Shown piece after piece: positions 1-64,000 of a DNA stretch of 64,000 bases. Origin of the DNA: an uncultured Sphingomonas sp. Lineage in GTDB: Bacteria > Pseudomonadota > Alphaproteobacteria > Sphingomonadales > Sphingomonadaceae. Numbering within the stretch: position 1 is the first letter of the stretch; each line of letters begins with the position of its first letter. A program made the translations under genes and the position numbers. Location of the stretch: positions 124,001 through 188,000 of the forward strand of contig NZ_CAJYTI010000001.1 of assembly GCF_913777625.1 (NCBI RefSeq), read 5' to 3'. The notes beneath the pieces are model-generated. The model made no database searches. It worked only from the letters and a program-made list of their open reading frames with translations, and was not told where the DNA came from.

Positions 1-28
1 GCAGCACCTGACCATCCATGTACCGCGG

Positions 29-352
29 ATGACCGTCAGCAGCACCACCGTCATCGTCCGCCGCGAGGCGCCGGTGGCGCTGGTCGAGCGCAAGGCCAAG
101 AGCTGCGTGGACGTCGACCGCATCCAGGGTTTCACCGTGAACGCGGGCGACAGCGTGGACCTGATCCTCGAGGATGGATCGCTGCTCCGCGCCAAGCTCG
201 GCTCGGAATGTCCGGCGCTCGGCTTCTATTCCGGCGCTTATCTCAAGCCGACCAAGGACAGCCGCTTCTGCGCCGGTCGCGACGCGCTGCATTCGCGATC
301 GGGACGAATTTGTCCCGTTCAGGCCTTCAAGAACCTCGTTCGCGCACGCTGA
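29..352 (+). CDS. hypothetical protein (start may lie upstream of window)
   Basis: Uninterrupted ORF at window edge, no better ORF on other strand; no family recognised. Confidence 0.5.
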   Translation: MTVSSTTVIVRREAPVALVERKAKSCVDVDRIQGFTVNAGDSVDLILEDGSLLRAKLGSECPALGFYSGAYLKPTKDSRFCAGRDALHSRSGRICPVQAFKNLVRAR

Positions 353-432
353 AGCTTGACTTTTGCGGTCGAATCCGCAAGCGCGATGCCTTCTGTTGCG
401 GCGTAGCGAACGCCCTATTTCCGGACACATGC

Positions 433-1890
433 ATGAGCTTTGCCGATCTCGGCCTTTCTGACGACCTCCTCCGCGCGGTGACCGACGCCGGCTATACCGA
501 GCCGACTCCGATCCAGCGCCAGGCGATCCCGTCGGTGCTGATGGGCAAGGACCTCATCGGTATCGCCCAGACCGGCACCGGCAAGACCGCGGCCTTCGTG
601 CTACCGATGATCGACGTGCTCGGCGAAGGGCGCACCCGCGCGCTGATGCCGCGCTCGCTGATCCTCGAGCCGACGCGCGAACTGGCGGCGCAGGTCGCCG
701 AGAATTTCGAGAAGTACGGCGTCAACCACAAGCTCTCGATGGCGCTGCTGATCGGCGGCGTGCAGATGGGCGATCAGGTCAAGGCGCTGGAAAAGGGCGT
801 CGACGTGCTCATCGCCACGCCCGGCCGCCTGATGGACCTCTATGGCCGCGGCAAGATCCTGCTCACCGGCTGCAGCCTGCTCGTGATCGACGAGGCGGAC
901 CGGATGCTCGACATGGGGTTCATCCCCGATATCGAGGAAATCTGCACCAAGCTGCCCAAGGTCCGGCAGACGCTGCTCTTCTCGGCGACGATGCCGCCGC
1001 CGATCAAGAAGCTGGCGGACCGGTTCCTCACCGACCCGAAGACGATCGAGGTGGCGCGCCCCGCCACCGCGAACATCAACATCACCCAGCGCATCGTCCA
1101 GGTGCCCGCCACCGCGCACGTAAAGCGGGACGTGCTGCGCCGCCTGCTGCAGCAGGATGAGGTCTCCACCGCGATCATCTTCTGCAACCGCAAGACGACC
1201 GTCCGCGACCTGAACAAGAGCCTGAAGAAGCATGGCTTCCGCTCGGCCGAGATTCACGGCGACATGGACCAGTCGGCCCGCATCGCCGAGCTCGACCGGT
1301 TCAAGAACGGCGACGTCAACATCCTCGTCGCCTCGGACGTCGCGGCGCGCGGCATCGACGTGAAGGGCGTGAGCCATGTCTTCAACTTCGACGCGCCCTG
1401 GCACCCGGACGATTATGTCCACCGCATCGGCCGCACCGGTCGCGGGGGCGCGACGGGCACGGCCTATACGCTGGTGACGCCGGAGGATGCCGAGAACATC
1501 GCCGAGATCGAGAAGCTGACCGGCCACAAGATCGAACGCGTTCCGAGCCCGGTCGCCATCGACGGTGCCGAAGATGCGCCCCCGCCGAAGCGCAGCCGGG
1601 GCGGCAAGCGCGAGGCCAAGAAGGCCGAGCCGCGCCGCGAGGAAACCGCCGTCGAGACGCCGGCCAAGCCCAAGTCCCGTCGCGCGGCTGCTCCGGCCCG
1701 TGAGGAAGCGACGCCTGCCCCAGCCCCGCGCGAGGAGCAGCGCAGCCGTCCGGCGCGGGTCGAGCGCCCGGTTCGTGACGAGCGTCCCGCCCGCGACGAC
1801 CGTCGTCGCCGTCGCGACCAGGACGATGGTCCGGACGAAGGCTGGAACGGCCCGATCCCGGACTTCCTGAACTACACGATCGACGCCTGA
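433..1890 (+). CDS. DEAD/DEAH-box ATP-dependent RNA helicase, RhlE-like, with Arg/Pro-rich C-terminal tail
   Basis: Translation from ATG 433 (MSFADLGLSDDLLRAVTDAGYTEPTPIQ) with AQTGTGKT, PTREL, DEAD, SAT, HRIGRTGR motifs; the 208 start in the track is an artefactual extension. Confidence 0.95.
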   Translation: MSFADLGLSDDLLRAVTDAGYTEPTPIQRQAIPSVLMGKDLIGIAQTGTGKTAAFVLPMIDVLGEGRTRALMPRSLILEPTRELAAQVAENFEKYGVNHKLSMALLIGGVQMGDQVKALEKGVDVLIATPGRLMDLYGRGKILLTGCSLLVIDEADRMLDMGFIPDIEEICTKLPKVRQTLLFSATMPPPIKKLADRFLTDPKTIEVARPATANINITQRIVQVPATAHVKRDVLRRLLQQDEVSTAIIFCNRKTTVRDLNKSLKKHGFRSAEIHGDMDQSARIAELDRFKNGDVNILVASDVAARGIDVKGVSHVFNFDAPWHPDDYVHRIGRTGRGGATGTAYTLVTPEDAENIAEIEKLTGHKIERVPSPVAIDGAEDAPPPKRSRGGKREAKKAEPRREETAVETPAKPKSRRAAAPAREEATPAPAPREEQRSRPARVERPVRDERPARDDRRRRRDQDDGPDEGWNGPIPDFLNYTIDA

Positions 1891-1896
1891 GGCAAT

Positions 1897-1924
1897 CGCG
1901 ACGGCCTGCCGTCGCGGTTTTCCC
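1897..1924 (+). terminator. Rho-independent terminator after helicase gene
   Basis: CGCGACGG-CCTG-CCGTCGCG stem-loop followed by GTTTT. Confidence 0.75.
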
Positions 1925-2183
1925 GATAGCTCCCCTCCTTCGGCGTTCCGTCGGGGGCGAACATCCGCGCGCACCGGAACGGCATCGGCGGTACCCCGCA
2001 CCGGCAAGATCTAGGCTGAGTCCGCCGCACGTCGGGACAGTCATCTCGCGTACCGCTCCAATTCTGAAGCTCGATCACTTTCGATTCGACTCCGAAATGC
2101 CAATACCATAACTTTCACTTGTCGAAATCTTCGGCCGGTACCGCAGTCTGCAGTTTATCATTCGGGCAGCAGGGGGGTGCCGG

Positions 2184-3572
2184 ATGTTGAATTCCCAGAT
2201 TCTGGAAGTCGCCATCGGCGTCGTGTTCGTGTTCCTGATCGCCAGCCTTCTGGCGACGGCCGTTCGCGAAATGCTGGAAGGCTTGCTGAAAACCCGCGCT
2301 ATTCATTTGGAGCGCGGGATTCGCCAGTTGCTCAACGATCCCGACGGTACCGGCGCAACCAAGGCGATCTTCGACCATCCACAGCTCTACGGCTTGTTCG
2401 ACGGCGTCTATGACCCCGCCAAGCTGACCGCGTTTCGCAAGCGGATCTTCCTGGTCGGCGGTCGCCGCCAGACCCGGACGCTGAAGAATGGGGCGGTCCA
2501 GACCAGCGACGCGAAGCGGCTGCCACTCTTCTCCAAATTTCCGTCCTATATCCCGTCGCGCAACTTCGCGCTGGCGCTGCTCGATCTGATCGGGGCGGGC
2601 GGCGGGGACCAGCGCGCCAGCGGCGGCGCCTTGATGGAAACGCTGCGTGCCAATGCGATGGCACTGCGCCCGGGCAAGGTGCGCGACGCGGTGCTGGTGG
2701 CGCTGTCGGAAGCGGGCAACGACTTCGACCGCGCCCGCACCAGCCTTGAGGCGTGGTTCGATTCGGGCATGGACCGGGTGAGCGGCTGGTACAAGCGCGA
2801 GAGCCAGGTGCTGCTGCTCTTGATCGGGCTGGCGACCGCGGTGGTGTTCAACATCGATGCGGTGCACCTCACCCGCGAGCTCGCTTCCAGCAATTCGGTG
2901 CGTCAGCAACTGCTGCTGCAGGCGACCGACGTGCAGGACAAGCTGGCCCGGCACCATGCCCCGACCGGGGACGTGCGGCTGGACGACGACGCGCTGGTCA
3001 CCGCCAAGACCGGGCTCGGCGACCTGATCGGCTGGCAGCATCCCGGTCGCTGGGATTTCTCGTCCAACGGCATTCTCAACGGCTTCTATATTCTGCTCGG
3101 CTGGCTGATCACGGGGATCGCGATCTCGCTCGGCGCGCCTTTCTGGTTCGACATGCTCAACAAGGTCATGGTGATCCGCGCCACGGTGAAGCCCTATGAG
3201 AAAAGCCCGACCGAAGGCTCCGACGACCGTCGCGCGGCCGAACCGCCCGCCGAGCGGCTGGAACCGGCGGCGCCCAGAGCGGCGGCGCTGCGCACGCCGG
3301 CGATCACGCCGGTCCAGCCCGAGGGACCGATCCTCAGCCACATTCGCCTTGCGGTCGACCTCTCGAACGGCCCCGCACCGTTGCTCACCATCGACGGTGC
3401 GCCGCAGCAGGTGCCGGCGGACGGGTTCGTCGAATGCGCGCTGGAAGTGGGCGTGCCGCATCGGCTGCTGCTGACCGGGGCGGACGCCGAGGGCGTCGCC
3501 CGCAGCTGGCAGCAGACGATCACGCTCGGCGACGAGGACGATGTGCTGCCGATCAGCGCCACGCTGCAATAG
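2184..3572 (+). CDS. multi-TM membrane protein of unknown function with C-terminal beta-rich (PEGA-like?) region
   Basis: Hydrophobic segments near N-terminus (VVFVFLIASLLATAV), middle (VLLLLIGLATAVVFNI) and (GFYILLGWLITGIAISLGAPFWF); 15 nt upstream of the muramidase gene. Confidence 0.8.
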   Translation: MLNSQILEVAIGVVFVFLIASLLATAVREMLEGLLKTRAIHLERGIRQLLNDPDGTGATKAIFDHPQLYGLFDGVYDPAKLTAFRKRIFLVGGRRQTRTLKNGAVQTSDAKRLPLFSKFPSYIPSRNFALALLDLIGAGGGDQRASGGALMETLRANAMALRPGKVRDAVLVALSEAGNDFDRARTSLEAWFDSGMDRVSGWYKRESQVLLLLIGLATAVVFNIDAVHLTRELASSNSVRQQLLLQATDVQDKLARHHAPTGDVRLDDDALVTAKTGLGDLIGWQHPGRWDFSSNGILNGFYILLGWLITGIAISLGAPFWFDMLNKVMVIRATVKPYEKSPTEGSDDRRAAEPPAERLEPAAPRAAALRTPAITPVQPEGPILSHIRLAVDLSNGPAPLLTIDGAPQQVPADGFVECALEVGVPHRLLLTGADAEGVARSWQQTITLGDEDDVLPISATLQ

Positions 3573-3587
3573 GGGGAGCGAGGGGGC

Positions 3588-4412
3588 ATGGACGATATTT
3601 TCACGGGCCGCGGCGCGCCGCTGACCCAGGCGGGTTTCGACACGGTGCACGCGCGGCTCGGAGGCGACGCCGCCTCCTTGTGGTCGCTGCTCAGCGTGGA
3701 GACGCGCGGCTTCGGCTTCCTGCCGGATCGACGCCCGAAGATCCTGTTCGAGCGTCACATCTTCGCCGCGCGCACCGGCGGCCGCTTCTCCGCCGGTTAC
3801 CCCGATCTGAGCAACCCCAAGGCGGGCGGCTATTCCGGCGGCGCGGCGGAATATCAGCGGCTCAAGCGAGCGATGCTGCTCGATCGCCGCGCGGCACTCG
3901 ACAGCGCCTCCTGGGGGCTGGGCCAGGTGATGGGCTTCAACGCCGCCAAGATCGGCTATCCCAGCGTCGATGCGATGGTCAGCGCCTTCGCCGACGGCGA
4001 GGACGCCCAGTTGCAGGGCTGTGCCGGCTTCCTCACGGCGAATGCGGCGCTGCACGATGCCTACAAGGCGCAGAAATGGGCGCGGGTGGCGTTTTTCTAC
4101 AACGGCAATCAATATGCGAAGAACAAATATGACGTGAAGCTCGAAGCCGCCCATGCGCGCTTTGTGGCGGCGGGCCTGCCGAGCGTCGGCATCCGCGCGG
4201 TGCAGGCCTATCTCGCCTATCTCGGCTTCGATCCTCTGGGCATCGACGGGGAGCCCGGCAGCAACACGCTGCGCGCGCTCGGCCGCTTCCGCACGAGCTA
4301 CACGCTGGCTGCCCCCGCGCTGCCCTCCGCCGTCAATCTGGGTCAGCCGGACAATGTGGATGGGCATGTCGCCTGCCTGAAGGCAGCATTCGAGGCGCGC
4401 TTCCCGGACTGA
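3588..4412 (+). CDS. N-acetylmuramidase family protein (DUF3380/PF11860-like) with C-terminal peptidoglycan-binding domain
   Basis: Motif SVETRGFGFLPDRRPKILFERHIF, SWGLGQVMGFN; C-terminal AVQAYLAYLGFDPLGIDGEPGSNTLRALGRF. Confidence 0.85.
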   Translation: MDDIFTGRGAPLTQAGFDTVHARLGGDAASLWSLLSVETRGFGFLPDRRPKILFERHIFAARTGGRFSAGYPDLSNPKAGGYSGGAAEYQRLKRAMLLDRRAALDSASWGLGQVMGFNAAKIGYPSVDAMVSAFADGEDAQLQGCAGFLTANAALHDAYKAQKWARVAFFYNGNQYAKNKYDVKLEAAHARFVAAGLPSVGIRAVQAYLAYLGFDPLGIDGEPGSNTLRALGRFRTSYTLAAPALPSAVNLGQPDNVDGHVACLKAAFEARFPD

Positions 4413-4432
4413 CAGGCAGGATCAGGCGCAGG

Positions 4433-5287
4433 TCAGCGCCGCGCCGGGCCGAGCGTGACCAGCCACCAGTCCGGCGGCGCGCCGAGCCGCAGCGGCATGG
4501 TGCCGCTGCCGACGCCCGCCGTCACCACGATAGTTCGCGCGGGATCGTGCACCACGCCGCAGCGCAGGCGCGGCGTGTAGAGCAGCCGCCAATGCTCGTG
4601 CGGCGAATGCAGCAGCAACGGCCCCCAGCCGGGCAACACCACCTGCCCGCAATGCGTGTGCCCGGCGAGCAGCAGCGGCAATGCAGAGGGCAGCTTGGCA
4701 GCGAGATCGGGCGCATGGGTCAGCACCACGGGGATGCCGCCCATCCGCCGCCACGCCACGAGCGTGGCCGTCACATCGTCATGGCCCGAATAGCTGTCGT
4801 CCACGCCGAGCAACGCGATCGGCCCGCGCTTGGTTGCGGCGTTGGTCAGCACGGTGATGCCAGCCTTTGCCAGGGCTGCCCGGATCGCAGCCGGCGCGGT
4901 CCAGTGGTCATGGTTGCCGAGCACCGCGATCGCGCCCATCGGCGCCCGCAGTCCGGCAAGCGGCGCCGTCAGCCCCGCAGCACGCGCAGCGGCACCGGTC
5001 GCGTCATGCCCCACCACCATGTCGCCGGCGAGCAGCACCAGATTGGGATGCGCCGCATGGACCTGCGCGACGATGCGCCGCAGCCGCGCATCGTCCATGC
5101 TCCCGCCGCCCAGATGGATGTCGGAGAGCAGCGCCAGCCGGATCGGCGCCGCGCCCGCCGGCCAGCCGCGCACCGCCACGTCGAGGCGGCGCACGACCGG
5201 ATCGCGCCACGCCTCACGGTAGCCGTACGCCACCGTCAGGCCGACCAGCCCCAGCAGTGCCGCGACAGCCCAGGCCCAGCGGCGCAT
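4433..5287 (-). CDS. metallophosphoesterase (YaeI-like)
   Basis: N-terminal TM, LALLSDIHLGG, LLAGDMV, VLGNHDHW, LLLAGHTHCGQ motifs. Confidence 0.9.
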   Translation of the reverse strand: MRRWAWAVAALLGLVGLTVAYGYREAWRDPVVRRLDVAVRGWPAGAAPIRLALLSDIHLGGGSMDDARLRRIVAQVHAAHPNLVLLAGDMVVGHDATGAAARAAGLTAPLAGLRAPMGAIAVLGNHDHWTAPAAIRAALAKAGITVLTNAATKRGPIALLGVDDSYSGHDDVTATLVAWRRMGGIPVVLTHAPDLAAKLPSALPLLLAGHTHCGQVVLPGWGPLLLHSPHEHWRLLYTPRLRCGVVHDPARTIVVTAGVGSGTMPLRLGAPPDWWLVTLGPARR

Positions 5288-5301
5288 GCCCCCGCGCGCG
5301 G

Positions 5302-7863
5302 CTAGAACTTGGCCCCCGCGCGGATGCCGATCGTTCGCGGCGCGATCGGCACGATATAGCTGCGGCTGCACGACCCGCATTCCTGGAAGCGCGAAAGCTG
5401 GCCGCGCTCGTCGGCGAGGTTGGTGACGAAGAGCTCGAGGTTGAACCGCTGGAAGTCGGCACCCACCGAGAGGCCCACCGTGGTGAACGCCTCCAGCCGC
5501 CCGAGCAGCTGCGCCGGATTGACGATCGCGCCGGTGCCGGTCTGGTAGATCGCCGTGCGGATATCCGAGGCGGCCGAGCTCTGGTGCGAGACCGTCGCCT
5601 GGCCATAGCCCTTCGCCGCGCCCACCGGCACCGTATAGCGCGCGGTGCCGCTCAGCTTGACCTGCGGGGTGATCGGCAGCCGCGATCCGCTTGGGGCCGA
5701 GATCAGATTGCCGTTGCCGGTATCCTTGCAGCTGTAGGTCGGATCGTCGAACAGGCAGAGATTCTTGGTGGTCTTGGCATCGGTGTAGCTGCCCGCGGCG
5801 GTCAGCGAGAGGCCGCCGCGGGTGAACGACGCGTCCGCCTCGACCCCGCGGATCCGCGCGTTCGGGCCGTTGTGGATCTCGGTGAAGCTGTTCGCGCCGA
5901 GGAAGGAGAATTGGAACTTGTCCCAATCCTGCTGATAGACCGCCGCGTTCAGCTTCAGCGCGCCACCGAAGAGGGTCGTCTTCGCGCCGACTTCATAATT
6001 GGTCAGGAAGTCGGCCTGGTAGGGCTGCACGTCGACGCGCCGGTTGATCCCGCCCGGGCGGAAGCCGCGCGAGACGGTGCCGTAGAGCAGCACGCCCCTG
6101 GTCGGCTTCCAGCTGAGATTGAAGCGATAGGTGCCGCCCTGCCCCTGCGCGCGCACCGGCAGCAGCCCGGCGCCGACCGCATAGGTGGCGAGGTTGGTGC
6201 AGGGCCCGCCCGCCACCGCCGCCGGCAGCAGCGTCGCCGCCTTGCCCGCCGCGATCGCGTTGCGCAGTCGCAGCCCGTCGGTGGTGAAGCACTGCGCCAC
6301 GCCGGTGCGCGAACTGCCCGCGCCGTTATAGGGCGTGTCGGTGAAGCCGTTCCCAGGATTCCGGCCGAAGCCGAAAAAGCCGATCAGGGTATTGTCGTAG
6401 ATATAGGCGCGGCCGCCCGCCGTGGCGGTGAGCGTGCTGGTCAGGTCGTAGCTGACTTCGCCGAACGCGGCATAGTCGCGGTCGACGCGGTGCTGCTGGG
6501 TGAGCCACAGCGTGCCCGGATGACCGTTGACCGAGAGGTTGTCGGCAAGGCCGGTCACCCGGTAATCCTGGTGGATGTCGTTCGACTGGCGCTGGTAGAA
6601 CAGCCCGGCGACGATGCGCAGCCGCTCGTTGGACGGCGAGGCGACGCGCAGTTCCTGGCTGGTCTTCTTGAAATGGTCGGTCGCGACGATGCGCTGGCGC
6701 GCGTCGATCGGATTGCCGGCATTGTCCTTGAAGTAGAAATAGCCGGCGATGCCGCCCACCGAGGAATAGAGCGAGTCATAGGCCTCGGCATAATCGGTAT
6801 AGTCGCTCGACTGGGTATCGCGGCGATCGAGATAGGCGCCGGCATAGGTGAGGTCCCAGTTCCCCACCTTGCCCTCGATCGTCAGCGCCGCCTGGATGAA
6901 GCGATCGCGGCGATATTCGGGGAAGAAGTGCTGAACCTGCAGGTCGCCGACCTTGGGATCATAGCCATAGGCGCCGTGGCTGCGCGTTTCCTGGTAGATC
7001 GCGTTGGGCGTGACGGTCCAATTGTCGTCAAGATCGACCTTCAGCGCGGCGCGGCCGCCCCAGATATCGGTCTCGTTATAGTCGTTCTTCACGAGCGTGC
7101 GGTTGTTTACCACCACGCCGCCCTTGCTGGCGGTGCACGACGTCGCCGCCGTCTCCGGCAGGAAGCTGCGGCAGCCGAACACATTGTCGATATAGCCGGC
7201 ATCGTGCTGGTAGAATCCGACCAGGCGCAGCGCCGCCATGTCGTTGATCGGCAGGTTCAGCATGCCTTCCAGCTTGCCGCCGATGCCGCCCTTCTCCACC
7301 GAATTCAGCTCGGCATCGGCGCGGCCATAGGTGCCCTTGTGATCGGGCTGGTTGGTGATGATGCGGATCGTGCCGGCCTCGGACGAGGCGCCGTACAGCG
7401 TGCCCTGGGGACCGGACAGGCTCTCGATGCGAGCGATGTCATAGACATGCACGTCGAGATTGCCGCCGATCGTGGTGACCGGCTGCTCGTCCAGATACAC
7501 GCCGACCGAGGGCAGCGATCCCGAATGGTTGCCGTCGCCGCCGGACGCCACGCCGCGCATGTAGACGACGTTGGTACCCGGGGTGCCGCCCAGTGCCTGG
7601 AACGAGACCGAGGGCAGCTGCTGCACATAGTCCTTGAAGTCGCTGATGTTCAGCTCGTCCAGCTTCTGGGTGCCAAGCGCCTGGATGCTGATGGGGACGT
7701 TCTGCAGGCTCTCGCTGCGCTTCTGCGCGGTGACGACGATCTCGTTGGGATCACTGCTGACCGGCGGGGCGGGCTCGGCCTGCTGCTGGGCCAATGCCGG
7801 GGCGGCGGCGAGCACCGTGGAAGCCAGCAAAATCGAACGTACGACGCACCGGTTGAGCGGCAT
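5302..7863 (-). CDS. TonB-dependent receptor
   Basis: Signal peptide, EIVVTAQKRSESLQNVPISIQAL plug motif, terminal aromatic/Phe residue; start set at MPLNRCVVRSILLAS. Confidence 0.93.
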   Translation of the reverse strand: MPLNRCVVRSILLASTVLAAAPALAQQQAEPAPPVSSDPNEIVVTAQKRSESLQNVPISIQALGTQKLDELNISDFKDYVQQLPSVSFQALGGTPGTNVVYMRGVASGGDGNHSGSLPSVGVYLDEQPVTTIGGNLDVHVYDIARIESLSGPQGTLYGASSEAGTIRIITNQPDHKGTYGRADAELNSVEKGGIGGKLEGMLNLPINDMAALRLVGFYQHDAGYIDNVFGCRSFLPETAATSCTASKGGVVVNNRTLVKNDYNETDIWGGRAALKVDLDDNWTVTPNAIYQETRSHGAYGYDPKVGDLQVQHFFPEYRRDRFIQAALTIEGKVGNWDLTYAGAYLDRRDTQSSDYTDYAEAYDSLYSSVGGIAGYFYFKDNAGNPIDARQRIVATDHFKKTSQELRVASPSNERLRIVAGLFYQRQSNDIHQDYRVTGLADNLSVNGHPGTLWLTQQHRVDRDYAAFGEVSYDLTSTLTATAGGRAYIYDNTLIGFFGFGRNPGNGFTDTPYNGAGSSRTGVAQCFTTDGLRLRNAIAAGKAATLLPAAVAGGPCTNLATYAVGAGLLPVRAQGQGGTYRFNLSWKPTRGVLLYGTVSRGFRPGGINRRVDVQPYQADFLTNYEVGAKTTLFGGALKLNAAVYQQDWDKFQFSFLGANSFTEIHNGPNARIRGVEADASFTRGGLSLTAAGSYTDAKTTKNLCLFDDPTYSCKDTGNGNLISAPSGSRLPITPQVKLSGTARYTVPVGAAKGYGQATVSHQSSAASDIRTAIYQTGTGAIVNPAQLLGRLEAFTTVGLSVGADFQRFNLELFVTNLADERGQLSRFQECGSCSRSYIVPIAPRTIGIRAGAKF

Positions 7864-8112
7864 GAACACCCCCTTGTTGTTGCGCCGCAGCGTCTTGCGC
7901 AACAGGTTTGCCGTCAAGCACCGGGCACGGCAGAGTACGGAAATGCGCAAGGATTGTTCAACCGCTGTGGCAATTCAGCAACGAAGCCGCGATCGGCGGC
8001 AAGGTTTGAGACGAAGAGTATCGAACCTGCGCAACAATCTCTTCCCCGCGCACGCGGACCGCGCCACGACAAGATCGTGCCGCACGGCTTGGCGGGAAAG
8101 GGAGGATCGACG

Positions 8113-9141
8113 ATGCGACGGTGGGCAAGAAGGACGGGCACGCTGCTTGTCTCCATCCTGTCGGCAGCTGCGCCCGCCACGGCGCAGGTGGATCGCACCC
8201 CCTCGCCCGACCCGCAGCATCTCATCGACATCGGCCCATGGCAGCCCGACGGTGGCCTGCGGCAGATCCCGCTCTGGCCTGCGGGCACGGCGATCGCCCG
8301 GCCGGAGCTGGATGGCCCCGAGACCAGCGTGAAGGGCACTCGGCTGGTCGGTGGGCGGATCTGGCGGGCGATCCGCAATGTCTCGGTGCCGACCATGACG
8401 GTCTATCCTCCCAGGGGCGCCAACACCGGTGCCGCGATGCTGGTGCTCCCCGGCGGCGGCTATGAAGTGGTCGCGATCGACCTGGAAGGCAGCGAAATCT
8501 GCGACTGGGTGACGGCCCGCGGCATGACCTGCATCCTGCTCAAATATCGGGTACCCCAGCGCTGGCACCCGACCCGAAGCCGCGAACGCGCGCCCAAAGT
8601 GCAGCTGCCGCTGCAGGATGCCCAGCGCGCCATGGTGCTCGTTCGCCAGCAGGCCGCGACGCTGGGTATCGACCCCCACCGGATCGGCGTGATCGGCTTT
8701 TCCGCCGGCGGTCACCTGGCCGCCGCGATCAGCAATGCGGAAACGCGCAGCTACCCGGCCGTCGATGCCGCCGATGCCCTGCCCAGCCGGCCCGACTTCG
8801 CGGTGCTGCTCTATCCGGGCCATCTGCATGATTCGACCGGCGGCAGGACCAGCACCCGGCTCGCGCCTTGGCTGAAGGTGAGCCCCAAGGCGCCGCCGAC
8901 CTTCCTGCTCCACAGCGTGGGCGACCCGACCGACAGCGTCTACCAGTCCTTCACCTATGCCATGGCGCTGGAACAGGCCAAGGTGCCGCTGGAGATGCAC
9001 CTCTATGACGCCGGCGGCCATGCCTTCGGTCTGCGTCCCTCAGCGGCGGCGATTACCAGCAGCTGGCCCGGTCTGGTCGAGACCTGGCTGCACAGAATCA
9101 GGATGCTGGGAGCCGCGGCACCGCCGGATAGCGGGCGTTAG
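8113..9141 (+). CDS. secreted alpha/beta hydrolase (acetyl-esterase/xylanase-like)
   Basis: Signal peptide; LVLPGGGYEVVAIDLEG, GFSAGGHLAA nucleophile elbow, GGHAFGL. Confidence 0.88.
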   Translation: MRRWARRTGTLLVSILSAAAPATAQVDRTPSPDPQHLIDIGPWQPDGGLRQIPLWPAGTAIARPELDGPETSVKGTRLVGGRIWRAIRNVSVPTMTVYPPRGANTGAAMLVLPGGGYEVVAIDLEGSEICDWVTARGMTCILLKYRVPQRWHPTRSRERAPKVQLPLQDAQRAMVLVRQQAATLGIDPHRIGVIGFSAGGHLAAAISNAETRSYPAVDAADALPSRPDFAVLLYPGHLHDSTGGRTSTRLAPWLKVSPKAPPTFLLHSVGDPTDSVYQSFTYAMALEQAKVPLEMHLYDAGGHAFGLRPSAAAITSSWPGLVETWLHRIRMLGAAAPPDSGR

Positions 9142-9189
9142 CGCGTCGACCTCTCCCCGGCCGCAGCGCAGGCGCGGCCAGGCAAGGCC

Positions 9190-9579
9190 TCACCGGAAAC
9201 GCACGATGCCGGCCAGCCAAGACGCGGCTGCTGCCGGCACGGCCAGGACGCACAGGAAGAGGACGCCTACCGCGAGCAGGGGCCCGATTTCGCTGTTCAC
9301 CAGCATCACCGGCAGTTGGGAGGCCGTGATGGCCACCCCCGCCATCCAACCACGCTTTCGGACCAGGAGACCGGCGCCCGCTGCCAGCGCGATCGAAAGC
9401 GGGTACCATGCATGCCAATAGGCGGGTGCGTCCCAAGGCTCGTTCACGGCGGCCAGGCGGCACACCACGGCCCAGTAGAGGCTGCCCGCACAAAGCAGCG
9501 CAAGGACCGTCGGAAGCAGCGCCATCCCTCTGGTCGGCCCCTGCCTTCGCGTGCCGGCCGGGTGCCTGGCGCCGCGCAT
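9190..9579 (-). CDS. small multi-TM hypothetical protein
   Basis: Hydrophobic ORF whose start abuts the end of the downstream-coordinate sulfotransferase gene. Confidence 0.6.
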   Translation of the reverse strand: MRGARHPAGTRRQGPTRGMALLPTVLALLCAGSLYWAVVCRLAAVNEPWDAPAYWHAWYPLSIALAAGAGLLVRKRGWMAGVAITASQLPVMLVNSEIGPLLAVGVLFLCVLAVPAAAASWLAGIVRFR

Positions 9580-11234
9580 CAGGATCCCGGAAACACCGGC
9601 ACTGCCGGATAGGCGGTAAGCACCTCGCCCAACGCCGCCTTGAGCGGATCGAGCCAGGGTTCGAACGGCTTCCAGCCCTCCACGCCCTCGCGGAAGATCG
9701 GGCGGCGGACCTGTTCGGAGCTGGCGGTGCGCACCGCACGCTCGGTCTTGTAGAAGGCGAGGCAGGCGGGTTCAAAGTCCAGGCCGCAGGCGGCAAGCAG
9801 CGCGCGGACCTCCACCTCGGTATCGTCGACCATCGCTTCGTAGAAGACGCGGTGCACGCGGCCGGGGGCGACCGCATCGACATGCGCCATCAGCCGCACA
9901 TAATCGGCATAATAGCGCCCCATGTCGTCCAGCGCATAGCTGAAGCCCTGGCCGCGGGCGAAATGCTGCTTGAAGTTGGAGAAGCAGCAGCCGAGCGGAT
10001 GGCGGCGCGCATCGACGATCCTGGCGTTGGGCAGCGCCAGCAGGATGAGCGGCACATGCGCCCAGTTGTTGGGCAGCTTATCGATGAAGAAGGGGCGATC
10101 GGTGCGGCGCTGGATTCGGGTGCGGCGCAAATAGGTCTCACCCAGCGCGCGAAGCTGGTCGCCGGTCAGGTCGGCGAGGCCAGCCGGATAGCCGGCGATC
10201 TCGCGGGCGAGCACCGGCAGGTCGGCAAGCTCGGCGGTGCCTTCCACCTGGCCGTGGCTCGACAGGATCTGCTCGACCAGGGTCGATCCGGCGCGCGGCA
10301 TGCCGAGGATGAAGATCGGGTCCGGCGCGGTGCAGCCCTGCCCCGCCCGGGCTGCCAACAGGTCCGGAGTCAGATGGGCTATATGCGCATCCACCAGCCG
10401 GGTCGTATCCTCGGCGGCATAGCGCAGCGACCGGCGGCGCAGGGCGTTGCCCGCGGCATAATGGGCGAAGGCTGGGGCGGCCTCGCCGCGGTCCTCCAGC
10501 GCCTTGCCGAGCGCGAAGTCGAGATGGAAGCGATCTTCCTCGGCAAGATCGGCGCCGGCGAGCGCGGCCTTCATCGCGGCGAGATCGGCGTCGTCGAAGC
10601 GGACGGTCTTGAGGTTCGCGAGGCTCCACCACGCCTCGCCCAATGCCGGCATCAGCGCGATCGACTGGCGGTAGGCGGCGACCGCGTCCGCCTGCCGGCC
10701 GACCGTCTTGAGCATATGGCCGTAGCTCATCCACACCCGCGGCTGGTTGGGCGCCTGTACGAGCACGTGCTCGTACAGCCCGATCGCGGCATCGAAGTCG
10801 CCGAGCCGCGCATTCGCGGCGGCCTGGAGATTGGTGTGGGTGGGGTTGTCCGGCTCGTCGGCGAGCACCTGGTCGAGCTCGGCGAGTGCCTCGACCGGAC
10901 GATTCAGTCGATACAGCACGAGCGCGAGATTGGCGCGGGCGGGCGTAAATTGGGGCGCCAGTTCCACCGCGCGGCGCAGCAGCGACTCCGCGTCACGGTA
11001 CCGGCCAATCCTGCCGGCGAGTTCGGCGAACATCCGGATCGCGGCGACGTCGAACGGGTCGTCCTTCAGGTGCGCACGCAGCAGCGGCTCGGCGACGTGC
11101 AACTGGTTGTCGTGCAGTGCCAGCGCCGCATCGATCAACCGGGGCGGATAGCGCCCTGCGGTCGCCATCCAGCTTTGCGGCGGGGCAAATTCGCGCGCCG
11201 GGATCGGCTCGCCCCCTGCGATTGCCCCGCTCAT
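9579..11234 (-). CDS. TPR-repeat sulfotransferase family protein
   Basis: TPR-like repeats then FILGMPRAGSTLVEQILSSH PAPS-binding motif. Confidence 0.9.
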   Translation of the reverse strand: MSGAIAGGEPIPAREFAPPQSWMATAGRYPPRLIDAALALHDNQLHVAEPLLRAHLKDDPFDVAAIRMFAELAGRIGRYRDAESLLRRAVELAPQFTPARANLALVLYRLNRPVEALAELDQVLADEPDNPTHTNLQAAANARLGDFDAAIGLYEHVLVQAPNQPRVWMSYGHMLKTVGRQADAVAAYRQSIALMPALGEAWWSLANLKTVRFDDADLAAMKAALAGADLAEEDRFHLDFALGKALEDRGEAAPAFAHYAAGNALRRRSLRYAAEDTTRLVDAHIAHLTPDLLAARAGQGCTAPDPIFILGMPRAGSTLVEQILSSHGQVEGTAELADLPVLAREIAGYPAGLADLTGDQLRALGETYLRRTRIQRRTDRPFFIDKLPNNWAHVPLILLALPNARIVDARRHPLGCCFSNFKQHFARGQGFSYALDDMGRYYADYVRLMAHVDAVAPGRVHRVFYEAMVDDTEVEVRALLAACGLDFEPACLAFYKTERAVRTASSEQVRRPIFREGVEGWKPFEPWLDPLKAALGEVLTAYPAVPVFPGS

Positions 11235-11259
11235 GCCGAACGGCTTCCGCATTTCCAAT

Positions 11260-11358
11260 CCGTCCTTCCCGCGAAGGCGGGAATCCATTGGCGCTCGTGC
11301 CCCGGTTCTTTCCCCCAGCGCACCGACGAATGAATTCCCGCCTTCGCGGCAAGGACGG
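11260..11358. repeat. ~99-bp dispersed palindromic (REP/BIME-like) element, copy A
   Basis: 27-nt arms CCGTCCTTCCCGCGAAGGCGGGAATCC / GAATTCCCGCCTTCGCGGCAAGGACGG nearly perfect inverted repeat; same family as 45078-45172. Confidence 0.85.
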
Positions 11359-11435
11359 TGAAACTGGAAATTGCCTCGGCCTTTGTCATCACGTTCCCGC
11401 TCACCGCACAACCATCGGCGAGCGGGCCGTGGCGA

Positions 11436-12074
11436 TCAAGCCGGTTCGGCCGCCTTTTGCAGCGCTTCCGCATCCACGTCGTCGAGCGCCCAGGCGCGCT
11501 TGTACGCCGCGCGGTCCTGCACCCGCTCGACATAGGCCAGGAAGGAGTCGCGGCCGGGCAGCATGCCGAAGCGGGTCAGCCAGCCGATCTGCGAACCGAG
11601 ATAGACATCGGCAGCGGTGAAGCGTTCGCCGGTCGCGTAAGGCCGCGACGAGAGCAATCCGTCCAGCACCTCGACGACAAGGTCATAGGTGCCGTAGCCG
11701 AACATCCGGCTCTTGTCCTCGGCCGAAACGAAGGCGGCGGCCTTGTTGGTCGCGGCCTGCTCGACCGGCCCCGCCGCATAGAACAGCCAGCGATAATAAT
11801 CGGCACGTTCCTCCGGGAGCGGCGCCAAACCGGCGTCCGGGAAGCTCTCGGCGAGATAGGCGCAGATCGCGGCGCATTCGGTGACGACCTTGCCGCCATG
11901 GACGATCGCCGGAACCTTCCCCATCGGGTTGATCGCGCGATAGGCCTCGCCCTTCATCGTCGAGGCATAGTCCAGCATCTCGACGCGGTAGGTCGCCCCC
12001 ACTTCCTCGAGCATCCAGCGCACGATCCGGCCGCGCGACTGCGGGTTGGTATAGAGAATCAGCTGGTCCGTCAT
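11436..12074 (-). CDS. glutathione S-transferase family protein
   Basis: N-terminal thioredoxin-like YTNPQSRGRIVRWMLEEVG, INPMGKVPAIV. Confidence 0.9.
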   Translation of the reverse strand: MTDQLILYTNPQSRGRIVRWMLEEVGATYRVEMLDYASTMKGEAYRAINPMGKVPAIVHGGKVVTECAAICAYLAESFPDAGLAPLPEERADYYRWLFYAAGPVEQAATNKAAAFVSAEDKSRMFGYGTYDLVVEVLDGLLSSRPYATGERFTAADVYLGSQIGWLTRFGMLPGRDSFLAYVERVQDRAAYKRAWALDDVDAEALQKAAEPA

Positions 12075-12152
12075 GGCCCCGTACCCCTGTTGCTCCCGAC
12101 TCGATCCGTCGGGAACAAGAGGGGAACACGAAAGCGTCGTGCGGTCAACCGA

Positions 12153-13016
12153 TCACAGGCTGGCGAAGGTCGCGAGCAGGCGATCCCAAGCGCGATCGGC
12201 CTGGGCGGCGTTGTAGACGCGGCTGTCCGGTGGGCACCAGCCGTGCATCGTGCCGGCATAGACTTCGATCTCGGCCGGCACCTTGGCGGCGGCGAAGGCG
12301 GTACGCAGCGCCTCCTTGTCGCCGGGGGCGCGCGCGTCGTCATTCTCGGCGATGGCGAACAGGTAGCGGCCCTGCAGCTGCGAGGCGAGCTTGTGCGGGC
12401 TGTCGGCATCGGCGGTCACCAGCGGCGCGCCGTGGAAGCTGCCACCGGCGCGGACCCTGCCCGGAAGCGCCGCGGCGGTGCGCACGACGAACGGCCCGCC
12501 CATGCAATAGCCGGTGCTGCCCATGCCGCGCTTGGCATCCACCTCCGGCTGGGCATCGAGGAAGGCGGCGAAGGTCTTGGCGTCGGCGGTGATCGCAGCC
12601 GGGGTCAGCGGCTCGCGCCACGGCATGATCATCGCGCGCACCTCGGGCTGGTCGAACGACTGGCCGGGCTTGAGGAACGGCGCCTTGGTCGAGCGGTAGA
12701 ACTGGTTGACCGTCAGCACCGCATGGCCGGACTGGGCAAGCCGATCGGCCATCTGCCGGAAGGCTGGGCGCAGGCCCATAATGTCCGGCCATACCAGCAC
12801 CGCCGGATGCTTGCCGCTGGTGGGCGCCACGAAATAGGCGTCGGCGGTGCCGTCCGCGGTCTTGATGGTGACGTCGCGGCCCTTGACGGCGGCGGCGTTG
12901 GCCGGGCTCGGCAGCATCACCATCATGCCGGTCGCAGCGGCGGCGGCGGTGAAGCCGCGGCGGGTGATTCCGCCCAGCACGCGGTCGTTGTCGGCTGCGG
13001 TATGCTCGTCACACAT
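12153..13016 (-). CDS. dienelactone hydrolase family protein (Tat-type leader)
   Basis: RRGFTAAAAA leader, GYCMGGPF nucleophile motif, YAGTMHGWCPPDS. Confidence 0.9.
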   Translation of the reverse strand: MCDEHTAADNDRVLGGITRRGFTAAAAATGMMVMLPSPANAAAVKGRDVTIKTADGTADAYFVAPTSGKHPAVLVWPDIMGLRPAFRQMADRLAQSGHAVLTVNQFYRSTKAPFLKPGQSFDQPEVRAMIMPWREPLTPAAITADAKTFAAFLDAQPEVDAKRGMGSTGYCMGGPFVVRTAAALPGRVRAGGSFHGAPLVTADADSPHKLASQLQGRYLFAIAENDDARAPGDKEALRTAFAAAKVPAEIEVYAGTMHGWCPPDSRVYNAAQADRAWDRLLATFASL

Positions 13017-13100
13017 GGCGATCCTCCTCCTCGGGGTCCCCGCCCCGCCGCCGGTCTAGCCCAGCGCAACGCCGCCGCAAAGCTGCCCCGAGAAACAGAA

Positions 13101-13131
13101 CGGGCCCCGGCGCAAGATGCGCCGAGGCCCG
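13101..13131 (-). terminator. terminator downstream of DUF1013 gene
   Basis: CGGGCC(C)CGGCGC-AAGAT-GCGCCG(A)GGCCCG stem followed on minus strand by T-rich TTCTGTTT. Confidence 0.6.
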
Positions 13132-13156
13132 CTCCCATACGCCCGGGAAGGCGATC

Positions 13157-13822
13157 TCAGTGCTTGAACAGGCTCTCCGCCGTGTGCTCGATCGGGGCGC
13201 TCTCGGCCTCCTGCACATGGCTCGCCGCATAGCGTTCGGCGCGGAGCTGCTCGATCAGCGCCTCGCGGTCGCCCTCGAGGCGGGTGTCGGTCGGCGCCTC
13301 GATGCCGGCGGCCTTGGCCGCCTTGGCCACCAGCGCGTCCAGCTCGCGCTGCGAGCAGAGGCCGAGCGTCACCGGATCCTTCGGCACGATGTTGCCGATG
13401 TTCCAGTGGGTGCGGTCGCGGATCGCGGCGATGGTGGTGCGGGTGGTGCCGATCAGCTTGCCGATCGCGCCGTCCGAAACCTCGGGATGGTGGCGCAGGA
13501 TCCAGGCGATGCCGTCCGGCTTGTCCTGGCGCTTCGAGACCGGCGTGTAGCGCGGGCCCTTGGTGCGGCGAACCTGCTCGGGGCCCTTCTGCATCTTGAG
13601 AACGTAGTTGGGGTCCTTCTGACCCTTTTCGATCTCGTCCATCGTCAGTTCGTGCGCGCGCACCGGATCGCGGCCGGTGAGCTTGGTCGCGGCGGTATCG
13701 TCAGCGATCGCCTGCACTTCGAGGATGTGGAGACCGCAGAACTCGGCAATCTGCTCGAACGACAGCGACGTGTTGTCGACCAGCCAGGAAGCGGTCGCGT
13801 GCGGCATCAGCGGCTGGGCCAC
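13157..13822 (-). CDS. trcR: DUF1013 protein, TrcR-like cell-cycle transcriptional regulator
   Basis: Characteristic (V/M)AQPLMPHATASWLVDNTSLSFEQIAEFCGLHILEVQAIAD; GTG start at 13822 (alternative ATG at 13807). Confidence 0.88.
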   Translation of the reverse strand: MAQPLMPHATASWLVDNTSLSFEQIAEFCGLHILEVQAIADDTAATKLTGRDPVRAHELTMDEIEKGQKDPNYVLKMQKGPEQVRRTKGPRYTPVSKRQDKPDGIAWILRHHPEVSDGAIGKLIGTTRTTIAAIRDRTHWNIGNIVPKDPVTLGLCSQRELDALVAKAAKAAGIEAPTDTRLEGDREALIEQLRAERYAASHVQEAESAPIEHTAESLFKH

Positions 13823-13851
13823 GGTGGATCTCCGGAACTTGAAACAATAAG

Positions 13852-13872
13852 GGCCGCCCATCACGGGCGGCC
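13852..13872 (-). terminator. stem-loop downstream of glycosyltransferase operon / in leader of DUF1013 gene
   Basis: GGCCGCCC-ATCAC-GGGCGGCC, followed on minus strand by CTTATTGTTT. Confidence 0.6.
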
Positions 13873-13926
13873 ACACATGGTCTTGATGTAGGGGAGCTTG
13901 CCCGCTTCGGCAAGCGTTTCCGCGAT

Positions 13927-14976
13927 TCAGGCGGCGGCCTTCTCGCAGTCGATCGGCACCAGGGCGCTCAGGAACTGACGCGCGCTCGCCTCCCAGGTGA
14001 AGCTGCGGCCATAGGCGGCGCAGGCAGCGCGATCCAGCATGCGCGCCTTGTCGATCGCCACGCCCAGATCCTCGTCCATCACGCCGGTCTCGGGCGTCAG
14101 CACGTCGACCGGGCCGGTGACCGGATAGGCGGCGACCGGCGTGCCGCAGGCCAGCGCCTCGATCATCACCAGGCCGAAGGTATCGGTGCGGCTGGGGAAG
14201 ACGAACACGTCCGCCGCGGCGTAAGCGGCGGCGAGGTCCGCGCCGAACTGCGCCCCGAGGAAGACCGCCGCCGGGTACTTCGCCTCCAGCATCGCCCGCG
14301 CGGGGCCGTCGCCCACCACCACCTTGGTGCCGGGGCGATCGACGCGGAGGAACGCCTCGAGATTCTTCTCGACCGCGACGCGACCCACATACAGCATCTT
14401 CGGCCCGGCCAATTCCGCCATGCGCGGATGGGGCGCTAGGTCCGGATGGAAGTTGCTCAGATCGACACCCCGCCCCCAGTGGCGGACCTGGGGCAGGCCG
14501 TGATCGACCAGCGACTGGCGGATCGAGGCGGTGGAGGCGAGAATCGTCGCGCTCGGCGTATGAAACCAGCGGATGTAGCGCCAGATCCATTCGGCCGGCA
14601 CGCCCGAGCGTGCCGAGACATAATCCGGGAACTGGGTGTGATAGGCGGTGGTGAACGGCCGCTTCTGGCGCAGGCACCAGCGCCGCGCCGCGACGCAGAG
14701 CGGCCCCTCGGTCGCCAGATGGATCGCGTTGGGGGCGAAATCCTCCAGCATCGCGCCCACCGCCGCCACGCTGGTGATCGCGAGGCGGATTTCCGGATAG
14801 GTCGGGCAGGGCAGCGAGTAGAAGCGGTCCGGCGAGACGACCATCACCTGGTGGCCCTGGCTCTCCAGCACCCGCCGCACCGATTGGAGCGTGCGGACGA
14901 CGCCGTTGACCTGGGGCTCCCAGGCATCGGTCACGATGGCGATACGCACGGTCTCGGTCCCCCCCGCCGCCGTCAC
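13927..14976 (-). CDS. glycosyltransferase family 4 protein
   Basis: VRIAIVTDAWEPQVNGVVRTLQ; YVGRVAVEKNLEAFL; FPSRTDTFGLVMIEALACG; GTG start overlaps upstream stop by 4 nt (GTGA). Confidence 0.9.
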   Translation of the reverse strand: MTAAGGTETVRIAIVTDAWEPQVNGVVRTLQSVRRVLESQGHQVMVVSPDRFYSLPCPTYPEIRLAITSVAAVGAMLEDFAPNAIHLATEGPLCVAARRWCLRQKRPFTTAYHTQFPDYVSARSGVPAEWIWRYIRWFHTPSATILASTASIRQSLVDHGLPQVRHWGRGVDLSNFHPDLAPHPRMAELAGPKMLYVGRVAVEKNLEAFLRVDRPGTKVVVGDGPARAMLEAKYPAAVFLGAQFGADLAAAYAAADVFVFPSRTDTFGLVMIEALACGTPVAAYPVTGPVDVLTPETGVMDEDLGVAIDKARMLDRAACAAYGRSFTWEASARQFLSALVPIDCEKAAA

Positions 14977-15851
14977 GCCGCCGCCAGTCTGACCTCGGAC
15001 TCCGGCTGCGACTCGCGCGCTGCCATCTCGTCGGCCCAGTGGAGAATTTCCATGGTGCCGTCGTACTGCTCCACCAGCGCGGTGCAACCCTCTACCCAAT
15101 CGCCGTCGTTATAATAGGCGACACCGTCGATCGGGCGGATCTCGGCCTTGTGGATGTGCCCGGCGATCACGCCGTCGACGCCGCGGGCACCGGCTTCGCG
15201 CGCCACGATCTCTTCGAACTTGGAGATGAAGGACACCGCGTTCTTCACCTTCTGCTTGGCGTATTTGGAGAGCGACCAATAGGGCAGACCCATCCAGCGG
15301 CGCACCATGTTCAGCCAGCGGTTGAGCGTCATCATCATCTCGTACGCAGCGTCGCCCAGATGGGCGAGCCAGCGGTGCGACATGGTGATCGCGTCGAACT
15401 CGTCGCCGTGGAGCACCAGCAGGCGGCGGCCGTCGGCGGTGGTGTGAATCGCCTGGCGCTTGATCTTCACGCCGCCGAAATCCAGCCCGGTGAACTGGCG
15501 GAACATCTCGTCATGATTGCCGGGAATATAGACGATCTCGGTGCCGCGCTTCGCCCGCTTCAGTACGCGCCAGACGATGTCGTTGTGCGTCGCCGGCCAG
15601 TACAAGCGCTTCTTCATCGCCCAGCCGTCGATGATGTCGCCCACCAGGTACATGATGTCGCTGTCGACATGGTCGAGAAAATCGATCAGCATTTCCGCGT
15701 TGCAGCCGCGCGTGCCGAGATGCACGTCGGAAATCCAGATCGCGCGATACTTGCGCCGCGTGCCGATCGGCCGTTCCGGAATGGTGGGCGTCGCCGCATG
15801 AAAGTCCGCGAGCCCCGCGACATCGAACGAAAGCTTGGTGATCGTGGCCAT
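14973..15851 (-). CDS. UDP-2,3-diacylglucosamine diphosphatase-like metallophosphoesterase
   Basis: AIWISDVHLGTRGCNAEMLIDFLDH, VGDIIDGW, IPGNHDE, LLVLHGDEFD, VIAGHIHKAE motifs. Confidence 0.88.
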   Translation of the reverse strand: MATITKLSFDVAGLADFHAATPTIPERPIGTRRKYRAIWISDVHLGTRGCNAEMLIDFLDHVDSDIMYLVGDIIDGWAMKKRLYWPATHNDIVWRVLKRAKRGTEIVYIPGNHDEMFRQFTGLDFGGVKIKRQAIHTTADGRRLLVLHGDEFDAITMSHRWLAHLGDAAYEMMMTLNRWLNMVRRWMGLPYWSLSKYAKQKVKNAVSFISKFEEIVAREAGARGVDGVIAGHIHKAEIRPIDGVAYYNDGDWVEGCTALVEQYDGTMEILHWADEMAARESQPESEVRLAAA

Positions 15852-16042
15852 GCCCGAGTTCCCGTGCAGCTATGCTGGTGCAGAGACTCGCCTATGGCGC
15901 GACATTGTTACAAATCGAATCGTTACGATTTCATGGGATTGTCATACAGGCGCCGCCGATCGGCCGCGAGAGAAGGAAGTAGCGCCCACGCCGCCCCAGG
16001 TCCGCGCCTGCCTCTACAATGCGGGGACGGGATGGACAAACC

Positions 16043-16468
16043 ATGCAACGCCTTCGTGACATCGCAAGCGACATCTTGCGGACCATCGAGCACATCGCGC
16101 GCGAATGCGAGGCGCCCATCGACTTGCTGCTGATCGCCGATCTCCGGAAGAAAGTGGCGCTCGCGCACAGCCTGTTCTTCGCGCAGCAGGAGCAGCTGGT
16201 GCTCCAACCGCTACGGCAAAGCGGCGACCCGGCCCTTGCGGAGATCGCGCGATGCTCCGTCGAGCGCGATCTGGAGGGCCGCCGGATGGGCCTCGCACAT
16301 TACCAGCGATGGCCCCTTGCCCGCGTTGCCGAAGACCCCGCCGGCTACCGTCGCGAGGTGCTGACCATGCTGCGCTGGATCGAAGCCCGCATCCTCTATG
16401 CCGAGCAGACGGCCTACCCGGCGCTGGCGCGACTTATTTCGTCCTCAAAACAAGCCGCAGGTCGCTGA
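16043..16468 (+). CDS. small all-helical protein, hemerythrin-fold-like paralogue A
   Basis: ORF from MQRLRDIASD; clear similarity to next ORF (PLR.S.DP....AR..V..DLE.R...AH..WP......DP.GYR). Confidence 0.65.
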   Translation: MQRLRDIASDILRTIEHIARECEAPIDLLLIADLRKKVALAHSLFFAQQEQLVLQPLRQSGDPALAEIARCSVERDLEGRRMGLAHYQRWPLARVAEDPAGYRREVLTMLRWIEARILYAEQTAYPALARLISSSKQAAGR

Positions 16469-16501
16469 ACTCCGCCTAGAATGGCAGCAGGAAGGACCCT
16501 G

Positions 16502-16927
16502 ATGCCAAACACGTCGCTCGTTAAAGCTACCCAAGACGTTCTTGCCGCGATCCACGCGCTCGCCGCCCTGGCCAAGACGAATACCGCCGCCGCCACGCTG
16601 GCCGCCGCCCGCAACCACGCCGATGAGGCACTACGCGCGCTGCACCTTGCCAAGGAAATCCTGCTGCTCGCCCCGCTGCGCGAGAGTGACGACCCCGTCC
16701 ACCACGCCCTGGCGCGCCGCACCGTGCAGCAGGACCTCGAATGGCGCGAGCACCTGATCGCCCACCACGCCGCCTGGCCTATCAGGGCTCTCCGCGCCGA
16801 TCCGCAGGGCTATCGGATCGCGGCGCAGCAGCTGTTCCGCATGGCGGAGCGCCGCATCGCCCATCAGGACCAGTTGCTGGAACCCATGGTGCGCGAGGCG
16901 ATGACCGCGCACCGCCGCGCTGCCTGA
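16502..16927 (+). CDS. small all-helical protein, hemerythrin-fold-like paralogue B
   Basis: ATG 16502, 33-nt gap to paralogue A; both 141 codons. Confidence 0.65.
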   Translation: MPNTSLVKATQDVLAAIHALAALAKTNTAAATLAAARNHADEALRALHLAKEILLLAPLRESDDPVHHALARRTVQQDLEWREHLIAHHAAWPIRALRADPQGYRIAAQQLFRMAERRIAHQDQLLEPMVREAMTAHRRAA

Positions 16928-16934
16928 CCGCCCG

Positions 16935-17945
16935 TCAGGCGGGCTGGCCGGCAATCGTCAGCACGATCTTGCCGACATGCTCGCCTGCTTCCATCCGCCG
17001 GTGCGCCTCGGGCGCCTGGGCAAACGGATAGGTGCGATCGATCACCGGCTTGAGTTTGCCCTCGGCGACCAGCGGCCAGACGTGACGGCGGAGCTCGTCG
17101 GCAAGCAGCGACTTGAACTCCACCGAGCGCGGCCGAAGCGTCGAGCCGGTCAGCGTGAGGCGCCGGCGCATCACGTCCCACACCGGGATCCTCGCGGTCG
17201 CGCCGCCCTGCACGGCGATCGAGACGTGGCGACCATCCTCGGCCAGGCACTGGAGGTTGCGCGCGACATAGTCACCGCCGACCATGTCGATCACGATCTC
17301 GACGCCCTTGCCGCCGGTGAAGGCCTTCACCGCCTCGACGAAATCCTCCGTCTTGTAGTTGATCGCCAGATCGGCACCCAGGCTCCGCGCCGCCGCGCAT
17401 TTCGCATCCGATCCGGCGGTAACCAGGATCGTCAGCCCGAACAGCTTGGCGAGCGCGATCGCCATGGTGCCGATGCCGCTGGTGCCGCCATGCACCAGCA
17501 CCGTCTCGCCCGGCTGCGCCCAACCGCGATCGAACAGGTTCGACCAGACGGTGAACAGCGTCTCCGGCAGCGCGGCGGCCTCGACCATGCTCAGCCCCTC
17601 CGGGACCTCCAGGCACTGGCCCGCGGGTGCCACCGCATATTCGGCATAGGCCCCGCCGGCGATCAGCGCGCAGACCGGCTTGCCCAGCAGCGACTCGTCG
17701 ACACCTTCGCCCAGCGCGACGACGGTGCCGGCAATCTCCATGCCGAGGATCGAGGGCGCGCCGGGCGGGGGCGGATATTTGCCCTGCCGCTGCAACACCT
17801 CGGGCCGGTTCACGCCGGCCGCCGCGACTCGCACCAGCAGTTCGCCCGCCCCAGGCTGGGGGACCGGCCGCTCGACAGGCACAAGTACTTCGGGGCCACC
17901 CGGCGCATCGGGATCGATGGCCAGCATCATCTGGGCTGCTGTCAT
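16935..17945 (-). CDS. NAD(P)H quinone oxidoreductase (zeta-crystallin/PIG3-like MDR family)
   Basis: LVHGGTSGIGTMAIALAKLFG nucleotide-binding motif, GVNRPEVLQRQGKYPPPPGA. Confidence 0.92.
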   Translation of the reverse strand: MTAAQMMLAIDPDAPGGPEVLVPVERPVPQPGAGELLVRVAAAGVNRPEVLQRQGKYPPPPGAPSILGMEIAGTVVALGEGVDESLLGKPVCALIAGGAYAEYAVAPAGQCLEVPEGLSMVEAAALPETLFTVWSNLFDRGWAQPGETVLVHGGTSGIGTMAIALAKLFGLTILVTAGSDAKCAAARSLGADLAINYKTEDFVEAVKAFTGGKGVEIVIDMVGGDYVARNLQCLAEDGRHVSIAVQGGATARIPVWDVMRRRLTLTGSTLRPRSVEFKSLLADELRRHVWPLVAEGKLKPVIDRTYPFAQAPEAHRRMEAGEHVGKIVLTIAGQPA

Positions 17946-18024
17946 TCGGTTCGTCGCTTTTTGACCCAAGGGGAACTCCGGGGCCTTATTGACATCGGCT
18001 TTCCTAGGGTCAACGTTTCGTCGC

Positions 18025-18222
18025 ATGGACGCCGACGAAAATCTTCCCCGTCGATCCGACGATCTCGCAGGTCAGCTGGCACGCCAAGACCTCGATCCGT
18101 TTTCGGTTGCTGAACTGGAAGCGCGAATTCAGCTGCTCGAAACCGAAATCGTCCGATGTCGAGAAAAGATTCAACACGCCGTTCACCACCGCGCAAGCGC
18201 TGACGCTCTATTTAAGAAATGA
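18025..18222 (+). CDS. DUF1192 family protein
   Basis: LDPFSVAELEARIQLLETEIVRCREKI typical of the family. Confidence 0.8.
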   Translation: MDADENLPRRSDDLAGQLARQDLDPFSVAELEARIQLLETEIVRCREKIQHAVHHRASADALFKK

Positions 18223-18360
18223 GCGTCAAGGCACCGGAACTCGGGCGATATGCCACGATCCTCCGGTGCGGGGCCGCAGCGCTTGATGCGGGGCCTGCCA
18301 CTCCCGACATAGGGGAAGACGGGCTCAGCACCCTATCGGCCCGACTGGAGTTGTATCCGA

Positions 18361-20682
18361 ATGCCTAGTTTCGCCTCCGCTCTCGAAGCCACCCTCCACA
18401 AGGCGCTCGAGGCTGCGTCCTCGCGCCGGCACGAATATGCGACGCTCGAGCATCTCCTGCTCGCGCTGATCGACGACGAACATGCCTCGAAGGTAATGGG
18501 CGCGTGCGGGGTGGACCTGGGCGAGCTGAAGACCACCGTGGCGCACTATCTCGATACCGAGCTGGAAGCGCTGAAGGTGGACAACGCCACCGATCCCTCC
18601 CCCACCAGCGGGTTCCAGCGCGTCGTCCAGCGCGCGATCCTGCACGTCCAGTCCTCGGGCCGCGACGAAGTGACCGGCGCCAACGTGCTGGTTGCGCTGT
18701 TCAGCGAGCGCGAGAGCTACGCGGTCTATTTCCTGCAGCAGCAGGACATGAGCCGGCTCGATGCCGTCAGCTTCATCAGCCACGGCGTCGGCAAGGGCGG
18801 CACCACGCCCACCGAGACCAGCACCCCCAAGGGCGCTGCCGAGGAAGACAAGTCGAACAAGCAGGAGGCGAAGACGGGCAAGGGTGAGAGCGCGCTCAAG
18901 CAATTCACCGTCGACCTCAACGAGAAGGCCAAGATCGGCAAGGTCGATCCGCTGATCGGCCGCGCGGCCGAGGTCGACCGCACCGTCCAGATCCTGTGTC
19001 GGCGCAGCAAGAACAACCCGCTTTATGTGGGCGATCCGGGCGTCGGCAAGACCGCCATCGCCGAGGGCCTCGCGCGCAAGATCGTCGAGGGCGAAGTGCC
19101 CGACGTTCTGAAGGAAGCGGTGATCTACTCGCTCGACATGGGCGCGCTGCTCGCCGGCACCCGCTATCGCGGCGACTTCGAGGAGCGCCTGAAGCAGGTC
19201 GTCTCGGAGCTCGAGAAACTGCCGCACGCGGTGCTGTTCATCGACGAGATCCACACCGTGATCGGCGCGGGCGCCACCAGCGGCGGCGCGATGGATGCGT
19301 CGAACCTGCTCAAGCCGGCGCTGTCGGGTGGCTCGATCCGCTGCATCGGCTCGACCACCTACAAGGAATTCCGCAACCACTTCGAGAAGGACCGCGCGCT
19401 GCTCCGCCGCTTCCAGAAAATCGACGTCAACGAGCCGTCGGTCGAGGATACGGTGAAGATCCTCGCGGGCCTGCGCTCGGCGTTCGAGCAGCACCATTCG
19501 GTGAAGTACACGCCCGACGCGATCAAGTCGGCGGTGGAACTGTCGGCGCGCTACATCAACGACCGCAAGCTGCCCGACAAGGCGATCGACGTGATCGACG
19601 AGGTCGGCGCGATGCAGATGCTGGTGGCGCCGTCCAAGCGCAAGAAGGTCATCACCCCCAAGGAGATCGAGCAGGTCATCGCGACCATGGCGCGGATCCC
19701 GGCCAAGACCGTCTCGTCGGACGACACCCGCGTGCTCGCCAATATCGAGCAGGATCTGAAGCGCGTCGTGTTCGGCCAGGACAAGGCGATCGAAGTCCTG
19801 TCCTCGGCAATCAAGCTCAGCCGTGCGGGCCTGCGCGATCCGGACAAGCCGATCGGCAACTATCTGTTCTCGGGACCCACGGGCGTCGGCAAGACCGAGG
19901 TGGCGAAGCAGCTCGCGACGCTGCTCGGCATCCCGCTCCAGCGCTTCGACATGTCCGAGTACATGGAGCGCCACTCGGTCAGCCGGCTGATCGGTGCCCC
20001 TCCGGGCTATGTCGGCTATGACCAGGGCGGCCTGCTGACCGACGCGGTCGACCAGAACCCGCATTCGGTGCTGCTGCTCGACGAGATCGAAAAGGCGCAT
20101 CCGGACCTGTTCAACATCCTGCTGCAGGTGATGGACAACGGCAAGCTGACCGACCACCACGGCAAGACCGTCGACTTCCGCAACACCATCCTCATCCTGA
20201 CCACCAATGCCGGTGCGTCCGACATGGCGAAGGAAAGCGTGGGCTTCGGCGAACTGAGCCGCGAGGACGTGCAGGAAGAGGCCGTGAAGAATCTCTTCAC
20301 CCCCGAATTCCGCAACCGTCTCGATGCGATCGTGCCGTTCGGCTATCTGCCGCCGGAGGTCGTCGCCCGCGTCGTCGACAAGTTCGTGCTGCAGCTCGAG
20401 CTGCAGCTCACCGATCGCGGCGTCCACATTCACCTGGACGAGGAAGCCAAGGCGTGGCTCACCAAGCGCGGCTATGACAAGCTGTACGGCGCGCGCCCGA
20501 TGGGCCGCCTGATGCAGGAGAAGATCAAGCAGCCGCTCGCCGAGGAGCTGCTGTTCGGCAAGCTCGTCCATGGCGGCGAGGTGAGCGTGAAGCTGAAGGA
20601 CAACGCCCTGGCCTTCGAGATCACGCCCGCGGCACCGAAGAAGCCCAAGAAGGGCACCAAGACGGAGCCTGCGGGCGCCTGA
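18361..20682 (+). CDS. clpA: ATP-dependent Clp protease ATP-binding subunit ClpA
   Basis: MPSFASALEATLHKALEAASSRRHEYATLEHLLLALIDD; two Walker A (GDPGVGKT, GPTGVGKTE). Confidence 0.97.
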   Translation: MPSFASALEATLHKALEAASSRRHEYATLEHLLLALIDDEHASKVMGACGVDLGELKTTVAHYLDTELEALKVDNATDPSPTSGFQRVVQRAILHVQSSGRDEVTGANVLVALFSERESYAVYFLQQQDMSRLDAVSFISHGVGKGGTTPTETSTPKGAAEEDKSNKQEAKTGKGESALKQFTVDLNEKAKIGKVDPLIGRAAEVDRTVQILCRRSKNNPLYVGDPGVGKTAIAEGLARKIVEGEVPDVLKEAVIYSLDMGALLAGTRYRGDFEERLKQVVSELEKLPHAVLFIDEIHTVIGAGATSGGAMDASNLLKPALSGGSIRCIGSTTYKEFRNHFEKDRALLRRFQKIDVNEPSVEDTVKILAGLRSAFEQHHSVKYTPDAIKSAVELSARYINDRKLPDKAIDVIDEVGAMQMLVAPSKRKKVITPKEIEQVIATMARIPAKTVSSDDTRVLANIEQDLKRVVFGQDKAIEVLSSAIKLSRAGLRDPDKPIGNYLFSGPTGVGKTEVAKQLATLLGIPLQRFDMSEYMERHSVSRLIGAPPGYVGYDQGGLLTDAVDQNPHSVLLLDEIEKAHPDLFNILLQVMDNGKLTDHHGKTVDFRNTILILTTNAGASDMAKESVGFGELSREDVQEEAVKNLFTPEFRNRLDAIVPFGYLPPEVVARVVDKFVLQLELQLTDRGVHIHLDEEAKAWLTKRGYDKLYGARPMGRLMQEKIKQPLAEELLFGKLVHGGEVSVKLKDNALAFEITPAAPKKPKKGTKTEPAGA

Positions 20683-20705
20683 CCCTTCGCGGCGTCGGAA
20701 ACAAC

Positions 20706-20739
20706 AATCGGCCCGGGAGAGCGCTCTCCCGGGCCGATT
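20706..20739. terminator. bidirectional terminator between clpA and UrcA-family gene
   Basis: Perfect 34-nt palindrome AATCGGCCCGGGAGAGC/GCTCTCCCGGGCCGATT. Confidence 0.8.
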
Positions 20740-20761
20740 GCGTTTGACGGGGTACGATGTG

Positions 20762-21091
20762 TCAGCGGTTGGCGCTGGCGACCATTGCTCCCTGGTTCGC
20801 AGCGAGGATCGCGCGCTCGGCGTCCTTGCGGGCGTTGGCGAGCGCGATGCGACGGCAGTCGAGCTCGTCCGCGGTCGGCAGGATCATGCCGGTCATCGGA
20901 TCGTAGCGGCAGACGCGATAGCTCGCCGACGCGATACGGCGCTGCAGGCGCGCACGGCCTTCGGCGGTAAGCAGTTCGGAAGGCGCATAGGCGATGCGAA
21001 CGGTCTTGTCCTGACGGACCTGGATCCGGGCTTCGGCCGGAACCGTGGCGATCGTGCCAAGCATTGCGGCCATCACGATAAAAGTCTTCAT
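20762..21091 (-). CDS. UrcA family protein
   Basis: Secreted small protein VRIAYAPSELLTAEGRARLQRRIASASYRVCRYD; start MKTFIVMAAMLG. Confidence 0.85.
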   Translation of the reverse strand: MKTFIVMAAMLGTIATVPAEARIQVRQDKTVRIAYAPSELLTAEGRARLQRRIASASYRVCRYDPMTGMILPTADELDCRRIALANARKDAERAILAANQGAMVASANR

Positions 21092-21331
21092 GATTGGTCC
21101 TCCTGGGATGCGGTGTATTCGCGACCATGTCGCGACCGGTCTCCGCCGGCTGACTGCGCCACTACTCTCAAAATGGGTCACGCCCATGCAGAGCCCGTGA
21201 CAATCCACCACATCCCGAATGACATAATTATGGCCGCTCGCTTCAATGCTGCGCCGCAGCATCTACAGGCGAAACAAAATTATAAAGTAGCAAACGCCCG
21301 ATTCTTGCCGATCGTACGTGCCGGTCGAGGA

Positions 21332-21601
21332 TCAGCGCTGCGGCCCGTCTACTCCGCGTGCGATCACGACCGGGGTGTCGCACTGCACGAAGCGCACCAC
21401 CGGCCGATACCGGTTTGCCGGCGGCTCCTTGTCGAGGGAGCGCAAGGTAGGTGCCGGGGCCTCGCCCTCTCGAATGGACTGGCCGCGAGCGTTCTCGCAT
21501 CGGGCCTCGCGATGCGCCGCCGGAGCGGCTGCTGCGCGTAGCGAAAGGACCTTCGGCGCGTCGTCGCCGGCGATCGAAAGCAACAGAACCATCCCCAACA
21601 T
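21332..21601 (-). CDS. hypothetical secreted/small protein
   Basis: MLGMVLLLSIAGDDAPKV... ORF with hydrophobic N-terminus; weak. Confidence 0.45.
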   Translation of the reverse strand: MLGMVLLLSIAGDDAPKVLSLRAAAAPAAHREARCENARGQSIREGEAPAPTLRSLDKEPPANRYRPVVRFVQCDTPVVIARGVDGPQR

Positions 21602-21672
21602 GGCCGTCTCCCCAACCTCGTCCGCTTCCGGAGCGGACGGGCGGGAGACTAGCATGCCGGACGCAGCCTTGC

Positions 21673-22671
21673 CTATCGGCCCTTTTCGGCGAGCTTGCGC
21701 TCCCAGGCAAGCGCGTCGCGAACGATGCCGTTCAGATCGGCGTGCCGGGGCCGCCAGGGCAAGGCCGCGAGGATCGCGCTGTTGTCCGCCACCAGCGCGT
21801 CCGGATCACCGGCGCGGCGCCCCTCGAGCTTGCGCTCGATCGTCATGTTGGTCACCCGATCCACCGCATCGAGCACTTCCAGCACCGAGAAGCCACGGCC
21901 ATAGCCGCAGTTCATCGTGTGGCTTTCCTCCGGTCGCGCGATCAGCAGGTCGAGCGCGTCGACATGCGCCGCAGCGAGATCGCTGACATGGATATAGTCG
22001 CGCACGCCGGTGCCGTCCGGGGTGGCGAAGTCGGTACCGAACACCGAGACGTGGCTGCGCTTGCCCGTGGCCGCCTCCACCGCAACCTTGATCAGGTGCG
22101 TCGCCCCTGCGGTCGACTGGCCGCTGCGCCCCTGCGGATCCGCACCGGCGACGTTGAAATAGCGCAGTGCGCAATAGTTGAGCGGGTGCGCCGCCGCCAC
22201 GTCCTTCAGCATGATCTCGGTCATCAGCTTGGACATGCCGTACGGGTTGATCGGCGCCTTCGGGCTGTCCTCGCGGATCGGCACCTGCTCGGGGATGCCA
22301 TAGGTGGCCGCGGTCGAGGAGAAGATGAAGTGGCGCACGCCCTCGGCCACCACCGCCTCGATCAGCGATCGGCTGGCGGCGGTGTTGTTGCGGTAATATT
22401 TGAGCGGATCGGTGACCGATTCCGGCACCACGACCGAACCGGCGAAATGCATCACCGCAGTCACGCCATGCGCCCGGATCGCGGCCCGCACCGCCGGGAT
22501 GTCGTCGATATTGGCGACGACCAACTTCGCGCGCGGATCCACCGCCCAGTCGAACCCGGTGACCAGATTGTCGATCACGACCACCTGCCATCCGGCATCG
22601 AGCAGCGCCAGCACCGCATGGCTGCCGATATAGCCTGCCCCACCCGTCACCAGCACCGTACCGTCGCGCAT
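21673..22671 (-). CDS. galE: UDP-glucose 4-epimerase
   Basis: VLVTGGAGYIGSHAVLALL, YGMSKLMTE, NPYGMSK. Confidence 0.95.
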   Translation of the reverse strand: MRDGTVLVTGGAGYIGSHAVLALLDAGWQVVVIDNLVTGFDWAVDPRAKLVVANIDDIPAVRAAIRAHGVTAVMHFAGSVVVPESVTDPLKYYRNNTAASRSLIEAVVAEGVRHFIFSSTAATYGIPEQVPIREDSPKAPINPYGMSKLMTEIMLKDVAAAHPLNYCALRYFNVAGADPQGRSGQSTAGATHLIKVAVEAATGKRSHVSVFGTDFATPDGTGVRDYIHVSDLAAAHVDALDLLIARPEESHTMNCGYGRGFSVLEVLDAVDRVTNMTIERKLEGRRAGDPDALVADNSAILAALPWRPRHADLNGIVRDALAWERKLAEKGR

Positions 22672-22739
22672 CGATCGATCCCCTTTGTTCACCCGCTCCT
22701 CCACCCTATCTTGGCCCCACAAGCAAGGAGTTCCTCGAC

Positions 22740-23285
22740 ATGACCATCGAAACGGCAACGCTCGCCGGCGGTTGCTTCTGGTGCACGGAAGCCGTGTTCA
22801 ACGACGTGATCGGCGTACAAGGCGTCGAAAGCGGCTATATCGGGGGGACCAAGGAAAACCCCACCTACAAGGAAGTGTGCAGCGGCAGCACCGGCCATGC
22901 CGAGGCGATCCGGGTGAGCTTCGACACCGACGTGGTGAGCTATGGCGAGATCCTCGACATCTTCCTCGCCACCCATGACCCGACCCAGCTCAACCGCCAG
23001 GGCAATGATATCGGCACCCAGTATCGCTCGGCGATCTTCCCGCATTCGGCCGAGCAGGAGCGCGAGGCGCTGGACGCGATCGAGCGCGCGCGGCCCGACT
23101 GGCCGCAGCCGATCGTCACCGCAATCGAGCCGCTCGGCCAGTGGTGGCCGGCCGAGGAATATCACCAAGAATATTGGCAGGGCGAAGGCCAGCGGAACCC
23201 CTATTGCCTGGCGGTGATCCCGCCCAAGCTCCGCAAGCTGCGCAAGAGCTTCGCCAACAAAGCGAAAGAGGGCGCAGCCGCATAA
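22740..23285 (+). CDS. msrA: peptide-methionine (S)-S-oxide reductase
   Basis: ATLAGGCFWCTEAVFNDV catalytic motif. Confidence 0.95.
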   Translation: MTIETATLAGGCFWCTEAVFNDVIGVQGVESGYIGGTKENPTYKEVCSGSTGHAEAIRVSFDTDVVSYGEILDIFLATHDPTQLNRQGNDIGTQYRSAIFPHSAEQEREALDAIERARPDWPQPIVTAIEPLGQWWPAEEYHQEYWQGEGQRNPYCLAVIPPKLRKLRKSFANKAKEGAAA

Positions 23286-23618
23286 GGCCGCGCCCTCCCA
23301 CGGGGGTAATCGAGACCGCGGCTGGCGTTTCCGCCGGCCGCGGATGTCGAAGAACGTCCTGCGTGCGGGGGCAGCACCAACGTTCCTCGGGTTCCGCACT
23401 CATGTGACAGACCCGCAAAGAAGCCGCATCGCCCGATAAGGGCAGCACCGCCAAAAAACGCGTCGGCCTGTCAGCCACCGTCACGCCCGTCTTTATGTTT
23501 GCGAGCTAACCGGCGGTCCGACCCTAGAAAATTGCCCGGCGCTGTAAAGAATTGATCGTATACATGATACCCAAATTGGGATGGGCGCCTCTCCCAAGGC
23601 AATCCGGAGGATCCTGTA

Positions 23619-23795
23619 ATGATCGCGGGCAGACTTCTTGCCCAACATCGCAAGTGTAACGCGGTTCGCGTTCGACCCATGACCGCCGAGATCAGCGATA
23701 GCGACGAGGCAATTTTCGCTTCATCCTGGAAACCGGTGACAATAGCTTCGCAGGCGCAACAAGATCAGCCCCCGGAACTCGTTTCTTTCACGTAA
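23619..23795 (+). CDS. putative 58-aa small protein, absent from ORF track
   Basis: My translation: MIAGRLLAQHRKCNAVRVRPMTAEISDSDEAIFASSWKPVTIASQAQQDQPPELVSFT*, preceded by GGAGG Shine-Dalgarno. Confidence 0.5.
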   Translation: MIAGRLLAQHRKCNAVRVRPMTAEISDSDEAIFASSWKPVTIASQAQQDQPPELVSFT

Positions 23796-23799
23796 CATG

Positions 23800-24738
23800 T
23801 CAGCTGCGCGGATGGGCCGCCCGTGCGAGCCGGTCGCGAATGGCCCGGCCCAGCCCCTCCGTCGGCACCGGGGCGATGGCGATGCGCGGGCGATCGGAAG
23901 CGTCGCCACGATGCAGCGCGTCGAACAGCCGCGCCGCCGCCTCGCGCAGATCGCCGCTGGCGGACAGCGTGTCGTCGCCGGCGATCGCGCCGAAACCGAT
24001 CAGCCATTCGTCGGCATCCGCGCCGGTCACGTCCAGCCGCACGGGCTTGGAAGGCGCATAATGGCTGGCAAGCTGGCCGGGCGCGGTGATCGCGCCGGGG
24101 GTCGCGCCTGCTCCATAGCCGGGCAGTTGCTCGGCGGTGATCGGGCCGGGGCGCAGGATCTGCCGGGTCGCCGGATCGACGATCGTGGACTCGATGCCGT
24201 CGGTCGTCGCGCCGTCGTCGATCACCAGCGGAATCCGCCCGGCAAGGCTCGCTGCGACATGCGCGGCGCGCGTCGGGCTGATCCCGCCGCTGGCATTGGC
24301 CGAGGGAGCGGCGAGCGGTCGCCCGCTTGCCCGGATCAGCCCCTGCATCGCGCGGTGATCCGGCATGCGCAGGGCGACGGTCGGAAGGCCGGCGGTGACG
24401 AGGCTCGCGACGGGCGCGTCCGCCGCCAGCGGCAGCACCATGGTGAGCGGCCCGGGCCAGAAGCGCGCGGCCAGCGCCCGCGCTTCGTCGTCGAAGCGTG
24501 CGATCGTCTCGGCCATCGCCATGTCCGCGACGTGCACGATCAGCGGGTTGAACGAAGGCCGTCCCTTGGCCGCGTAAATACCCGAGACGGCTACCGAATC
24601 GGTGGCATCGGCGGCGAGTCCATAGACGGTCTCGGTGGGCACCGCGACCGATTCGCCGCGCCGGATGAGCGCGGCGGCCTCGCCGAGCGCGGCCTCGCCG
24701 TAGGGTAAGATGCGCGGATTTGCTGGGGTCACCCGCAA
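23800..24738 (-). CDS. L-threonylcarbamoyladenylate synthase (Sua5/TsaC)
   Basis: ESVAVPTETVYGLAADATD; KGRPSFNPLIVHV; C-terminal Sua5 domain (SHYAPSKPVRL). Confidence 0.93.
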   Translation of the reverse strand: MRVTPANPRILPYGEAALGEAAALIRRGESVAVPTETVYGLAADATDSVAVSGIYAAKGRPSFNPLIVHVADMAMAETIARFDDEARALAARFWPGPLTMVLPLAADAPVASLVTAGLPTVALRMPDHRAMQGLIRASGRPLAAPSANASGGISPTRAAHVAASLAGRIPLVIDDGATTDGIESTIVDPATRQILRPGPITAEQLPGYGAGATPGAITAPGQLASHYAPSKPVRLDVTGADADEWLIGFGAIAGDDTLSASGDLREAAARLFDALHRGDASDRPRIAIAPVPTEGLGRAIRDRLARAAHPRS

Positions 24739-24780
24739 GGCGCTATATTGCTGCGAAGAAGATCACAAGAGAGAGGCCTG

Positions 24781-26475
24781 ATGTTCACCCCCGCCACCGC
24801 CGAGCAGCGTTTCGTGCTCGACCATATCGTCCGCCTGTCCGAAATCAGCGAAGAGGCCACGCCCGACCTGCTGGATGCGGTGCTGGAAGGCGCCGGCCAG
24901 TTCGCCGCGGGCGAATGGGCGCCGCTCGAACGGCTGGGCGACACCGAAGGGGCACGCTGGACCGAGCAGGGTGTGACGATGCCCGCGGGCTTCGCCGCCG
25001 CCTATCGCGCCTATGTCGAGGGCGGCTGGGGCACGATCGGCTCGCCTGCAGAGCATGGTGGCCAGGGGCTGCCGGTCAGCCTGTCGGTGGCGGTGCTGGA
25101 GACGCTGGGCACGGCCAACATGGGTTTCTGCCTGTGCCCGGTGCTCACCGTCGGCGCGGTCGAAGCGCTCCACCATCACGGCTCGCCCGAGCAGCAGGCG
25201 CTGTATCTGCCGAAGCTCGCCACCGGCGAATGGACCGGGACGATGAACCTCACCGAGCCGCAGGCGGGATCGGACGTGGGCGCGGTCAAGACCAAGGCCG
25301 AGCCGGCGGGCGACGGGAAGTGGAAGATCAAGGGCACCAAGATCTACATCTCGTTCGGCGACCATGACATGGCCGACAATATCGTCCATCTGGTGCTGGC
25401 GCGCACGCCGGGGGCGCCTGCAGGCACCAAGGGCCTGTCGCTGTTCCTGGTGCCGAAGTACCGGTTGAACGCCGATGGCACGCCGGGCTATTTCAACGAC
25501 ATCAAGGTCGTCTCGATCGAACACAAGATGGGCCTGCACGCCTCGCCCACCTGTGTCCTCAGCTTCGGCGACAACGATGATTGCATCGGCGAGCTGATCG
25601 GCCCCGAGCTGGGCGGCATCCGCGCGATGTTCACGATGATGAACAATGCGCGTCTGAACGTCGGTCTGCAGGGCGTGCAGGTCGCCGAGCGCGCCACCCA
25701 GCGGGCGGTCGCCTATGCCCGCGAGCGGGTGCAGGGGGTTCGCGGCGGCGCACCGACCGCGATCATCGAACATCCCGATGTGCGCCGCATGCTGCTGCGG
25801 ATGAAGGCGCAGACCCAGGCCGCGCGCGCGCTGGTCTATTACGCCTTCGGCCAGCTCGATCGCGGCCGCGCCGGGGATGCGGAGGCCGACAAGCGCGTCG
25901 AGCTGCTCACCCCGCTCGCCAAGGCGCATGCCACCGACATCGGCAACGAGGTCGCGAGCCTCGGCCTGCAGGTCCATGGCGGCATGGGCTATATCGAGGA
26001 GACCGGCGCCGCCCAGCATTTCCGCGACGCCCGCATCACGCCGATCTACGAAGGCACCAACGGCATCCAGGCCGCCGACCTGGTCGGCCGCAAGCTGAGC
26101 ATGGACAATGGCGCGACGCTGCTCGGCCTGCTGGCCGACATGCGCGCCGAGGCCGAGGATGCGGGGCTGCGGTCGCTGATCGATGCGTGCGAGGAGGTCG
26201 GCCGCAACCTGCTTGGCAGCGATACCGACGACCGGCTGGCGGCGAGCTACCCGTTCCTGACGATGCTGTCGGTGGCCGTGTGCGGCTGGCTGATGGAGAA
26301 GAGCGGGCGCCTGGTGGCACAGGGCGAGGGCGAGCCGGGCTTCGTCAAGATGAAGCAGGCAGCGGCGCGCTTCTATGTCGAGCAGATCGTCCCCGAAGCG
26401 CTCGGCCTGCGCGCGGCGGCGATGGCGAAGGCGGCGGTGCTGTACGCCGTGGAGGCGGAAGCGTTCGCGGCGTAA
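24781..26475 (+). CDS. acyl-CoA dehydrogenase, C-terminal-extended type
   Basis: MNLTEPQAGSDVGAVKTKA; MGLHASPTCVLSFG; QVHGGMGYIEETGAAQHFRDARITPIYEGTNGIQA. Confidence 0.95.
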   Translation: MFTPATAEQRFVLDHIVRLSEISEEATPDLLDAVLEGAGQFAAGEWAPLERLGDTEGARWTEQGVTMPAGFAAAYRAYVEGGWGTIGSPAEHGGQGLPVSLSVAVLETLGTANMGFCLCPVLTVGAVEALHHHGSPEQQALYLPKLATGEWTGTMNLTEPQAGSDVGAVKTKAEPAGDGKWKIKGTKIYISFGDHDMADNIVHLVLARTPGAPAGTKGLSLFLVPKYRLNADGTPGYFNDIKVVSIEHKMGLHASPTCVLSFGDNDDCIGELIGPELGGIRAMFTMMNNARLNVGLQGVQVAERATQRAVAYARERVQGVRGGAPTAIIEHPDVRRMLLRMKAQTQAARALVYYAFGQLDRGRAGDAEADKRVELLTPLAKAHATDIGNEVASLGLQVHGGMGYIEETGAAQHFRDARITPIYEGTNGIQAADLVGRKLSMDNGATLLGLLADMRAEAEDAGLRSLIDACEEVGRNLLGSDTDDRLAASYPFLTMLSVAVCGWLMEKSGRLVAQGEGEPGFVKMKQAAARFYVEQIVPEALGLRAAAMAKAAVLYAVEAEAFAA

Positions 26476-26486
26476 GAGGGGCGGAA

Positions 26487-26536
26487 AATCCTCCCCCGCC
26501 AGGGGGAGGTGCTGCCGTAGGCGGCGGAGGGGCAGG
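26487..26536. repeat. GC-rich repeat unit, left of DUF559 gene
   Basis: AATCCTCCCCCGCCAGGGGGAGGTGCTGCCGTAGGCGGCGGAGGGGCAGG; inverted copy at 26923-26972, direct diverged copy at 26985-27037. Confidence 0.85.
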
Positions 26537-26542
26537 AAAGCG

Positions 26543-26974
26543 ATGCGCTTGGGAGGTTCCAATCATAGCCGCCCCACCGCCAAGCGTCTCCGTGAGAAAA
26601 TGACGCCACCAGAAATTGCCCTCTGGCTGGCGCTCCGCAAGAACGACGCGGGTCTCCGATTCCGCAAGCAACACCCGGCGGGCGCCTACATCCTCGACTT
26701 CTACTGCGCCCCGGCAATGCTCGCGATCGAAGTCGACGGCCAAGCGCATGCCTTCGGGGACCGGCCAGAGCGGGATGCCACCCGCGACGCGTGGCTGAAA
26801 GCCCAAGGCGTCCGGGTCCTCCGCTATACGGCCGCGGACGTACTGCGCCACACCGACAGCGCCGTCCGCCAGATCCTCGCGATCGCGATCGACCGAAGGG
26901 CCAAACTACAAGCCGCTCGCCGACCTCCCCCTCCGTCGCCTTCGGCGCCACCTCCCCCTGGCGGGGAAGGATAG
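26543..26974 (+). CDS. DUF559 domain endonuclease (Vsr/restriction-like fold)
   Basis: MTPPEIALWLALRKNDAGLRFRKQHPAGAYILDFYCAPAMLAIEVDGQAH. Confidence 0.9.
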   Translation: MRLGGSNHSRPTAKRLREKMTPPEIALWLALRKNDAGLRFRKQHPAGAYILDFYCAPAMLAIEVDGQAHAFGDRPERDATRDAWLKAQGVRVLRYTAADVLRHTDSAVRQILAIAIDRRAKLQAARRPPPPSPSAPPPPGGEG

Positions 26975-27037
26975 AGGGGGCAACAATCCTCCCCAGCCAG
27001 GGGGAGGTGGCCCGCGCAGCGGGTCGGAGGGGGAGGT
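26923..27037. repeat. two further copies of the GC-rich repeat unit, right of DUF559 gene (inner copy inverted and encoding the DUF559 C-terminus)
   Basis: ACCTCCCCCTCCGTCGCCTTCGGCGCCACCTCCCCCTGGCGGGGAAGGAT and AATCCTCCCCAGCCAGGGGGAGGTGGCCCGCGCAGCGGGTCGGAGGGGGAGGT. Confidence 0.85.
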
Positions 27038-27052
27038 ACGCGACGCACTCGC

Positions 27053-28276
<1,224 letters not shown>

Positions 28277-28369
28277 GGGCGCCAGCTTAACGCAAGGCGG
28301 GGCCAGCGGAAGCCACCCCGCCCTACCAAATCGTCATTCGGCCGAAAGCCGGACGGGAGGTGGCGTTCG

Positions 28370-29395
28370 TCAGGCCATGTCGAGCACGATCCGCCCCTCG
28401 ATCTCGCCCTTGCGCATCCGATCGAACACGCTGTTGACGTTCTCGAGGCGTTCGGTCGCCACCGTCGCATGAACCTTGCCCTGCCCGGCGAAATCGAGCG
28501 CCTCCTGCAGGTCCAGGCGGGTGCCGACGATCGAGCCGCGCACGGTAATGCCGTTCAGCACGGTGTCGAAGATCGAGAGCGGGAAGTCCCCCGGCGGCAA
28601 GCCGTTGAGCGATACCGTGCCGCCGCGCCCCACCATGCCCAGTGCCTGCTGGAATGCCTTGGTCGACACCGCCGTCACCAGGACGCCGCGCGCGCCGCCA
28701 ACCGCCTTCCTGACGAACGCCGCCGGATCCTCGTGCAGCGCGTTCACCGTCAGCTCGGCGCCCAGCTTCTTCGCCAGCGCCAGCTTGGCGTCGTCGATAT
28801 CGACGGCGATGACGTTGAGCCCCATCGCCTTGGCATATTGCACGGCCATGTGGCCGAGCCCGCCGATGCCCGAGATCGCCACCCAGTCGCCCGGCTTGGT
28901 ATCGGTGACCTTCAGGCCCTTGTAGACGGTGACCCCTGCGCACAGTACCGGCGCGATCTCCACGAACCCGACATTGTCGGGCAGGATGCCGACATAATCG
29001 GGGTCCGCCAGCACATAGTCGGCAAAGCCGCCGTTCACCGAATAGCCGGTGTTCTGCTGGCTCTCGCAAAGCGTTTCCCAGCCGCCCAGGCAGTGCGGGC
29101 AATGGCCGCAGGCGCTGTAGAGCCAGGGCACCCCCACCCGGTCCCCTTCCTTCACATGGGTGACGCCCGCCCCCACCGCCGCAACATGGCCGACGCCCTC
29201 ATGCCCAGGGATGAAGGGTGGCTTGGGGCGCACCGGCCAGTCGCCCTCGGCGGCGTGGAGATCGGTGTGGCACACGCCGCTGGCGGCGACCTTCACCAGG
29301 ATCTGACCGGGGCCGACCTGCGGCACCGGCACTTCCTCGATAACCAGCGGCTGGCCGAATTCGCGAACGACGGCCGCTTTCATGGTCTTGAGCAT
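28370..29395 (-). CDS. adhP: zinc-dependent alcohol dehydrogenase (AdhP/AdhA type)
   Basis: [42 protein letters not shown]. Confidence 0.93.
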
Positions 29396-29413
29396 GGGGT
29401 TCCTCTCAGGTTT

Positions 29414-30934
29414 TCAGAACAGGCCGCGCGCGGCGGTGTCGTAGCTCACCAGCAGGTTCTTGGTCTGCTGATAGTGATCGAGCATCATCTTGTGGGTCTC
29501 GCGGCCGAAGCCCGATTCCTTGTACCCGCCGAACGCCGCGTGCGCGGGATAGACATGGTAGCAGTTGGTCCAGACGCGTCCGGCCTCGATTGCGCGCCCG
29601 ATCTCATAGGCACGGGTGCCGTTGCGGCTCCACACGCCGCCGCCCAGACCATAGGCGGTGTCGTTGGCGATCTCGATCGCCTCTTCCACGGTCTTGAACG
29701 TCGTGACGGAGAGGACGGGCCCGAAGATTTCTTCCTGGAAGATGCGCATCTTGTTGTGGCCGACGAATATGGTCGGCTCGACGAAATAGCCCTGGTCGAG
29801 GTCACCGCCCGGCAGCGCGCGCTTGCCGCCGGTCAGGCACCGTGCGCCTTCGCCCTTGCCGATATCGATATAGCCGAGGATCTTGTGGAGCTGCTCCTCG
29901 GAGGCCTGCGGGCCCATCTGTGTCGCGGGATCGAGCGGATCGCCGACCCGGATGGCGCCGACGCGCTGCACCGCGCGCTCCAGGAACTTGTCGACGATCG
30001 ATTCCTGCACCAGGGCCCGGCTGGGACAGGTACAGACCTCGCCCTTGTTGAAGGCGAACAGCGCAAAGCCTTCCAGCGCCTTGTCGAGGAACGCATCGTC
30101 CTCCTGCATCACGTCGGCGAGGAAGATGTTGGGCGACTTGCCGCCCAGCTCCATCGTCTGCGGGATCAGATGCTCGGCGGCATATTGCATGATCTGGCGG
30201 CCGGTGGTGGTCTCGCCGGTGAAGCTCACCTTGCCGATGCGCGGATTGGCGGCGATCGCCCGGCCGACCGTGCTGCCGGGACCGGTGACGATGTTGACCA
30301 CGCCCGGCGGCAGGATGTCGGCGGTCAGCTCGGCGAAGAGCAGCAGGCTGAGCGGAGTCTGCGAGGCGGGCTTGATCACGGTGCAATTGCCCGCCGCCAG
30401 CGCTGGCGCGATCTTCCACGCCGCCATCAGCAGCGGGAAGTTCCACGGGATGATCTGGCCGACCACGCCGATCGGTTCCTTGAAATGATAGGCGATGGTC
30501 TTTTCGTCGATCGTCGAGATCGTGCCTTCGGCTGCGCGGACGCAGCCGGCGAAATAGCGGAAATGGTCGATCGCCAGCGGCACGTCGGCGCCGCGCGTCT
30601 CGCGGATCGGCTTGCCGTTGTCCATCGTCTCGGCCAGCGCGAGCAGTTCCAGATTGGCCTCGAGCCGGTCGGCGACGCGGTTGAGGATCAGCGCCCGTTC
30701 CTGCGGCGAGGCCGCCGCCCAGCGCCGCCGCGCGGCATGGGCCGCGTCCAGCGCGGCCTCGACATCCGCCTCGGTCGACTGGGCGATTTCCGCCAGCGGC
30801 CGGGTATTGATCGGGCTGTGATCGGTAAACCAGCGGCTCTCGATGGGATCCACCCACCGGCCGCCGATGAAATTGCCGTAGCGGGCGGGCTGGTGCCCTT
30901 GCGTCCGCACGGTCTGGATCGCCTGTTCAAACAT
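29414..30934 (-). CDS. NAD-dependent aldehyde dehydrogenase
   Basis: [32 protein letters not shown] catalytic Cys, [12 protein letters not shown]. Confidence 0.95.
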
Positions 30935-31155
30935 CGCTGTCCTCCATTCGATGCCCTGTCAAACGGAGGATGCGCCGGGACGCGACGAAGCCACACTGGG
31001 AGAGGTGCTTAGGGAAGATTCCTGATGGCGCGAGCGCCCATGTCGCGCCGATCGAGTCGCAGTCTCCCGCAAACGGACCGGTGCATCGGCGGGCACCGCC
31101 ACAGCTTTTCGCCGCGGCGCACCGCTGGGTCCCGCCAAGCGACTATAGTGTAGCT

Positions 31156-32883
31156 ATGGTAAACGCGGCAGGTGGCCGCACGCGTTCGTCTTCGGATGCG
31201 AGAGGAGGAGTTTCAGCCGTGACTATCGAACTCGCAGCGGCAATCGTGCGGCATCTCGGGCCCTGCCGGGTCGCGGTGGAGGCGCGCACGGTTCGGGGGC
31301 TGGCCGCCGAACTGGCGTTGCTCGGCTGCGATACCACGCCGGACTCCGCCGACGTCGTCGTCACGGAATCGGACGCGCTGTCCGCCGCCCTGCTTGCCCG
31401 TCATCCGGCAACCCGCGCGCTGGTCGTGCTGCCGCGGCAGGTGCAGGCGCAGGTGCTCGACGACGCGCTGTTCGCCGCAGGCTGGCGGCGGCTGCCCGGT
31501 GCGGTCGGCGTGTTGACGCTGCTGCATCTGGCCGGCGGCCAGGCGCCGCAGCCCAGCTTCTACGAGCGCGCCCCGGATGGCTATCGCGGTCTTCTGAACA
31601 CCAACGGCCCCGAAGCGCTGGCCGCCCTCGGCCGCTGGACGCTTGCCGCGGAGCGCGTGCGCCCCGGCGACCATGTGCTGCTGTGCGGCCCGGATGCCGC
31701 GGACGGGCAGGTGCTTCTCGAGGCGTGCGCACGGGCCCGCACCGTCGAGGTGGATGCGCCCGCGGCCTCGCATGCGCCGCGCAGCTTCGACGTCATCGTC
31801 GCGCTCGATGCACCCGGAAGCTGGACGGACAATATCGGCCGCTATGCGCAGCTGCTCAAGCTTGACGGCCGGCTGGTTGCCGGCTGGTCGGAAAGCAACC
31901 CGCAAAAGCCTGCCGATTGGGCGCGCCTCCACCAGGGGCTGAGCGCCGACTATCTGGTCGAGAGCCAGTTCGTGCAGGCGCCCGGAGTCATCGTGCCGCA
32001 AGGCGTCCCCCAGGGCGAGGTGACCGGCCTCAGCTGGCGCATCGCGGTCGCCGCGAAGGGACCGCTGGGCGGCGAGGAAACGCGCGCGCGCTTCGTGCAC
32101 CCTGCCTTCGGCGCGTCGCAAGCAACGCTCGCCGCCTTTGCCGAGGGCTATGACAATCCCTGGCTCTACCGCACGCTGGTACAGATGGGCGAGCGGCTCG
32201 CGGACGAAGACCTGCTGGTGCGCCTTGCCGAGCATGTCGCCTCGGAGGCACGGCCCGGCTCGGCCGACCAGGGCGCGGCGCTGGCGGTGCTCGGCTATCG
32301 CGTGCTGGAGGCCCGCGCGGCGGACGCAGTGCCGGTGCTGCTGGGCGCGTTCAACGAGTATTGGCAGCAGGGCGGCGATGCTCCGCATGTCGTCCGCTGG
32401 CGCGTATCGCTCGCCTTCCTGGCCGGACGGCTGGCGGAGATGCTCGGCGAGCGCGCCATCGCCAAGCACTGGTATGCACGCGCAGCGAGCGACGACTGGC
32501 AGCACTTCTCCACCATCCTCGCGACCAAGGCGATCGGCGCGGCCTTCTTCGTGGCGCGTATCCTGCTCGCCGAACAAGACGCGGATCTCGCCTGGAGCTG
32601 GTTCGAGCGCGGCGTCGAGATCACCCTGCAGGCGGCGGGACGTGATCATCGCCAGGAACTCGGCGACGGCGACGGGCTGCTGCCCTTCTACCTGCCGGAA
32701 CTGGCCGAGGTGATCGACATGGGCTCGCAATGCGCCAATGCGCTTGCCAATCGCCACCTCTGGGCGCGCGACCCCGGCCTGTTCTGGCGCCAGGTCGACG
32801 TCAAGCGCTTCGGCATCGCCTCGTGGACGCTCGACGTGACCAAGGAGAATGAACGGTTGCGCAAGCAGCTCGGCCAGGCCTGA
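31156..32883 (+). CDS. uncharacterised protein with atypical class I methyltransferase-like core and long helical C-terminus
   Basis: RPGDHVLLCGPDAADGQVLLEACARARTVEVDAP...FDVIVALDAPGSWTDNIGRYAQLLKLDGRLVAGW resembles SAM-MTase motif I/post-I/motif IV order; GTG at 31219 is an alternative start. Confidence 0.75.
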   Translation: MVNAAGGRTRSSSDARGGVSAVTIELAAAIVRHLGPCRVAVEARTVRGLAAELALLGCDTTPDSADVVVTESDALSAALLARHPATRALVVLPRQVQAQVLDDALFAAGWRRLPGAVGVLTLLHLAGGQAPQPSFYERAPDGYRGLLNTNGPEALAALGRWTLAAERVRPGDHVLLCGPDAADGQVLLEACARARTVEVDAPAASHAPRSFDVIVALDAPGSWTDNIGRYAQLLKLDGRLVAGWSESNPQKPADWARLHQGLSADYLVESQFVQAPGVIVPQGVPQGEVTGLSWRIAVAAKGPLGGEETRARFVHPAFGASQATLAAFAEGYDNPWLYRTLVQMGERLADEDLLVRLAEHVASEARPGSADQGAALAVLGYRVLEARAADAVPVLLGAFNEYWQQGGDAPHVVRWRVSLAFLAGRLAEMLGERAIAKHWYARAASDDWQHFSTILATKAIGAAFFVARILLAEQDADLAWSWFERGVEITLQAAGRDHRQELGDGDGLLPFYLPELAEVIDMGSQCANALANRHLWARDPGLFWRQVDVKRFGIASWTLDVTKENERLRKQLGQA

Positions 32884-32895
32884 CGCGGGACGGGC

Positions 32896-33117
32896 TCAGG
32901 CGCCGTCGTTGCCGGCTTCCGAACGCTGGTCGCGGCGCTTGTCGATCGTCTCCATGGCCTCGGCCCTGGCGGGATCGAACAGCGAACCGAAGGCCAGCCC
33001 GAGCAGCAGCATCGCTGCCCCCGCCTTGCCCCGGCTGTGCCGCCGGGCAAGCAGGACCAGCGCGGGGATCGACAGCAGGATCGCCACGGCGATCCCCCAT
33101 TGCAGCAGGGCGCTCAA
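32896..33117 (-). CDS. small single-TM hypothetical protein coupled to lepB
   Basis: TTG start overlaps lepB stop by 4 nt; LSALLQWGIAVAILLSIPALVLLARR. Confidence 0.55.
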   Translation of the reverse strand: MSALLQWGIAVAILLSIPALVLLARRHSRGKAGAAMLLLGLAFGSLFDPARAEAMETIDKRRDQRSEAGNDGA

Positions 33118-33959
33118 TCGGCGTGCCTGGGCCGCAGCGAACCGGCGGTGCGATCCCATCGGATCGCGCTGACATAGGCGAGCGGGTTGAGCCACGAGCC
33201 TTCGCCGTCATAGCTGAGCGTACGGAATTCGGCGCGGCCCGCGATCGTCTCCAGCGGCACCGGCCCGCCCAGTCCCAGCTCGTCCGCGCCGAAGCGGCTG
33301 TCGGCCGACTGGTCGCGATTGTCGCCCATCAGGAACACATGACCGGCCGGAACCGTGATCGGCCCGTAAGTGTCGCCGGGGCTGACATAGCCGTTGGGCA
33401 GCGTGGTATCGCCCAGATCGATCACGTCATAGCTGGCGCCGTTCGGCAACGTCTCGCGATAGAGCGGCGGCTGGCAGTAGAGCTTGCCGTCCGGGCCCGG
33501 CTTGCGGAACGCGGCAAGCGGTCCCTCGTCGCAGGGAACGGCGGCGTCGACCGGGATCATCGCATGGCCGTCTGCCACGCGCGGCACCGGCTTGCCGTTG
33601 AGGATCACCACCCCGTGGCGGACCGCGATGGTGTCGCCCGGCAGGCCGATCACCCGCTTGATCAGATCCTCCCCGTCGCCGCGGCGCACGACGATAACGA
33701 TGTCGCCGCGCGCGGGCGTGCCGCCGAACAGCCGGGTCCTGGCCATGTCGCGACCATGCACGATCAGCGAGGCCTGGGAGAAGCCATAGGGGAACTTGCT
33801 TGCCACCAGCCGATCGCCGGTACGCAAGGTGGGCATCATCGATCCCGAGGGAATGTAATAGGGCCGCGCCACCGCGCTCTGGAACAGGAAGAAGATCCCC
33901 AGCGTGGCGGCCCAGCCGCCCAGCGTGCGGAGCCAGCCCGGCTTGGGATCCTGCGCCAT
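33114..33959 (-). CDS. lepB: signal peptidase I
   Basis: YYIPSGSMMPTL Ser motif; GDIVIVVRRGDGEDLIKRVIGLPGD; MGDNRDQSADSR. Confidence 0.96.
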   Translation of the reverse strand: MAQDPKPGWLRTLGGWAATLGIFFLFQSAVARPYYIPSGSMMPTLRTGDRLVASKFPYGFSQASLIVHGRDMARTRLFGGTPARGDIVIVVRRGDGEDLIKRVIGLPGDTIAVRHGVVILNGKPVPRVADGHAMIPVDAAVPCDEGPLAAFRKPGPDGKLYCQPPLYRETLPNGASYDVIDLGDTTLPNGYVSPGDTYGPITVPAGHVFLMGDNRDQSADSRFGADELGLGGPVPLETIAGRAEFRTLSYDGEGSWLNPLAYVSAIRWDRTAGSLRPRHAD

Positions 33960-33963
33960 GGCG

Positions 33964-34326
33964 TCAGGCGATCTCGTGGCTGCCGTCGAGCAGCGCGTGC
34001 ACGTCGAGGCCGAGCAGCGCGATATGGTCCTTCACCCGTGGCCAGAAGCCGGTGAGGAAGCGTTCGCGCTCCGCGGTGCGCAGCCGCTCGACCGCGCCAG
34101 CGACGACGAACATGCCGACGCCGCGGCGCACCTCGACATAGCCGTCGTCCTGGAAGCTCTGATAGGCCTTGGCGACCGTTAACGGGTTCGCGCCATGCTC
34201 GGCGGCGAGCGCGCGGACCGAGGGAAGCTGGTCCCCGGCGCGGTACTGGCCGCGCAGGATGGCCGCGGCGATGATGGCGCGCAGCTTGAGGTAGACCGGG
34301 CTGTCTTCGTGCTCCAGGGCTGTCAT
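33964..34326 (-). CDS. short GntR family transcriptional regulator (YtrA-like)
   Basis: YLKLRAIIAAAILRGQYRAGDQLPSVRALAAEHGANPLTVAKAYQ. Confidence 0.92.
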   Translation of the reverse strand: MTALEHEDSPVYLKLRAIIAAAILRGQYRAGDQLPSVRALAAEHGANPLTVAKAYQSFQDDGYVEVRRGVGMFVVAGAVERLRTAERERFLTGFWPRVKDHIALLGLDVHALLDGSHEIA

Positions 34327-34363
34327 GCTGCCATAATACAGCAGACGACCCGAGAGTCCATAG

Positions 34364-34945
34364 TCAGGGATTCCACCGATGGACGATCCGGGACAGTTCG
34401 CCGCGCGGACGCTCCTCCAGCGGCCGCGCGGGCGTGCCGAGGAAGATGAAGCCTGCGATGCGCTGGCCTTCTCTGCCGAACAGGTCCCGCACCCCGGGGG
34501 AGTACGCGGGCCAGCCGGTCAGCCAGCCACCGGCAAAGCCCATCGCGTGGGCGGCGTGGAGCAGGTTCATGCAGGCGGCGCCCGCCGAAAGCTCCTGCTC
34601 CCAGAGGGGCACCTTGTGCGGCTGGACGGGGGCGGAGAGCACCACCACCAGCGCCGGTGCCTGGGTGGCGAATTGCGCTGCCGCCTCCTCGTCCCGTGCG
34701 GTTGCCTCGGGGTTCTCTGCGCGGAGGATCTCGACCAGCTTCAGCGCGAGCGCCGGCCGCGCCGCGTCCGGCACAATTACGAAGCGCCAGGGGGCGAGCT
34801 TGCCGTGATCGGGCGTGCGCGCCGCGATGGCCGCCATCTGGTCGAGCTGCTTGGGGCTCGGCCCGGGGGCGACCAGGTCGCGCGGCTTGCCCGAGCGGCG
34901 GGTCTGGAGGAGCGTGAGCGGCGTCGTGCGATCGTTGAAGGTCAT
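34364..34945 (-). CDS. nitroreductase family protein
   Basis: LLQTRRSGKPRDLVAPGPSPKQLDQM, ARTPDHGKLAPWRFVIV. Confidence 0.92.
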   Translation of the reverse strand: MTFNDRTTPLTLLQTRRSGKPRDLVAPGPSPKQLDQMAAIAARTPDHGKLAPWRFVIVPDAARPALALKLVEILRAENPEATARDEEAAAQFATQAPALVVVLSAPVQPHKVPLWEQELSAGAACMNLLHAAHAMGFAGGWLTGWPAYSPGVRDLFGREGQRIAGFIFLGTPARPLEERPRGELSRIVHRWNP

Positions 34946-35073
34946 GGGCACGCATCTAGGACGCCGTCCCGCCGCCGCCAAGCGGCACGACTTTACAGCA
35001 GCGATGCAGGCTCTAGTCTGCGCGCCCATGCACCGGGCCCCTGCGCCCGGCATCCAATTCCAAGGACACCTGC

Positions 35074-36867
35074 ATGGTCGAAACACCCACTGCCGATTCC
35101 CCGGCAGAACCGGATATCACCCACGTAAACCCCGCGGACCAGAAGACCTGGTTCGGCCATCCCCGCCAGCTAGCGCGGCTGTTCTCCACCGAGATGTGGG
35201 AACGCTTCGGCTTCTACGGCATGCGGGCGCTGCTGACGCTGTATCTCACCCAGCATTTCCTGTTCGGCGATCGCGAGGCGACGGGCCTGTATGGCGGCTA
35301 CACCGCGCTGGTCTACCTCACCCCGCTGGTGGGCGGCTATCTGGCGGACCAGTTCCTCGGCTCGAAGCGCGCGGTGAAGTTCGGCGCGATCCTGATGTCG
35401 ATCGGCTATTTCGTGCTGTGCTTCGGCGGCCAGACCGCCACGCCCTACGCCAAGATCGACGGCCAGCGCTACGAAGTCTCGATCGAGAAGACCGCTGCCG
35501 GCGAACAGCGCTATGTGCTCGATTCCGGTCACAAGCAGCTGATCAAGGGCAATGACGATGGCTCGATCACGCTCAGCGAGAACGGCCGGACGGTCCGCAC
35601 CATCGCCAAGGGCGGGTTCGAATCCGAGGCCGATCGCAGTCCCTTCTACGTGATGGTGATGCTGATCGCGCTGTCGATGGTCTCGGTCGGCAACGGCTTC
35701 TTCAAGCCGAACATCTCGACGATGGTCGGCGAGCTCTATCCGAACGGCGACACCCGGCGCGACGCGGGGTTCACCATCTTCTACATGGGCATCAATCTCG
35801 GCTCCACCCTGTCCCAGGCGCTGTGCCCGTGGCTGGCGGTGGCGGTCGGCTGGTGGGCGGGCTTCGGCCTTGCCGCGATCGGCATGCTGTTCTCCTGGGC
35901 ACTGATCCAGCTGGACGGCGGCAAGCTGAACGGCATCGGCGAGCCTCCGGCCAAGGCGGCGACCGGCCGCCAGCAGATCCTGATCTATATCGGCGCGCTC
36001 TGCGTGATCCCGCTTTTCTACCTGCTCTACATCAACCTGATGGCGGCCGAGCCCGCGCCCGCCGGCTCGGGCCTGCTTGGCTACGTCGCTTCGCTATCGC
36101 TGATGGGCAAGCTGCTGTTCGGCACCTTCCTGATCGGCGTGCCGGCGATCCTCGTCTGGTCGTTCTTCGCCGGCGATCGCCGCGAGTTCCAGATGATGCT
36201 CGCCGCGATGGTGCTGATCGTGTTCAACGTCGTGTTCTGGACGCTGTTCGAGCAGGCGGGCTCCTCGCTCACCCTGTTCGCCGATCGCAATACCAACCTC
36301 TCGATCTTCGGCTGGTTCACCATGACCGCCGGGCAGACGCAGAGCTTCAACGCGCTGTTCATCGTGCTGCTCGCGCCGCTGATGTCGATGCTGTGGGGTG
36401 GCCTCGCCAAGCGCGGGCTCGAGCCGAGCATCCCGGTCAAGTTCGGCATCGCGCTGGTCGCCGTCGGTGGCGGCTTCCTGTTCCTGGTGTGGGGTGCCCA
36501 TTGGGCCGATACCAGCTTCAAGGTATCGGTGTGGTGGCTGGCCGGCCTCTACTTCATCCACAGCTTCGCCGAGCTGTGCATCTCGCCGGTCGGCCTCAGC
36601 ATGATCACCAAGCTGTCGATCGCACGGATCGTCGGCATGATGATGGGCGTGTGGTTCCTGTCGATCTCGGTGGCGCAGTATGTCGCGGGCGTGATCGCCC
36701 AGTTCGCCAGCGTCGAAACCGTCGGCGGCCAGGTGACCAACCTCAAGGTCAGCCTGGAGACCTATCTCGGCGTGTTCACGCTGATCTCGGAATGGGCGAT
36801 CGGGCTTGGGCTTCTGTTGCTGTTGCTCAGCTGGCCGCTCAAGCGCTGGATGCACGGCGTCAAGTAA
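35074..36867 (+). CDS. POT family proton-dependent oligopeptide transporter
   Basis: ERFGFYGMRALLTLYL, GNGFFKPNISTMVGELY, FTIFYMGINLGS. Confidence 0.95.
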   Translation: MVETPTADSPAEPDITHVNPADQKTWFGHPRQLARLFSTEMWERFGFYGMRALLTLYLTQHFLFGDREATGLYGGYTALVYLTPLVGGYLADQFLGSKRAVKFGAILMSIGYFVLCFGGQTATPYAKIDGQRYEVSIEKTAAGEQRYVLDSGHKQLIKGNDDGSITLSENGRTVRTIAKGGFESEADRSPFYVMVMLIALSMVSVGNGFFKPNISTMVGELYPNGDTRRDAGFTIFYMGINLGSTLSQALCPWLAVAVGWWAGFGLAAIGMLFSWALIQLDGGKLNGIGEPPAKAATGRQQILIYIGALCVIPLFYLLYINLMAAEPAPAGSGLLGYVASLSLMGKLLFGTFLIGVPAILVWSFFAGDRREFQMMLAAMVLIVFNVVFWTLFEQAGSSLTLFADRNTNLSIFGWFTMTAGQTQSFNALFIVLLAPLMSMLWGGLAKRGLEPSIPVKFGIALVAVGGGFLFLVWGAHWADTSFKVSVWWLAGLYFIHSFAELCISPVGLSMITKLSIARIVGMMMGVWFLSISVAQYVAGVIAQFASVETVGGQVTNLKVSLETYLGVFTLISEWAIGLGLLLLLLSWPLKRWMHGVK

Positions 36868-36886
36868 GCGCCGGCAGTATAGGGAC

Positions 36887-36922
36887 GGGGCGCCGCGTAC
36901 ATTGGGGGAACTGCGGCGCCCC
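36887..36922 (+). terminator. hairpin downstream of POT gene
   Basis: GGGGCGCCGC...GCGGCGCCCC inverted arms 36887-36896 / 36913-36922. Confidence 0.5.
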
Positions 36923-36964
36923 TGTCGTTCGCCCGAGGGGGGAGTGGGCGAACGAGTCTCGACG

Positions 36965-37102
36965 TCAGGCGGCGAGCGGCAGTACCGCGATCCCGTCCTG
37001 CTCATTGGCTGCGGCCAGCGCCGGCGCACCGGCCACGGCCGGCTGGGCCGCTTCGGCAGCCAGGCGACGATGGGCGAAATAGAGCGCGATCAGCGAAAAC
37101 AT
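36965..37102 (-). CDS. putative 45-aa small protein, absent from ORF track
   Basis: My translation: MFSLIALYFAHRRLAAEAAQPAVAGAPALAAANEQDGIAVLPLAA*, with GAGG upstream of ATG. Confidence 0.45.
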   Translation of the reverse strand: MFSLIALYFAHRRLAAEAAQPAVAGAPALAAANEQDGIAVLPLAA

Positions 37103-37241
37103 GGGCAACCTCGGAAATCATCATTGCTGCAATGCAGCGTGCGCGGCGCATCTGGTTTCGCGTCGATGATTCCGCAACTGCAAAGCCGGTCCCCGGCGGT
37201 TGCGTGTCACGCAACTGACATGATTTCCCCTCCCAGAATGC

Positions 37242-37272
37242 AAAACGGCCCGGTGTTGCCACCGGGCCGTTT
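37242..37272 (-). terminator. terminator downstream of M13 peptidase gene
   Basis: AAAACGGCCCGGT-GTTGCC-ACCGGGCCGTTT. Confidence 0.75.
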
Positions 37273-37293
37273 CCGTATCCTTACGGATGGCGC

Positions 37294-39324
37294 TTACCAA
37301 ATATGGACGCGCTGCTCGGGCGGCAGATAGAGCTTGTCGCCCGGCTGGATGTTGAACGCCTTGTACCAGGCATCGACATTGCGGACGATCCCGTTGACGC
37401 GCGCGGTCGCCGGCGAGTGCGGGTCGGTGAGCAGCTGCTGGCGCTGCGCATCCTCGCGCACCTTCACCCGCCACGCCTGGGCATAAGCGAGGAAGAAGCG
37501 CTGGTCGCCGGTGAGCCCGTTGACCGGCCGCGCCGCGCCATGCTTGGCTTGGTACTTCTGATAGGCGCCGTACGCCGCCTCGACGCCGCCGAGGTCGCCG
37601 ATATTCTCGCCGAGCGTCAGCCGCCCGTTGATCTTGGTGCCCGGCACCGGCTCGTAGGTGTCATACTGGCCGGCCAGCGCCTTGGTGCGCGCGGCGAAGT
37701 CTTCCTTGGCCTTGGGCGTCCACCAATTCTCGAACTTGCCGGTCGGGCCGAACATGCTGCCCTGGTCGTCGAAGCCATGGCCCATTTCGTGGCCGATCAC
37801 CGCGCCGATCGCGCCATAATTGACCGCCGGATCGGCGTTCGGATCGAAGAAGGGCGGCTGCAGGATCGCGGCCGGGAAGGTGATCTGGTTCGACAACGGG
37901 TTGTAATAGGCGTTCACCGTCTGCGGGGTCATCGCCCACAGGCTGCGATCCACCGGCTTGGGGAAGCGCGAGAGCTGCAGCTGGTGCTGGAATTCGCCGG
38001 AGCGCATCACGTTGCCGAGCAGGTCATCCCGATTCACCGACAGCGAGGCATAATCGATATACTTCTCCGGGTGGCCGATGCGCGGCTCGAACGCGGCGAG
38101 CTTGGCAAGCGCCGCCTTGCGGGTGGCGTCATCCATCCAGGTCGAAGCCTCGATCCGCTCGCGATAGGAATCGCGCAGATTCTCGATCAGCTCGGCCATC
38201 TGCTTCTCCGCCTCGGGCGGATAATATTTGGCGACATAGGCCTTGCCGACCGCCTCGCCGAGGGCACCGTTGACCAGCTGCACACCGCGCTTCCAGCGCT
38301 CACGCTGCACCGGCACGCCGGAGAGCGTCTTCGAATAGAAGTCGAAGCGGGCCTGGTCGAACGCCTTGGGCAGGAAGGTCGCGTGATCGCTGACGAAGCG
38401 ATAGGCGAGATAGTCCTTCCAGGTAGCGAGCGGCGTCTCGGCGAAGATCTTGCCCAGCGCGATCAGCGCGGTGTTCTGGGTCATCAGGATCTGCGGCGAG
38501 CTGTCGACGCCGGCGGTCTTCAGCATCAGCGCCCAGTCGAATTCGGGCGCCTTGGCCTTGAGGCCGGCAATCGTCTGAGGATCGTTGAGCTTGGCGATGT
38601 CGCGGCTCTGCTCGGGCGACCACTGGACCTTGGCCATCGCGGTTTCCAGTGCGACGATCGCATCGGCCTTGGCGGCTGCGTCGGGAATGCCCGCCAGTTC
38701 CTGGATCTGCTGCACATAGGCGCGATAGGCCTTGCGGAAATTGTCGAACTTCTCGCCCGGGTTCAGGAAATAGTCGCGCGGCATGCCCAGGCCGCCCTGG
38801 CCCACCGCCGCGGTGTATTTGGTCGGATCGGCGAGGCTCGGGCTGATCTCGATTTCGACGGGGCTCGCATAGCCCACGCTGGCGAACAGCACTTGCAACG
38901 CCGTCTTGTCCTGCACGCCCGCGATCTTGGCGAGATAGGGCTTGAGCGGCGCGGTGCCGCGCGCCTCGATGCCGGCGTCGTCCATCCAGCTGGCATAAAA
39001 GTCGCCGATCTGCTTGCCGCTCGCGCCATAGGCGGCGGGATTCTTCGCCATGTCGTCGAGCAGCGTGCGGACATTGGTCTCCGCCGCCAGCGCCAGATCG
39101 ACGAACGGACCGGCCGAGGTGCGGTCGGCGGCGATCTGCGTCCGCTCCGACCAACCGCCATTGGCGAAGGTCCAGAAATCGTCGCCGGGCTTCACGCCGG
39201 CCTTCTGCGCAGTCAGGTCGACGCCGAAGCTGCCATATTTGGGCTTGGCCGTCTGGGCGAACGCAGGCGTGGAGGCGAGCAGCGCAGCAGCGCCCGCCAG
39301 CAACAAGGAACGATGCAATTTCAT
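37294..39324 (-). CDS. M13 family zinc metallopeptidase (PepO/neprilysin-like)
   Basis: Signal peptide; IGHEMGHGFDDQGSMF zinc motif; ENIGDLGGVEAAYGAY; NAYYNPLSNQITFPAAILQPPFF. Confidence 0.96.
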   Translation of the reverse strand: MKLHRSLLLAGAAALLASTPAFAQTAKPKYGSFGVDLTAQKAGVKPGDDFWTFANGGWSERTQIAADRTSAGPFVDLALAAETNVRTLLDDMAKNPAAYGASGKQIGDFYASWMDDAGIEARGTAPLKPYLAKIAGVQDKTALQVLFASVGYASPVEIEISPSLADPTKYTAAVGQGGLGMPRDYFLNPGEKFDNFRKAYRAYVQQIQELAGIPDAAAKADAIVALETAMAKVQWSPEQSRDIAKLNDPQTIAGLKAKAPEFDWALMLKTAGVDSSPQILMTQNTALIALGKIFAETPLATWKDYLAYRFVSDHATFLPKAFDQARFDFYSKTLSGVPVQRERWKRGVQLVNGALGEAVGKAYVAKYYPPEAEKQMAELIENLRDSYRERIEASTWMDDATRKAALAKLAAFEPRIGHPEKYIDYASLSVNRDDLLGNVMRSGEFQHQLQLSRFPKPVDRSLWAMTPQTVNAYYNPLSNQITFPAAILQPPFFDPNADPAVNYGAIGAVIGHEMGHGFDDQGSMFGPTGKFENWWTPKAKEDFAARTKALAGQYDTYEPVPGTKINGRLTLGENIGDLGGVEAAYGAYQKYQAKHGAARPVNGLTGDQRFFLAYAQAWRVKVREDAQRQQLLTDPHSPATARVNGIVRNVDAWYKAFNIQPGDKLYLPPEQRVHIW

Positions 39325-39462
39325 GATCTTAGGCTTCCCCACCACGGTGTGTATTAGCAATGTGTAACGCCGTGTTTCCGGGCCTGCAATGGAATTTTGT
39401 TACAAGCGATACTGCCCCTATGGGCATCCCTCCCCCCGCCAGAGCGGGAGGAGGGACCGAAC

Positions 39463-41403
<1,941 letters not shown>

Positions 41404-41535
41404 GACCCCTCCTGGTCGGCGGGCATCTAGAGGCGCAAGGGGCGGCTAGGCAAGGCATCCGCAGGCGCAACATCGTTACGGAATGAGAAGATTTTTTAGT
41501 GGATCAGGGGCAGCGTATCAGCAATATATAACGCT

Positions 41536-43017
41536 ATGGCACGACCTGCGATTGCTCTGTTGCTCTGTGCGGCACTGCCGCTGGCAGCCTGTTCCACCGG
41601 TTCCGCCCACCCGCAACAGACCGCCGCGAACGTGGCGGTGCCCGATCGCTTCTCGGTCGATGGCGAGCAAAAGGCGCGCGAGGATCTGTCTCGCTGGTGG
41701 GACAGGTTCGACGATCCGATGCTCGGCCAGCTGATCGGCCAGGCACAGGCAGCAAATCTCGACCTCGCCCAGGCGGTCACCCGGCTGCGCCAGGCGCGCG
41801 AGTCGCTGATCCAGTCGCGCGCGGCGCTGCTGCCGTCGCTGAGCGGATCGGGCGGCTATTCGCGCAACGAGCCGCTGCGCGGCGGCAGCACCACCACCCA
41901 GCTGCCCGACGGGACGATCGTGTCCTTCTCGCAAGGCGGCACCAGCAACTTCTCGCTGGGGCTGGATGCCAGCTATCAGGTGGACCTGTTCGGCGGCGTG
42001 CGCAGCGGCATCCGCAGCGCGCGGGCCAATTACGAATCCGTCGCGTTCAACCGCGCCGCGGTGCTGCTCTCGGTCGAATCGGAGACGGCGCGCAACTATG
42101 TGCTCGCCCGGCTCGCCCAGGCGCAACTCGCCAATGCACGCGAGAGCCTGGCGATCCAGGACGAGAATCTCAGCATCGCCCAGTGGCGCGTGCAAGCGGG
42201 GCTCGTCTCCTCGCTCGATGCCGAACAGGCGCGATCGCAGCGTGCGCAGACTGCGGCGACGATCCCGCAGCTGGAGACCAGCTATGCCGGCTATGTCGCC
42301 CGGCTCGGCGTACTGACCGGCCAGGCGCCGGGCGCGCTGCGCAGCGCGCTGGAGGCGCCCAAGCCGATCCCGCGCGGCCCCGCCAGCGTCGCCGCGGGCA
42401 TCCCCGCCGACGCGCTTCGTCAGCGGCCGGACGTGCGCGCGGCGGAGCGCAGCCTCGCTTCGGCCTCAGCGCAGATCGGCGTGTCCGAGGCCCAGCTCTA
42501 TCCCAGCCTCAGCCTGGGTGGCAGCATCAGCAGCGGCAGCGCCTCGCTCACCTCGCTGCTCGACGTGATCAGCGGCCGCGCCTTCGCCAATGTCGCGCAG
42601 ACGATCTTCGACGGCGGCCGGTTGCGCAGCCAGGTGCGCTCGGCCCGCGCCGGCGCCGACACCGCCTTCTATGCGTACAAATCAAGCGTGCTGAAGGCGC
42701 TGGAGGAGATCGAGAACGCGATCGTCGCGCTCCGTTCCGCCCAGCTGCGCGAGGCGGAGTTCCGCACCGCGCTGGAGGCCGCCAACAACCAGGCGCTGCT
42801 GGCACGCTTCCGCTATCGCTCGGGCCTTACCGATTTCACCACGCTCAACCAGTCCGAAAGCACGCTGCTTTCGGCCAAGAACGGCCTGTCCCAGGCCGAG
42901 TCCGAACAGGCGACCGCGCTGATCCAGCTCTACGCCGCGCTCGGCGGCGGCTGGGACGAAGCCGCGCCGATCCCGTCCCTCCCTCCAAAGACAGGCAGCG
43001 CCACCGATGGCCAGTGA
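41536..43017 (+). CDS. efflux outer membrane factor lipoprotein (NodT family)
   Basis: LLCAALPLAACS lipobox, LDASYQVDLFGGVRSGIRSARA, RQRPDVRAAERSLASASAQIGVSEAQLYPSLSL. Confidence 0.95.
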   Translation: MARPAIALLLCAALPLAACSTGSAHPQQTAANVAVPDRFSVDGEQKAREDLSRWWDRFDDPMLGQLIGQAQAANLDLAQAVTRLRQARESLIQSRAALLPSLSGSGGYSRNEPLRGGSTTTQLPDGTIVSFSQGGTSNFSLGLDASYQVDLFGGVRSGIRSARANYESVAFNRAAVLLSVESETARNYVLARLAQAQLANARESLAIQDENLSIAQWRVQAGLVSSLDAEQARSQRAQTAATIPQLETSYAGYVARLGVLTGQAPGALRSALEAPKPIPRGPASVAAGIPADALRQRPDVRAAERSLASASAQIGVSEAQLYPSLSLGGSISSGSASLTSLLDVISGRAFANVAQTIFDGGRLRSQVRSARAGADTAFYAYKSSVLKALEEIENAIVALRSAQLREAEFRTALEAANNQALLARFRYRSGLTDFTTLNQSESTLLSAKNGLSQAESEQATALIQLYAALGGGWDEAAPIPSLPPKTGSATDGQ

Positions 43018-44332
43018 ACCTCAGGACCTCAACGCCTTTCTGGGCACGAAGCGTCGCCCCTGGTGGCGGCGGAACCTGCGCTGGATCGGGATCGCGCTGG
43101 TCGTGGTGGTGCTGGGCCTGCTCGTCTCGCGCTGCTTCGCGCCCAAGCCGCCGCCCAGCTACATCACCGTGCCGGCCGAAAAGGGCGCGCTGGCGGTGAC
43201 CGTCTCCGCCACCGGTCGCCTGGCGCCGATCCGGCAGGTGACGGTCGGCTCCGAAATCTCGGGCCTCGTCCTCAAGGTGCTGGTCGACGTCAACGACCAT
43301 GTCACCGAAGGCCAGGAGATCGCGATCATCGATCCGTCGCGGCTCGACGACACGATCACCCAGAGCCGCGCGACGCTGTCGGCCAACCAGGCGGCGGTCG
43401 CGCAGGCCAGGGCGACGGTGGACGAATCGACCGCGCAGCTGCGCCGCATGGAAGAGGTGAGCCGCCTGTCGGGCGGCAAGGTTCCCGCCAAGACCGAACT
43501 CGATACCGCCCGTGCGGCAGTCGCCCGCGCCGTCGCCAATCTCCGCTCGGCCGAGGCGAACGTCGTCTCCGCCCAGGCGTCGCTGTCGTCGAACCAGACC
43601 CAGCGCTTCAAGTCGATCATCCGCTCGCCGGTGAACGGCGTGGTGCTCGCCCGCCAGGTCGATGCCGGCCAGACCGTCGCCGCACAGTTCAGCACGCCGA
43701 ACATGTTCGTGATCGCGCAGGACCTGACCCACATGAAGCTGGAAGTGGCGATCGACGAGGCCGATGTCGGCTCGGTGAAGGTGGGCCAGCCGGCAAGCTT
43801 CACGGTGGATGCCTTCCCGGGCCGCACCTTCCCGGCGCAGATCACCCGGGTCGACCTGGGTTCTAACCTGACCGCTTCGACCGCTACGAGCAGCAGCACG
43901 ACGAGCAGCACCACCACGGCGAACCAGGTCGTCTCCTATGCCGCGGTGCTTTCGGTCGCCAATCCGGATCTCACCCTGCGTCCGGGCATGACCGCAACCG
44001 CCACGATCGGCGTCGAGAAGCTCGAGAACACGCTGCTGATCCCCAACGGCGCGCTCCGCTTTACGCCGGACGATGCGGGCGCCAAGTCCGGCGGCGGCAT
44101 CCGTTTCGGTCCGCCGTCGCACGATCAGCAAAAGGCGATCGGCCGCGGCAGCAAGCAGACGGTCTATGTCGTCGGCAAGGACGGCAAGCCGGAGAAGGTG
44201 GAGGTCATCACCGGTCCCAGCGACGGCAGCCGCACTGCGGTGACCAGCACCAAGCTGACCCCCGGCATGAAGGTGATCGTCGGCGTCAAGGCCAACGGCC
44301 CGGCCAAGCCCGCCAAGGACGACCAGGACTGA
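43007..44332 (+). CDS. macA: efflux periplasmic adaptor subunit (MacA-like)
   Basis: TVSATGRLAPIRQVTVGSEISGLV; IRSPVNGVVLARQVDAGQTV; overlaps next ORF. Confidence 0.9.
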   Translation: MASEPQDLNAFLGTKRRPWWRRNLRWIGIALVVVVLGLLVSRCFAPKPPPSYITVPAEKGALAVTVSATGRLAPIRQVTVGSEISGLVLKVLVDVNDHVTEGQEIAIIDPSRLDDTITQSRATLSANQAAVAQARATVDESTAQLRRMEEVSRLSGGKVPAKTELDTARAAVARAVANLRSAEANVVSAQASLSSNQTQRFKSIIRSPVNGVVLARQVDAGQTVAAQFSTPNMFVIAQDLTHMKLEVAIDEADVGSVKVGQPASFTVDAFPGRTFPAQITRVDLGSNLTASTATSSSTTSSTTTANQVVSYAAVLSVANPDLTLRPGMTATATIGVEKLENTLLIPNGALRFTPDDAGAKSGGGIRFGPPSHDQQKAIGRGSKQTVYVVGKDGKPEKVEVITGPSDGSRTAVTSTKLTPGMKVIVGVKANGPAKPAKDDQD

Positions 44333-45045
44333 TGACCGAGCCGCTGATCCAGCTCCAAGGCATCACCAAGACGTTCGGCGAAGGGCCGACCGCATTCCAG
44401 GCGCTGAAGGGCGTCGATCTCGTGATCGAACCCGGCGCGTTCCTGGCGGTGATGGGGGCATCGGGCTCGGGCAAGTCGACGACGATGAACATCCTGGGCT
44501 GCCTCGATGTGCCGACCGGGGGCAGCTATCTGTTCCGCGGCGTACATGTCGAGCAGCTGGACCGCGACCAGCGCGCCTTTCTGCGCCGCCGCTATCTCGG
44601 CTTCGTGTTCCAGGGCTTCAACCTGCTCGCCCGCACGACCGCGCTGGAAAACGTCGAGCTGCCGCTGCTCTATCGCGGCGAGCATCGCAAGGCACGGCGC
44701 GAGGCGGCAATGGCCGCGCTGGAGCAGGTGGGGCTCGATCGTTGGGCGGATCATACGCCCTCGGAGCTATCCGGCGGCCAGCAGCAGCGCGTCGCGATCG
44801 CGCGCGCGATCGTGACCCAGCCCGACGTGCTGCTGGCGGACGAACCGACCGGCAATCTCGACAGCGAACGCTCGGTGGAAATCATGAAGCTGCTCCAGCG
44901 CCTGAACGCCGATCTCGGCATCACCGTGCTGATGGTCACCCACGAGCCCGACATGGCGGCGTTCGCCAAGACGATCGTGCATTTCAAGGACGGGCTGGTG
45001 GAGCGCACCGAAGTCCCCGCCGGCATGCAGGGGGATCGCATATGA
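44332..45045 (+). CDS. ABC transporter ATP-binding protein (MacB/LolD-type)
   Basis: GASGSGKSTTMNILGCLD, LSGGQQQRVAIARAI, VLLADEPTGNLD; stop/start overlap with adaptor gene. Confidence 0.95.
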   Translation: MTEPLIQLQGITKTFGEGPTAFQALKGVDLVIEPGAFLAVMGASGSGKSTTMNILGCLDVPTGGSYLFRGVHVEQLDRDQRAFLRRRYLGFVFQGFNLLARTTALENVELPLLYRGEHRKARREAAMAALEQVGLDRWADHTPSELSGGQQQRVAIARAIVTQPDVLLADEPTGNLDSERSVEIMKLLQRLNADLGITVLMVTHEPDMAAFAKTIVHFKDGLVERTEVPAGMQGDRI

Positions 45046-45077
45046 AGCCAGGGGCCGGCGGATTTCGAAAAGCGATC

Positions 45078-45172
45078 GTCATTCCCGCGAAGGCGGGAAT
45101 CCATTGCCCTGAGCGCCGGGGGAAAGAACCTCAGCATCAGCGCCAATGGATCCCCGCCTTCGCGGGGATGAC
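45078..45172. repeat. ~95-bp dispersed palindromic (REP/BIME-like) element, copy B, within efflux operon
   Basis: 29-nt arms GTCATTCCCGCGAAGGCGGGAATCCATTG / CAATGGATCCCCGCCTTCGCGGGGATGAC; shares GCGCYGGGGGAAAGAACC core with copy A. Confidence 0.88.
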
Positions 45173-45225
45173 CACCTATTTGGGCCAAATGCGATTGCCC
45201 TGTGCCGGCATGGGGGCCTGAGGCG

Positions 45226-46425
45226 ATGCTGTTCACCACCCTCCTCCTGTCGCTCCGCGAAATCCGCCGCCACCTGCTGCGCTCGTTCCTGACGACGCTC
45301 GGCATCATCATCGGCGTCGCGGCGGTGATCACCATGGTGACGCTGGGCAACGGCGTCTCGGCGTCGGTCCAGGCCTCGATCAGCTCGCTCGGCAACAACA
45401 CGCTCACCGTCTTCCCCAGCGGCGGCCGGCGCGGCGGCGGCAATGCGCCGCCCAGCTTCGAGAATGCCGATGTGCTGGCCATCCGCCAGCAGGTGAGCGG
45501 CGTCAGCGCGGTGGCACCCCAGGCCTCGTCCTCGGCGCTGGCGGTGCGCAACGCGCAGAACTGGACCGCCTCGGTCACCGGCACCAGCAACGACTATTTC
45601 GACGCGCAGAACCTCGAATTCGCCGGCGGCCGCCGCTTCACCGATGCCGAGCTGACCGCCGGCAAATCGGTCTGCGTGATCGGCGACACGATCCGCACCA
45701 ACCTGTTCGCCAACGAGGATCCGGTGGGCGAGCGCTTCCGCCTCGGCACGGTCAGCTGCGAAGTGATCGGCGTGCTGAAGAAGCGCGACAATGCCGGGTT
45801 CAGCGATCCCAACTCCACCGTGGTGCTGCCGCTCAAGACCGTGCAGCGCCGCTTTGTCGGCAACCAGAACGTGCTGGCGATCCAGGTGGCGGTAGCGAAG
45901 GGCTATGACACCGCGACGGTCAAGCAGTCGCTGACTGGCCTGCTGCGCGAGCGCCGCCACATCGCGCCGGGCCAGCCCGACAATTTCGACATCTTCGACA
46001 GCGCCGAATTCGCCTCGACCATCCAGAACCAGACGCAGCAGCTCACCCTGTTCGTCGCCGCCATCGCCGCGGTGAGCCTGCTGGTGGGCGGCATCGGCAT
46101 CATGAACATCATGCTGGTGTCGGTGACCGAACGCACCCGCGAGATCGGCATCCGCCTCGCCATCGGCGCGCTGGGCAAGGAGGTGCTGCTGCAGTTCCTC
46201 GTCGAGGCCGTCGCCCTCTCCTGCCTGGGCGGCATGATCGGGATGGTGCTCGCCTTCTTCGCCTCCTGGGGGCTGGCAACGCTGGCGACCCTGCCCTTCC
46301 AGTTCGACCTGTCGATCAACCTGATCAGCTTCGGCATCTCGGCGCTGATCGGGATCGTGTTCGGCTTCTTCCCTGCCCGGCGCGCCGCCGCGCTCAATCC
46401 GATCGACGCCTTGCGGCACGAATAG
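45226..46425 (+). CDS. ABC transporter permease (MacB-like, FtsX domain)
   Basis: LREIRRHLLRSFLTTLGIIIGVAAVITMVTLGNG; ILLVSVTERTREIGIRLAIGA-type motif. Confidence 0.95.
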   Translation: MLFTTLLLSLREIRRHLLRSFLTTLGIIIGVAAVITMVTLGNGVSASVQASISSLGNNTLTVFPSGGRRGGGNAPPSFENADVLAIRQQVSGVSAVAPQASSSALAVRNAQNWTASVTGTSNDYFDAQNLEFAGGRRFTDAELTAGKSVCVIGDTIRTNLFANEDPVGERFRLGTVSCEVIGVLKKRDNAGFSDPNSTVVLPLKTVQRRFVGNQNVLAIQVAVAKGYDTATVKQSLTGLLRERRHIAPGQPDNFDIFDSAEFASTIQNQTQQLTLFVAAIAAVSLLVGGIGIMNIMLVSVTERTREIGIRLAIGALGKEVLLQFLVEAVALSCLGGMIGMVLAFFASWGLATLATLPFQFDLSINLISFGISALIGIVFGFFPARRAAALNPIDALRHE

Positions 46426-47008
46426 CCGCGGCAGCCTCGAGATTGCGCAGGTCTTCCAGGTCCTGCCGGGTATCGATGTCGACCAGTTCCTCGGGCCGGG
46501 TGATGACATGGTGGCCGCGCAGGATCAGCGAGCGCGCGCCGGCATCGCCCTCCAGCGCCCGCAGCTCGGCGAAATGGTCGCGTCCGATCAGCGCCGGCGG
46601 CATCGGCCGCACCCCGTCGCTGGAGGCGACCAGCGTCGCGCCATTGTCCGAGGCATCGAACAGCCGGTAGCAATGCGCGACGGTGACGCGCGGCATGTCG
46701 GCCAGCGCGATCAGCACTGCCTCCGCGCCAGCCTTCTCCGCCGCCTCCAGACCATAGCGCACCGAGCGTGCCTGGCCCTGCGACGAATCGGGGTTCTGGA
46801 TCACCTGAAAGCCGCGCGACACGAAGTCGAGCGTCGTGTCCCACACCACGGCGATCCGGGCGAGGAACGGGATCCGCTCCAGTGCGGTCACGACATGCAA
46901 GGCCAGCGGCTGGCCCAGATAATCCTCGGTCAGCTTGTCGCCATCGGCGAAGCGGTCGGAACGACCCGCGGCAAGCAGGACGAGGGCGGTCTTTTCAGGC
47001 GTCAGCAT
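46394..47008 (-). CDS. molybdenum cofactor nucleotidyltransferase (MocA-like)
   Basis: VLLAAGRSDRFADGDKL, IALADMPRV motifs; adjacent XdhC. Confidence 0.9.
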   Translation of the reverse strand: MLTPEKTALVLLAAGRSDRFADGDKLTEDYLGQPLALHVVTALERIPFLARIAVVWDTTLDFVSRGFQVIQNPDSSQGQARSVRYGLEAAEKAGAEAVLIALADMPRVTVAHCYRLFDASDNGATLVASSDGVRPMPPALIGRDHFAELRALEGDAGARSLILRGHHVITRPEELVDIDTRQDLEDLRNLEAAAAIRAARRRSD

Positions 47009-47924
47009 GGAAGGTCTTCACCATGGCGGCAGCGATGGACAGGGCGATCTCGGACGGACCGATCGCGCCGATCGAAAGCCCCGCCGGCCCCTCGATCCGC
47101 GCGAGATCCTGAGGCGAGACGCCTGCCGCGGCCAGACGTTCCAACCGCGCCGCATGGCTGCGCCGCGAGCCCAGCGCCGCGACATAGCCGGTGGGATGGG
47201 CGAGCGCCGCAATCAGCGCGGCATCGTCGATCTTGGGGTCGTGGCTGAGCGTCACCACCGCCGTGACGGGATCGGGCCTGCGCGCGGTCACCGCCTCGTC
47301 CGGCCAGCGATCGTCGAGCACCACGCCGGGGAAGCGTTCTGCGGTGAGGAAGCGCCCGCGCGGATCGATTACCGTCGTCGCGATGCCGAGTTCGCGGGCA
47401 AGCCCGGCCAGCGCCTGGGCGATCTGCACCGCGCCGACGATCAGCAGCCGCCGCGGCGGATCGTAGCGGTTGACGAAGCCACCGGCCCCGATCGCGCTTT
47501 GTCCGGTGGCGAGGTCCGTCCCGACCTCCAGCGGCCGCCCCTCGGCGCGCGCGGCTCGGATCGCGTCGAACAGCTCGGGCGGGAAGCCCGTCGCCGATAC
47601 CGGCTGCACCAGCACCGCGATCTGCCCGCCGCACGGCAAGCCCACTTCCCAGGCGGCGGCGTCGGCGACGCCATAGTCCTTCACCACCGCAGGCGCGCCG
47701 GCGATCACCTCGGCGGCGGTCTGCAGGATGTCGGTCTCGACACAGCCGCCCGAGACCGAACCCTCGAACCGGCCGTCCTCGTGCACCAGCAAATGGCTGC
47801 CGCGCGGGCGCGGCGCGGAACCCCAGGTCGTCACCACCGTCGCCAGCGCCATCCTCGCGCCGCGCCAGGCTTCGGCCGCTGCCAGCACGCTATCGTTGTC
47901 GGCCACTTGTCTCGCTCCCGTCAC
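46995..47924 (-). CDS. XdhC family protein
   Basis: ATVVTTWGSAPRPRGSHLLVHEDGRFEGSVSGGCVE; LYVAALGSRRSHAARL-like. Confidence 0.92.
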   Translation of the reverse strand: MTGARQVADNDSVLAAAEAWRGARMALATVVTTWGSAPRPRGSHLLVHEDGRFEGSVSGGCVETDILQTAAEVIAGAPAVVKDYGVADAAAWEVGLPCGGQIAVLVQPVSATGFPPELFDAIRAARAEGRPLEVGTDLATGQSAIGAGGFVNRYDPPRRLLIVGAVQIAQALAGLARELGIATTVIDPRGRFLTAERFPGVVLDDRWPDEAVTARRPDPVTAVVTLSHDPKIDDAALIAALAHPTGYVAALGSRRSHAARLERLAAAGVSPQDLARIEGPAGLSIGAIGPSEIALSIAAAMVKTFHADA

Positions 47925-47960
47925 ATCCGCTGCCTAACCGCCTAGCCGAAGGAGAGTTTC

Positions 47961-49031
47961 GTGACGAGATCGATGCTTTTGGCGATGGCCCTGCTGGCGC
48001 CCGCCGCCGCTTTCGGACAGGATCGTGCGATGCAGAAGCCCATGCCCCGCATCGTCGTCATCGGCCACCGCGGCGCCAGCGGCGAACGCCCCGAGCACAC
48101 GCTGCTTTCCTATCAGCGGGCGATCGACACCGGCGCCGATTTCATCGAGCCCGATCTGGTCCCGACCAAGGATGGCGAGCTGGTCGCCCGGCACGAGAAC
48201 AACATCACCGACACCACCGACGTGGCGGCGCATCCCGAATTCGCCGCGCGCAAGACCACCAAGACGATCGACAGCCAGACGCTCACCGGCTGGTTCACCG
48301 AGGATTTCACGCTTGCCGAGCTGAAGACGCTGCGCGCCAAGGAGCGGCTGCCCAAGATCCGTGCCGGCAACACCGCCTTTGACGGCCAGGCGACGATCCC
48401 GACGCTCGACGAGATCATCGCGCTGGCGAAGACGGAATCGGCGCGGCTCCACCGCACGATCGGCATCTATCCCGAGACCAAGCACCCGAGCTATTTCGCC
48501 GCGATCGGCTTGCCGCTCGAGGCGCGGCTGGTCGCCAAGCTCAAGGCCGCCGGCTGGGACCGCGCCGATGCGCCGGTGTTCATCCAGTCGTTCGAGGTCA
48601 ACAACCTCAAGCAGCTCCACACCATGACCAAGGTGCCGCTGATCCAGCTGATGGCCGGCAGCGAAGGCCCGGCCGATCATGCGGTTGCCAGCTACAAGGA
48701 CATGGCGACGCCGGAAGGGCTGAAGGCAGTGGCGACATATGCGTACGGCATCGGCCCGGAGCTGACGCAGATCATCGCCACCGACGGCACGCCCTCCACC
48801 CTGGTCGCCGATGCCCATGCGGCGGGGCTGAAGCTCCACCCCTGGACCTTCCGCGCCGAGAATTTCTTCCTGATGCCCGCCTACCGCACCGGCACCGATC
48901 CGGCGGCGCATGGCCGGCTGGCGGACGAGATCGCCGCGTTCCTGAAGGCGGGGATCGACGGCTTCTTCACCGATTTCCCTTCCATCGGCGTGCCGGCTCG
49001 GGATAGCTACCTGAAGGCCAACGACAAGTAA
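47961..49031 (+). CDS. glpQ: glycerophosphodiester phosphodiesterase
   Basis: Signal peptide; VIGHRGASGERPEHTLLSYQRAIDTGADFIEPDLVPTKDGELVARHE. Confidence 0.95.
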   Translation: MTRSMLLAMALLAPAAAFGQDRAMQKPMPRIVVIGHRGASGERPEHTLLSYQRAIDTGADFIEPDLVPTKDGELVARHENNITDTTDVAAHPEFAARKTTKTIDSQTLTGWFTEDFTLAELKTLRAKERLPKIRAGNTAFDGQATIPTLDEIIALAKTESARLHRTIGIYPETKHPSYFAAIGLPLEARLVAKLKAAGWDRADAPVFIQSFEVNNLKQLHTMTKVPLIQLMAGSEGPADHAVASYKDMATPEGLKAVATYAYGIGPELTQIIATDGTPSTLVADAHAAGLKLHPWTFRAENFFLMPAYRTGTDPAAHGRLADEIAAFLKAGIDGFFTDFPSIGVPARDSYLKANDK

Positions 49032-49041
49032 GGGTTCCCCG

Positions 49042-49266
49042 ATGCGCATCCTCCCCGTTCTGCTCGTGCTGCCGCTGCTGGCGGGGGGATGCGTGGTGAA
49101 GACCGCGGTGAACGTCGCCACGCTGCCGGTGAAGGCGGGCGCCAAGGCAGTCGACTGGACCACCACCAGCCAGGACGAGGCCGACCGCAACCGCGGCCGC
49201 AAGATGCGCAAGCACGAAAAGGAATGCCGCAAGCATCCCGAGCGCTGCCAGGACGAGCAGCGCTAG
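49042..49266 (+). CDS. small putative lipoprotein
   Basis: LPLLAGGC lipobox, charged C-terminus. Confidence 0.65.
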   Translation: MRILPVLLVLPLLAGGCVVKTAVNVATLPVKAGAKAVDWTTTSQDEADRNRGRKMRKHEKECRKHPERCQDEQR

Positions 49267-49328
49267 GCCACGGCCCGTCCCGAGCGGGTCAGATTTGATC
49301 CCTTGCGCCGCGAGCGCCCCCGAGATTT

Positions 49329-50378
49329 ATGGGGCCCCACATCACATCGGGGGATTTCGGGTTGCGCACCTTTCTGATGACGGCAATTCTCGCGGCATCC
49401 GGCACGGGCGCGGTACCGCAGCGGCAGGCGGCGCCCGCGCCGCGCGCCACGCTTCTGGTCGTCAACCAGAAGGACGCGACCCTCAGCATTGTCGATCCCG
49501 AGACCAAGCAGGTCGTCGCGAAGATCGACCAGGGCACCAGCAACCGGGTCCATGCCCATGAAGTCGCGGTGTCCCGCGATGGCCGCTCTGCCTTCCTGCC
49601 GATCTACAGCGATGTCGCGCTCGGCAAGCCGGGGATCGACGGCCACCAGATGCTGGCGGTCGATCTTCCCAGCAGGCTGATCGCCTGGACCCTCGATTTC
49701 GGCAGCGGCGTGCGGCCACACCTGCCGGTCGTCGATCCGGTATCGGGGCTACTCTACGTCACCACCGAGCGGAAGAACGCCGTGACGGTGATCGATCCGG
49801 CCCGGCGCCGCATCCTCGGCACCATCCCCACCGGCGCCGAGCAATCGCACATGCTGGCGCTCTCGCACGACGGGCGCTTCGGCTACACCGCCAATGTCGC
49901 GCCCGGCTCGGTGTCGGTGCTCGACCTGAAGCGGCGCAAGACGCTGGCGGTTATCCCCGTCGCAGGCGGCGTGCAGCGAATCGCCGTCTCGACGGATGAC
50001 CGCTGGCTGTTCACCGCGGACACGCAGCAGAACCGGCTCGCCGTGATCGATGCCCGCAAGCATCTGGTCGACCATTGGATCACCCTGCCCGGCATGGGCT
50101 ATGGTGCCGCCGCGATGCGGGACGGGCGGCATCTGCTCGTCGCGCTACCCTTGGCGGATCAGGTCGCGGTGATCGACCTGGTGCAGGGCAAGGTCGTCCG
50201 CACGATTGCCGTGGGCACGCTGCCCCAGGAAATCCTCATCCGTCCGGACGGCCGCACTGCCTATGTCTCCTGCGGCAGGAACGATACAGTGACGGTGCTC
50301 GACCTCGATCGCTGGGAAGCAAGCGCCACCATCGCCACCGGCCCGGCGCCCGACGGCCTGGCCTGGGCGGGACGCTGA
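49329..50378 (+). CDS. YncE/YVTN-type beta-propeller protein
   Basis: Repeated LLVVNQKDATLSIVDPETKQV, AVIDARK, VAVIDLVQGKVVRTI, YVSCGRNDTVTVLDLD; true start may be ATG 49377. Confidence 0.88.
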   Translation: MGPHITSGDFGLRTFLMTAILAASGTGAVPQRQAAPAPRATLLVVNQKDATLSIVDPETKQVVAKIDQGTSNRVHAHEVAVSRDGRSAFLPIYSDVALGKPGIDGHQMLAVDLPSRLIAWTLDFGSGVRPHLPVVDPVSGLLYVTTERKNAVTVIDPARRRILGTIPTGAEQSHMLALSHDGRFGYTANVAPGSVSVLDLKRRKTLAVIPVAGGVQRIAVSTDDRWLFTADTQQNRLAVIDARKHLVDHWITLPGMGYGAAAMRDGRHLLVALPLADQVAVIDLVQGKVVRTIAVGTLPQEILIRPDGRTAYVSCGRNDTVTVLDLDRWEASATIATGPAPDGLAWAGR

Positions 50379-50429
50379 CGCGGCAGCGCCGGTCCGATCG
50401 CTATCGTAGGAAAGGTTCGGCGCCGGCGC

Positions 50430-51050
50430 TCAGCCGCCGAGCACGCCCAGCCGCACCAGCTCGGCGCGGAACGCCGCCGCGCCGGTGAACACGACGCCGT
50501 GGATGCCCTGCGCCCGCGCCGTTTCGACATTCGCCGGCAGATCGTCGACGAACACCGCATCCGGCCCCTGCAGTCCGAATCGCTCCAGAGCGAGCGTGTA
50601 GATGGCGGGATCGGGCTTGGTCAGCTTCTCGTCGCCCGAAACGACGATGCCCTGGAAACGGCCGAACAGCCATTCGACCTGCGGCATCCAGTCGCGCCAG
50701 AACTCGCCCGAGAAGTTGGTGATCGCGTACAGCGGCACGCCCGCCGAATCGAGCTCCTCGATCAGCGTGACCATGTCCGGGAAGGCCGGCCCCAGCTGCT
50801 CGGCGAATCGCGGTCCCCAGAGCGCGATCTTGTCGGCATGCTCCGGATACAGCGCGCTCAGCTCCGCCGAGGTCTCGGCGAAGGGGCGGCCAGCGTCATG
50901 CTGGAAGTGCCATTCCTTGGTCGCGACCTGCGACAGAAACGCATCGAGCGCCTGCTCGCTGTCGAACAGGCGCTCGTATACGAGTCGCGGTTCCCAAGGG
51001 AAAAGAACGTTGCCGACGTCGAAGATGACGGCGTGCGGCGCGGTTCCCAC
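50430..51050 (-). CDS. HAD family hydrolase (HAD-IA)
   Basis: AVIFDVGNVLFPW; YAITNFSGEFW; KPDPAIYTLALERFGL; VFVDDLPANVE. Confidence 0.93.
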   Translation of the reverse strand: MGTAPHAVIFDVGNVLFPWEPRLVYERLFDSEQALDAFLSQVATKEWHFQHDAGRPFAETSAELSALYPEHADKIALWGPRFAEQLGPAFPDMVTLIEELDSAGVPLYAITNFSGEFWRDWMPQVEWLFGRFQGIVVSGDEKLTKPDPAIYTLALERFGLQGPDAVFVDDLPANVETARAQGIHGVVFTGAAAFRAELVRLGVLGG

Positions 51051-51058
51051 GTGGGCGA

Positions 51059-51184
51059 TCAGCCCTGGCGTGCCTTGAAACGCTTCTGCGTCTTGTTGAT
51101 CACGTAGATCCGGCCACGGCGGCGGATCACGCGGTTGTCGCGGTGCCGCCCCTTGAGCGACTTCAATGAATTCACGATCTTCAT
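51059..51184 (-). CDS. rpmJ: 50S ribosomal protein L36 (cysteine-free type)
   Basis: [41 protein letters not shown]. Confidence 0.95.
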
Positions 51185-51385
51185 GACCGATTCGCTTCTC
51201 AAATTATCTGGAATGCCGGAAAGAGGGGCTCGCCTATAAGCGCGGCGCCAGGAAGTCAAGGCCGGCCGTACCGATGCGCCCGATCCGCGGCACCGAACGT
51301 TCCATCCCCGGGCGCGACCGCCAAATCCGCTCGACCGGCAGCCGTTCGGCAGCGTAGACCGGGTACGCCCACGAAACAGGAGTGC

Positions 51386-52003
51386 GTGTTCGTGAATCCG
51401 TATCTGCGTCTTGCCCTGCTTGCCACCCTGCCCGCGCTGGCGGCCGGCTGCACCACCACCGGCGTCCACACGCCGATCGACGTTACCCGCTATCATCTCG
51501 GCCAGCCGCTCGAGCGCACCACCGTCAGCGTGGTGCCGATGACCGGCGCGATGGACGTGACGCCCGAGTTCCGCGCCTATGCCGATGCGGTGCAGGCGGA
51601 GCTGAACAAGCTCGGCTATGTCCCCGCCACCAGCGAGCGCCCGGCCGGCTATATCGCCTCGGTGTCGTTCACCCGTGCCTCGCGCGGCGTGATCCAGGAT
51701 CGCCCGCCCGTATCGGTGGGTCTCGGCGGCAGCAGCTTCGGCGGCAGCCGCGGCGGCGGCGTCGGCCTGGGCGGCGGCATTTCCTTCGGCATCGGCAAGC
51801 GCAAGCAGCAGGAAATCCTCGTCTCGCAGCTCTGGGTCCAGCTCCGCCGCCGCGCCGGCGAGAACGTGATCTGGGAAGGCCGCGCCGAGACGACGGGCGT
51901 CGGCATCAAGGACAATCAGCCCGCCGCCACCGCCCAGCGCCTCGCCGCTGCGCTGTTCAAGGACTTCCCCGGCGAGTCCGGCATCACTACGACGGTAAAA
52001 TGA
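51386..52003 (+). CDS. DUF4136 family lipoprotein
   Basis: [11 protein letters not shown] lipobox; [23 protein letters not shown]; exact start uncertain. Confidence 0.78.
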
Positions 52004-53118
52004 GCATCCAGATCAGCGCCGCGTTCGACAGCGGCAACATCCGCGTGGTCGCCATCGAGGGCGACCGGGTCGACTGCGAGATCGTCCTCGATCACCAGTC
52101 GGACTTCTTCCAGTGGTTCCACTTCCGCGTCGCCGGCGCCAAGGGGCGGACGCTGACCTTCCGCATCCTCAATGCGGCGAGCTCGGCCTATCCGTTCGGC
52201 TGGCCGGGCTACAAGGCGCGCTGGTCGGCGGACCGCGAATCGTGGCGGATGACCGACACCGACTATGCCGGCGGCATCCTCAGCTTCACCCACCATTTCC
52301 AGACCGACATCGCCTGGTTCGCCTATTTCGCGCCCTATTCGATGGAGCGGCACCACGACCTGGTCAGCCGAATCGCGCTGGCCGAGGGCGTGACCCACCG
52401 CCAGCTGGGCGAAACGCTGGACGGCCAGCCGATCGACTGCTTGGTCGTGGGCGAAGGCCCCAAGCAGGTCTGGCTCTATGCCCGCCAGCATCCGGGCGAG
52501 AGCATGGCCGAATGGTGGATGGAAGGCGCGCTGGAATTCCTCACCGACGAGGACAATGCGGTGGCGCAGGCACTCCGCAGCAAGGCGACCTTCCACTGCG
52601 TGCCCAACATGAACCCGGACGGCTCGCGCCGCGGCCATCTGCGCACCAATGCGGCGGGGGTGAACCTCAACCGCGAATGGCACACCCCGACGCCGGAGCG
52701 CAGCCCGGAAGTGCTGGCGGTGCGCAACCGGATGGACGAGACCGGCGTGCACTTCGCGATGGACGTGCACGGCGACGAGGCGATCCCGGCCAATTTCCTC
52801 GCTGGCTTCGAGGGCATTCCCAGCTGGACCGACGCCCTGGGCGAGAAATTCTATGAATTCGGCCGCCGGCTGGCTGCGCACACGCCCGATTTCCAGACCG
52901 AGCTCGGCTATGACAAGGCGCCCCCGGGCAAGGCCAACCTGTCGATGTCGACCAACCAGCTCGCCGAGCGGTTCGGCGCAGTGTCGATGACGCTGGAAAT
53001 GCCGTTCAAGGACCATGACGCCAATGCCGACCCCGAGTTCGGCTGGTCGCCGATCCGCAGCAAGCTGCTCGCCCATGCCTGCCTGGAAACGCTGGCAGGG
53101 ATGATCGACACGCTGTGA
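52000..53118 (+). CDS. M14-type (cytosolic) zinc carboxypeptidase
   Basis: [19 protein letters not shown] (HxxE), [42 protein letters not shown] overlap with DUF4136 gene. Confidence 0.93.
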
Positions 53119-53573
53119 TCGCGATCCGGGAAGGCGGGCTGGACGATGTGCGGGTGCAGGACCTCCTGCGCCTGCACGCCTCGGGCATGCTCGCCAACTC
53201 ACCGGCGGAGAGCTGCCATTTCCTCGACCTATCCGGCCTTCAGACGGCGGACGTCACCTTCTGGAGCGCCTGGGAGGGCGAGGACGCGATCGGCATGGGC
53301 GCGCTGAAGCTGCTCGACGCGACGCATGGCGAGGTGAAGTCGATGCGGACGGCCCCGGCGCACCTCGGCCGGGGCGTCGGCGCGGCTATGCTGGCGCATA
53401 TCCTGTCCGTCGCCCGGGCGCGCGGACTGGCGCGGCTGAGCCTGGAGACCGGCACCGCGCCGGCCTTCGAGCCGGCGATCCGGCTCTACACCCGCTACGG
53501 ATTCCTCCCCTGCCCGCCCTTCGGCGACTATCGCGAGGATCCGCACAGCCGCTTCCTGACGCTGGCACTGTAG
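53115..53573 (+). CDS. GNAT family N-acetyltransferase
   Basis: MRTAPAHLGRGVGAAMLAHILSVARARGLARLSLETG; YTRYGFLPCPPFGDY; GTG start overlapping upstream TGA. Confidence 0.93.
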   Translation: MIAIREGGLDDVRVQDLLRLHASGMLANSPAESCHFLDLSGLQTADVTFWSAWEGEDAIGMGALKLLDATHGEVKSMRTAPAHLGRGVGAAMLAHILSVARARGLARLSLETGTAPAFEPAIRLYTRYGFLPCPPFGDYREDPHSRFLTLAL

Positions 53574-53588
53574 GCGCGGGCCGACGCC

Positions 53589-53675
53589 CGAAGTTTAGGA
53601 AGTTTAGGCGTTCGCGCGTTTCGAGCGGTCGCGCGACGGGCCGTCGAGGGCGTGCGAAGTTTAGGAAGTTTAGGC
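53589..53675. repeat. two 21-nt direct repeats CGAAGTTTAGGAAGTTTAGGC (66 nt apart), each an internal tandem of GAAGTTTAG
   Basis: Exact copies at 53589-53609 and 53655-53675. Confidence 0.95.
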
Positions 53676-53997
53676 ACGGACACTGCGGCGCGCACGTCGC
53701 ATCGACGGCGCAGGCAAAGGCTAGCTCGCCCGTCGCGTCGCGCGCGCGACGATGGTTTCGAACGAGATCAAAGAGCGGCCGCCAGACGGCGATGGAATAC
53801 GGAACATATAAGGAACATTGCTTCGCTCGCAAGGCGACGGCTGCTCTCGATGCGGCGGACAGTGGTTGTCGCCAATGTCCGACGTTGGTGGGAAATAGAC
53901 AGGCAGGTTTCGGGAAAGCGCGTTCCCGTTATCTGGGCTTGGCCGATGGATGACTCGGCAGCCGCAGCGAAACCACTCAAGCCGCGGCAGCTGTCAT

Positions 53998-54204
53998 CTA
54001 CCCTGCCCTTCGAAGTGAGCCGAGCCCCGCCACCACAACGAGCGCAGCAACAGCATCGCAAATCAGCCATATTGGTACAGGACCGAGACCGGCATCAGCG
54101 AAGAACTGGCCGGGGTACGCTCCAAATCCGAAAGGTACAAAGATTAAGAGCACTGCAGCCACTGCAGTGACCATGACAATATACAGCCGCCACCATTTCG
54201 TCAT
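53998..54204 (-). CDS. small two-TM hypothetical protein
   Basis: MTKWWRLYIVMVTAVAAVLLIFVPFGFGAYPGQFFADAGLGPVPIWLICDAVAALVVVAGLGSLRRAG. Confidence 0.55.
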   Translation of the reverse strand: MTKWWRLYIVMVTAVAAVLLIFVPFGFGAYPGQFFADAGLGPVPIWLICDAVAALVVVAGLGSLRRAG

Positions 54205-54328
54205 TCCAGCACCTCGTTTTTTGGCATAACGCGGTGGGCGAATGTCTGCAACTGGGCCGGAGCCGCCATTGCGGAAATTGGTGGGAAGCTACCGTTGATT
54301 GCTTCGGCGATCAGTGTATTATGAAAGC

Positions 54329-54607
54329 ATGTCACGCAAAAGCTTCCTGCGGCCTCTTTTTTGGGATGCTTCCCGCGATCGGCCGCAAAACAAGTGGATG
54401 ATCAATCTCGCCGTCATGCTTGTGATGACACCTATATTGCTTATCTTCCCTATCACCACCCAGTTCTTTCTGCGTCCGCTCTGGATGTTTGATGACTGGG
54501 ATGCCTTCGCCCTTTTCGCCATGTTCTATGGTGCACCTTGGTTCCTCGCCGGGTGTCTGATTTATGCAGCTGCGAACGTTGGCGAGCCGGTTGAACCGGG
54601 AGCATAG
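54329..54607 (+). CDS. small two-TM hypothetical protein
   Basis: MSRKSFLRPLFWDASRDRPQNKWMINLAVMLVMTPILLIFPITTQFFL... Confidence 0.55.
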   Translation: MSRKSFLRPLFWDASRDRPQNKWMINLAVMLVMTPILLIFPITTQFFLRPLWMFDDWDAFALFAMFYGAPWFLAGCLIYAAANVGEPVEPGA

Positions 54608-54833
54608 TCCGACTTGTTACGGCGGCTCTTGGGCGGCAACTGCCCCACCACCGCGCCGCAAGGTAAAAGAGCGAAACTGCTGCGACGGCGCCGCCGACAA
54701 CGCACGCCCAGAAGAAGATCGGTTCGCTCGCACGGGTGATGCCGTCGCCGTCCGCCGATGCGGCTCCAAGGATCACGCTGCGCCCCGTGGCAATCAGGGC
54801 GACGCATCCAACGAGCAGGGGGGCGATCGTCAT
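54453..54833 (-). CDS. small two-TM hypothetical protein (C-terminus possibly read-through)
   Basis: AGGAGG SD just upstream of ATG; hydrophobic MTIAPLLVGCVALIATGRSVILG; 3' half antisense to 54329-54607. Confidence 0.4.
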   Translation of the reverse strand: MTIAPLLVGCVALIATGRSVILGAASADGDGITRASEPIFFWACVVGGAVAAVSLFYLAARWWGSCRPRAAVTSRTMLPVQPARQRSQLHKSDTRRGTKVHHRTWRKGRRHPSHQTSRADAERTGW

Positions 54834-54902
54834 CCTTCCTCCTAGTAGAGCCTCGCGACATCACAGGCCATTGCGGGCGGCAGTCCCGGGCTTGCGCGCG
54901 CC

Positions 54903-55310
54903 CTATGCCGAACGCCCAGACACGCGCGGGCCCGGCCATTCGGCACGGGGCGATTCCCCCACCAGGGCCATGCCCACGCCCTCGGTCGCCCGTACCGGCA
55001 ACGCCGAAGCGTCGAAGCCGTCCAGGCAGAAAAGGTTGATGCCGTAATGGTCCGGCTGGACGCGCTTGCGGTGGAACACATAGATGCCGCAGCGGCGGCA
55101 GAAATGATGCTTCGCGCGCATCGTGTTCCATTGATAGGTGGCGAGCAGTTCCTCGCCTGCCTCGATCCGCAGCGCCGCTTCCGGCACCTTCACCATCACC
55201 GCGTTGCGCTTGACGCAGAGCGAGCAGTCGCAGGTCGTCACTTCCTTGGGTTCATGGGCGATGGTGAAGCGCACGCCGCCGCAGTGGCAGGAGCCGGAAT
55301 GGACCGTCAC
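54903..55310 (-). CDS. GFA family protein (glutathione-dependent formaldehyde-activating-like)
   Basis: GSCHCGGVRFTI...CDCSLCVKRN...HHFCRRCGIYVFHRKR; GTGA overlap with phzF-like gene. Confidence 0.93.
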   Translation of the reverse strand: MTVHSGSCHCGGVRFTIAHEPKEVTTCDCSLCVKRNAVMVKVPEAALRIEAGEELLATYQWNTMRAKHHFCRRCGIYVFHRKRVQPDHYGINLFCLDGFDASALPVRATEGVGMALVGESPRAEWPGPRVSGRSA

Positions 55311-56092
55311 CACCGCGCCACGCCCTCGAGATAGAAGAGGCAGGCGCCCTCCAGATCGACGCGGTCGCCGCGCAGGCGGCACCACATCTCGCCGCCACGC
55401 GGGGAGGCCTGACAGGCATGCAACTCGGTCTTGCCCAGCCGCTCGGCCCAAAAGGGTGCCAGTGCGCAATGCGCGCCGCCGGTCACCGGGTCTTCGGGAA
55501 TGCCCTTGGCCGGCGCGAAATAGCGGCTGACGCAGTCATGGTCGCCCTCGCCTGCCGCCGTGACGATCAGGCCGGCGGCGGGCAGCCGCGCGATCGCGGC
55601 AAGGTCCGGAGCGAGCCGGCGGACCGCCTCGGCGGAGCCAAGGCGGGCGAGAAAGTTGAAGCCGTCCCACACGACCTCCTCGGGCACGGCGCCGATGGCG
55701 TCAGCGAGCCCCGTCGGCGTCTCGGCCGGCACGCAGCGGCGCACCGGAAAGTCCATGACATAGCCGATGTCGGAGCGGCCTACGGTAAGCGGGCCGCTGG
55801 CCGAGTGGAACACCACCTGCTCCCGCGCCGGTTCGATCCGTTCCAGCACCACCGCGGCACTGGCAAGCGTGGCATGGCCGCACAGCGGCACCTCTACCGC
55901 AGGGGTAAACCAGCGGATGCGATAGTCCTCGCCCTGCGGCACGAGAAAGGCCGTCTCGGCCAGATTATTCTCGGCCGCGAGTGCCTGACAGAGTTCCGTG
56001 GAAGGATCGCTGTCGAACAGCATCACGGCAGCCGGATTGCCCGCAAAGCGCTGGCTGGTGAACGAGGCGAGCTGAAAAAGGCGTGCTTCCAT
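55307..56092 (-). CDS. PhzF family protein (isomerase/epimerase)
   Basis: LFQLASFTSQRFAGNPAAVMLF, NLAETAFLVP, CGHATLASA. Confidence 0.93.
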   Translation of the reverse strand: MEARLFQLASFTSQRFAGNPAAVMLFDSDPSTELCQALAAENNLAETAFLVPQGEDYRIRWFTPAVEVPLCGHATLASAAVVLERIEPAREQVVFHSASGPLTVGRSDIGYVMDFPVRRCVPAETPTGLADAIGAVPEEVVWDGFNFLARLGSAEAVRRLAPDLAAIARLPAAGLIVTAAGEGDHDCVSRYFAPAKGIPEDPVTGGAHCALAPFWAERLGKTELHACQASPRGGEMWCRLRGDRVDLEGACLFYLEGVARW

Positions 56093-56140
56093 GCCGGCCA
56101 GGCTAACAGGCAAGCGGTTACGCGGCCAGCACCGCCGCCC

Positions 56141-56359
56141 TCAAGCGAACAGGGACAGCGTCCCGCTTTCCAGCGCTTCCGGGATCGACAGCCGCTCGCC
56201 GGGATCGCGCAGGTGAGTGGTGGGCTCCGGCACGAGGTTCCACGGCGTCACCACCGCGTCGCACCAGGCGGTGAACAGGCCCGAAGACCAGGCCCGGATG
56301 CTCTCTTCCGCCTCGGGCAGCATGCCCATAGCGAGGGTGGATTCCGCTTGAATCGTCAT
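56141..56359 (-). CDS. hypothetical small protein
   Basis: ORF only; no family recognised. Confidence 0.45.
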   Translation of the reverse strand: MTIQAESTLAMGMLPEAEESIRAWSSGLFTAWCDAVVTPWNLVPEPTTHLRDPGERLSIPEALESGTLSLFA

Positions 56360-56455
56360 CGTTCCCGCTCCCTGTCAGCGTGTTCGATCCCGCACTCCCC
56401 CGAGTCCCGTTCCTTATACGCCAAAAGCGCCGGGAATGCACGGTACTGCAATCGT

Positions 56456-57073
56456 TTAGCCTGCGCCCATGCCCGCCGCGAACGCGATTCTCAGCGCTTC
56501 GGAAAGGCTCTTGGCGCCGAGCTTGGCCATCACATTGGCCCGGTGCACTTCCACCGTGCGGGCCGAGATGCCGAGATCATAGGCGATGGTCTTGTTCGGA
56601 TAGCCCTGCGCGAGCCCTTCCAGCACCTCGCGCTCGCGCACGGTGAGCGCGCCGAGCAGCGTCTCGGCATCGGCGGCGCGGGCCTTGACGTCCTCGGCCG
56701 CTTCCAGCCGCTCGAAGCCGCGATGGATCGCATCGATCAGCGCGGTGCCCGACATCGGCTTTTCGAGGAAGTCGACCGCGCCGGCCTTCATCGCCCGCAC
56801 CGCCAGCGAGACGTCGCCGTGACCGGTCAGCACGATCACCGGCAGCGCGATGCCGCGGGCATGGAGTTCCTGCTGCACCTCCAGCCCGTCCATCTCCGGC
56901 ATGCGGATGTCGAGCAGCACGCAGCCCGGCTCGACATGCCGCGCTTCCTTGAGGAACGCGACGCCCGAGGGCCAGGTCTGCACCGCGAAGCCCTGGGTCT
57001 TGAGCATGAAGCTCGCCGAACGGCGGACACCATCCTCGTCGTCGACGATATGGACGAGGCGCTTGTCGGTCAC
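56456..57073 (-). CDS. fixJ: FixJ-like two-component response regulator (LuxR-type HTH)
   Basis: VHIVDDEDGVRRS, LLDIRMPEMDGLEV, FLEKPMS, LTVREREVLEGLAQGYPNKTIAYDLGISARTVEVHRANVMAKLGA. Confidence 0.92.
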   Translation of the reverse strand: MTDKRLVHIVDDEDGVRRSASFMLKTQGFAVQTWPSGVAFLKEARHVEPGCVLLDIRMPEMDGLEVQQELHARGIALPVIVLTGHGDVSLAVRAMKAGAVDFLEKPMSGTALIDAIHRGFERLEAAEDVKARAADAETLLGALTVREREVLEGLAQGYPNKTIAYDLGISARTVEVHRANVMAKLGAKSLSEALRIAFAAGMGAG

Positions 57074-58839
57074 GGACTATTTCCTTCTTCTACATGGACG
57101 AGGGTGAAGTGGAAGGCGCTGCCGCCGCCCTCGCGCGGCTCCAGCCAGATGCGACCGCCATTGGCCTCGACGATGGTGCGGCAGATCGAAAGGCCGAGCC
57201 CCATGCCGTCCGCCTTGGTGCTGTGGAAGGCGCGGAACAGGTCCTCGGCGACCGCGGGCGCCACGCCGGGGCCGGTATCCGCCACCGTCACCCGCACGAA
57301 GCCGGGCGTGTCACGCCGGCTGGAGACGGTCAGCCGCCGCTCGGGCACCTCGGCCATCGCCTCGATCGCGTTGCGCATCAGGTTGATCAGCACCTGCTGG
57401 ATCTGGATGCGATCGACCAGCACCGGGCCTGCGGCGGGATCGAACCGGAACTCCGCCACCACGCCCGTCTCGCGCGCGCCGATCAGCGCCAGCTTGCACG
57501 CCTCGTCGACGAGATCGGGGATGTGCTCGACACTCTTCTCCACCTCGCCGCGCGCGACGAACTCGCGCAGGCGCCGCACGATCGTGCCCGCACGCAGCGC
57601 CTCCTGTGCGGTGTCGTCCAGCGACTCGCGGATCATCGGCAGGTCTTGCGGATCGTTCGCGTCGATCAGGTTGGCGATGCCGCGCACATAGTTGACCACC
57701 GCGGTGATCGGCTGGTTGAGCTCGTGCGCCAGCGTCGAGGCCATGGTGCCCATCGCGCTGACCCGCGCGGCATGGATCAGGCCGGAGCGCAGTTCCTCGA
57801 TCCGCTGCTCGGCGCGCTGCTTGTCGCTCAAGTCGCGGATGAAGCCGGTGAAGACCCGCTCGCCCTCGGTGATCGCCTCGCCTACCGACAGCTCGATCGG
57901 GAAGGTGGTGCCGTCGCGCCGCTTGGCGGTGACGGTGCGGCCGGTGCCGATGATCCGCCGCTCGCCGGTTTCGAGATAGTGGCGGATATAGCCATCGTGC
58001 CGGCGCCCCTCCCCCATCGGCATCAGCAGGCTGATATTGGCGCCGACCACCTCGTCCTCGGCATAGCCGAACATCCGCTCGGCGGCGGCGCTGAACGAGA
58101 CGATGTTGCCGCGCTCGTCGATGATCACCATCGCGTCGAGCACGGTGGCGAGGATCGAGCGGAGATGGTTGGCGGCGGCGGTCGCCTGGCGCTCGCTGGC
58201 GCGCTGCTCGGTGATGTCGCGGATCACCTTGCCGAAGCCGCGCAGCCGCCCGTCGGGGCCACGCAAGGGCGTGATCAGCACCTGCGCCAGAAACTCGCTG
58301 CCGTCCTTGCGCAGCCGCCAGTCTTCCTCCTCCAGCTTGCCGTCGCGCAAGGCCGCATCGAGATCCGCGCGCGGCTTGCCCGCGGCGACGGCGGCGGGCG
58401 GGTAGAACAACGCCATGTCGCGGCCCAGCACTTCGGCCTCGCGCCAGCCCTTCAGCCGCTCCGCGCCCTCGTTCCAGAAGGACACGCGGCCCTTGGGATC
58501 GACGGTGTAGATCGCGTAGCCGACGGCGCCGTCGATCAGCAGGTTGAGCTCGGCGGCCAGTTCGTCGGCGCGATCGGCACGCCTGCGGGCATCGGCCTCC
58601 TCGGCGCGCAGCCGGCGGCGCAGCGCGCGGCTGTACGCCGCCAGCAGCAGGATCGCCGCCGCCCAGGCGAGCAGCACGCCCACCAGCACATAGCGCTCGC
58701 CGCGTGACACCAGGGGCGCGAGCGCGAGCCCCGAGACCAGCAGCAGGAGCGTCGCCAGCGCTTCCGGAATGCGCCGCCGCAGCCGCTCCGCCACCGTCAC
58801 CGGCGCGGGCATGTCGAACTGCGGGAGCGGGAAGTTCAT
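57070..58839 (-). CDS. fixL: FixL-like membrane PAS/PAS sensor histidine kinase
   Basis: Two N-terminal TM helices, PAS, second PAS RHDGYIRHYLETGERRIIGTGRTV, HELNQP H-box, MGLGLSICRTI. Confidence 0.9.
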   Translation of the reverse strand: MNFPLPQFDMPAPVTVAERLRRRIPEALATLLLLVSGLALAPLVSRGERYVLVGVLLAWAAAILLLAAYSRALRRRLRAEEADARRRADRADELAAELNLLIDGAVGYAIYTVDPKGRVSFWNEGAERLKGWREAEVLGRDMALFYPPAAVAAGKPRADLDAALRDGKLEEEDWRLRKDGSEFLAQVLITPLRGPDGRLRGFGKVIRDITEQRASERQATAAANHLRSILATVLDAMVIIDERGNIVSFSAAAERMFGYAEDEVVGANISLLMPMGEGRRHDGYIRHYLETGERRIIGTGRTVTAKRRDGTTFPIELSVGEAITEGERVFTGFIRDLSDKQRAEQRIEELRSGLIHAARVSAMGTMASTLAHELNQPITAVVNYVRGIANLIDANDPQDLPMIRESLDDTAQEALRAGTIVRRLREFVARGEVEKSVEHIPDLVDEACKLALIGARETGVVAEFRFDPAAGPVLVDRIQIQQVLINLMRNAIEAMAEVPERRLTVSSRRDTPGFVRVTVADTGPGVAPAVAEDLFRAFHSTKADGMGLGLSICRTIVEANGGRIWLEPREGGGSAFHFTLVHVEEGNSP

Positions 58840-59216
58840 CGCGCCAGCGCGCCGAGCAGCTCAAGCCGCCCGACCGGCTTCTTCACGACATGCGCGAAGC
58901 CGGCGGCGCGGGCCGCGTCATCGAGTTCGGCATGGCTCTGCCCGAGCAGGATCGCACGCCCCCGCCAGCCGCGCAGGGCGAGCTGGCGCAGCAGGTGGAT
59001 CGCATCGCCATCGACCAGCTCGCGCGCGATCAGCAGGGTGCGGATCTGGTCGAGCGTCGCCTCCTCCATCGCCGCCGCGGCGGAGGCGAAGGCGCGCACC
59101 TCCATCCCGCAGCCCTGCAGCAACAACTGGACCGCGCGCCGCGATTCGTCCTGCGAATCGACCAGCAGCACCCGCTCGCGGGGCGCCCGGCTCGGCATGG
59201 GGACGCCCTCCTTCAT
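58836..59216 (-). CDS. receiver-like protein (apparently lacking phosphoacceptor Asp)
   Basis: RVLLVDSQDESRRAVQLLLQGCGMEVRAFASAAAAMEEA...LLIARELVDGDAIHLL...VVKKPVGRLELL; ATGA overlap with fixL. Confidence 0.8.
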   Translation of the reverse strand: MKEGVPMPSRAPRERVLLVDSQDESRRAVQLLLQGCGMEVRAFASAAAAMEEATLDQIRTLLIARELVDGDAIHLLRQLALRGWRGRAILLGQSHAELDDAARAAGFAHVVKKPVGRLELLGALAR

Positions 59217-59264
59217 GCGGCGGCTCCGGGCGACGCGAGAGGGGGGACGAGGCAGACGCTAATA

Positions 59265-59308
59265 CGCATGCCGCCAAATTATGGGCTTCGTATCTGCAGC
59301 GGCATGCG
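59265..59308. promoter_or_regulatory. inverted repeat CGCATGCCGC-N24-GCGGCATGCG between sulfite-oxidase-like gene and fixLJ-like operon
   Basis: Perfect 10-bp arms; function (operator or terminator) unknown. Confidence 0.5.
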
Positions 59309-59332
59309 GATTGGTACGTATTGCCGCGCGGT

Positions 59333-59977
59333 TCAGCGCGAATAGCGCTCCTCCGACCAGGGGTCGCCGCGCAGGTGATAGCCGTTCACCTCCCAGAAGC
59401 CCGGGCGATCGCGGCCGATCACCTCGATGCGCGAAATCCACTTCGCGCTCTTCCAGAAATAGAGATGCGGCACCACCAGCCGCGCCGGGCCGCCATGGTC
59501 GCGGTGGAGCGGCTTGCCTTCCCAGCGATGCGCGATCAGCGCCTCGGGCGCGGCGAAATCGGCGAGCAGCAGGTTGGTGGTGTAGCCGTCATAGCCGTGG
59601 AGCATCACCGCCTCGGCCTCCGCGCGCGGCTCCACCATCTCCAGCAGCCGCGCGGTGGCGACGCCCGCCCAGCGATTGTCGTAGCGCGACCAGCTGGTGA
59701 CGCAGTGGATGTCGCTCGTCCGCTCGTCCGTGGCGAGCGCCTCGAAGGCCGGCCAGTCGAGCGTCAGCGGCCGGGCGACCATGCCGTCGATGGTCAGCCG
59801 CCAGCGCTCGGGCCGCACCTCGGGCTGGCGGCCGAGATCGAGCACCGGCCAGTTGGTGACGAGATGCTGGCCCGGCGGCAGCCGCTCGGCTTCGGGGCGC
59901 GCGGTGCGGCCGGTGAGGAACTTGCCCGCCTCGGCCCAGGCGCGCTTGGAGCGGGTGAGCTTGCTGTCCTCGTCCAT
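59333..59977 (-). CDS. sulfite oxidase-like molybdopterin oxidoreductase
   Basis: WRLTIDGMVARPLTLDWPAFEAL, DIHCVTSWSRYDNRWAGV, HGYDGYTTNLLLADF. Confidence 0.92.
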   Translation of the reverse strand: MDEDSKLTRSKRAWAEAGKFLTGRTARPEAERLPPGQHLVTNWPVLDLGRQPEVRPERWRLTIDGMVARPLTLDWPAFEALATDERTSDIHCVTSWSRYDNRWAGVATARLLEMVEPRAEAEAVMLHGYDGYTTNLLLADFAAPEALIAHRWEGKPLHRDHGGPARLVVPHLYFWKSAKWISRIEVIGRDRPGFWEVNGYHLRGDPWSEERYSR

Positions 59978-59992
59978 TCGGCGGCTCCCTCG

Positions 59993-61369
59993 TCAGGCCG
60001 GCTTCCGCTCGCCGGCGATGGTCGGCAATAGCTCGGAGACGGTCGGGTGGATATGCACGGCATGCGCCAGGTCGGTGGCGGTGCCCTGCTTCACCATCAG
60101 ATCGAGCACGCCGTGGATCGCCTCGTCGCCGCTGGTGCCGAGGATCGCGCCGCCGAGGATGCGCCCCGTGTCCGCATCGCTGACCAGCTTCATGAAGCCG
60201 AGCGTCTCGTCCTTCTCCACCGCGCGGCCGACCCGCGTCATCGGGCGCTTGCCGACCTCGATGCGGTGCCCCGCCTTCTTCGCTTCCGCCTCGCCCATGC
60301 CGACGCGGCCGAGCGGGGGGTCGATATAGAGCGCATAGGCGGGGATGCGGTCGGTCACCTTGCGGTCGGCGCCGTCGAGCAGATTGTCCGCGACGATCTC
60401 GAAATCGTTGTACGCGGTGTGGGTGAACGCGCCGCGGCCGTTACAGTCGCCCATTGCCCAGATGCCGTCGACGTTGGTGCGCAGCCGGTCGTCTACCTGG
60501 ACATAGCCGCGCGCGTCGGTTTGCACGCCGGCCGCATCGAGCCCGAGATCGTCGGTGTTGGGCGTGCGTCCCACCGCGAGCAGGACATGACTGCCCAGCA
60601 CCTCGGGGCTGCCCTCATGGCAGTCGACGCCGACCAGCACGTCCTCGCCCTGGCGTGCGAAGCGGATGCACTCCGCACCGGTGCGGATCGCGATGCCTTC
60701 GGCTTCCAGGATCTCGCGGACCGCCGCCGAGATGTCGGGATCCTCGCGGCCGATCAGGCTGGGGCCCTTCTCGACGATCGTCACCTCGGCGCCGAAACGG
60801 CGGAACATCTGGCCGAACTCCAGCCCGATATAGCTGCCGCCGACCACCACCAGATGGCGCGGCACCGCGTCCAGCTTCAGGATCGTGCTGTTGGTGAGGA
60901 ACGGCACCTCCTCGACGCCGGGCATGTCCGGCACCAGTGCGCGGCCGCCGACGTTGAGGAAGATGCGATCGGCCTCCAGCACCTCGTCGCCGACGCGTAT
61001 CCGGCGGGGTGATTCGAAGCGGGCCTGGCCGAAGAACAGCGTGCAGTTCGCCATGCCGTCGATCCATTGGCGGAGCGACGCGCGCGAGTCGGCGGAGACC
61101 TTGTCGGCCCGCGCGCGCACCCTGGCGAAATCGATCCCCACCTCGCCGCCGATGGTCACGCCGAAATCGGCGGCGCGCCGGGCCATGTGCGCGGCAGTGG
61201 CGCTGGCGACCCAGGTCTTGGTCGGCTTGCAGCCGGTGTTGACGCAGGTGCCGCCGAGCAGATGCCGCTCGACCAGCGCCACCGACATGCCCGCATCGCT
61301 CAGCCGCCCGGCAAGCGGTGTCCCCGCCTGCCCTGCACCGATCACGATTGCGTCGAAGGTGCGGCTCAC
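59993..61369 (-). CDS. FAD-dependent pyridine nucleotide-disulfide oxidoreductase (mercuric reductase-like)
   Basis: AIVIGAGQAGTPLAGRL, GGTCVNTGCKPTKT redox motif, GRTPNTDDLGLDAAGV, HIHPTVSELLPTI. Confidence 0.93.
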   Translation of the reverse strand: MSRTFDAIVIGAGQAGTPLAGRLSDAGMSVALVERHLLGGTCVNTGCKPTKTWVASATAAHMARRAADFGVTIGGEVGIDFARVRARADKVSADSRASLRQWIDGMANCTLFFGQARFESPRRIRVGDEVLEADRIFLNVGGRALVPDMPGVEEVPFLTNSTILKLDAVPRHLVVVGGSYIGLEFGQMFRRFGAEVTIVEKGPSLIGREDPDISAAVREILEAEGIAIRTGAECIRFARQGEDVLVGVDCHEGSPEVLGSHVLLAVGRTPNTDDLGLDAAGVQTDARGYVQVDDRLRTNVDGIWAMGDCNGRGAFTHTAYNDFEIVADNLLDGADRKVTDRIPAYALYIDPPLGRVGMGEAEAKKAGHRIEVGKRPMTRVGRAVEKDETLGFMKLVSDADTGRILGGAILGTSGDEAIHGVLDLMVKQGTATDLAHAVHIHPTVSELLPTIAGERKPA

Positions 61370-61827
61370 AGCGATGTTACCGTGACGGCAGCGATGCCGA
61401 TCGCCGCGAGATCCTCGACCAACGCGGCCGGCAGATCGGCGCCGAACGCCCGGCACAGCGCCATCCGCGCCGCATAGCCGCCGAGGGTGCCGATCACCGC
61501 CCCCAACAGCGCGGCGGAAATGGTGAACGCCATCGCGCTCGCGGCCAGCCCGATCGCGGCGCCGCACATCGCGCCCGAAACCAGCCGCCCGATGAACCCC
61601 GGCGGCGACTTGCGGCTGGGCGTCGTCGGCAGCTTGTCCGCGACATATTCGCCGATCGCCAGCAGCGTGAAGATCCACGGCGTGCCCCACCAGCCCATCC
61701 AGCCGAGCCAGGTGCCGCCCAGCGGCAGCCAGCCGGCATAGGCCGCCCAGGCGATCGCCATCGGCGCGGTCATGGTGCGCATACCGGCGACGATGCCGAT
61801 CAGCAGCGCGAGAATCAGGGGCGGCAT
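61366..61827 (-). CDS. DUF4126 membrane protein
   Basis: LIGIVAGMRTMTAPMAIAWAAYAGWLPL; GTGA overlap with downstream oxidoreductase. Confidence 0.8.
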   Translation of the reverse strand: MPPLILALLIGIVAGMRTMTAPMAIAWAAYAGWLPLGGTWLGWMGWWGTPWIFTLLAIGEYVADKLPTTPSRKSPPGFIGRLVSGAMCGAAIGLAASAMAFTISAALLGAVIGTLGGYAARMALCRAFGADLPAALVEDLAAIGIAAVTVTSL

Positions 61828-61991
61828 CGACAGGTCTCCCTTAAGCGCGACCATAGCAGCGCCTTTCCGCGCGCCAACGCAACTGGACTTGGGTATGATC
61901 CCGTCGCCAACGAAACGAACCGCGCCGGGTTGCAACGCGCCACCGATTGAAGGATCAGGCGGGCCAACCAAGCCCATCAGGAGAACCGGCC

Positions 61992-63104
61992 ATGAAGACC
62001 CGCGCCGCCGTCGCCTTCGAAGCGAAGAAGCCGCTGGAGATCGTCGAACTCGATCTGGAAGGGCCCAAGCCCGGCGAAGTTCTGGTCGAGATCATGGCCA
62101 CCGGCCTCTGCCACACCGATGCCTACACGCTGGACGGCCTCGATTCCGAAGGCCTGTTCCCCTCGGTGCTCGGCCATGAAGGCGCGGGCATCGTCCGCGA
62201 GGTGGGCGCCGGCGTCACCAGCGTGGAGCCCGGCGACCATGTCATCCCGCTCTACACGCCCGAATGCCGCCAGTGTAAGTCGTGCCTGTCGGGCAAGACC
62301 AACCTGTGCACCGCCATCCGCGCCACCCAGGGCAAGGGCCTGATGCCCGACGGCACCACCCGCTTCAGCTACAAGGGGCAGCCGATCTTCCATTACATGG
62401 GCTGCTCGACCTTCTCGAACTTCACCGTGCTGCCCGAAATCGCGGTGGCGAAGATCCGCGAGGACGCGCCGTTCCAGACCAGCTGCTATATCGGCTGCGG
62501 CGTCACCACCGGCGTCGGCGCGGTGGTCAACACCGCCAAGGTGCAGGTGGGCGAGACGGTCGTGGTGTTCGGGCTGGGCGGGATCGGCCTCAACGTGATC
62601 CAGGGTGCGCGCCTCGCGGGCGCCGGCCAGATCATCGGCATCGACGTGAATCCGGACCGCGAGGCATGGGGCCGCAAGTTCGGCATGACCCACTTCCTCA
62701 ACACCAAGGGCATGTCGCGCGAGGCGATCGTCGCCAAGGTGGTCGAGATGACCGACGGCGGCGCCGACTACAGCTTCGACGCGACCGGCAACACCGAGGT
62801 GATGCGCACCGCGCTCGAATGCTGCCATCGCGGCTGGGGCGAATCGATCATCATCGGCGTGGCCGAGGCAGGCAAGGAAATCAGCACCCGCCCGTTCCAG
62901 CTGGTCACCGGCCGCGTCTGGAAGGGCACCGCGTTCGGCGGCGCCAAGGGCCGGACCGACGTGCCGAAGATCGTCGACTGGTACATGAACGGCAAGATCG
63001 CGATCGACCCGATGATCACCCATGTGCTGACGCTGGAAGAGATCAACAAGGGCTTCGACCTGATGCATGCGGGTGAGAGCATCCGCAGCGTCGTGGTGTA
63101 TTGA
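61992..63104 (+). CDS. frmA: S-(hydroxymethyl)glutathione dehydrogenase / class III alcohol dehydrogenase
   Basis: [70 protein letters not shown]. Confidence 0.97.
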
Positions 63105-63118
63105 GAGGAGAAACCGCC

Positions 63119-63502
63119 ATGTTCAGCCACGTGATGCTGGGCGCCAACGACCTCACGGCGTCCAAGGCCTTTTACGATGCCGCGCTCGGCGCGCTCGGGA
63201 TCCCGCCGGGCCAGGGCGACCCGAAGAAGCGGATCCTCTATGCCCATGACGGCGGCCGCTTCATGCTGACCAAGCCGATCGACGGCGCACCGGCGTGCCA
63301 CGCCAATGGCGGCACGATCGGTTTCCGTGCGGCGAGCCCCGAGCTGGCCGACGCCTGGCACGCCGCAGGCCTGGCGCATGGCGGCACCGCGATCGAAGAC
63401 CCGCCCGGCTGGCGCGAGAGCCCGTTCGGCGCGCTCTATCTCGCCTATCTGCGCGATCCGGCGGGCAACAAGGTGTGCGCGGTGCACCGCAAACCCGCCT
63501 GA
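63119..63502 (+). CDS. VOC family protein (glyoxalase/bleomycin-resistance-like)
   Basis: MFSHVMLGANDLTASKAFYDAALGALG; YLRDPAGNKVCAVH. Confidence 0.93.
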   Translation: MFSHVMLGANDLTASKAFYDAALGALGIPPGQGDPKKRILYAHDGGRFMLTKPIDGAPACHANGGTIGFRAASPELADAWHAAGLAHGGTAIEDPPGWRESPFGALYLAYLRDPAGNKVCAVHRKPA

Positions 63503-63531
63503 TCCCAGCGATTCACACCAGGGGGAATGGC

Positions 63532-64000
63532 ATGGTCGGCACATCGGAAAGCTGGATCCTCACGCTCACCTGCGCCGATCGCGTCGGTATCGTGGCGGGG
63601 GTGAGCGGGTTCCTCGCGGAGCGCGACGGGTTCATCCTGGACAGCCAGCAATATGCCGATCTGGAGACGGGGCGCTTCTTCCTGCGCCTCGTCTTCCAGG
63701 CGGGCGGCCCCCGCTTCCCCGATGGCGAGGCGCTGCGGGCGGACTTTGCCCCGATCGCCGAACGGCTGGGGCTGGACTGGTCGCTCACCCCCCGCACCGC
63801 ACGGCCGCGCATGGTGGTGGCGGTGTCCAAGGGCTCGCACTGCCTCGCCGACCTGCTCCACCGCCGGGCGAGCAATGCGCTCGCGGCGGACATCGTCGCC
63901 GTCGTCTCCAACCATGCGACCTTGCGCGGGCTCGCCGAATGGCACGGCGTGCCGTTCCACCACCTGCCGGTCGGCGCCGCCAATCGCGCCGAGCAGGAGG
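63532..64000 (+). CDS. purU: formyltetrahydrofolate deformylase, N-terminal part (truncated by window)
   Basis: SWILTLTCADRVGIVAGVSGFLAERDGFILDSQQYAD; VSNHATLRGLAEWHGVPFHHLPV. Confidence 0.9.
   Translation, partial: MVGTSESWILTLTCADRVGIVAGVSGFLAERDGFILDSQQYADLETGRFFLRLVFQAGGPRFPDGEALRADFAPIAERLGLDWSLTPRTARPRMVVAVSKGSHCLADLLHRRASNALAADIVAVVSNHATLRGLAEWHGVPFHHLPVGAANRAEQE

Follow-up and report, generated by a model that had tools for sequence, protein, structure and literature searches.

The segment from position 26488 to 27036 of the window, which is the whole 64,000-nucleotide stretch of DNA from an uncultured Sphingomonas sp. that was analyzed, is best explained as one copy of a compact unit, consisting of a free-standing DUF559 gene with long terminal inverted repeats that could form hairpins or, by analogy with other repeats, triplexes. 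With a probability of approximately 0.6, this unit represents a system that resembles REPIN-RAYT but is based on an unrelated nuclease, which would recognize the ends of the palindromic repeats (REPs) and, through breakage and repair, spread both the unit and short REP dimers. DUF559 proteins form a large family whose function is not known, and one of them is encoded by E. coli K-12. A search of an open library, outside which preprints and most subscription journals fall, found no paper that connects DUF559 with REPs, REPINs, palindromes, or boxC elements.

A DUF559 Gene Bounded by Inverted Repeats

Three repeats of approximately 50 bp, one of them inverted, were found as described in the first-pass annotation of this DNA. 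The 5' terminal repeat of the unit (REP1, 26488-26536, forward strand) consists of a hairpin, CCTCCCCC-GCCA-GGGGGAGG, a variable second hairpin, and a G-rich third tract (GGAGGGG). The 3' terminal repeat (REP2, 26923-26972, reverse strand) has the opposite orientation, and an extra direct copy (REP3, 26986-27036, forward strand) is located outside the unit. The arms of the REP1/REP2 pair extend to 64 nt, with 81% complementarity, and REP2 and REP3 have 26 nt in common at 92%. The core pattern of the repeat matched three times in the window, versus 0.00 matches expected from shuffled sequences.

The only gene between REP1 and REP2 (26543-26974, forward strand) encodes a protein of 143 amino acids, whose proposed identity as a DUF559 nuclease was upheld by a Pfam match (PF04480, E 8.7e-27). 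Its ATG is located 6 nt past REP1, the end of which occupies the position expected for a ribosome-binding site. Translation also confirmed that the end of the protein is made from the inner repeat: REP2 supplies the final residues and the stop codon, and the C-terminal tail RRPPPPSPSAPPPPGGEG with its stop (26918-26974, forward strand) is coded almost wholly within this repeat. According to the first-pass annotation and their translations, the neighbors of the unit presumably encode an acyl-CoA dehydrogenase and, in the opposite orientation, a threonine synthase.

The Encoded Nuclease

An EDxHD/Vsr-like fold of the DUF559 protein was indicated by the Pfam match, by an alignment whose invariant columns include E24, D52, E63, D65, H69, and D78, and by an AlphaFold2 model (mean pLDDT 82) with Foldseek matches to a family member from Neisseria (3hrl) and to the catalytic domain of I-Bth0305I (3r3p; E 2.7e-05; TM-score 0.77, normalized to target length). 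I-Bth0305I was also matched by sequence profile (E 0.0027), and the protein is thus predicted to have the fold of the I-Bth0305I catalytic domain. Vsr was more distant (1vsr, TM-score 0.43). Initial assignment of the protein to the Vsr/restriction-fold nucleases therefore held for the broad fold, but its model has more in common with the homing endonuclease I-Bth0305I than with Vsr.

DUF559 was earlier placed in the EDxHD family (PMC9403480). DNA damage was reported for VsrA, a DUF559 protein of Caulobacter, when the methyltransferase ScmA was missing (PMC12907096), which provides independent evidence that DUF559 proteins can damage DNA in vivo, although members of the family may have other roles.

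Repeat Dimers Throughout the Genome

The core pattern of this repeat family (family A) had 40 matches with at most 2 mismatches in the 4.17-Mb genome, versus 1 for a reversed control. Thirty of the 37 matches outside the window formed 15 pairs, all (15/15) in (+,-) orientation and with a spacing of 99-106 bp. These dimers share their orientation with the REP pair that frames the gene and represent the REPIN arrangement. REPs identified by pattern search of this genome were intergenic. Repeat counts for the genome were based on pattern searches and one 400-kb sample; this sample, which does not contain a DUF559 gene, holds dimers of family A as well as of family D, a second REP family with dimers and a DUF559 gene of its own, which it surrounds at locus L034. 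Among 115 REP copies from the loci examined, 72 different variable segments occurred. A stem of 4 bp or more can form in 69 of these, versus 19 of 72 after shuffling. This result is in line with the original observation that structure rather than sequence is conserved in the small hairpin.

The genome contains five DUF559 genes in total, all of which (5/5) are framed by REPs, each with its own REP variant. Relative to the first domain in the alignment, the other four DUF559 domains showed 35-41% identity. The terminal inverted repeats of a classical insertion sequence are present in the unit (REP1/REP2), but several near-identical copies in one genome, another hallmark of such elements, were not found among the five genes.

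In family D, the dimer interior, AGCGCAGCAGGCGAGTCCGG, is similar to the sequence that directly follows the REP in the unit (5' subterminal, AGCGAAGCGGGCGATCCGG), which suggests, at the level of sequence, a MITE-like origin of the dimers. Resemblance between dimer interior and unit was weaker in family A, where it was suggestive in two genomes (G000 and G091) and absent in a third (G099). Derivation of REPINs from the unit by exact internal deletion thus found support in family D, where the case is clear, and to some extent in family A, but not in G099.

A longer composite repeat, with a family-B-like hairpin, several more stems, and a final CCTCCCCCGTCAAGGGGGAGGA hairpin, was observed twice in the genome (C10; L126, approximately 1540-1830, and L144, approximately 1560-1840). 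With respect to other functions of the locus, PADLOC gave only weak matches for a defense system, and transport of the unit as a plasmid passenger was rejected because its DNA did not match any plasmid.

Genomic Contexts and Alleles Without the Unit

Twenty-five family-A orthologs occurred in approximately 14 different flank contexts. Throughout, the layout of the unit was kept: a REP, 6 nt, the ATG, the gene, and an inverted REP over the stop codon, with the distance of 6 nt from REP to ATG found in most of the 25. Pyrimidine tracts faced outward in 79 of 84 repeat arms. REP and protein sequences co-varied (Mantel r 0.31, p <= 0.0005; 76 non-redundant units), also when only units of the genus were included (Mantel r 0.56, p <= 0.0005; 27 units). 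Like the other p-values of this analysis, these were not corrected for shared ancestry.

At the fadE-thrC site, Sphingomonas sp. TDK1 (G002; L066/L145) carries an intact DUF559 gene and a tandem copy with a large internal deletion, each bounded by REPs. An allele without the unit, which had been proposed as a check on mobility, was found at the same site in another genome (G096), where the gene is absent and a single chimeric REP remains. The left half of this REP matches REP1 of strain ATCC 31555 and its right half matches REP3 of that strain. Its sequence fits a loss of the unit by recombination between direct REPs, for which REP1 and REP3 in the window would be the corresponding partners, leaving a solo REP as in G096; an original insertion of the unit next to a REP might also account for it. 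In two further genomes (G054 and G023), neither a REP nor DUF559 was present downstream of fadE.

No target-site duplication was apparent at the fadE-thrC, hrpB-mrcB, and alx-sstT sites, whose flanks have strongly diverged, and neither recent transposition nor a fresh insertion was seen.

Co-occurrence of Repeats and Nucleases in Sphingomonas

In a sample of 121 Sphingomonas genomes, DUF559 genes were detected in 113, with up to 10 per genome. They are small and sporadic, and most genomes keep several intact ones. Inverted repeats between the two flanks scored above all shuffles at 32 of 33 Sphingomonas DUF559 loci; a score of 40 was reached by only 1 of 279 genes in the 400-kb sample.

At least two family-A REPs were present in all 23 genomes with a family-A ortholog (roughly 60% identity or more), versus 17 of the 98 others (p 3e-14, not corrected for shared ancestry), with up to 216 copies per genome. 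Conversely, none of the eight genomes that lack any DUF559 gene (0/8) contained family-A REPs, in agreement with the proposed link between repeat and nuclease. Exceptions to the co-occurrence included two genomes with decayed units between family-A-like REPs (G098 and G018) and two whose nucleases were associated with a sister REP type (G015 and G069). Three others (G092, G093, and G110) have kept 33-190 family-A REPs, with no family-A nuclease found, which makes them useful for measuring decay of REPs after loss of the nuclease. Apart from these three, distribution of family A over the 121 genomes and the Mantel correlations showed that each REP family is paired with its own enzyme. The nuclease of each family is nearly always single-copy.

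Resemblance to Known Mobile Elements

In REPIN-RAYT systems, inverted palindromes flank an enzyme gene, most repeats lie at other genomic sites in the form of inverted dimers, and a genome can harbor multiple families that are each served by a dedicated enzyme (PMC3116915, PMC3733652). The DUF559 unit similarly has its enzyme gene between inverted REPs, and inverted REP dimers occur elsewhere in the genome (the 15 dimers and those of family D). However, the RAYT enzyme is an HUH/Y1 single-strand transposase, whereas that of the unit is an EDxHD/PD-(D/E)XK nuclease, and the GTAG tag of REPIN-RAYT repeats is absent from the Sphingomonas REP ends. The unit is therefore not a member of the RAYT group, since its enzyme belongs to PF04480 rather than PF01797.

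Like the MITEs of classical insertion sequences, REP dimers are short repeats that share their ends with a unit that carries a gene. Unlike those elements, the DUF559 unit contains no known transposase or recombinase, and a target-site duplication was not seen. To our knowledge, no strand-transfer activity has been described for a lone nuclease. Homing endonucleases of the I-Bth0305I type are borne by introns or inteins, whereas the DUF559 gene is free-standing; in contrast to EDxHD homing endonucleases, its product has just a short tail beside the catalytic domain, and long inverted repeats enclose the unit. Vsr and the Caulobacter DUF559 protein VsrA have the broad fold in common with the protein encoded in the window, with a weaker structural likeness in the case of Vsr.

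Proposed Spread of Unit and Dimers by the Nuclease

The initial interpretation of the locus as a nuclease-plus-palindrome unit analogous to RAYT/REP was supported by the analysis of flanks, co-occurrence, alleles without the unit, and absence of RAYT. The unit architecture, its association and co-inheritance with the repeats, the variety of genomic contexts, and the allelic variation were observed directly, whereas recognition, cutting, and dispersal are inferred steps. In the mechanism that we infer, the nuclease would recognize the end of a REP and cut or nick the DNA there. Subsequent repair of the break, or recombination, would copy or move the REP-bounded DNA, which could be the whole unit or, far more often, a short dimer of two inverted REPs without a gene (REPIN). 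The dimers would thus form a non-autonomous, MITE-like population of the nuclease, as REPINs do for the RAYT transposase, and the nuclease would maintain or spread unit and dimers through breakage and repair. The main weaknesses of this reading are that neither a target-site duplication nor a fresh insertion was seen and that in three genomes REPs are present but the nuclease was not found. If it is correct, a lifestyle like that of REPINs, whose population of tiny repeats is served by a domesticated or selfish enzyme, evolved independently on the basis of an unrelated nuclease.

The location of the REPs directly upstream of the ATG and over the stop codon would also suit a function in the host. 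DUF559 might be a structure-specific nuclease that serves the cell by resolving triplexes or hairpins of the repeats during replication, with the flanking REPs acting as regulatory sites (ribosome-binding end, terminator, or autoregulation). Regulation of the gene by REPs would keep gene and repeats together without any dispersal. Maintenance of several intact DUF559 genes in most genomes is consistent with such a role, as are reports that repeats of this kind form triplexes in vitro and are linked to rearranged loci (PMC4666352). We nevertheless consider this explanation unlikely, because it does not account for whole units in different genomic contexts, for genome-wide dimers of the same orientation, or for several families that each have their own repeat.

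Action of DUF559 as a free-standing homing endonuclease, which would cut alleles with no unit or a single REP and be copied into them by repair, with dimers as by-products or relics, appears improbable. In its favor, the closest characterized fold, according to the model, is that of the I-Bth0305I catalytic domain, the family has been assigned to the EDxHD group (PMC9403480), and some alleles carry the unit whereas others do not. However, orthologs were found in differing genomic contexts, and homing to one site would not generate as many as 216 REPs per genome.

Palindromes Beside DUF559 Genes in Other Bacteria

Whether repeats flank DUF559 genes more often than other genes had been named as a check, and this was the case in 40 loci from Proteobacteria beyond Sphingomonas (further genera, families, and classes), which tend to be the best-scoring DUF559 matches: inverted-repeat scores of at least 35 were reached by 25 of the 40, versus 2 of 465 control genes (simple open-reading-frame calls from the same loci). 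One-sided cases, which this threshold missed, were counted later as palindromes within 300 bp. A pyrimidine-purine hairpin within 300 bp on either side was found at 37 of the 40 DUF559 loci, versus 24 of 454 controls, and both flanks contained a palindrome at 18 of 40, versus 1 of 454. Two of the remaining three loci have an inverted repeat (L227 and L230), and in the third a palindrome was identified by eye (L246).

These controls make it very improbable that DUF559 genes, which are indeed small and sporadic, and REPs, which are intergenic, merely gather in the same variable regions or that another enzyme such as RAYT moves the genes, a scenario that is also at odds with the fixed spacing and orientation of the repeats and with their family-specific co-occurrence and co-variation with the nuclease. 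RAYT as the mover was ruled out, since Y1_Tnp (PF01797) had no match in this genome and is absent from 109 of the 121 Sphingomonas genomes, with 12 containing it.

In a census of 399 proteobacterial genomes, three or more copies of the palindrome CCCTCTCCC-N2-9-GGGAGAGGG were found in 71 of the 111 genomes that have a strong DUF559 match, versus 15 of 288 without one (odds ratio 32, not corrected for shared ancestry). Beyond the Proteobacteria, palindromes were present on both sides of plasmid-borne DUF559 genes in three of three Deinococcus species and in four of four cases on cyanobacterial plasmids; the flanks of the one DUF559 gene examined from Thermoactinomyces (Bacillota) did not contain such palindromes. 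These results confirmed that pairing of DUF559 with palindromes is general, extending over Proteobacteria (E. coli among them), Deinococcus, and cyanobacteria.

On plasmids of Synechocystis and Picosynechococcus (L272, L273, and L274), palindrome-flanked DUF559 genes adjoin genes for DUF1156 or BREX PglX methyltransferases. Around the DUF559 gene of a Pseudanabaena plasmid (L275), palindromes with AATT loops (CCCCCCAATTCTGGGGGG) form arrays on both sides.

The E. coli Homolog and boxC/PIT/Triplex Repeats

Holder et al. (2015) described 23 triplex-motif sites in E. coli K-12, near which mobility functions were never found (PMC4666352), and approximately 100 palindromes of this type occur in Enterobacter 638 (PMC2869309). 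Like the Sphingomonas REPs, these boxC/PIT/TMECO repeats consist of a pyrimidine arm that a loop joins to a complementary purine arm, followed by another purine tract of mirror-like sequence, and they are intergenic and partly organized as inverted dimers; they have been described without any associated gene (PMC4666352). The sequences of the Sphingomonas REPs contain all four of these elements but differ from boxC by an extra variable hairpin that precedes the third tract, and the REP in the window does not match the exact E. coli consensus, CCCTCNCCC-N3-6-GGGNGAGGG-N3-GGGNGAGGG.

The ycjD gene of E. coli K-12 is annotated as DUF559. TMECO no. 9 is located approximately 170 bp from the end of this gene, and a second such palindrome overlaps the ycjD end. 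Together with recurrence of the pairing in other bacteria, these observations suggest that a widespread class of bacterial repeats has its hitherto missing partner in the DUF559 nuclease, and the link makes both the function of the family and the origin of the repeats testable in a laboratory strain. A wider proposal, which we advance tentatively and at slightly less than even odds, is that EDxHD-type nucleases with triplex-forming ends constitute a new class of mobile elements, which disperse themselves and their dimers in Proteobacteria, Deinococcota, and Cyanobacteria and gave rise to the boxC/PIT/TM repeats.

Repeat presence was polymorphic in E. coli. Alleles at hrpB-mrcB contained a full dimer, a solo hairpin, or nothing, and those at alx-sstT a dimer or a monomer. 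Judged from the alleles, the changes from dimer to monomer look like simple deletion between repeats, for which the nuclease would not be needed. In the fabI-ycjD region of E. coli K-12 (L254, 1160-1460), the DNA between TMECO no. 9 and ycjD includes a second, truncated copy of the 3' end region of this gene, and E. coli F8111-1SC3 (L258) has a single copy.

Of 5,426 E. coli genomes, 3,363 contained at least 80% of the ycjD region. In the ycjD-less strains examined, its place was occupied by another set of genes, and these strains did not provide clean empty sites. A gene for a TetR regulator and an efflux gene were found beside fabI instead (L255, L256, and L257).
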